From the IMG/VR virus record IMGVR_UViG_3300045918_000265, positions 1 through 22,233 of that record: a stretch of 22,233 nt of DNA; one strand, given 5' to 3'. The notes below the pieces were generated by a model. It was not told the DNA's origin and did not search any database. It saw only the letters and a program-made list of their open reading frames with translations. The DNA comes from a virus. Below are positions 1 through 22,233 of this stretch, one piece after another (position 1 is the first letter of the stretch; each line of letters begins with the position of its first letter). Made by a program: the position numbers and the translations under genes.

Positions 1-417
1 ATCCAGCACAGCTACAGCACCGGCAGTCTTTATGCGGTACCACGTCGGCTGAACGGCGTTCGTCGCATTGACGTTTGCCGGAAGCGTAGGACTGAGCACA
101 GAAGGGAGAGCAGCCGAGGCACCGGGCGCGAATGGAGTCCCGAGGGTGAAAGGCCCGACCACCAGAGTACCATCTGCACCGGCAGGCCCGGACGGCTGAG
201 TGCCTGAATAGATGTACATCAGGCCAGCATTGCCGACCGTGGTGGTCGTGGCGTTCAATTGGGCTTGTTCGCAGGCTTGGCTGTAGTTCAGCTTCGACAC
301 GCAGGCGATCAGGCCCATGCGCACCATCATCTGCTCGATGCCGATGCCTACCAGAGCGACGAGGATGTTCCGGCGCAACTTCCAGCTGCGGCGGATATTG
401 CTCTTTGACTTATCCAT
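1..417 (-). CDS. Putative phage structural protein (C-terminus cut off by window edge)
   Basis: A reading frame of 139 codons starts with ATG at 417 and stays open to base 1, so only the N-terminal part is present. A GGGGGA ribosome site lies about 8 nt upstream, and the start overlaps the stop of the previous gene by 8 nt (410-417), which suggests coupled translation. The N-terminus is basic (MDKSKSNIRRSWKLRRN), followed by a mildly hydrophobic helix, then an Ala/Gly/Pro/Thr-rich beta-type stretch ending in YRIKTAGAVAVLD. That last pattern resembles small virion or decoration-type proteins of tailed phages that have a W-x-R-(I/V)-K-T/D-S/A-G motif. Position downstream of the terminase supports a morphogenesis role. 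The exact function is unknown. Confidence 0.7.
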   Translation of the reverse strand, partial: MDKSKSNIRRSWKLRRNILVALVGIGIEQMMVRMGLIACVSKLNYSQACEQAQLNATTTTVGNAGLMYIYSGTQPSGPAGADGTLVVGPFTLGTPFAPGASAALPSVLSPTLPANVNATNAVQPTWYRIKTAGAVAVLD

Positions 418-682
418 TGCTGACATCCCCCGTGGTTTCCATCTTAATATCGGCGACCAAAGGATCACCGTTCGCATCTGCCACAACTTCATGCAGTTGA
501 TTCTCGGGCGTGATGTGCGAGGTGTGAATCTGCGAAGCTGGGCGCACAGCGAAGCCAGTCGATGCAGGATCGTCCGACCAGTCCGCATCCAGTTCAGCCT
601 CGGCCTCGGCAGTCAAAACCATCGTCTGCTGGAAGACACCCAAGGTCGGGTGCTTGCGATATTTCCATTTCGGAAAAGCCAT
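410..682 (-). CDS. Small phage protein, probably morphogenesis-related
   Basis: A 90-residue acidic protein beginning MAFPKWKYRKHP, with a perfect AAGGAGG ribosome site 6-7 nt before the ATG at 682. The opening aromatic/basic block (FPKWKY) followed by HPTLG and an Ala/Glu helix (TAEAEAELDADW) resembles small conserved proteins encoded among head genes of proteobacterial phages. No catalytic motif, signal peptide or membrane segment is visible. It lies 9 nt after the preceding gene and overlaps the next by 8 nt, so all three form one transcription unit. Function not recognised. Confidence 0.75.
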   Translation of the reverse strand: MAFPKWKYRKHPTLGVFQQTMVLTAEAEAELDADWSDDPASTGFAVRPASQIHTSHITPENQLHEVVADANGDPLVADIKMETTGDVSNG

Positions 683-691
683 GACTCCTCC

Positions 692-1087
692 TTAAGCTGT
701 CATCAAACCGGCCAGCGTCAGCGCGGAGATGATCGCGTCCACCTTGGCTTCAACCACATCCAGACGCGCTTCAACAGCAACGCGCAGGGTTTCAATATCG
801 ACGTTGTCGGCCTTCACATCGAGGAAGCCTTTAATCTGGGCGGTGGCAGCGTCGATTGCGGTGTTGACGTTCGTGGCCGACGGTGTTGCACCGCCAGCAG
901 TTGCTGCGCCGGTCATGGTCACAGGAGCAACGACTGCAGCCGGAAGATTGGTGGTTCCACCGATGGATGCTACCTTTGCTGCAGGGCCGGAGCCTTGGGA
1001 TTCAATCGCAGCAATAATCTCGTTGCCGTAATCGTTGTTGCCAACCGCTGTGCGCAGCCATTGTTTTGCTAGTACGGAAAGTGCCAT
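692..1087 (-). CDS. Putative structural protein with C-terminal helix (head fibre/decoration-like)
   Basis: A 131-residue protein with an AGGAGA ribosome site before ATG 1087. Residues 1-35 form a short folded start (MALSVLAKQWLRTAVG). Residues about 35-75 are a Gly/Ala/Thr/Pro-rich linker (TNLPAAVVAPVTMTGAATAG). Residues about 80-128 are a long amphipathic helix (DVKADNVDIETLRVAVEARL) that could form a coiled coil. This linker-plus-helix layout is common in small phage head-fibre or trimeric structural proteins, but the identification is only by style. It is the first gene after the large terminase and is preceded by a 79-nt gap holding the TGTCGTGATG motif, so it probably opens the structural transcription unit. 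Confidence 0.7.
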   Translation of the reverse strand: MALSVLAKQWLRTAVGNNDYGNEIIAAIESQGSGPAAKVASIGGTTNLPAAVVAPVTMTGAATAGGATPSATNVNTAIDAATAQIKGFLDVKADNVDIETLRVAVEARLDVVEAKVDAIISALTLAGLMTA

Positions 1088-1137
1088 GAAAGTCTCCTGA
1101 AAGTTTTATCCGGTGGAAAGGGTAGTCCCGAGCCTTC

Positions 1138-1155
1138 AATGTCGCATCACGACAC
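1138..1155 (-). promoter_or_regulatory. Copy A of conserved TGTCGTGATG element
   Basis: On the minus strand the 10-mer TGTCGTGATG (plus 1145-1154) lies in the gap between the large terminase and the gene starting at 1087, 57 nt before its start codon. The same 10-mer occurs at 7532-7541 and 15113-15122, each time just ahead of a gene. In this copy it sits in a short dyad, TGTCG-TGATG-CGACA. The equivalent of the GATAAT seen in copy C is GACATT. It is probably a promoter or activator site; no experimental support. Confidence 0.55.
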
Positions 1156-1166
1156 AAAGCGGACAA

Positions 1167-3164
1167 TCAGCCACCAATCGGGACGTAGACGGGGCAGCCG
1201 GGGTCTTCAGGTTTGACTAAGAACCCACGCTCGGTGCACTTGGCCGTGCCGTCGTAGTTCGCGCACTTGCCGCACGTCCCCTCCCGATAGTTGTGGATCA
1301 GCCCAGCAACCGTAGGGTTGAGTCCAGCCTTCTCGGCGGAGATAGCAAGGTCTGATTTCCCATCTTCCATAGTCGGCAGGATGAAGGTCGAGGTTCCGTA
1401 GGCACGACACCATGCCGCGCAGAGCAACATATAAGCGAACGAGAAGTGTGGGTCAATGCCTATTTTGACGACCTTCCGGCGCATCTTGTGCTCGTCGTCG
1501 TCCTTCTCGGTGACCAGAGCGGTCTTCATGAAGTGCGCCCAGACTACGTCGCGCAGCACCGGCATCTTGCGCTTGACGCCCTTTTCGTCGATGTCCTGCA
1601 CCAACCCTGCGGGATCGGGGAAGAGGGTGGTCTTGCGAATTATCCGGCCAAAGGCCCAACTCATCATCTTGTACTGGTCGAGCGCCAAGGTGTACCGGTC
1701 GCGCGCATCTTCGTCGGTCTTCCGGTCTGCCTTCGAGAGAACCGCATCCCCCCACTGCAGCATGTCGTCGTCGATGTTCTTGTAGGACGACACAAGGAAA
1801 ACCCGACCCTGCCAGCGCTGGGCGAATTGCTTTGCACTGTCATAGTTCGGCAGCTGCTCGCAGACGCACACGGCGACCCGGTAGTCCTCCATCAGTTCGT
1901 CGAGCCGCGCCCACGGGTTGATCCCGTAGATTGCCTCGGCATGGATGAGAGCCATCCGGCCATCCGGCAGACGTTCGGACAGCAGCACGCAGGAGAACCC
2001 GCCCATGTTGTCCACGCCCATGAATGTCTGCTTGCCCGTAGTCTTCCAGACGATACCGGCCCGCTTGCCTTCGTCTGCGCAGGCGTTGAGGATTTCAAGG
2101 TTGATGGGAACTTGCGTCGGGTCGGTGTATGGTTTTCCGAGCTTGCGATTATAGAAATTCTTGATGTCCTTCGCGTGCTGATAGGCCTCGATTATTTCCC
2201 GAGGGGTGATGGTCGGGGAAAGGAACTGGGCAAAGTGCACAGAAATGATGTTCCGGTTGGTCGGCTCCGCAGTTGCACGGAACTCGCCATGCTGGGCATC
2301 CTCGATCCAGCCCGAACACTGTTTACATACGTATACATACTCATTCAAAGGCGCACCGATGATCGCGCCTTCGTTGAAACGTATGCATTCAGGGAATTCC
2401 TCGTCGAACAGGTGCTCGGCGCCACAGTGCGCGCACTTGGTGAAGAACCGGAGCTGATTGCCCTTCTTATAGAAGAAGTTGATATCGGCGTCCGGCCAGT
2501 TGGCGGTCGATCCCATGATGGTGAACTTGATACGCGACGCGGACAGACGCTCGGAGGTCTTCTCCATATCGTCAATGACCATTTCCTGCACTTCGTCGAA
2601 CGACAGAACGTCCAGCGGGATCGACTCGGTCATAGCCTTGCCGGAAGTCCACATGAAGTGGAAATGCGAATCCCCCATCGACCGGGTAAGGACGTTGCCC
2701 TCGCCGGACTTTCCATCCTCGCCCACCAGCATGCGGTACGCCACCGGCACCGTCCGGATGATCGGCATGAACCGGATGGAGGACTTCACCCCGGCCAACT
2801 TCATGTCCGGCAGGTACATGCCAATCTTGCACGGTTGCCATTTCAGGGCAAAGTAGATCGCAGCCAGCATTTCTAGCACCGTGAACCCGACCTGCGCGCA
2901 CTTCTGCAGCACCAGCGTCTTGCCGAAGGCTTGCTCGGGGGATGATGGGATCAGGTCGTAGATGAACCGCATGGCCGGGCGGTTTTCGAGGTTGAAGGCG
3001 ATGCCGTCCACCTTCAGGCCGTCCTTCCCGAGTTGGATGCACCAGTCGGTGAAGGTCATGTCGCCCGGAATGATGATTTCCTTGGGCATGGTGAGTTGGA
3101 CTTTACGGCGACGGCGCAGTTCTAGCTCGGCCATCGCCATCTCTTGCGCGGAGGGTTTTGCCAT
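1167..3164 (-). CDS. terL: Terminase large subunit, GpA family
   Basis: A 665-residue DNA-packaging motor, ATPase plus endonuclease, of the lambda GpA family; the length is normal. Residues 80-97 carry the family's ATPase start (FGKTLVLQKCAQVGFTVL), a variant Walker A region. Residues 184-191 (LDVLSFDE) are Walker B with the catalytic carboxylates. Paired cysteines CAHC (244-247) and CKQC (280-283) form the zinc site usual in this family. The nuclease domain begins near FMGVDNMGG (381-389), where the Asp should bind metal. A Cys-rich tail (about 635-661, CGKC...C...C) looks like a second zinc knuckle. The protein acts at the prohead portal. Start ATG 3164 shares TAATG with the stop of the small subunit, so translation is coupled. 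Confidence 0.95.
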   Translation of the reverse strand: MAKPSAQEMAMAELELRRRRKVQLTMPKEIIIPGDMTFTDWCIQLGKDGLKVDGIAFNLENRPAMRFIYDLIPSSPEQAFGKTLVLQKCAQVGFTVLEMLAAIYFALKWQPCKIGMYLPDMKLAGVKSSIRFMPIIRTVPVAYRMLVGEDGKSGEGNVLTRSMGDSHFHFMWTSGKAMTESIPLDVLSFDEVQEMVIDDMEKTSERLSASRIKFTIMGSTANWPDADINFFYKKGNQLRFFTKCAHCGAEHLFDEEFPECIRFNEGAIIGAPLNEYVYVCKQCSGWIEDAQHGEFRATAEPTNRNIISVHFAQFLSPTITPREIIEAYQHAKDIKNFYNRKLGKPYTDPTQVPINLEILNACADEGKRAGIVWKTTGKQTFMGVDNMGGFSCVLLSERLPDGRMALIHAEAIYGINPWARLDELMEDYRVAVCVCEQLPNYDSAKQFAQRWQGRVFLVSSYKNIDDDMLQWGDAVLSKADRKTDEDARDRYTLALDQYKMMSWAFGRIIRKTTLFPDPAGLVQDIDEKGVKRKMPVLRDVVWAHFMKTALVTEKDDDEHKMRRKVVKIGIDPHFSFAYMLLCAAWCRAYGTSTFILPTMEDGKSDLAISAEKAGLNPTVAGLIHNYREGTCGKCANYDGTAKCTERGFLVKPEDPGCPVYVPIGG

Positions 3165-3808
3165 TACGTGTTCTTGCCGGAAGCGATTGCTTCAAGTGCC
3201 TCGTCGCTCAGATTCTTGACCATTCCCGGGTCGACCAGCACATCCATACCCCATGCCTTGCGCTCACCGGCCTGCTGGATCGCGGTTATTTCAGCCGCCA
3301 GCTTGGCTGACTTGAGCAGGCCATAGTACGTGGCGAGGTCGTAACGGTCTGGGTAGTTCTTCTTATCGCGGTAGGTGTATGCCTCGTTCCGAAGGATGCC
3401 GATATGGCCCCACTCCTTGCGGTGCCTGACGGTGACCTCGGAGCGGACAGCAAGCGACTGGTCGCGGTCTTTCGCCTCTTGGGCCGCAGAATTTACAACA
3501 GGAATGATGTCCTGTTTCACCCCCGCTTTTTGTCCTGTTTTGTCCTGTTTGTCCTGCTTCACATCCTTACCGTTAGCATCTACTAACTTATCCGCACGAC
3601 GCTGTGCCGCTTGGTTGATGCCGTTCAGATTACCCTTGCGCTGCCATCCTTCCTTCTTCTGTTTGGTGTAGATGTTCGAGCGAGCTGGGGCTTTGAAGTT
3701 GTGCTCCTTCTCAGCGCGGGCGGCGGCGATGTCGATACTCGGCTCATCAAGGTCATACTCGAAGTGGGTCTGAATTGCCTTCCATTGCTCAGGGGTTAGC
3801 CTTGCCAT
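3164..3808 (-). CDS. terS: Putative terminase small subunit
   Basis: A 214-residue basic protein directly upstream of the large terminase and overlapping it by TAATG. The N-terminal 75 residues (LTPEQWKAIQTHFEYD, then PARSNIYTKQKKEGWQRKG) look like the HTH-type DNA-recognition domain of small terminases that accompany GpA-type motors. Residues 84-100 are a Lys/Gln/Asp repeat (KQDKQDKTGQK) encoded by repeated TGTCCTG. The C-terminal 100 residues are helical and should mediate oligomerisation and motor contact. Expected role: bind the packaging site in phage DNA and recruit the large subunit. Start ATG 3808 has a GAGAGA ribosome site and overlaps the previous gene by 20 nt. The call rests mostly on position and the N-terminal pattern. 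Confidence 0.75.
   Translation of the reverse strand: MARLTPEQWKAIQTHFEYDLDEPSIDIAAARAEKEHNFKAPARSNIYTKQKKEGWQRKGNLNGINQAAQRRADKLVDANGKDVKQDKQDKTGQKAGVKQDIIPVVNSAAQEAKDRDQSLAVRSEVTVRHRKEWGHIGILRNEAYTYRDKKNYPDRYDLATYYGLLKSAKLAAEITAIQQAGERKAWGMDVLVDPGMVKNLSDEALEAIASGKNT
3508..3556. repeat. Four TGTCCTG repeats inside the small-terminase gene
   Basis: Exact TGTCCTG occurs at 3508-3514, 3531-3537, 3541-3547 and 3550-3556, with start-to-start distances of 23, 10 and 9 bp, close to two turns and one turn of B-DNA. They encode the Lys/Gln/Asp-rich linker of the small terminase. They may be only a slippage-prone linker, or a binding cluster for the terminase, since packaging sites of several phages lie in this gene. 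Confidence 0.6.
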
Positions 3809-4391
3809 ACATCTCTCTTTTTATCTGGTTGTACTCTTCAATCGTTCCGAATGGCATATATTCAATGCCAGCAGCCAGACAGGCGAACCCGACATGAGCA
3901 TCCGTTGCTGTTGGTGTGGCAAGAACGTACCGTACATGCCGAGTGGTTATTGAAAATGCCATCCCGAATTGAACAGACGCATGCATAAGCTGCCCGATCC
4001 CCGTCATATAGTCCCGCAACGACAAACCTGCTCGCTTGGCTTCAAAGACTGAAATGGAGCCGTCTGCATGGAAAGAGACGATATCGACGAAGGCTCCCGG
4101 GATTTTGAATTCACGTACTACTTTCAGGCATGGCGCCAAGTCATAGGCTTTACACAGCGACCCATCACGCAAGGACGAAACGAGAAGTAGCTTGAAAGAT
4201 AGTTCGCTGTCATCCCAAAATAACGGATCAGGCTCTGCATAGTCCGAGCCATCCCCCCAGTTTTCCTTCTTCGCACGCTTCTGGATCGCTTGGTGGGAGA
4301 TTTTGAACATCCTCCCGAGTTCAGGGAAAGAGATGCCAGCCTCCCGCTTTGCGCGTATTTCCTGCCAAGTGCTAAGTGTTTTTCTTGCCAC
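3789..4391 (-). CDS. HTH plus PD-(D/E)XK nuclease-like protein
   Basis: A 200-residue protein starting at GTG 4391, chosen because TAGGA lies about 8 nt upstream. Residues 5-45 are a helix-turn-helix of the resolvase/small-terminase type (ISFPELGRMFKISHQAIQKR). Residues 97-145 look like a restriction-endonuclease-like core: GAFVDIV with D103, a beta hairpin, FEAK with E117 and K119, then a helix containing GIGQLMHA (Q134). This D...ExK...Q order is that of PD-(D/E)XK nucleases. It could cut or bind DNA at the packaging region, or be a degenerate nuclease used for recognition. It overlaps the small terminase by 20 nt, which links it to packaging. Domain assignment is by motif only. Confidence 0.7.
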   Translation of the reverse strand: MARKTLSTWQEIRAKREAGISFPELGRMFKISHQAIQKRAKKENWGDGSDYAEPDPLFWDDSELSFKLLLVSSLRDGSLCKAYDLAPCLKVVREFKIPGAFVDIVSFHADGSISVFEAKRAGLSLRDYMTGIGQLMHASVQFGMAFSITTRHVRYVLATPTATDAHVGFACLAAGIEYMPFGTIEEYNQIKREMYGKANP

Positions 4392-4401
4392 GTCTGTATT
4401 C

Positions 4402-4626
4402 CTATGATTTAAACCAATGCGCCTTCAGCCCACGTGCCCAAGCCAAAGTGTACAGGAAGCAAAGCCCGAAGATTCCATATTGACCGGCGGTGAAGGTGGC
4501 GTATAGCCAAAAAGGCTGTCCAAGCAAGCCGAAGATGCACGCCCACTTGCGCCAGTTCTCGCGGTGGTCTTGGGATAGGTAGATGGCAGTCACGCCAGTT
4601 GCGGCAATACCGATCTGGTCGATCAT
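4402..4626 (-). CDS. Small membrane protein, two or three transmembrane segments
   Basis: A 74-residue protein. Start ATG 4626 overlaps the upstream stop as TGATG and has GAGGA 8 nt upstream; a TTG one codon earlier is less likely. Hydrophobic stretches are residues about 3-18 (QIGIAATGVTAIYLS), 30-46 (CIFGLLGQPFWLYATF) and 51-64 (YGIFGLCFLYTLAWA), with a basic end (KAHWFKS). Similar small proteins with a GQPFWLYAT core occur near terminase genes of proteobacterial phages. A holin-type role is possible from size and position, but no endolysin is in the window, so I do not assign it. Confidence 0.75.
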   Translation of the reverse strand: MIDQIGIAATGVTAIYLSQDHRENWRKWACIFGLLGQPFWLYATFTAGQYGIFGLCFLYTLAWARGLKAHWFKS

Positions 4627-4961
4627 CAATAGTCCTCAGCCAAATGCGCCACCGGCAGATCGAGCGCCTCGGCAATCTTCAACTCGTCCGCGATCCCGAC
4701 AGATTCCTCCCAGCCGGGGAGCATCAGGACAGTCACGCTCGAGCAGGCCCGCATGAAGGCATGGCAGGATTTGCGCCAGAACTCGTAGTCTGTGGGCAAT
4801 TGGCTGGTTCTGGAAATGGCGTGGCCGTGGGAAAGCGGGGAAAACACCACCAGACCTTGCTCCATCAGGCGGGCAGCGGCCCTGTTTGCAGCCAGAAAGC
4901 GCGCGTGACGCACTTCAGGGTCAGGGTGGGAGTAGGGGCAGGCGAGGTAGACGATGGACAT
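4626..4961 (-). CDS. DUF1937-type protein, nucleoside 2-deoxyribosyltransferase-like fold
   Basis: A 111-residue protein with AAAGG before ATG 4961. The strand-loop YLACPYSHP (5-13), the block SPLSHGHAI (41-49) and LMLPGWEESVGIADE (79-93) match the DUF1937 / nucleoside 2-deoxyribosyltransferase superfamily. In that superfamily the first loop holds the base-sugar and a Glu in the GWEESVG region is the nucleophile. Full-length enzymes of the superfamily are about 150 residues, so this is a short version. It may act on nucleosides, nucleotides or ADP-ribose-like compounds; the substrate cannot be read from sequence. It sits among accessory genes before the terminase, with a TGATG link to the membrane protein. 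Confidence 0.75.
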   Translation of the reverse strand: MSIVYLACPYSHPDPEVRHARFLAANRAAARLMEQGLVVFSPLSHGHAISRTSQLPTDYEFWRKSCHAFMRACSSVTVLMLPGWEESVGIADELKIAEALDLPVAHLAEDY

Positions 4962-4971
4962 TGTGGGCCTT

Positions 4972-5193
4972 TCAGTTGCGCCGGTCGAAATACACGCCGA
5001 GCAGGTAAGCGCCCCAGCGGGTGTAGAGCCAGACGTTGTAACCGGTGGATGGAAGAATCACGCCAGAAGCGCGGATAACAGATACCGATGCCAGTCTCCA
5101 CCAAGGCCAAGTCTGGGGGCCGTGCTTTACGCGGAACATGTCGCCGATTGGTACCCAGTGTCCAGCGGTGGGGAATATCCGGAGCTTTGTCAT
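4972..5193 (-). CDS. Conserved-looking small protein of unknown function
   Basis: A 73-residue, Trp-rich basic protein (HWVPIGDMFRVKHG, then QTWPWWRLASVSVIRAS). Its ATG 5193 directly follows the previous stop (TGAATG), with GAGGA upstream. The central and C-terminal parts (YNVWLYTRWGAYLLGVYFDRR) are moderately hydrophobic but too charged for a clear membrane segment. It lies 10 nt before the DUF1937 gene. Its start, spacing and ribosome site support a real gene. I do not recognise the family. Confidence 0.65.
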   Translation of the reverse strand: MTKLRIFPTAGHWVPIGDMFRVKHGPQTWPWWRLASVSVIRASGVILPSTGYNVWLYTRWGAYLLGVYFDRRN

Positions 5194-5424
5194 TCAATCC
5201 TCTTCCACAAATGAATAGTGCGCCGGGGCGCGGTCGCACTTGAAACAAACCACCTCGGTGAATTGGGTGGGGTCATTACGGTCTGCTGTCCTGTCCTCTG
5301 GGCCGGAATATGAGACTTCATCCGGATTGAGAGCGGCACCGCAGCGCGAGCATTCCAAATCCTCTTCAGTCGCCGGTTCCGGTTTCACTGCCTTGCTGAC
5401 AGGAACACGGAACGCGGGGAGCAT
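5194..5424 (-). CDS. Small zinc-ribbon protein
   Basis: A 76-residue acidic protein with two CxxC pairs, CSRC (about 25-28) and CFKC (about 59-62), spaced as in a zinc ribbon; the second pair sits in VVCFKCDRAPAH. Such small ribbons are frequent in phage accessory blocks and may bind DNA, RNA or a protein partner. The ATG at 5424 overlaps nothing and has AGG about 10 nt upstream. The stop is adjacent to the next start. No specific function is recognised. Confidence 0.7.
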   Translation of the reverse strand: MLPAFRVPVSKAVKPEPATEEDLECSRCGAALNPDEVSYSGPEDRTADRNDPTQFTEVVCFKCDRAPAHYSFVEED

Positions 5425-5426
5425 GG

Positions 5427-5732
5427 TTAATTACCTGACTGGTCTATCGGGGTAATGTACAGGTTGCCACCGGTGGACGACTGGATCGCGGAGATTTTAT
5501 CCCCAACCGAAATGGGGAAGTATTCAGGCAGTGCATTGGCTTTGATCAGCATGTCGGCGGCGGCGGTCGGGGCGGCACCATTGGGGGTGATCGAGACGAA
5601 GCAGTCAGCCGAGGCGATCAGGCGGACACATGTGACGCCGCGCGGCAGGGCGGTCGATACCCCGGGTGTACCAGTGAAGGCTACCACTTGGGAAGCATTC
5701 AGGATGGGGCGGCCTATGGGTTTGGAGTTCAT
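5427..5732 (-). CDS. Putative small virion or head-decoration protein
   Basis: A 101-residue beta-rich protein with AAAGGA upstream of ATG 5732. The sequence runs in alternating strands: VVAFTGTPGVSTALPRGV, VRLIASADCFVSITP, then MLIKANALPEYFPISVGDKI and AIQSSTGGNLYITPI. This pattern, with VRL.A..DC.V in the middle and GDKISAIQ.S..G.L.I near the end, is typical of a family of small phage proteins encoded near head genes and presumed to coat or decorate the capsid. It has no signal peptide or catalytic motif. It lies 24 nt after the 581-residue repeat protein. Confidence 0.65.
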   Translation of the reverse strand: MNSKPIGRPILNASQVVAFTGTPGVSTALPRGVTCVRLIASADCFVSITPNGAAPTAAADMLIKANALPEYFPISVGDKISAIQSSTGGNLYITPIDQSGN

Positions 5733-5756
5733 GGTTCAGTCCTTTGGTGGTTGATC

Positions 5757-7502
5757 TTACGACTTGCCAAAATAGAATGGTGGAACGGTCAATACCTTTC
5801 CAGTGCTCACAATTTTAAGCTGCACCAGACCGGACTCAGCACCTCGGTTTACATTTGTTTTGAGAACAACAGCCTTTTGTCCTTTTGCCTCACCAGCAGA
5901 CAGAACCACCTCGCTCCCAACTTCACCATTCGCTGAAGTAAACGACCGCTCACCGTTCGGTTCAATCTTGGTGTGGAAATACGATGTTTGACCGCTATGA
6001 TCGTCCCGAGCCATACCTTGATAATCCTTCAGTTCTTCGCCGGACTCGTGGTCGTGGAACGTGTAATGCTTGTCGGTCGGCTTCTTCATCATGAAGGCAG
6101 GCTTCTTTGAGCGATTGTCGTCATGCGCCCCAACCACCACCCCGTTCTTTTTGGTGTAGGCGTTGATGTGGCTTTTCAGAAGATCGGCGGCGTCTTCGCT
6201 CTTGGCTAGAGGTTTGTCTTCGGCCTTTTCGCCTTTGGGGAAGTGGTGCTCTTTGGCCTTATCGAACCCGACCCAGTCACCATTCGAGTCATGCCCGCGA
6301 CCGGCCAGCGTATCCTTGGCGCGTTTGTTCAGGTCAAGGTGGCCTTTGGCTGCAGCGGAGAGAACCTTGGTGTGCAGCATGCCGAGCGTATCCCTGCCAT
6401 CTTCCTCTTCGTTGTTTTTGTAGCCATTGAACGCGCCCGGAGCCTTGTGACTGGCAATCTTGCCGATGGCTTCTTTGTGGTGCTCGGCGGCTTTGTCGAA
6501 GCCGATCCAGTTACCATCAGAGTCCATGCCGCGACCAGCAAGCTCTTTGTGAGCATAATCGTTAAGGTCGGCATCGCCCTTGGCAACCTTGCTGAGATTT
6601 TTGGATGAGAAGCCGGACAGGGCGTGCTTGGGGTTTTCGTCGTCGTGCAGCTTGTCCCAACCTTTTTCGTTGGCGTCGCCTTGGGGGGATGCTTCACCGG
6701 CTGGCTTTGCGGATTCCTTACCTTCTGGCTTGGCTTTTGGCTTCTTCAGCACAACCTTCTTCTCCGGAGCTGGATGGTCTTTCTCGAACTTGGCGGTGTT
6801 CTTTGCTTCGTCGTTGTTCTTGAAGCCCAGCTTTTCACGGTGGGCGGGATGAACGTGATCCAGCACAGCGTCACGCGGCTCGGTGTCCATGTTCTTCAAA
6901 GTAGAAGCGGCGGAGGCGTGATCGCCTTTGTCCAGATGGTCGGCAACGGCATTCATTTGCTCATGGTCGTTGGTTTTGTTGCCTTTGCGCTCGGTGGCCA
7001 GCGCGCGGATTTTGTCGGTGTGGGCGTGGATCGGAGGAACAGCAGATGGCTTCTTCTCAGCCGCTTTTGACTGGGCAACTTCGCCTGCAGACTTGGAAGC
7101 GGAATCGGCCTGCTTTGAATAGAAGTCGGATTCTTTCGTACCTGCCTTGGCATGCGCCAGAGCTATCTCGTGAGCACCAGCAGCATGGCCGTGGGCATGC
7201 ATGTCTTTGAACGCTTTGTCATGCGCGTCACTTTCCTGCTTAATGCTGGGGTTGAACGGCTTCGCGTATTCATTTGTCGCCTTGGCGGCTGCTTCTTTGT
7301 GGGCTGCATGAGCATTCGCATGAAAATCTACCTTCTTCACGCGGTTGTCATCATGGGCATTCACGACAGCGCCATCCTTGCGGGTGTAGGATTCAATATG
7401 AGACTTCAGGAGGTCGACAGGTTCGTCATTGGGCAGTGCTTTCGCAAGCGGCGTGCCGGTCAGGGCGTCGATTTCAGACTTGAGCGTTTCGAGATTGGAC
7501 AT
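5757..7502 (-). CDS. His/Lys/Ala-rich repeat protein with shared KDGxVV..H tag motif
   Basis: A 581-residue, largely helical low-complexity protein, very rich in His, Lys, Ala and Asp, with GGAGGA upstream of ATG 7502. The unit DLLKSHI..YT+K.G.VV.AHDDNR occurs at residues 30-54 and again at 440-464. A second repeat, ending LAGRG.DS.G.W.GFDKA.EHH, occurs at about 288-343 and 366-420; that LN..A...LA.RG.D..G.WVGF pattern is known in many phage and plasmid proteins. Residues 60-250 are a disordered or helical His/Lys-rich region and 470-580 a beta-rich C-terminal domain. The KDG.VV..H motif recurs at the N-terminus of the giant protein. It may be an internal virion protein or a DNA-binding accessory protein. 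A TGTCGTGATG element is 30 nt upstream. Confidence 0.8.
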   Translation of the reverse strand: MSNLETLKSEIDALTGTPLAKALPNDEPVDLLKSHIESYTRKDGAVVNAHDDNRVKKVDFHANAHAAHKEAAAKATNEYAKPFNPSIKQESDAHDKAFKDMHAHGHAAGAHEIALAHAKAGTKESDFYSKQADSASKSAGEVAQSKAAEKKPSAVPPIHAHTDKIRALATERKGNKTNDHEQMNAVADHLDKGDHASAASTLKNMDTEPRDAVLDHVHPAHREKLGFKNNDEAKNTAKFEKDHPAPEKKVVLKKPKAKPEGKESAKPAGEASPQGDANEKGWDKLHDDENPKHALSGFSSKNLSKVAKGDADLNDYAHKELAGRGMDSDGNWIGFDKAAEHHKEAIGKIASHKAPGAFNGYKNNEEEDGRDTLGMLHTKVLSAAAKGHLDLNKRAKDTLAGRGHDSNGDWVGFDKAKEHHFPKGEKAEDKPLAKSEDAADLLKSHINAYTKKNGVVVGAHDDNRSKKPAFMMKKPTDKHYTFHDHESGEELKDYQGMARDDHSGQTSYFHTKIEPNGERSFTSANGEVGSEVVLSAGEAKGQKAVVLKTNVNRGAESGLVQLKIVSTGKVLTVPPFYFGKS

Positions 7503-7522
7503 GGTTCCTCCGAGGGTTTAAT

Positions 7523-7542
7523 TGATGATGACATCACGACAC
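7523..7542 (-). promoter_or_regulatory. Copy B of conserved TGTCGTGATG element
   Basis: The minus-strand 10-mer TGTCGTGATG (plus 7532-7541) is 29 nt upstream of the ATG at 7502, and overlaps the last codons and stop of the preceding gene. It continues TCATCATCAATT, aligning CATCAT with GATAAT of copy C. Its placement at the boundary between the small-gene cassette and the repeat-protein gene fits a promoter. Confidence 0.55.
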
Positions 7543-7950
7543 TTGCGTCAATACTCGCTTCATCGCCGCCGAGACTTGAGCAACCGTAGCCACTTCCATC
7601 TGCCGGTCGAGCGCCGTCAAACCAGCCCTGATAATCATTTCACCCGAGCCAATCGCCCACTTCCCAGTGCTGCGCGAGACCGCACCAGCCTTGATCAGAG
7701 CGTCCTGAGCATCCAGAATGATCTGCTTCGTCTCCGAGCAGAGCTTCAACTCCAGCATCACCCCAGCGATACTCAAGGCACAGGCCAGCGTGTGCCAAAG
7801 CTGCTCGGTACCGCGATCATTTGTCATGGCCACCAGAGCGGCGCGGTAGGCAATGGAGATGTCGCGCTTTTGGGCTTCATCCAGCATGGCGGAGCTTCGA
7901 GATTGAAGCAGGGCGATGCCGGACTGGCCGGTTTTGCGTTTGGTGCTCAT
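7534..7950 (-). CDS. Phage protein of unknown function, helical
   Basis: A 138-residue protein. I place the start at ATG 7950, which overlaps the upstream stop as ATGA; a longer frame upstream would overlap the previous gene fully. The sequence begins MSTKRKTGQSGIALLQSR and is mostly alpha-helical, with a hydrophobic helix around WHTLACALSIAGVMLELKL that is probably a buried core and not a membrane segment. The second half (ILDAQDALIKAGAVSRSTGKW) contains another amphipathic pair. It resembles small conserved proteins of proteobacterial phages found after the WCxxxK gene. It is the last member of an overlapping six-gene cassette. No function is recognised. Confidence 0.75.
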   Translation of the reverse strand: MSTKRKTGQSGIALLQSRSSAMLDEAQKRDISIAYRAALVAMTNDRGTEQLWHTLACALSIAGVMLELKLCSETKQIILDAQDALIKAGAVSRSTGKWAIGSGEMIIRAGLTALDRQMEVATVAQVSAAMKRVLTQVS

Positions 7951-8219
7951 GCGCGCTTCACCGATTCGATAACTTTCACTGGTCTGAACTTCCACGAAGA
8001 GTAGCAGTCGCCATGCCCAGCATATGATGCCTTCTTTTTTGAGCACCAATCCCGCGCCTGCTGCCGAGTCATAAACAGGATTGCCCGCGTAGGTTCGCCT
8101 TCATATTGCGATATCGGGCGCGGGTTCATCCAAGCCGTGCCGATCAGAATAGGCCTTTCGCCGGGGGTGGAGAATTCGACTCCCCATGCAAAACGGTTCC
8201 ATGCGCTGATTCTTTTCAT
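7947..8219 (-). CDS. Conserved small phage protein with FAWGVEFSTPGE motif
   Basis: A 90-residue protein. ATG 8219 overlaps the stop of a 24-residue gene as ATGA; an earlier start eight codons upstream is less likely. The order of motifs is FAWGVEFSTPGE, RPILIGTAW, RAILFMTRQQARDWC and KFRPVKVIE. This matches a family of small proteins common in phages of Pseudomonas, Burkholderia and relatives, whose function is unknown. The fold looks like mixed alpha/beta with a conserved Trp-Cys pair. It is coupled to genes on both sides. Confidence 0.8.
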   Translation of the reverse strand: MKRISAWNRFAWGVEFSTPGERPILIGTAWMNPRPISQYEGEPTRAILFMTRQQARDWCSKKKASYAGHGDCYSSWKFRPVKVIESVKRA

Positions 8220-8290
8220 ACCCGCGTCGCCATCCAGAACCAAAACGCACGGGCCGCGCGTTGATACATCCGCTCGATCCGGCGCTTCAT
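8216..8290 (-). CDS. 24-residue basic micro-protein
   Basis: ATG 8290 runs to TGA 8216 and gives 24 residues, starting MKRRIERMYQRAARAF and ending WFWMATRV. The start overlaps the stop of the 43-residue gene as ATGA, and its own stop overlaps the next start as ATGA, so it exactly fills the space between two genes. The peptide is strongly basic in its first half and aromatic in its second. Exact tiling supports translation, but its only role could be to relay ribosomes to the next gene. Confidence 0.5.
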   Translation of the reverse strand: MKRRIERMYQRAARAFWFWMATRV

Positions 8291-8418
8291 GGAATCAGTC
8301 CAAACGCGAAAAGAACGACATCAATCAGCGCAAACGTACCGATGAGGCCATAAACAAACAGGCTCTCAATCTTCGGCAGCGGCCCCAGATAGTTGAATTT
8401 GTCATCGTAAGTTTTCAT
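8287..8418 (-). CDS. 43-residue single-span membrane micro-protein
   Basis: ATG 8418 to TGA 8287, with a strong GGAGGG ribosome site 5 nt before the start. The peptide begins MKTYDDKFNYLGPLPKIES and is followed by a hydrophobic segment of about 20 residues (LFVYGLIGTFALIDVVLFAF), predicting one membrane helix. The start overlaps the stop of the 45-residue gene and its stop overlaps the 24-residue gene, both as ATGA. Small single-span proteins at this position could be antiholin-like, superinfection-exclusion or membrane-stress factors. Nothing in the sequence decides. Confidence 0.65.
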   Translation of the reverse strand: MKTYDDKFNYLGPLPKIESLFVYGLIGTFALIDVVLFAFGLIP

Positions 8419-8552
8419 ACCACCCTCCCTGAATGCTCCCAAGCCGAGAAGAATCCCTCCCCGTCATTGAGAAAATCGACGAAATGCCAGAGCCGACTTG
8501 CAACTGCAGCGGCCCGGGTTTTGAAGTTGAACCAGACGTGGTGGACGTTCAT
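8415..8552 (-). CDS. 45-residue micro-protein
   Basis: ATG 8552 to TGA 8415. The start shares TGATG with the stop of the preceding gene and its stop shares ATGA with the next. The peptide begins MNVHHVWFNFKTRAAAVASR and continues with LWHFVDFLNDGEGFF, an aromatic-rich amphipathic sequence, mildly basic at first. It has no cysteine pair and no clear membrane segment. A longer frame extends upstream but would overlap the previous gene out of frame. Function unknown; the neat overlaps on both sides argue that it is translated. Confidence 0.55.
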   Translation of the reverse strand: MNVHHVWFNFKTRAAAVASRLWHFVDFLNDGEGFFSAWEHSGRVV

Positions 8553-8893
8553 CAGAAAAGCTCTTTTGCGCCACGGGTGTATGGAGCCGGATGCTGCAGG
8601 CGGGCCATGATGTTCCAAATTCCCATGTACGCGGTATGCAGCTGATTGTCCTTGACCGAGTTCTTGAAGTTGTCAGCCGTGTAGGACATCAGCATGTCGG
8701 TCATCGCCTGAGCAACGACCTCGCGCTTGATCGCGGCACGGTACAGGTAATCAACACCCGGGGTGCGGTTCACGGTGGCGCAAGGGAATACCTTCTCGAT
8801 ATCACCTTTGCGGCGGGCACGAACCAGAAGCTCGTCCTTTTCGCAATCCTTATGCACCACGGACAAAAACGAATTTTTAAGCATGATCCACAT
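8552..8893 (-). CDS. Conserved small phage protein (MWIML family)
   Basis: A 113-residue protein. I choose ATG 8893 because a perfect AAGGAG lies 7 nt upstream and the family begins MWIMLxxSFLS. The features are MWIMLKNSFLSVV, ELLVRARRKGDIEKVFP, TPGVDYLYRA and DNFKNSVKD. Homologues are common in phages of beta- and gammaproteobacteria and have no assigned role. A sigma70-like promoter (TTGACA, 17 bp, TACCAT) ends 31 nt upstream, so this gene heads the small-gene cassette 8893-7534. Confidence 0.85.
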   Translation of the reverse strand: MWIMLKNSFLSVVHKDCEKDELLVRARRKGDIEKVFPCATVNRTPGVDYLYRAAIKREVVAQAMTDMLMSYTADNFKNSVKDNQLHTAYMGIWNIMARLQHPAPYTRGAKELF

Positions 8894-8923
8894 ATCTGTC
8901 TCCTTGTTTAAGTTGGAAGACAC

Positions 8924-8952
8924 ATGGTAGCGGTTGCTATGTTATTTGTCAA
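8924..8952 (-). promoter_or_regulatory. Strong sigma70-like promoter for the small-gene cassette
   Basis: Minus strand: consensus -35 TTGACA (plus 8947-8952), a 17-bp spacer and -10 TACCAT (plus 8924-8929). The start site would be near 8917, about 24 nt before the ATG at 8893. The -35 lies inside the last codons of the Nudix gene. It gives the cassette its own host-polymerase promoter within an otherwise continuous unit. Confidence 0.7.
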
Positions 8953-9766
8953 CTTCATCAGGAACACCCAGCGCTGCAGCAACGGCGTGGTCGACACCCT
9001 TCAGTTCGGCATGGAGTTTGTGCATCGGAACCAGCTTAACGGCCTGCGCCTCCCAGCCAGCACCTGATGGCGTTCCAGCTACCCGTCGACCGGTGTAAAG
9101 CCGTGTGGTTGAAGTAGTCCGCTGGAAGTCTCCGAGCAGGCCGGTGATTTCGACTTTCAGTCCGGTCTCTTCAAATACCTCGCGGATCGCATTCTGCTGC
9201 AGCGACATTTCAGCACCATCCTCTACGGTACCTTTTGGGAAGGTCGATAAATATCCGCCGAAGCCATTCGTAGGACAGGTCAGCCACACCCGCCCATCAT
9301 CCTCCTGAATAACAACACCAGAGGCCGCGTGTTTGCCCAGCGCCACCATGAGGTCTGGTTCTTCCATATCAAGCTGGCCTTCAACGTTCGCCCATTCTTC
9401 CTCCGTCTTCGGAGCGTCCCACGGCGCGAACGGAATGCCGTTCATTTCAGGCGGGCACTTGCCGCCCGGCACAAAGGTGGCCACGGTCAGCGGATTAATC
9501 CACGTTATGTGGTGCGACGGATCGCTCGGCTCGTTTACCTTGGTCTTTGGGGCATTCGGGTGCGGCTTGGCGTTCGGGTAGAACTTGGGTTCCACGTGAA
9601 ACAGGGTTTTCTGCCCACCATACTGCGGCCCGAGGACTTTCTGCCCGGGGTTGGCGTACTTCGCATTGAACGACGCGGCGTGGGTCTTGGTGTCGTAGTC
9701 CTTGACCCATTTCCCGTCGCGTAGGTGGCCTTTCACATGGGCCTTGAGAAATAATATCTGGCTCAT
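8942..9766 (-). CDS. Nudix hydrolase with N-terminal tag motif
   Basis: A 274-residue protein that should hydrolyse a nucleoside diphosphate linked to another moiety, such as ADP-ribose, NADH or a dinucleotide. The N-terminus MSQILFLKAHVKGHLRDGKW (1-20) matches the start of the giant protein (ILFLKA) and its (R/K)DG(K/T) tag. Residues 108-130 (MNGIPFAPWDAP...) are a conserved pre-domain. The Nudix domain spans about 148-268, with the box at 179-203 ending REVFEETGL; R195, E196, E199 and E200 should bind metal. The box has two extra residues between the leading Gly and the RE pair. GWEAQAVKLVP (238-248) is the usual C-terminal element of this phage-associated family. The ATG at 9766 overlaps the upstream stop as ATGA. 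Confidence 0.88.
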   Translation of the reverse strand: MSQILFLKAHVKGHLRDGKWVKDYDTKTHAASFNAKYANPGQKVLGPQYGGQKTLFHVEPKFYPNAKPHPNAPKTKVNEPSDPSHHITWINPLTVATFVPGGKCPPEMNGIPFAPWDAPKTEEEWANVEGQLDMEEPDLMVALGKHAASGVVIQEDDGRVWLTCPTNGFGGYLSTFPKGTVEDGAEMSLQQNAIREVFEETGLKVEITGLLGDFQRTTSTTRLYTGRRVAGTPSGAGWEAQAVKLVPMHKLHAELKGVDHAVAAALGVPDEVDK

Positions 9767-10245
9767 ACACGGGCCTCGTTCCCGAGCAGTTCATGGACGG
9801 CCCACTGCACTGAAGGTTTCAGCATCACTTCGAGCAACATCTCGTCCCCGTCCGCCAGCTTCACCTTCTCTGCCACCATGACGGCGAGCCATTCGAACAG
9901 CACGCAAAACGGATCATCGCTCCACTTCGCGCGGTTGGCCTGCCACCAGTTATCGAGGTCGGCCATGAGCTTGAAGCCAAGGTTGTGCTCGTTGTAGCCT
10001 TTGACGGTGATGTACTCCGGATCGCGCCCCGCAAAGATATCGGCCTGCAGCCGGATTTGAACTTTCAGGGACTCGGTGAACACTTCCGGCGCGATGCGGC
10101 CATACATTACGTCGCCGACCAGCTTCTCCACCGACGTGCAGAAAGACGCGATCAGGGCAGCGACGGCCTCCGGATTGCCGAGGTAGTTTGGCTTAAACGC
10201 GTCGTTGAACGAGTCCGGCGCTATCTCTTCGTGCTGAATACCCAT
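9763..10245 (-). CDS. Unknown protein between the ADP-ribosyltransferase and Nudix genes
   Basis: A 160-residue acidic, mostly helical protein. Start ATG 10245 overlaps the stop of the giant gene as TGATG and has AGGGGGA upstream; a GTG one codon earlier is possible. Features are a helix at about 27-50 (AVAALIASFCTSVEKLVGDV), a Trp/Asn-rich central part (LDNWWQANRAKW) and a hydrophobic helix (CVLFEWLAVMVAEKV). No catalytic motif is visible. Its position, coupled to the toxin-like gene on one side and the Nudix gene on the other, suggests a chaperone, inhibitor or loading factor for them. That is inference from context only. Confidence 0.75.
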   Translation of the reverse strand: MGIQHEEIAPDSFNDAFKPNYLGNPEAVAALIASFCTSVEKLVGDVMYGRIAPEVFTESLKVQIRLQADIFAGRDPEYITVKGYNEHNLGFKLMADLDNWWQANRAKWSDDPFCVLFEWLAVMVAEKVKLADGDEMLLEVMLKPSVQWAVHELLGNEARV

Positions 10246-13200
10246 CACTTCCCCCTGAAAATCATCATCAGCGCCTTACCCAGCGCTTCCAGTTTACCCA
10301 ACTCAGCCACATATCCGTCGTGCGGCGGCAGCATCAAGACGTCGACCTTCACGCCGGAGCCGCTCTTTTCAACTCCAAGCACCACGAAGCGCTGGCCGGG
10401 CAGCGTGGTGATTTCGTGCTCACTGCCATAGTTGCCGCTGGCGAACGAAGGTATTCCCTTGGAGCCTTTCGAGCAGCGAATCTTCAACTGCACGCCACCA
10501 CCCCATGAGTGGTTCTCGTTGTACGACGAGCACATCGAGTCCGTATTCTGGATGATCAGGCCGGGCTTCGCGTTCAGGAACTGCTGCGTCATGCTCTTGC
10601 CTGCGGTGTTGTCCGACATTCCACGGTACATGATCACGCCCTCTGGAATTTCGACCGCATCCTTGTAGACCTTGGCCGCCAGCGTCTGTACTCCGCCTTC
10701 GAACTTGCCGCCATTGCCGGAGGCGCTGACTGTTTTCTTACCCTGCGAGAATACGTGGTTGATCCAGCCAGACGACTGAACCGCACCGACATACGCCTTG
10801 ACGGCAGAGCTTAACTTACTGAAACCATTATAACATTCCTTTACCCACGCCGACTGCTTGGTCAAAAAGTGCCACTTGTAGCCTTCCAGAAGCTCGGAAA
10901 CGTCGTCGATCTGCCCCAGCTTCATGAAGAATCCCATGCGGTGCTCGGCGGCCACGGTCTCGACGCGCTCGGAGGGGTTGAACGAACCTACCATGTCCGA
11001 GATGTCCTCGACACTTCCAGCGCTTCCAACAGACGGAAGTGGCAGGGTGTCCTTGGGCGGGTGGGCAACGGACTGAAGCAACTCTACCAGCCCAGACCAT
11101 TGCTCCTTGATCAGCTTCGCAGGGTGGTCAGTAATCGATACCTTCCCGATAGCTTCTCCGGTTTCCTTGTTTACGGCGGTGTATTTGTACTCCTTCAGCG
11201 CGGTCAGGTTCCCCTTCAGCGCGAAGGCGATCATGGCCTCGCTGTCCTTGGTGTTGTTCTCGTTGACGTGCTTGCTGCCAGAAAGACCTTGACCGGCGCC
11301 TTTGTAGTTCACAAAGTCAATCGCCTTCGGTAAGTCGGACGGATTGACGGACAACTTGCTCTCGTCTACCGGCTTCTCGTTCCATTGGTCGCGGATTCCG
11401 TACTTTTTCAAGATGAAAGCGCGGCGGGCGATCAGTGTCTTGGCGAGCGCCTGCTGCTCCTTGACCGTGCCCGGGCCGACCTTCTCGCAAAGTTCCTCGA
11501 TCTGGGAGGGTTTGATCTTGTTCAACTGCTGCAGCCCGAACTGCATGGATTCCTCGGTGACCTTGCCATAGACAGCGGCGGTCTTCGGGTTCAGCTTCTT
11601 GTCCAGCAAAGTGTCCAATTCTGGAACAGTCGGCCCGAAAGCGTCTCCCTTTGCACCACCCTGCGCGCGATAGAGCAGAGAACCGCCCACGTCGACGTGC
11701 ACAGCACCGTCCTTGCTCATCATGAGGTTGTCATTCCCCAGCCCGACGACGTCCCAGTTTGCCAGCCAAGCGTCGATGGCAAATGCATCGTGCACGCCTT
11801 TTGCCTTGGCGAGCTTCGGAGCGTCGACCACGGACAGGCCGTCAACCCACTTCGAGGCAATCCCAAGTTTTCCGTCCTTGCTGATCAGCTTCAGGTTTGG
11901 AACAGCCACCCCGAGCATCTGGTAGAACTTGGCCGCAATGAATTCGTTCTTGACGACGTCCGGATCGGCGGGAAATTTGCAGTACCACTGCTGGCCGTTC
12001 TTGTCCTTGTACTGTCCGCCAGTGTTGGAACCTTTCTGTGGGCCGGTTTGCTCCCAACCTTTGATGTCCGGGGCGGTGATGGTGCCGACCTTGATGCCGG
12101 GCAGCTTGATCGCCTTGGCGGTCGTGGGGGACGGTGTAGGTTGTGAGAACTGCGCAGCCGGTGAAGGGGTGCCTTCCGATTTCGGCTTCACACCTTTGTG
12201 CGCATCCAGCACGGCCTTGATCTGAGCGCAGAACGTGGCGAATGCCTTCTGGCGGGCAGTGCCTTTGTCGGGAGAGCATTTGTTCGTCTTGAATCCAGCG
12301 GCACCCGGCTTGGATGCGAACATGCCGCCTTCGTAGGCGGTCACGTAGGTTTTGAACCCTGCGGCACCATTGAGCACCGTCGCAGCCATGATGCTCTGCG
12401 CCAGCGGCGGGTAGTTTTTGGCATTGACGTGCTTGTCCAGCGCAAGGAAGTCTGGAATCTGGATCGACTCCAGCGCGGCGGTGAGCGCGGCAGACTTCTT
12501 CTCGGATGGCGTAAGTTTCTTTTCCTGCAAGTGCCACCGGCCATCATGGAACACCAGCGTACCGTCCACGCCTTGCTTGGTGTCGCCTTCCTTGGGCGAT
12601 TCAGGTGCGGTCGCCGGAGCTTCCAGATTGACATTGATGTCTTGGGTACCGGCGTACTTGTAGCCCTTCCCCTCTTTCTCGGTCATGAGCTTGCCCATTG
12701 CCACATTTGCACCGAGTTCGCTGGAGAATTCCTTGGTGGTGCTTTGGCCTTTGGTGCCGATTTTTCCGTAGACAGTGATCAGGTTGTTGCCGACTACGTG
12801 CGCGGCCCAGAACTTGTTGTGGCCTTCCGTCTTCATCTCGTAGGTCGTCTGCTTGACGGATACGGTCAGCGGTTTGGTGGCGACAATCTTCGGAGCCTCC
12901 TGCTTTTGCTTTTGAGCGAGCAGGGTCTCGGCGGCGCTCGGGCCAGTGTCGACAAGCAAAGAATCGCCGTTAGGCGTCTTCCCGTCATTCAGGGCTGAAG
13001 TCCAAACCGAGTTCTGGATCGGCTGCCATTGGCTGAAACCTTTTTTCTTGAATTTCCAGTCTCCGTTTGATTGAGACTGCTGGTACTTTGCGCCAGTACC
13101 GTCAGCAAACACTGTACCGTCCGCGAACCCAGACGCAAATCCCCAGTGATTCTTGCCTTGCATCGGTTTCCACGCAGGCTCTGCGACTTGTGGGGTAACT

Positions 13201-15080
13201 TGGGGGGCGACTTGTGGGGTAACCAACTCCGGCGGCGCATCCTTCGAGACCAGCGGCTTCAAGTGCGCGGTACTGCCGACCTTCTTGTCCACCAGATTGA
13301 AAATCTCTTTCTGCTTCGGTTCTTCCAGAGACAGGTAAGCCTTCCATTGGGCAAGCGTCGGATTCTTGCCGTCGAACGCAGCCTTCTTCCACAGCGATAT
13401 GGCGGCAGAATGCGATGCAGCGCCTTGAAGCTGAGAATACAACTCCTTGAGCGCGACGAGTTTGTCGGCAGCAGGAACGTCGGCCCAGCCATCCGAGGCG
13501 GAAAGTTTCTTGTGGGCTTCTTTTTGGTAGAAGCTGCCTGTTTGAAATGCAGCTATCTCCGCCAACGAAACATCATCTGCTGGGGCGGTTCCGGTTTCTT
13601 CGTCCAATGAATGCCAGCGGCCATTCATGAGAATGTACTGCTTGCCGTCCTCGGTCTTGGTATCGCCTTCCTTGGGATCATCAACGACCAGAGCACCAGC
13701 AGGCATAAAGAACGTCACTCCAGCACCGGCCTCCTTCACAAACTCTTGAGCATCCAATTCAGTCTTGAAGTGAAAACCCTTTATCGCGCCATCCTTCGCA
13801 TAGGACGAATAAAACCCGCCGTGCTTTTTCGCAACTTCGGCGTGCGCCTTGTATTCCTCGTCGCCCATCTTGAATGGGATCGGAACGGCATAAACCTTGT
13901 GGCCTTTCGAGGTATGAGTGAAGGACTCGATGTGCCAGACGTTAGGCGTAGCGGTTTCTTGCGCTTGTGGAGCAATACCAAAAGAAGAAGCCCAACCAGC
14001 ACCTACCGCTTTCGCTTCATGCGTCATGTAATCCCACATCTTCGGCTTCGAGTCATGGGATTTGTAATCCAGCACCTTGCCGGTTGCTACAACCTTCGGT
14101 AGCCAGTATTTCTCTCCGTTCTTCTGGTTGGTCATTTGCACAGCTTCGAATTCGACGCCGCCGATCACGGAGCTTGATGGGTTTGATGGAGACGATGCAT
14201 TCAACCATTGGTTTGCAGACTGGTCGATCAGGCTGTTCAAATTGGCGATAACCTGCGGAGAGTTTCCTTGCGTGACTTTTTTGTATGCAGCATCAAAACC
14301 AGCATCTGTCACCGCTTGGTGCTGCTCGACAGTTGGAACTTTACCTTCCACCAATGAGGCGTGCCACCCAGCGACGCCGGGGATGGAGTGCGGATCGACC
14401 GCGCGCTCTTTTTTTGGCGTGTGCTTAATCAACTCGCCGAACTTTTCTTTACCGACAATCGCACTGGCCGCATTGATAACTTTCGCGCCGACCATTCCAT
14501 GATCCAGCATGAAATGCATCATTGCGTCTTTTTGCTCAAAGTTCGGAGCAACACCGGCCAGCACGCCAGAAAGCCACAGGTCGATCTGCGCCGGTACCGG
14601 ATCAGAGCCGAAAGCGTCCGTTAGGATGGCGTCCTTCTTCAGCGTCGAGACCACGTAGTCCTTGGCGCCTTTCGCTTCAGCCTTGCCGATCTGAACCAGC
14701 TTCTTGTCCAGCGGCAGGTCGGAGAACACAAGCTGCTGCGCCGTGCTCGGAGTTTTGCCTTCGGCATAAGCGGTTGTCCAGAGCGACAGCGCGGCAGAAT
14801 TGCTCGCCTCCTTCTGGATATCCGTCGCGTGCGAAAGGATGTGCGCAAACTGGTGGTCGACCGGCAAGTCCTTAAAGCCGGGCTTTGCCATCAACTTCTT
14901 GTGGGCAATCTTCTGTGAGTGGGAGCCTTTGCCGGAGACGATGTCGTGGACTTCAGCGTCGGGATTGTAATGGACTAACTGGTTATGCGCAGGAACAACG
15001 GTACCGTCCCGCTTGACGTAAGCAGGGACGGTGATCGTTTTAAGTTGGGTTGCTTTAAGGAAAAGTATTGTTGCGGTCAT
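10245..15080 (-). CDS. Giant multidomain protein: WGR domain, HipA/PI3K-like kinase and ADP-ribosyltransferase
   Basis: A 1611-residue protein. ATG 15080 is preferred over a TTG 17 codons upstream because it gives MTATILFLKA, matching the Nudix protein, and GGGGGTG lies upstream. Order: tag with YVKRDGTVVPAH (21-32); a repeat region with W...GK.P at 101, 239, 564 and 693; GDTK...GRWH linkers (472-490, 832-850); WGR domain (about 741-810, VYGKIGTKGQ); kinase-like domain (about 1010-1230) with K1035, E1046, DNLM (1117-1120) and DVGG (1130-1133); C-terminal ADP-ribosyltransferase (about 1405-1590) with YRG (R1486), an SS pair (1518-1519) and SEHEITTLPGQRF, giving E1554/E1556. R-S-ExE enzymes transfer ADP-ribose from NAD, often to arginine or RNA. 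It is probably delivered with the virion or made after infection to modify host targets. A TGTCGTGATG element lies 33 nt upstream. Confidence 0.85.
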   Translation of the reverse strand: MTATILFLKATQLKTITVPAYVKRDGTVVPAHNQLVHYNPDAEVHDIVSGKGSHSQKIAHKKLMAKPGFKDLPVDHQFAHILSHATDIQKEASNSAALSLWTTAYAEGKTPSTAQQLVFSDLPLDKKLVQIGKAEAKGAKDYVVSTLKKDAILTDAFGSDPVPAQIDLWLSGVLAGVAPNFEQKDAMMHFMLDHGMVGAKVINAASAIVGKEKFGELIKHTPKKERAVDPHSIPGVAGWHASLVEGKVPTVEQHQAVTDAGFDAAYKKVTQGNSPQVIANLNSLIDQSANQWLNASSPSNPSSSVIGGVEFEAVQMTNQKNGEKYWLPKVVATGKVLDYKSHDSKPKMWDYMTHEAKAVGAGWASSFGIAPQAQETATPNVWHIESFTHTSKGHKVYAVPIPFKMGDEEYKAHAEVAKKHGGFYSSYAKDGAIKGFHFKTELDAQEFVKEAGAGVTFFMPAGALVVDDPKEGDTKTEDGKQYILMNGRWHSLDEETGTAPADDVSLAEIAAFQTGSFYQKEAHKKLSASDGWADVPAADKLVALKELYSQLQGAASHSAAISLWKKAAFDGKNPTLAQWKAYLSLEEPKQKEIFNLVDKKVGSTAHLKPLVSKDAPPELVTPQVAPQVTPQVAEPAWKPMQGKNHWGFASGFADGTVFADGTGAKYQQSQSNGDWKFKKKGFSQWQPIQNSVWTSALNDGKTPNGDSLLVDTGPSAAETLLAQKQKQEAPKIVATKPLTVSVKQTTYEMKTEGHNKFWAAHVVGNNLITVYGKIGTKGQSTTKEFSSELGANVAMGKLMTEKEGKGYKYAGTQDINVNLEAPATAPESPKEGDTKQGVDGTLVFHDGRWHLQEKKLTPSEKKSAALTAALESIQIPDFLALDKHVNAKNYPPLAQSIMAATVLNGAAGFKTYVTAYEGGMFASKPGAAGFKTNKCSPDKGTARQKAFATFCAQIKAVLDAHKGVKPKSEGTPSPAAQFSQPTPSPTTAKAIKLPGIKVGTITAPDIKGWEQTGPQKGSNTGGQYKDKNGQQWYCKFPADPDVVKNEFIAAKFYQMLGVAVPNLKLISKDGKLGIASKWVDGLSVVDAPKLAKAKGVHDAFAIDAWLANWDVVGLGNDNLMMSKDGAVHVDVGGSLLYRAQGGAKGDAFGPTVPELDTLLDKKLNPKTAAVYGKVTEESMQFGLQQLNKIKPSQIEELCEKVGPGTVKEQQALAKTLIARRAFILKKYGIRDQWNEKPVDESKLSVNPSDLPKAIDFVNYKGAGQGLSGSKHVNENNTKDSEAMIAFALKGNLTALKEYKYTAVNKETGEAIGKVSITDHPAKLIKEQWSGLVELLQSVAHPPKDTLPLPSVGSAGSVEDISDMVGSFNPSERVETVAAEHRMGFFMKLGQIDDVSELLEGYKWHFLTKQSAWVKECYNGFSKLSSAVKAYVGAVQSSGWINHVFSQGKKTVSASGNGGKFEGGVQTLAAKVYKDAVEIPEGVIMYRGMSDNTAGKSMTQQFLNAKPGLIIQNTDSMCSSYNENHSWGGGVQLKIRCSKGSKGIPSFASGNYGSEHEITTLPGQRFVVLGVEKSGSGVKVDVLMLPPHDGYVAELGKLEALGKALMMIFRGK

Positions 15081-15104
15081 GCGATGCACCCCCGAGAATG
15101 CACC

Positions 15105-15124
15105 AATTATCACATCACGACAAA
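15105..15124 (-). promoter_or_regulatory. Copy C of conserved TGTCGTGATG element with extended -10
   Basis: The minus-strand 10-mer TGTCGTGATG (plus 15113-15122) is followed directly by TGATAATT, so TGTGATAAT reads as an extended -10 box (TGn plus GATAAT). It lies 33 nt upstream of the giant gene's ATG, in the gap after the methylase. No convincing -35 is at the right distance, which fits an extended -10 or an activator-dependent phage promoter. Confidence 0.6.
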
Positions 15125-15146
15125 TTGCCAAGGTTGATCAACTTTT

Positions 15147-16574
15147 TCACGCTTGTGCGAATTTTTCAGTTAGGCGATCAATTACTTCCTTTGGGAAAGA
15201 TTCTCCTGTTTTTGCATCGACAGGAATCCTCCCTGTAAACTGGAAGTACCTGACACATATTACGTCGGAAAATCTCTCATCTAATTCCATGAGTCTTGCA
15301 CTCAAACCGAGACGATCAGCAGCAATCATCGTCGTCCCAGAGCCTCCGAAGCCATCAATGATGACGTCACCGGGGCGAGCATTGAACCCGATCAACTTTT
15401 CCCACAGACGCACCGGCTTGGTGGTCGGATGCATTGGTGAACGCTTCGGTTTGTCAAAGTGCAACAGGGTGGATGGTGCCTCTTCAACAACGGCGTCCGC
15501 ATTCACATACAAAATCGCGTCACCATATTGAATGGCGTAACGCCCGTCTTCTGTCTTTTGGAAGATCGGGGTATCGCCGAAATCTTGCAGGGTCGTGTTC
15601 TTCCGACCACCGTACCAGCGCCGTGCGCCGCCGGGCTTTATAGAATAAAGTATTGGTTCGTGCCGAAAGTGGAAGTCTCCACGCCCAAGCACAAGCGAGT
15701 TCTTCACCCACATAAGGCATGACTTCAGCAGGAAGCCTGACTTCTTTAGAGCGCCCCTGAAATTTGCGCCTTCGGTATCCGCATGCGCCACATACATCGC
15801 CGCGCCAGCTTTCATTACACCGAACGAGCAAGTGTAAAAGTCGAGAAGGAATTTATAGAATTCATCATCCTTGAGATTGTCGTTCTTGATTTTACCGGCA
15901 AGTTCGCTACTATAATCAACACCATAAGGCGGATCGCAGACTTGAATATCGGCAAGCTCTCCTTGCATTAGTGCGTCCCAGTCTGCCTTGCTTGTCGACG
16001 AACCGCACATTATTTTATGAGGCCCACAGCACCAAATTTGCCCGAGCTTTGAATACGCCACGTCCGGAACAACAGGTACTTCGTCGGGGTCTTTTTCGCT
16101 GTCTTCAGCCTCAATCGGCGGCATCATCTTGTCAAGTTCCGCCTCGGTGAACCCAGTGAGTTCGATGTCGAACCCCTGCAATTTCAGATCATCCACCTCG
16201 ATCTTCAGCATAGACAAATCCCAACCGGCAAGCGCGGCCATTTGATTGTCGGCGATGATGTAAGCCTTGCGCTGCGCATCAGTCCATCCGGCAACATCGA
16301 CCACAGGCAGCATGCCAACGGGGATAAGTTCCCCGCTCGGGAAGTGCAACTGCTTTCCTGCAGCGTAGAGCTTCTGTGCAGCCATCACGCGACCGTGGCC
16401 AGCGACAATCCCCTTCTCGTCCGCAAGAATGCTGTTGGTATAGCCGAACTCCATCATCCCGGCAGCCAGCCGAGCAATTTGTTCTTCAGAATGAGTCCGA
16501 GAATTCCGCGCGTAGGGGATCAACTCGTCGATATTGACGAAGGCCGCGCTCGGGGGAGTAGTTGCTGTTTTCAT
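15147..16574 (-). CDS. ParB/Srx-like domain fused to DNA methyltransferase (orphan)
   Basis: A 475-residue phage DNA modification methylase, N6-adenine or N4-cytosine type. Residues 12-125 form a ParB-like N-terminal nuclease-type domain (IPYARNSRTHSEEQIARLA, then GIVAGHGR at 55-62). The methylase domain follows: DPPYG at 214-218 (catalytic motif IV), HFRHEPILY (302-310), then DGFGGSGTT (407-415) as the S-adenosylmethionine motif I, giving the beta-class order. HPTTKPV (382-388) is the usual pre-motif. No restriction endonuclease gene is adjacent, so it probably protects phage DNA or changes expression. ATG 16574 overlaps the previous gene by 4 nt, and GAGG lies upstream. Confidence 0.92.
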   Translation of the reverse strand: MKTATTPPSAAFVNIDELIPYARNSRTHSEEQIARLAAGMMEFGYTNSILADEKGIVAGHGRVMAAQKLYAAGKQLHFPSGELIPVGMLPVVDVAGWTDAQRKAYIIADNQMAALAGWDLSMLKIEVDDLKLQGFDIELTGFTEAELDKMMPPIEAEDSEKDPDEVPVVPDVAYSKLGQIWCCGPHKIMCGSSTSKADWDALMQGELADIQVCDPPYGVDYSSELAGKIKNDNLKDDEFYKFLLDFYTCSFGVMKAGAAMYVAHADTEGANFRGALKKSGFLLKSCLMWVKNSLVLGRGDFHFRHEPILYSIKPGGARRWYGGRKNTTLQDFGDTPIFQKTEDGRYAIQYGDAILYVNADAVVEEAPSTLLHFDKPKRSPMHPTTKPVRLWEKLIGFNARPGDVIIDGFGGSGTTMIAADRLGLSARLMELDERFSDVICVRYFQFTGRIPVDAKTGESFPKEVIDRLTEKFAQA

Positions 16575-16837
16575 GCCTCAACCTTTCTGACAACAATAGC
16601 CGCCGGAGCTTCCGGCGTTTTATTCGGATTCGGCAAGCACCGAAGCCCTGCATTCTTTCCACCGTTTAACTTCACGCCGCAGCAGCACAGCTTGTGCGGG
16701 CCGCCTTCCACCTCAGTATCGCATTCAGAGCAGCGCGAGACGGTCGATCCATCTGGCATTGTGCGGGAAAGGATTCTGCCGAAGCAGATGCGGCATGCAT
16801 GGGGTTCTATTTTCCAGTTGGAGGCCGACAGGGACAT
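16571..16837 (-). CDS. Small zinc-binding protein
   Basis: An 88-residue protein with CRIC (15-18) and CSEC (36-39), a four-cysteine zinc site, then LCCCG (50-54) and a further Cys near GLRCLP. The core ACRICFGRILSRTMPDG then SRCSECDTE looks like a small treble-clef or ribbon. It has GGGGG upstream of ATG 16837, which shares TGATG with the previous gene, and overlaps the methylase start by 4 nt. Such proteins often bind nucleic acid or modulate polymerase, but this one has no recognised family. Confidence 0.75.
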   Translation of the reverse strand: MSLSASNWKIEPHACRICFGRILSRTMPDGSTVSRCSECDTEVEGGPHKLCCCGVKLNGGKNAGLRCLPNPNKTPEAPAAIVVRKVEA

Positions 16838-17385
16838 CAGCAGCCCCCGAACAGAGATGGGAGTGGAGACTGGTACGGCGCGGAGCGCATGAACATAGCG
16901 TCCCCATTCTTGCGCAGGACTGAGAGCATCGCCTCAAGCGTGTCGGCAACCCGGTCGAACTTGCTCACCGACACCGCCGATTCACTTACCACAGACACCG
17001 CGACTTTATGCACGAATACGGTCTTGCTTTTCAGCCCTTCCGGCCTTCCCCAGAACAACTCATGCGGGCGCGGTGGGGTGCCCTTGGCGTTGAAGCCCTT
17101 CACGACCTCGGCCTCGCGGTTCCAGCATGAGACGCACAGGCAACCACGAACGAGGCGTGAAGCCCCTGTGTGGCAGCGGGCGCACATCAATTCAGATACT
17201 GCGGAGCGGGAGATTACGGTCTTGCCGGAGTGCTGGGCGCCTATTTCGCAGGCATGGCATACGCTTTGATGGTTGGACTTCTTCCAGCGCGCGGAGCAGG
17301 AAGCGGGGGTGATGGTGGCGCGGAGCGCGGAGCAATTGAAATATTGTCCATCGACGCCGGGCATTGCGAAATAGGCTATCTGCAT
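16837..17385 (-). CDS. Cysteine-rich phage protein with two zinc motifs
   Basis: A 182-residue protein with AAGGGGG before ATG 17385. An N-terminal part (residues 15-60) has FNCSALRATITPASCSARW followed by VCHAC, and a second site has CARC (about 68-71) and CLCVSCW (about 82-88), so at least two zinc fingers are likely. The last 80 residues are less conserved, with a Ser/Val-rich helix and an SLFGGC end. Its place at the end of the replication/recombination block is typical of NinX- or Q-type regulators, but no such motif is recognisable. It could be a transcription regulator; the function is unassigned. Confidence 0.7.
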   Translation of the reverse strand: MQIAYFAMPGVDGQYFNCSALRATITPASCSARWKKSNHQSVCHACEIGAQHSGKTVISRSAVSELMCARCHTGASRLVRGCLCVSCWNREAEVVKGFNAKGTPPRPHELFWGRPEGLKSKTVFVHKVAVSVVSESAVSVSKFDRVADTLEAMLSVLRKNGDAMFMRSAPYQSPLPSLFGGC

Positions 17386-17394
17386 CGTTCCCCC

Positions 17395-17766
17395 TTAGAC
17401 CTCGACCACGTCCCAACCACCGCCGTCGCTTTTGCGCTTCGGGAAGACGTAAAAAAACCGGAAGGGGAAGCCCTCTCCGGCGGATTTCATTTTAACCTTC
17501 GCGTCATCTTGGATGAAGTGAGGGTTTGGTTTGATGTCGTGCATTTCCAGATACCCATCAGCCGTCATTACAGCGAAGTCGACTGTCAGAAAGCAATTGT
17601 CCGCAAGGCGCAGCTTGATCGCTCCAAACTTGAACCAGAGTATCTCACCAGCGCGGCGGCGAAGTTCCAAGAAATGCTCATAGGCGGCTTCCGTTTTGTT
17701 GCGCTCCCCAACCTTGAGCCTGCCAAGGGCGAAGTGCTTTGCACGCGGATCGCGGAAACCTGTCAT
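17395..17766 (-). CDS. DUF1064 endonuclease-like protein
   Basis: A 123-residue protein of the DUF1064 family, predicted PD-(D/E)XK-type nucleases that in phages stand in for Holliday-junction resolvases. The pattern is NKTEAAYEHFL (an N-terminal helix with Glu), TVDFAVMTADGYLEMHDIKP (strand D63 and E74-x-H-D-x-K), then DDAKVKMKSAG and FPFRFFYV. The DF...E.HD.KP string provides the metal-binding acids and lysine. It should cut branched DNA during recombination or before packaging. The ATG overlaps the Ref-like gene's stop as ATGA, with AAGG about 10 nt upstream. Confidence 0.85.
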   Translation of the reverse strand: MTGFRDPRAKHFALGRLKVGERNKTEAAYEHFLELRRRAGEILWFKFGAIKLRLADNCFLTVDFAVMTADGYLEMHDIKPNPHFIQDDAKVKMKSAGEGFPFRFFYVFPKRKSDGGGWDVVEV

Positions 17767-18080
17767 TGAAAAAATACCTTTCCGATTTTAGCCAGTAAAG
17801 CGTTGCACATCGCGTTCAATTCTTCCTGCGTACCGTACTTAGCCTCAAACCGTCGAGTCCAAGGATGCACGCTCGGGGCAGACTCGCCACCGGTCTGGTG
17901 ATGGCCCCCGCACAAAGGCAGAACTTTCCTATGGCATCCCGGCTTGGTGCGCCCATCGAAGTGATGAACACTCACATAGTCATTGACCACGCCGTCAAGC
18001 CTGCAGCAGATACATCCAACGTGGCGGCACAGCGCATCGTGGTAATCCTTTTCTTCGACCGTCGGTGCGCGTTCAGCCAT
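17763..18080 (-). CDS. Ref-like recombination enhancement nuclease (HNH type)
   Basis: A 105-residue protein from ATG 18080; a GTG two codons earlier is possible but lacks a better ribosome site. It carries CICC (about 23-26), VSVHHFDGRTK with the catalytic HH, PLCGGHHQTGG and the end HPWTRRFEAKYGTQEEL. These match the C-terminal nuclease part of the Ref family of phage P1, a RecA-dependent HNH endonuclease that stimulates homologous recombination; here the basic N-terminal arm is reduced. It heads a promoter-driven unit and couples to the DUF1064 nuclease, suggesting joint action in recombination. Confidence 0.85.
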   Translation of the reverse strand: MAERAPTVEEKDYHDALCRHVGCICCRLDGVVNDYVSVHHFDGRTKPGCHRKVLPLCGGHHQTGGESAPSVHPWTRRFEAKYGTQEELNAMCNALLAKIGKVFFQ

Positions 18081-18104
18081 ATTCACTCAAAATTTACATA
18101 GCGC

Positions 18105-18132
18105 ATGATATACGAAATATTGCGTTTGTCTA
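18105..18132 (-). promoter_or_regulatory. Sigma70-like promoter before the Ref-like gene
   Basis: Minus strand: -35 TAGACA (plus 18127-18132), a 16-bp spacer and -10 TATCAT (plus 18105-18110), within a 77-bp AT-rich gap between genes. The start site would be near 18098, giving a leader of about 18 nt to ATG 18080. Both boxes have one or two mismatches to consensus. It would let the recombination and methylase genes be expressed independently of the helicase unit. Confidence 0.6.
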
Positions 18133-18157
18133 GAGTTTTCAATTCACAACAAAAACA

Positions 18158-18700
18158 TCACAGAAACCCCATGATACGATCAACGACTTGATCTAACTCG
18201 TCGCGCCCTTTGTAGGTCTTAAGCACGTCGCGCAGCAGCACCGTGGACACCGCAGAGTAAAGCTGTTCAAACTCCACATCGTCCATATTCGCAAAACTCA
18301 TGCTCTTTGCGCGAATCCGCAAGCGCCCTTTAAGGTCGAACGTCTGCTCGTAGAAACCAGCAAGGATGATGATGTCCTCACGGAACTGCTCGCGGTTCTT
18401 CTCCATCGGTCGGCCTTTGTAGCTCTTTCGCACACGATCCGGCTCCCAAGCATCGAACCCGACATCGAGCATGGCGAAGAACTTCCTGTGGTATTTTCCA
18501 TTGCGCGGGATGATGAAATCCAAGAACGATATCTCACCAGCCTCCAGCCGCTTCATCCTGTGCCAGAACCGGTGCCACGCCCGATCCTCTTCCTCGTTCG
18601 CACCTTTGAAGCACTCGGTAAGCCAGCGGCGCAGCGCAGCCAGAGAAACTTCATCCTCTGGAATTGGAACGCCGGTACGGACTATGGTTATTTTAGCCAT
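18158..18700 (-). CDS. DUF1367 family phage protein
   Basis: A 180-residue protein of the DUF1367 family, found in replication/recombination regions of lambdoid and related phages; its function is unknown. Markers are NGKYHRKFFAMLDVGFDAW (about 85-105), EQFREDIIILAGFYE, LRIRAKSMSFANMDDVEFEQ and LYSAVSTVLLRDVL. I use ATG 18700 (MAKITIV); a GTG one codon upstream overlaps nothing better. The start lies 3 nt after the helicase stop, so the two genes are coupled. Confidence 0.85.
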   Translation of the reverse strand: MAKITIVRTGVPIPEDEVSLAALRRWLTECFKGANEEEDRAWHRFWHRMKRLEAGEISFLDFIIPRNGKYHRKFFAMLDVGFDAWEPDRVRKSYKGRPMEKNREQFREDIIILAGFYEQTFDLKGRLRIRAKSMSFANMDDVEFEQLYSAVSTVLLRDVLKTYKGRDELDQVVDRIMGFL

Positions 18701-18703
18701 CAC

Positions 18704-20065
18704 TCAATCCATACCCCTACGCTTTATTTGTGCGTTGTCCCAGTTTGGAATTGTTCCATCGAAATGTTCAAATCGAACTTGATGGCCGATATATTTCAAG
18801 CCAACCCGCCCGAGCGCACCCTGCCGATTCTTTCCGATATACAGGTCGCTGTAATCCTTCCATTCGGTATCTGGGTTATCAACTTGCTCTGTATGGATGA
18901 AAATAATCACGTCAGCATCTTGCTCGACTGATCCACTATCCCGGAGATCAGACATTTTTGGGCGGCGAGATGTTTCTGTTTTACGCGAAAGCTGTGAAAG
19001 AAGGATGATCGCAATTCCCAATTCTTTCGCAAGCGACTTAAGACTTCTGGTTATTTCCTCAATCTGAGAATGACGCGGAGCGCGCGGATCGCTGCCGGTC
19101 ATGAGTTGCAGGTAATCCAGCACCAGCACGTCAAGGCCGTGTTTGCGCTTGTGGCGGCGTGCGTAGGTGGCAACCTGATAGAACGACAGGCCGGAACGGT
19201 CTAGGACGTGCAGAGGTATGTCCTGCATCTGCCCTGTTGCCGCTGAAATTCCAGACCAATCGTCCTGCTGTAGCTTTCCAGACAGCAACCGGCCAAGGTT
19301 CACGCGGCCAAGCGCGGCAAGGGCGCGGTCTGCAAGTTCGGCAGCAACCATCTCCATGCTGAGTACCAATACCCCATAACCTTCACGCGCGGCGTGAATA
19401 GCGTGGGTGAGCGATAGAGCGGTCTTTCCCATACTCGGGCGGCCACCCTCAACGATTACCTGCCCCCGGTGCCAGCCGCCATTCAACAGGTCGTCCAGTT
19501 CAGGGATGCCGGTAGGTATCCCTTTAGTTCCGCCTTCAAGGCGGGTTTCAAGAACATTAAAGTGCTCGCGCACAATATCTGTGATGCTGCGCGGCTCATC
19601 GGTCTTTACGCCGTCCGTGATGGATTGCAGTCGGCTTTGCGCCATATCCATCGCAACTGCGACATCCCCCTTACTGGCCACCGATGCAGTAAGCTCTGAA
19701 GCTGCCACCATGATCTGACGGCGGGTGCAGTGTTCCCGAACGATGTCGGCATATCGGCGAATATTCGCAGAACTCGGAACTTCGCTTGCCATCCTGCCGA
19801 TGTACGCCATTCCACCAGCATCGTTCAGTTTTCCATCACACTCTAAAATTTCAGCAGTGGTTATCGTGTCCCATTGTTTTCCGTGCGCGGCCTGAGTTCG
19901 TATTGCGGAATAAATTAACCGGTGAGCAAGCGAGAAGAACGCTTCTGTATCAATCTCGCCCATGCGATCAATTGCATTATTGTCGATCAGCAGCCCACCA
20001 AGAACCGACTGCTCGGCTTCAATCGAGTGAGGCGGTATCATTAATCCTAATTCGTCGTGGTTCAT
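18704..20065 (-). CDS. dnaB: Replicative DNA helicase, DnaB type
   Basis: A 453-residue hexameric helicase, close to the usual bacterial length. The N-terminal domain (13-110) starts HSIEAEQSVLGGLL, used for hexamer and primase contact. The RecA-like domain has Walker A GRPSMGKT (208-215), SMEM (236-239), Walker B VLVLDYLQL (313-321), LSQLSR (356-361), SDLRDSGSVEQDAD (372-385) and NRQG (413-416). It should unwind phage DNA at forks started at the nearby iteron origin, so the phage need not load the host helicase. The ATG at 20065 overlaps the upstream gene's stop as ATGA with GGAG upstream. Confidence 0.96.
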   Translation of the reverse strand: MNHDELGLMIPPHSIEAEQSVLGGLLIDNNAIDRMGEIDTEAFFSLAHRLIYSAIRTQAAHGKQWDTITTAEILECDGKLNDAGGMAYIGRMASEVPSSANIRRYADIVREHCTRRQIMVAASELTASVASKGDVAVAMDMAQSRLQSITDGVKTDEPRSITDIVREHFNVLETRLEGGTKGIPTGIPELDDLLNGGWHRGQVIVEGGRPSMGKTALSLTHAIHAAREGYGVLVLSMEMVAAELADRALAALGRVNLGRLLSGKLQQDDWSGISAATGQMQDIPLHVLDRSGLSFYQVATYARRHKRKHGLDVLVLDYLQLMTGSDPRAPRHSQIEEITRSLKSLAKELGIAIILLSQLSRKTETSRRPKMSDLRDSGSVEQDADVIIFIHTEQVDNPDTEWKDYSDLYIGKNRQGALGRVGLKYIGHQVRFEHFDGTIPNWDNAQIKRRGMD

Positions 20066-20823
20066 GCTGCGCTCCAGTTTGCTTCACGCTCTAAAAGTTT
20101 CCCTGCCGGAGTGAGATAATACTCACCATCACGGTTGATACTGAACACACCTAGCCAATCAGGTTTTTCACAATAATTACGGAATGCCTTACGCCAATCC
20201 TTGTACTTTTTTGGTTTCCCTTTAGCGTCCTTCCACTCCCGTCTTTTGAAAGCCTGCCAAGAGACGATTAAAACACCTTCAGGCATGGATACTTTTTCAG
20301 CCCAAGAATAAATTGGATCGTTTTCAGGAATTGGCTTCTCTCCTTTTTCAGAGCAGGTCTTCAAAAACTCATCGAACGTGATTTCACAGGTTGTTGTATT
20401 ACTCTTCTCTTCTCTTCTCTTCTCTTCTCTAGGTAACGCATCTCCCGTTACCTCACCGTTACCATTTGCGTTACTTTTTGCCTTGCTTTTTGCAACCCTT
20501 TTTGCCGTCAAACCCCGCTGTTTAGCGGTTTCTCCGTTGTGTGTATCGAAGTGAGGTAGGGTGACAGACCCGTCTTCATTGATAGCTAACCACCCGACCT
20601 TAACCATCGCATCGGCGAATCCAGCGTTACCAGATAAACGATCTATCGTTACCTTGGTAACGTATGAAGCGTTACCAGATGTGGTGTGCTGATCGAACCA
20701 GCGCCAGACTAAAAACAAACACCCGAATGCGTATGCGGGTGCAATTCCCAACAAATCCGCTATACCAATTACCTCTGGTTTATCCGGGGTGCAAGATTCA
20801 ATTTTTAGCCAATCGCCAGCCAT
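20062..20823 (-). CDS. Phage replication initiator-like protein
   Basis: A 253-residue protein before the helicase, the position of an O-type initiator or helicase loader. The N-terminal 100 residues resemble a winged-helix domain common in phage replication proteins: WLKIES, PDKPEVIGIADLLGI, FLVWRWFDQHT, GFADAMVKVGWL and HFDTHNGETAKQR. A charged linker (105-142, AKRVAKSKAKSN then REEKRREEK) follows, encoded by DNA repeats. The C-terminal part (150-250) has WKDAKGKPKKYKDWRKAF and EKPDWL, a helicase-loader-like tail. The gene holds the iteron cluster 20432-20676, as lambda's origin lies inside O. GGGGGA lies upstream. Confidence 0.8.
   Translation of the reverse strand: MAGDWLKIESCTPDKPEVIGIADLLGIAPAYAFGCLFLVWRWFDQHTTSGNASYVTKVTIDRLSGNAGFADAMVKVGWLAINEDGSVTLPHFDTHNGETAKQRGLTAKRVAKSKAKSNANGNGEVTGDALPREEKRREEKSNTTTCEITFDEFLKTCSEKGEKPIPENDPIYSWAEKVSMPEGVLIVSWQAFKRREWKDAKGKPKKYKDWRKAFRNYCEKPDWLGVFSINRDGEYYLTPAGKLLEREANWSAA
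20402..20430. repeat. Pentanucleotide (CTCTT)n microsatellite inside the initiator gene
   Basis: A 29-nt tract of nearly six CTCTT units (AAGAG on the coding strand) encodes the REEKRREEK linker. A gain or loss of one unit shifts the reading frame. It sits immediately next to the iteron cluster. Confidence 0.8.
20432..20676. other. Candidate replication origin: CGTTACC iterons in the initiator gene
   Basis: Seven exact CGTTACC sites: 20432-20438 (inverted), 20446-20452, 20457-20463, 20625-20631, 20647-20653, 20656-20662 (inverted) and 20670-20676. An eighth, 20469-20475, has one mismatch. Chance predicts well under one in this span. Spacings cluster at 11-14 and 22-23 bp, one or two helical turns. 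The longer word GCGTTACCAGAT occurs twice. Three CTTTTTGC direct repeats exactly 12 bp apart (20474-20505) give an A/T-biased stretch suitable for unwinding. The layout resembles iteron origins embedded in initiator genes. Confidence 0.7.
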
Positions 20824-20828
20824 GATGG

Positions 20829-21335
20829 TTATTTTCCCCCAATCGAATATTTTGCTTTTTTGTTTAATTTTCGAGCGATAGATAAATCAACCTCATATTT
20901 TAAGAATTCGCTCAACTTTTCCATCCCTTCAAGATCAAGCTCACGACATTTAATAGCCGCGATACCAGCCATAAACATCAATGGTTCTGAATTTTTTAAT
21001 ATTTCATTATCGGATGTAAATACATATGAAATACCGGCCAGCAAACTAGTGAAATCTTGGCGATATTCATCAGGAATTAAAAATATTAATTTATTTATAA
21101 ACTCAGAATTTTCATGTTCTTCTTGGTGACAAAATTCGCAAAGAACCACCAATTCGCTGTCGTCATATTCCCAGACGTTCCGACCCTTTACATATCGCCT
21201 ATGATGAACATGCAAGGTATCTTCATTTGATTTGCATCGCTGACAGCAGAAGTTTTGCGCATTCAGCATTTCGAGTCTGCGCTTCTGCCATTTCGGGTGT
21301 TTTAATTGATCAGAGTAACTGAGTTTTTCGCTCAT
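20829..21335 (-). CDS. HNH endonuclease
   Basis: A 168-residue protein from ATG 21335, chosen because AAAGGGG lies upstream; the longer frame lacks a ribosome site. The HNH finger has CQRC (31-34), LHVHH (41-45), the N53 region, then CEFCHQEEH (66-74), so two CxxC pairs hold the zinc and H44/H45, N53 and H70 form the active site. The C-terminal 90 residues are helical with no known domain. The gene is clearly more A/T-rich than its neighbours, suggesting separate origin, as for homing-type or recombination HNH genes. A preceding small frame overlaps it by ATGA. Confidence 0.85.
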   Translation of the reverse strand: MSEKLSYSDQLKHPKWQKRRLEMLNAQNFCCQRCKSNEDTLHVHHRRYVKGRNVWEYDDSELVVLCEFCHQEEHENSEFINKLIFLIPDEYRQDFTSLLAGISYVFTSDNEILKNSEPLMFMAGIAAIKCRELDLEGMEKLSEFLKYEVDLSIARKLNKKAKYSIGGK

Positions 21336-21460
21336 TGCATAACCCCTTTGAATGACGCACAAGGAAAGGTCGAATTACCTGCGAAGGCGGCGTAGCTGCC
21401 TGATTGGTACTTTCCCGATGCGTCAATTAAAACGGTCATTTTCTCACTTCGCAATTTCAT
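21332..21460 (-). CDS. Possible small gene coupled to the HNH nuclease
   Basis: A 42-codon frame from ATG 21460, or 35 from ATG 21439, ending in TGA that overlaps the HNH start as ATGA. The peptide begins MKLRSEKMTVLIDASGKYQS and ends with TFPCASFKGVMQ. The overlap and sense frame favour translation, which could feed ribosomes to the nuclease gene. Ribosome sites before either start are weak and no family is recognised, so this may be only a leader. Confidence 0.35.
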   Translation of the reverse strand: MKLRSEKMTVLIDASGKYQSGSYAAFAGNSTFPCASFKGVMQ

Positions 21461-21581
21461 GGCATTCGACTGCCGATTTAGGGAACGCACGTTACGCCGG
21501 TACTTGTCGGTGCGCAAGCACACCTTCAGCTATTTATTCGAGTACGCGACAATCGCAGTATGGCAATCGCGTTTTTAAGAG

Positions 21582-21613
21582 CGATAAAAAGACCGACACC
21601 GTAGTGCCGGTCT
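21582..21613 (-). terminator. Intrinsic terminator on the leftward strand
   Basis: Reading the minus strand, an about 10-bp stem (AGACCGGCAC paired with GTGTCGGTCT, one G-U pair) closes a TACG loop in the stable CNNCGG-like class, followed at once by TTTTTATC. This is a textbook Rho-independent terminator. It would stop leftward transcription from the HTH gene before the HNH and replication genes unless antiterminated. Confidence 0.85.
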
Positions 21614-21789
21614 AGTTGCTGGTGTAGTTGATATTGTCTATGCCGTGCGTCCACGGAGCCGATAGAGAGTCTTATCAAGACACAGCCTTGCTCACGACTT
21701 GCTTTCGCATACACCAACACGGCTGGCCCATCCCGCGTGGTAATTGCTGTGCGGCAGCAAATCCAAAATGAGCCATGCGTCTTGATGCA

Positions 21790-21822
21790 GTTCAGTTGTT
21801 AAGCAATCCTTAACAACTGAAC
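21790..21822. repeat. Perfect 14-bp inverted repeat with 5-nt loop
   Basis: Arms GTTCAGTTGTTAAG (21790-21803) and its exact complement (21809-21822) surround a 5-nt loop. It starts 1-2 nt after the stop codon of the HTH gene. The stem is A/T-rich and lacks a T run on the leftward strand, so it may be an mRNA 3'-end stabiliser, weak terminator or protein-binding dyad. Confidence 0.7.
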
Positions 21823-21823
21823 T

Positions 21824-22087
21824 TTACTCGGCCACGAACAGCTTGCGCAGTCCCAGCCATTTCTTCCAAGGCGCGCGATCCGTCAACTTATCAGCGCGCA
21901 GCTTTCCTTTCGACGCCAGCTCCATGAACATGGCGGTATCAGCGTCAATCGGGCGGCGGCCATACATCATGTGCTGCATGTTGCCGTAGGTCGTTTTGCA
22001 GGCAGCACAAAAGTCATCGCGCTTGTCTTGCGGCAGCGCCATGACGAAGCCGTGCAGGTAATCGTTTTTGATGGGTTCGGTTTTCAT
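21824..22087 (-). CDS. Small Cro/YdaS-like HTH regulator
   Basis: An 87-residue DNA-binding protein in the divergent-switch position. ALPQDKRDDFCAACKTTYGNM is helix 1 to 2, QHMMYGRRPIDADTAMFME is helix 3 to 4 and the end ADKLTDRAPWKKWL matches the LRPDxW-type tail of YdaS/Cro-like proteins. The fit is to small lambda-fold regulators. No peptidase domain exists, so it is not a full-length lambda cI. Because the replication genes follow on the same strand it is most likely Cro-like. Its mRNA appears leaderless, however, a trait of lambda cI, so a repressor role is possible. No ribosome site precedes ATG 22087. Confidence 0.75.
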   Translation of the reverse strand: MKTEPIKNDYLHGFVMALPQDKRDDFCAACKTTYGNMQHMMYGRRPIDADTAMFMELASKGKLRADKLTDRAPWKKWLGLRKLFVAE

Positions 22088-22094
22088 GGTCAGC

Positions 22095-22123
22095 AGAATA
22101 GCGGCTGCTAACGGTTACGTCAA
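22095..22123 (-). promoter_or_regulatory. Leftward sigma70-like promoter giving a probably leaderless mRNA
   Basis: Minus strand: TTGACG (plus 22118-22123), 17-bp spacer and TATTCT (plus 22095-22100). The -10 ends 8 nt before the A of ATG 22087, so transcription should begin at or next to the start codon. A dyad TAACgGTTA (22109-22117) lies in the spacer and could be an operator. Confidence 0.75.
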
Positions 22124-22153
22124 GGCAATGATTGGAAAATAAAGGTAGCCTTT
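22109..22153. promoter_or_regulatory. Candidate operators in the divergent promoter region
   Basis: Two short odd palindromes, TAACgGTTA (22109-22117) inside the leftward promoter and AAAGGtagCCTTT (22141-22153) next to the rightward -35, are placed to control both promoters. They differ in sequence, so they may bind two different regulators, or one may be chance. Confidence 0.35.
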
Positions 22154-22157
22154 GCTA

Positions 22158-22185
22158 TTGACAAGGCCGGTAGTTCAGGTAAAGT
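22158..22185 (+). promoter_or_regulatory. Rightward sigma70-like promoter
   Basis: Plus strand: TTGACA (22158-22163), a 16-bp spacer and TAAAGT (22180-22185). The start site near 22192 leaves a leader of about 37 nt to the ATG at 22229, with AAAGGA as ribosome site. It diverges from the leftward promoter and should be part of the lysogeny/lysis switch. Confidence 0.75.
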
Positions 22186-22228
22186 GACGTTCGAAGCGCA
22201 ACCAAAACAAACCACGAAAGGAACGAGC

Positions 22229-22233
22229 ATGCT
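22229..22233 (+). CDS. Start of a rightward gene (cut by window edge)
   Basis: Only the ATG and two more bases are inside the window. It is called because a strong promoter and an AAAGGA ribosome site with 6-nt spacing precede it. Opposite a Cro-like gene, a repressor is expected, but the product cannot be read here. Confidence 0.55.

Follow-up and report, generated by a model that had tools for sequence, protein, structure and literature searches.

A probable replication origin within a phage initiator gene, and the purine tract beside its iterons

Does this phage begin its replication inside the gene for its own initiator protein? The question is raised by a viral DNA sequence of 22,233 nucleotides (IMG/VR record IMGVR_UViG_3300045918_000265; the whole stretch is called the window here), in which a short motif, CGTTACC, recurs within a single gene. 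At just 22 kb, the record probably represents an incomplete phage. Origins placed within initiator genes are already known, and RepA_N plasmids carry iterons within the rep gene. A sequence-only reading of the window had proposed an iteron-type origin of this sort, a proposal supported by an excess of sites, an initiator of PHROG 2509, the adjoining helicase gene, and a layout conserved among relatives. To judge from the sequence, the locus is very likely a theta-type phage replication origin lying within the gene of its own initiator.

Iteron sites within the initiator gene

A search of the whole window finds seven exact copies of CGTTACC and one near match, CGTTACT at 20469 (Table 1). The coordinates given earlier for these eight sites, 20432-20676, are borne out, and CGTTACC is absent from the rest of the 22,233-base window. 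The sites fall into two clusters separated by about 150 bp, one at 20625-20676 (cluster A; nt 148-199 of the gene, codons 50-67) and the other at 20432-20475 (cluster B; nt 349-392). Neighboring sites in the same orientation are 11, 12, 22, or 23 bp apart, in keeping with the earlier description of a spacing of roughly one or two helical turns. The longer sequence that had been described as repeated twice is CGTTACCAGAT, which occurs exactly twice, at 20625 and 20670, and is preceded by G both times. Two of the exact sites are inverted, and A2 and A3 together form a perfect palindrome (CGTTACC-TT-GGTAACG). Iteron A1 reads GGTAACG in the sense of the gene, where codons 50-52 specify Gly-Asn-Ala. 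Across the seven exact sites, all three reading frames and both strands are used.

Table 1. Features of the putative origin and its surroundings (window coordinates)
Feature	Position	Strand	Remarks
Initiator gene, 253 aa	20062..20823	-	PHROG 2509; AlphaFold2 model
Iteron A1, CGTTACC	20670..20676	+	gene nt 148; same position in most relatives
Iteron A2, CGTTACC	20656..20662	-	gene nt 162; inverted relative to A1, 14 bp away
Iteron A3, CGTTACC	20647..20653	+	forms palindrome 20647-20662 with A2
Iteron A4, CGTTACC	20625..20631	+	holds second copy of GCGTTACCAGAT
Iteron B1, CGTTACT (near match)	20469..20475	+	iterons at nearby positions in relatives
Iteron B2, CGTTACC	20457..20463	+	12-bp direct spacing, the commonest in the family
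Iteron B3, CGTTACC	20446..20452	+	exact match
Iteron B4, CGTTACC	20432..20438	-	last site; inverted; adjoins purine tract
Purine-only tract, (AGAGA)n	20402..20430	- (coding strand)	29 nt; codes for charged linker REEKRREEK
A+T-richer flank	20350..20401		62% A+T versus 45% for the window
Phage DnaB-type replicative helicase	18704..20065	-	PF03796 2e-76, PF00772 2e-28, TIGR00665 2e-115

Because the sites lie inside coding sequence, a test of chance has to leave the protein unchanged. In dinucleotide shuffles of the entire window, CGTTACC appears 1.38 times on average and at most 5 times, as against the 7 observed. When codons are resampled from the other genes of the window, the mean is 0.64 sites and the maximum 4; when the synonymous codons of the gene itself are shuffled, the mean is 1.19 and the maximum 6. 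Seven sites were reached in none of 20,000 trials under either codon model. These trials bear directly on the possibility that codon bias and protein constraint, acting through GN, VT, and LP dipeptides and a charged linker, produced repeated DNA by accident. Any frame of CGTTACC does yield plausible residues, and charged linkers of low complexity are common, yet the observed count exceeds that of every synonymous shuffle and codon resampling, the sites occupy three frames and both strands, and residues 50-52 change along with the iteron in relatives (e.g., GNA becomes GHA or GRV). Codon need as a full explanation of the sites is rejected by the codon resampling, and the probability left to an accident of this sort is close to negligible.

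The initiator, its neighborhood, and known origins

The gene that contains the sites encodes a protein matching the PHROG 2509 "replication initiation protein" (E 4.4e-55; residues 1-192 on positions 1-194 of the 277-position profile). At E 0.01, the only PHROGs matched are 2509, 9474, and 3926, and none is O-like. The initiator had been described as looking different in family from lambda O, and this holds: with no O-like PHROG and no Pfam family, membership in the lambda O family is rejected. Sequence searches of Pfam, NCBIfam, and the PDB with the initiator return no match; in Pfam neither a RepA_N domain nor the DnaT domain PF17948 (up to E 0.1) is detected.

An AlphaFold2 model built from 41 aligned relatives (mean pLDDT 85.5) divides the protein into an N-terminal winged-helix DNA-binding domain (residues 1-118, confident over 10-118), a flexible linker (119-147), and a confidently predicted C-terminal helical domain (148-253). 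Confidence in the linker is low at about 120-140, and residues 126-135 mostly fall below pLDDT 50. A Foldseek comparison of the model with the PDB gives no match at E 0.001. The nearest solved folds to the N-terminal domain are generic winged helices, including plasmid initiator domains, at Z about 5; for residues 1-91 the best Z to plasmid initiator domains is 4.7 (rmsd 3.5, 81 aligned). The N-terminal winged helix of 4PT7, 4PQL, and 5KBJ, which are RepA_N-type plasmid initiator domains, aligns with the model of the window protein, for which Pfam and the PDB give no sequence match. Their Z scores of 4.5-4.7 are tied with those of CAP- and IclR-type winged helices and do not establish kinship, and values below 8 may reflect just a shared winged-helix arrangement in the model.

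The helicase gene comes directly after the initiator gene, overlapping its end, and no separate helicase-loader gene is recognized in the window. Among relatives, DnaC-like, P-like, or other genes occupy the place of the window helicase (18704-20065). Beyond the helicase lie recombination genes: a NinB/DUF1367 gene, a gene for a Ref-like nuclease, and a resolvase-like gene. Immediately upstream of the initiator gene is an HNH endonuclease gene (20829-21362) whose A+T content is sharply unlike that of its neighbors, which suggests a recent arrival; the least stable DNA of the window (20859-21112) lies within it. No Rfam families are found in the window.

Copies of the 253-residue protein would bind the iterons through the N-terminal winged-helix domain, and the two clusters would be brought together across the approximately 150 bp between them. 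The initiator-DNA complex would then open the purine tract and the A+T-richer flank, which lie downstream in the gene. The C-terminal domain would place the DnaB helicase of the phage on the purine strand once this is opened, and the resulting fork would travel through the helicase gene. The purine strand is the one that a 5'-to-3' helicase would travel along on its way into the helicase gene. That the purine strand is the one captured we infer in this analysis only, whereas binding, wrapping, opening, and DnaB loading are postulated by analogy with lambda and SPP1 (PMC7466680, PMC6316719).

The sequence-only reading had likened the layout to lambda ori inside O, and the likeness is apt: repeated sites inside the initiator gene, an adjoining strand-asymmetric region, and the helicase gene next. 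In lambda ori, which lies in gene O (also in the Stx phages, and in gene 18 of P22), the iterons are in the middle of the initiator gene, as they are here (PMC7466680). An unwinding region follows them on the coding strand, the part that the purine tract would play here, and a helicase or loader gene comes next, again as in the window. The A+T-rich part of lambda ori is purine-asymmetric, with the purines nearly all on one strand (PMC5043065). In contrast to the four 18-bp iterons of lambda, which form one array, the window iterons are 7-8 bp long and of mixed orientation, and they are arranged in two clusters, one of which lies in the codons for the DNA-binding domain and the other in those for the linker. 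The putative unwinding part of the window is a purine pentamer repeat, whereas P22 has no such tract; and the window initiator, unlike that of lambda, is not O-like by profile. Bacillus phage SPP1 oriL in gene 38, likened here by description, has direct repeats bound by gp38 within its own gene and an A+T-rich unwinding element (PMC6316719).

Conservation and iteron switching among relatives

Relatives of the initiator gene were drawn from annotated phages, viral contigs, and bacterial genomes. In 39 of 51 dereplicated genes, one 7-mer exceeds its count in 95% or more of the synonymous shuffles, and copies of these enriched 7-mers usually lie at nt 148-198 and 340-405. In 79 pooled diverse relatives, CGTTAC occurs 388 times (78.9 +/- 7.6 expected), on both strands (198 and 190 sites) and in all three frames, and 378 of the 388 sites are confined to two fixed zones, nt 140-215 (zone A) and nt 325-430 (zone B). 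In 59 of the 79 relatives zone A begins with an inverted pair, spaced 14 bp in 41 of these, and in zone B the usual distance between sites of like orientation is 12 bp. The last site has one shared orientation, that of window B4, in 66 of 71 relatives. Comparison with related phages had been proposed earlier as a way to see whether the sites are conserved beyond codon need, and they are: position, orientation, and spacing are kept across highly diverged relatives.

Conservation of this kind might also be expected if the iterons were operators through which the initiator or another phage regulator controls transcription of the replication operon, with the true origin elsewhere. The sites of an autogenous repressor would likewise be conserved beyond codon need, the initiators of iteron plasmids often repress themselves, and some phage regulators lie upstream in relatives. 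However, the sites are 140-400 nt into the gene rather than at a promoter, and they end at a minimum of stability and a purine tract that is conserved, an arrangement also seen in lambda ori (PMC5043065). The roles of origin and operator are also not mutually exclusive. Operators as the whole explanation are therefore unlikely, and an origin inside the initiator gene is the preferred reading.

In some relatives the iteron is a different sequence (GTGAC, GTCAC, GCGGAC, GTAGAC, GGGAC, GTCCGAC, or GCGCAAC). These switched-iteron relatives still show a second cluster ending at the tract, and their sites change as a set. Zone A residues track the iteron in several of them (GNA, GHA, GRV), so the protein appears to give way to the DNA. 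The residues that vary together with iteron class do not point specifically to the recognition helix, and phylogeny and the overlap of sites with codons confound this comparison. Since the sites and their reader are encoded by one stretch of DNA, origin specificity would be inherited as a unit with the DNA-binding domain; the C-terminal domain would be exchangeable at the tract, while specificity stays with the DNA-binding domain.

Several named elements share the family and the layout. The replication protein of phage epsilon15 has an AGAGA tract, but its iterons are GCGGAC and its first cluster lies at codons 18-34. The ydaU gene of the Rac prophage is a further family member, in which six GCGTTAC sites are followed by GAGGAA-type purine DNA, so that the tract is built of GAGGAA hexamers rather than AGAGA pentamers. 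Rac is reported to have an active origin, oriJ (PMC3945230); no paper was found that gives oriJ a position within Rac or ydaU. The same layout occurs in a circular phage-like element of 41 kb from Pusillimonas that is listed as a plasmid, and the GC skew minimum of this element falls within about 2 kb of the gene, a proximity confounded by gene orientation. Extra repeats stand beside the usual iterons, downstream of the tract region, at two loci: TTGACCC in L005 (nt 407-480) and TTGATGC in L007 (nt 425-475).

The purine tract and its occurrence in other initiators

Immediately past the last iteron comes CTAGAGAAGAGAAGAGAAGAGAAGAGAAGAG on the coding strand. Its 29-nt purine tract (20402-20430) lies just outside 20432-20676 and had not been noticed in the sequence-only reading. 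It is the longest purine or pyrimidine run of the window (P 0.0004 under codon resampling). The tract and its A+T-richer flank have the lowest stability among the initiator-gene positions profiled, with a local minimum of duplex stability at 20380-20429 that is 2.8 sd weaker than the window mean. On sequence comparison the tract is the most conserved part of the layout, and we infer that it serves as a strand-opening or helicase-loading element.

Among 51 relatives found by N-terminal peptide or whole-protein search rather than through the tract itself, 48 have their longest purine run starting at nt 360-430; the median length of this run in the set is 23 nt versus 13.9 in synonymous shuffles, and 24 of the 51 genes individually reach P <=0.05. 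The gap between the last iteron and the tract is 1-2 nt in 78 of 102 genes, a set that includes genes found through the tract. The tract persists in relatives whose iterons have changed, and its copy number varies among relatives.

Codon choice within the tract is strongly skewed. The arginines of the tract peptide are encoded by 147 AGR and 5 CGN codons, those in the rest of the same genes by 208 AGR and 826 CGN (odds ratio 117); the other genes of the window have 20 AGR and 174 CGN. The tract peptide spelled with AGR arginines matches in initiators, among the matches listed. Spelled with CGN arginines throughout, it has no match in IMG/VR (2.9 million viral contigs), which further counts against codon bias and protein constraint as the source of the repeated DNA; degenerate codes like those of the CGN query do match in another search tool.

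Two alternatives concern the tract only. One holds that it is a slippage repeat that switches the initiator on and off by phase variation, as the pentanucleotide CTCTT repeats of the Neisseria opa genes do. The unit is indeed five nucleotides within coding sequence and differs in copy number between relatives, but 70 of the 71 tract ORFs that do not run off their contig extend at least 40 codons beyond the tract, with no out-of-frame class. The copy number is also low, and slippage leaves the fixed position beside the last iteron unexplained, which makes phase variation very improbable. The other alternative is a signal at the RNA level (a Shine-Dalgarno-like internal start or ribosome pausing), or else simply a preferred recombination joint between domains. 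AGAGA and AAGGA repeats do look like ribosome-binding sequence, and the tract coincides with the boundary at which the C-terminal domain is exchanged. Nevertheless, ATG or GTG occurs within 14 nt after the tract in just 3 of 70 genes, as opposed to 35% of random positions, as if internal starts beside a tract resembling a ribosome-binding site were avoided, and a joint alone needs no last iteron 1-2 nt away. An RNA signal or a bare joint is distinctly unlikely, and a role for the tract in strand opening or helicase loading is preferred.

An exchange of domains can be seen at one locus (L004:1-1035), where the C-terminal domain of the window initiator stands behind another N-terminal part. A DKDKDK linker, encoded by a repeated GATAAA hexamer that follows GTAGCTAC-type repeats, connects the two, and the N-terminal part contains a seeming GIY-YIG-like insertion (by eye). 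A C-terminal domain behind a different N-terminal part points to an exchange point at or near the tract, with the DNA-binding domain traveling together with its sites.

The tract also occurs in other initiators. An exact scan of the 2.9 million viral contigs of IMG/VR for AGAGAAGAGAAGAGAAGAG gives, among the matches listed, at least 74 distinct ORFs of at least 100 codons, of which at least 53 match PHROG 9474 and at least 46 match PHROG 2509. The leading other named families at these loci, among the matches listed, are further initiator or primosomal families. Pfam domains in these ORFs include DnaT, Lin1244_N, DUF1376, and Phage_rep_org_N, and at least five proteins among the matches listed match DnaT (PF17948). 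Assignment of each protein was by reading; several are contig-edge fragments, and three matches have no long ORF. Among the matches listed, nearly all those to the DNA repeat by itself fall in phage initiator genes, which belong to several families. The bacterial genomes scanned, approximately 310 in all, comprised 12 with a known relative and 298 from a single genus; the 19-nt tract sequence has six distinct locations in them, each in a prophage initiator of the window's family.

AGGAA failed as a control for AGAGA, since it too falls in initiator genes, and its landing there turned the control into a wider finding on purine repeats. AGGAA repeats lie mostly at codons 120-150 of other initiator families (Lin1244_N in 42 of 62 distinct proteins, MARIRTIKPEFW type in others). 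At the AGGAA-repeat loci of viral contigs (L222-L301), a different purine pentamer, (AAGGA)n, thus occupies the corresponding place, codons 120-150, in the unrelated Lin1244_N and MARIRTIKPEFW initiators, and it is again found past short repeats. Protein-based searches place the tract at nt 376-388 in Lin1244_N genes and at nt 375-396 in eight of nine MARIRTIKPEFW genes, after short repeats; these searches yielded 4 and 9 distinct genes, respectively, and the run goes beyond synonymous chance individually in 5 of the 13. A GAA repeat had no matches in 99 genomes and is hence uninformative as a control.

A repeated purine-only element of AGAGA or AAGGA pentamers (sometimes hexamers), placed right after the last iteron on the coding strand, may be a general building block of intragenic phage origins. 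Such an element would be common to several unrelated initiator families and independent of iteron specificity, and it would be read by a common partner (the helicase or its loader) or as an unusual DNA structure. The generalization is tentative and slightly more doubtful than probable; if true, the element would have a place in phage origins roughly comparable to that of the DnaA-trio in bacterial oriC.

In the open-access literature, no description was found of the iteron system of this PHROG 2509-type initiator family, of its switching iterons, or of a purine pentamer tract shared across families; the part likely to surprise a specialist would be the purine tract. The system pairs a switchable iteron code with a constant companion element. 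Sequence by itself suffices to propose an origin across a large and for the most part unstudied group of temperate phages, which spans Pseudomonas, Xanthomonas, enteric, Planctomycetes, Akkermansia, and others, and the constant element would offer a DNA signature for phage origins that does not require recognition of the initiator. It raises a pointed question about the factor that reads the tract. One review calls strand opening at origins a still open question (PMC5043065), and these phages provide many natural variants for testing it.

Not every such origin carries the tract. The 18-nt purine run that follows the iterons of lambda is not beyond synonymous chance (P 0.18), and no comparable run is present in P22, 80alpha, or A118; universality is rejected by the lack of such a tract in the well-studied P22 and 80alpha origins. 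In orf20 of 80alpha (L605:3175-3400), the annotated putative origin has TAATAA-type repeats where the window's family has the purine tract, and these repeats are perhaps an alternative opening element.
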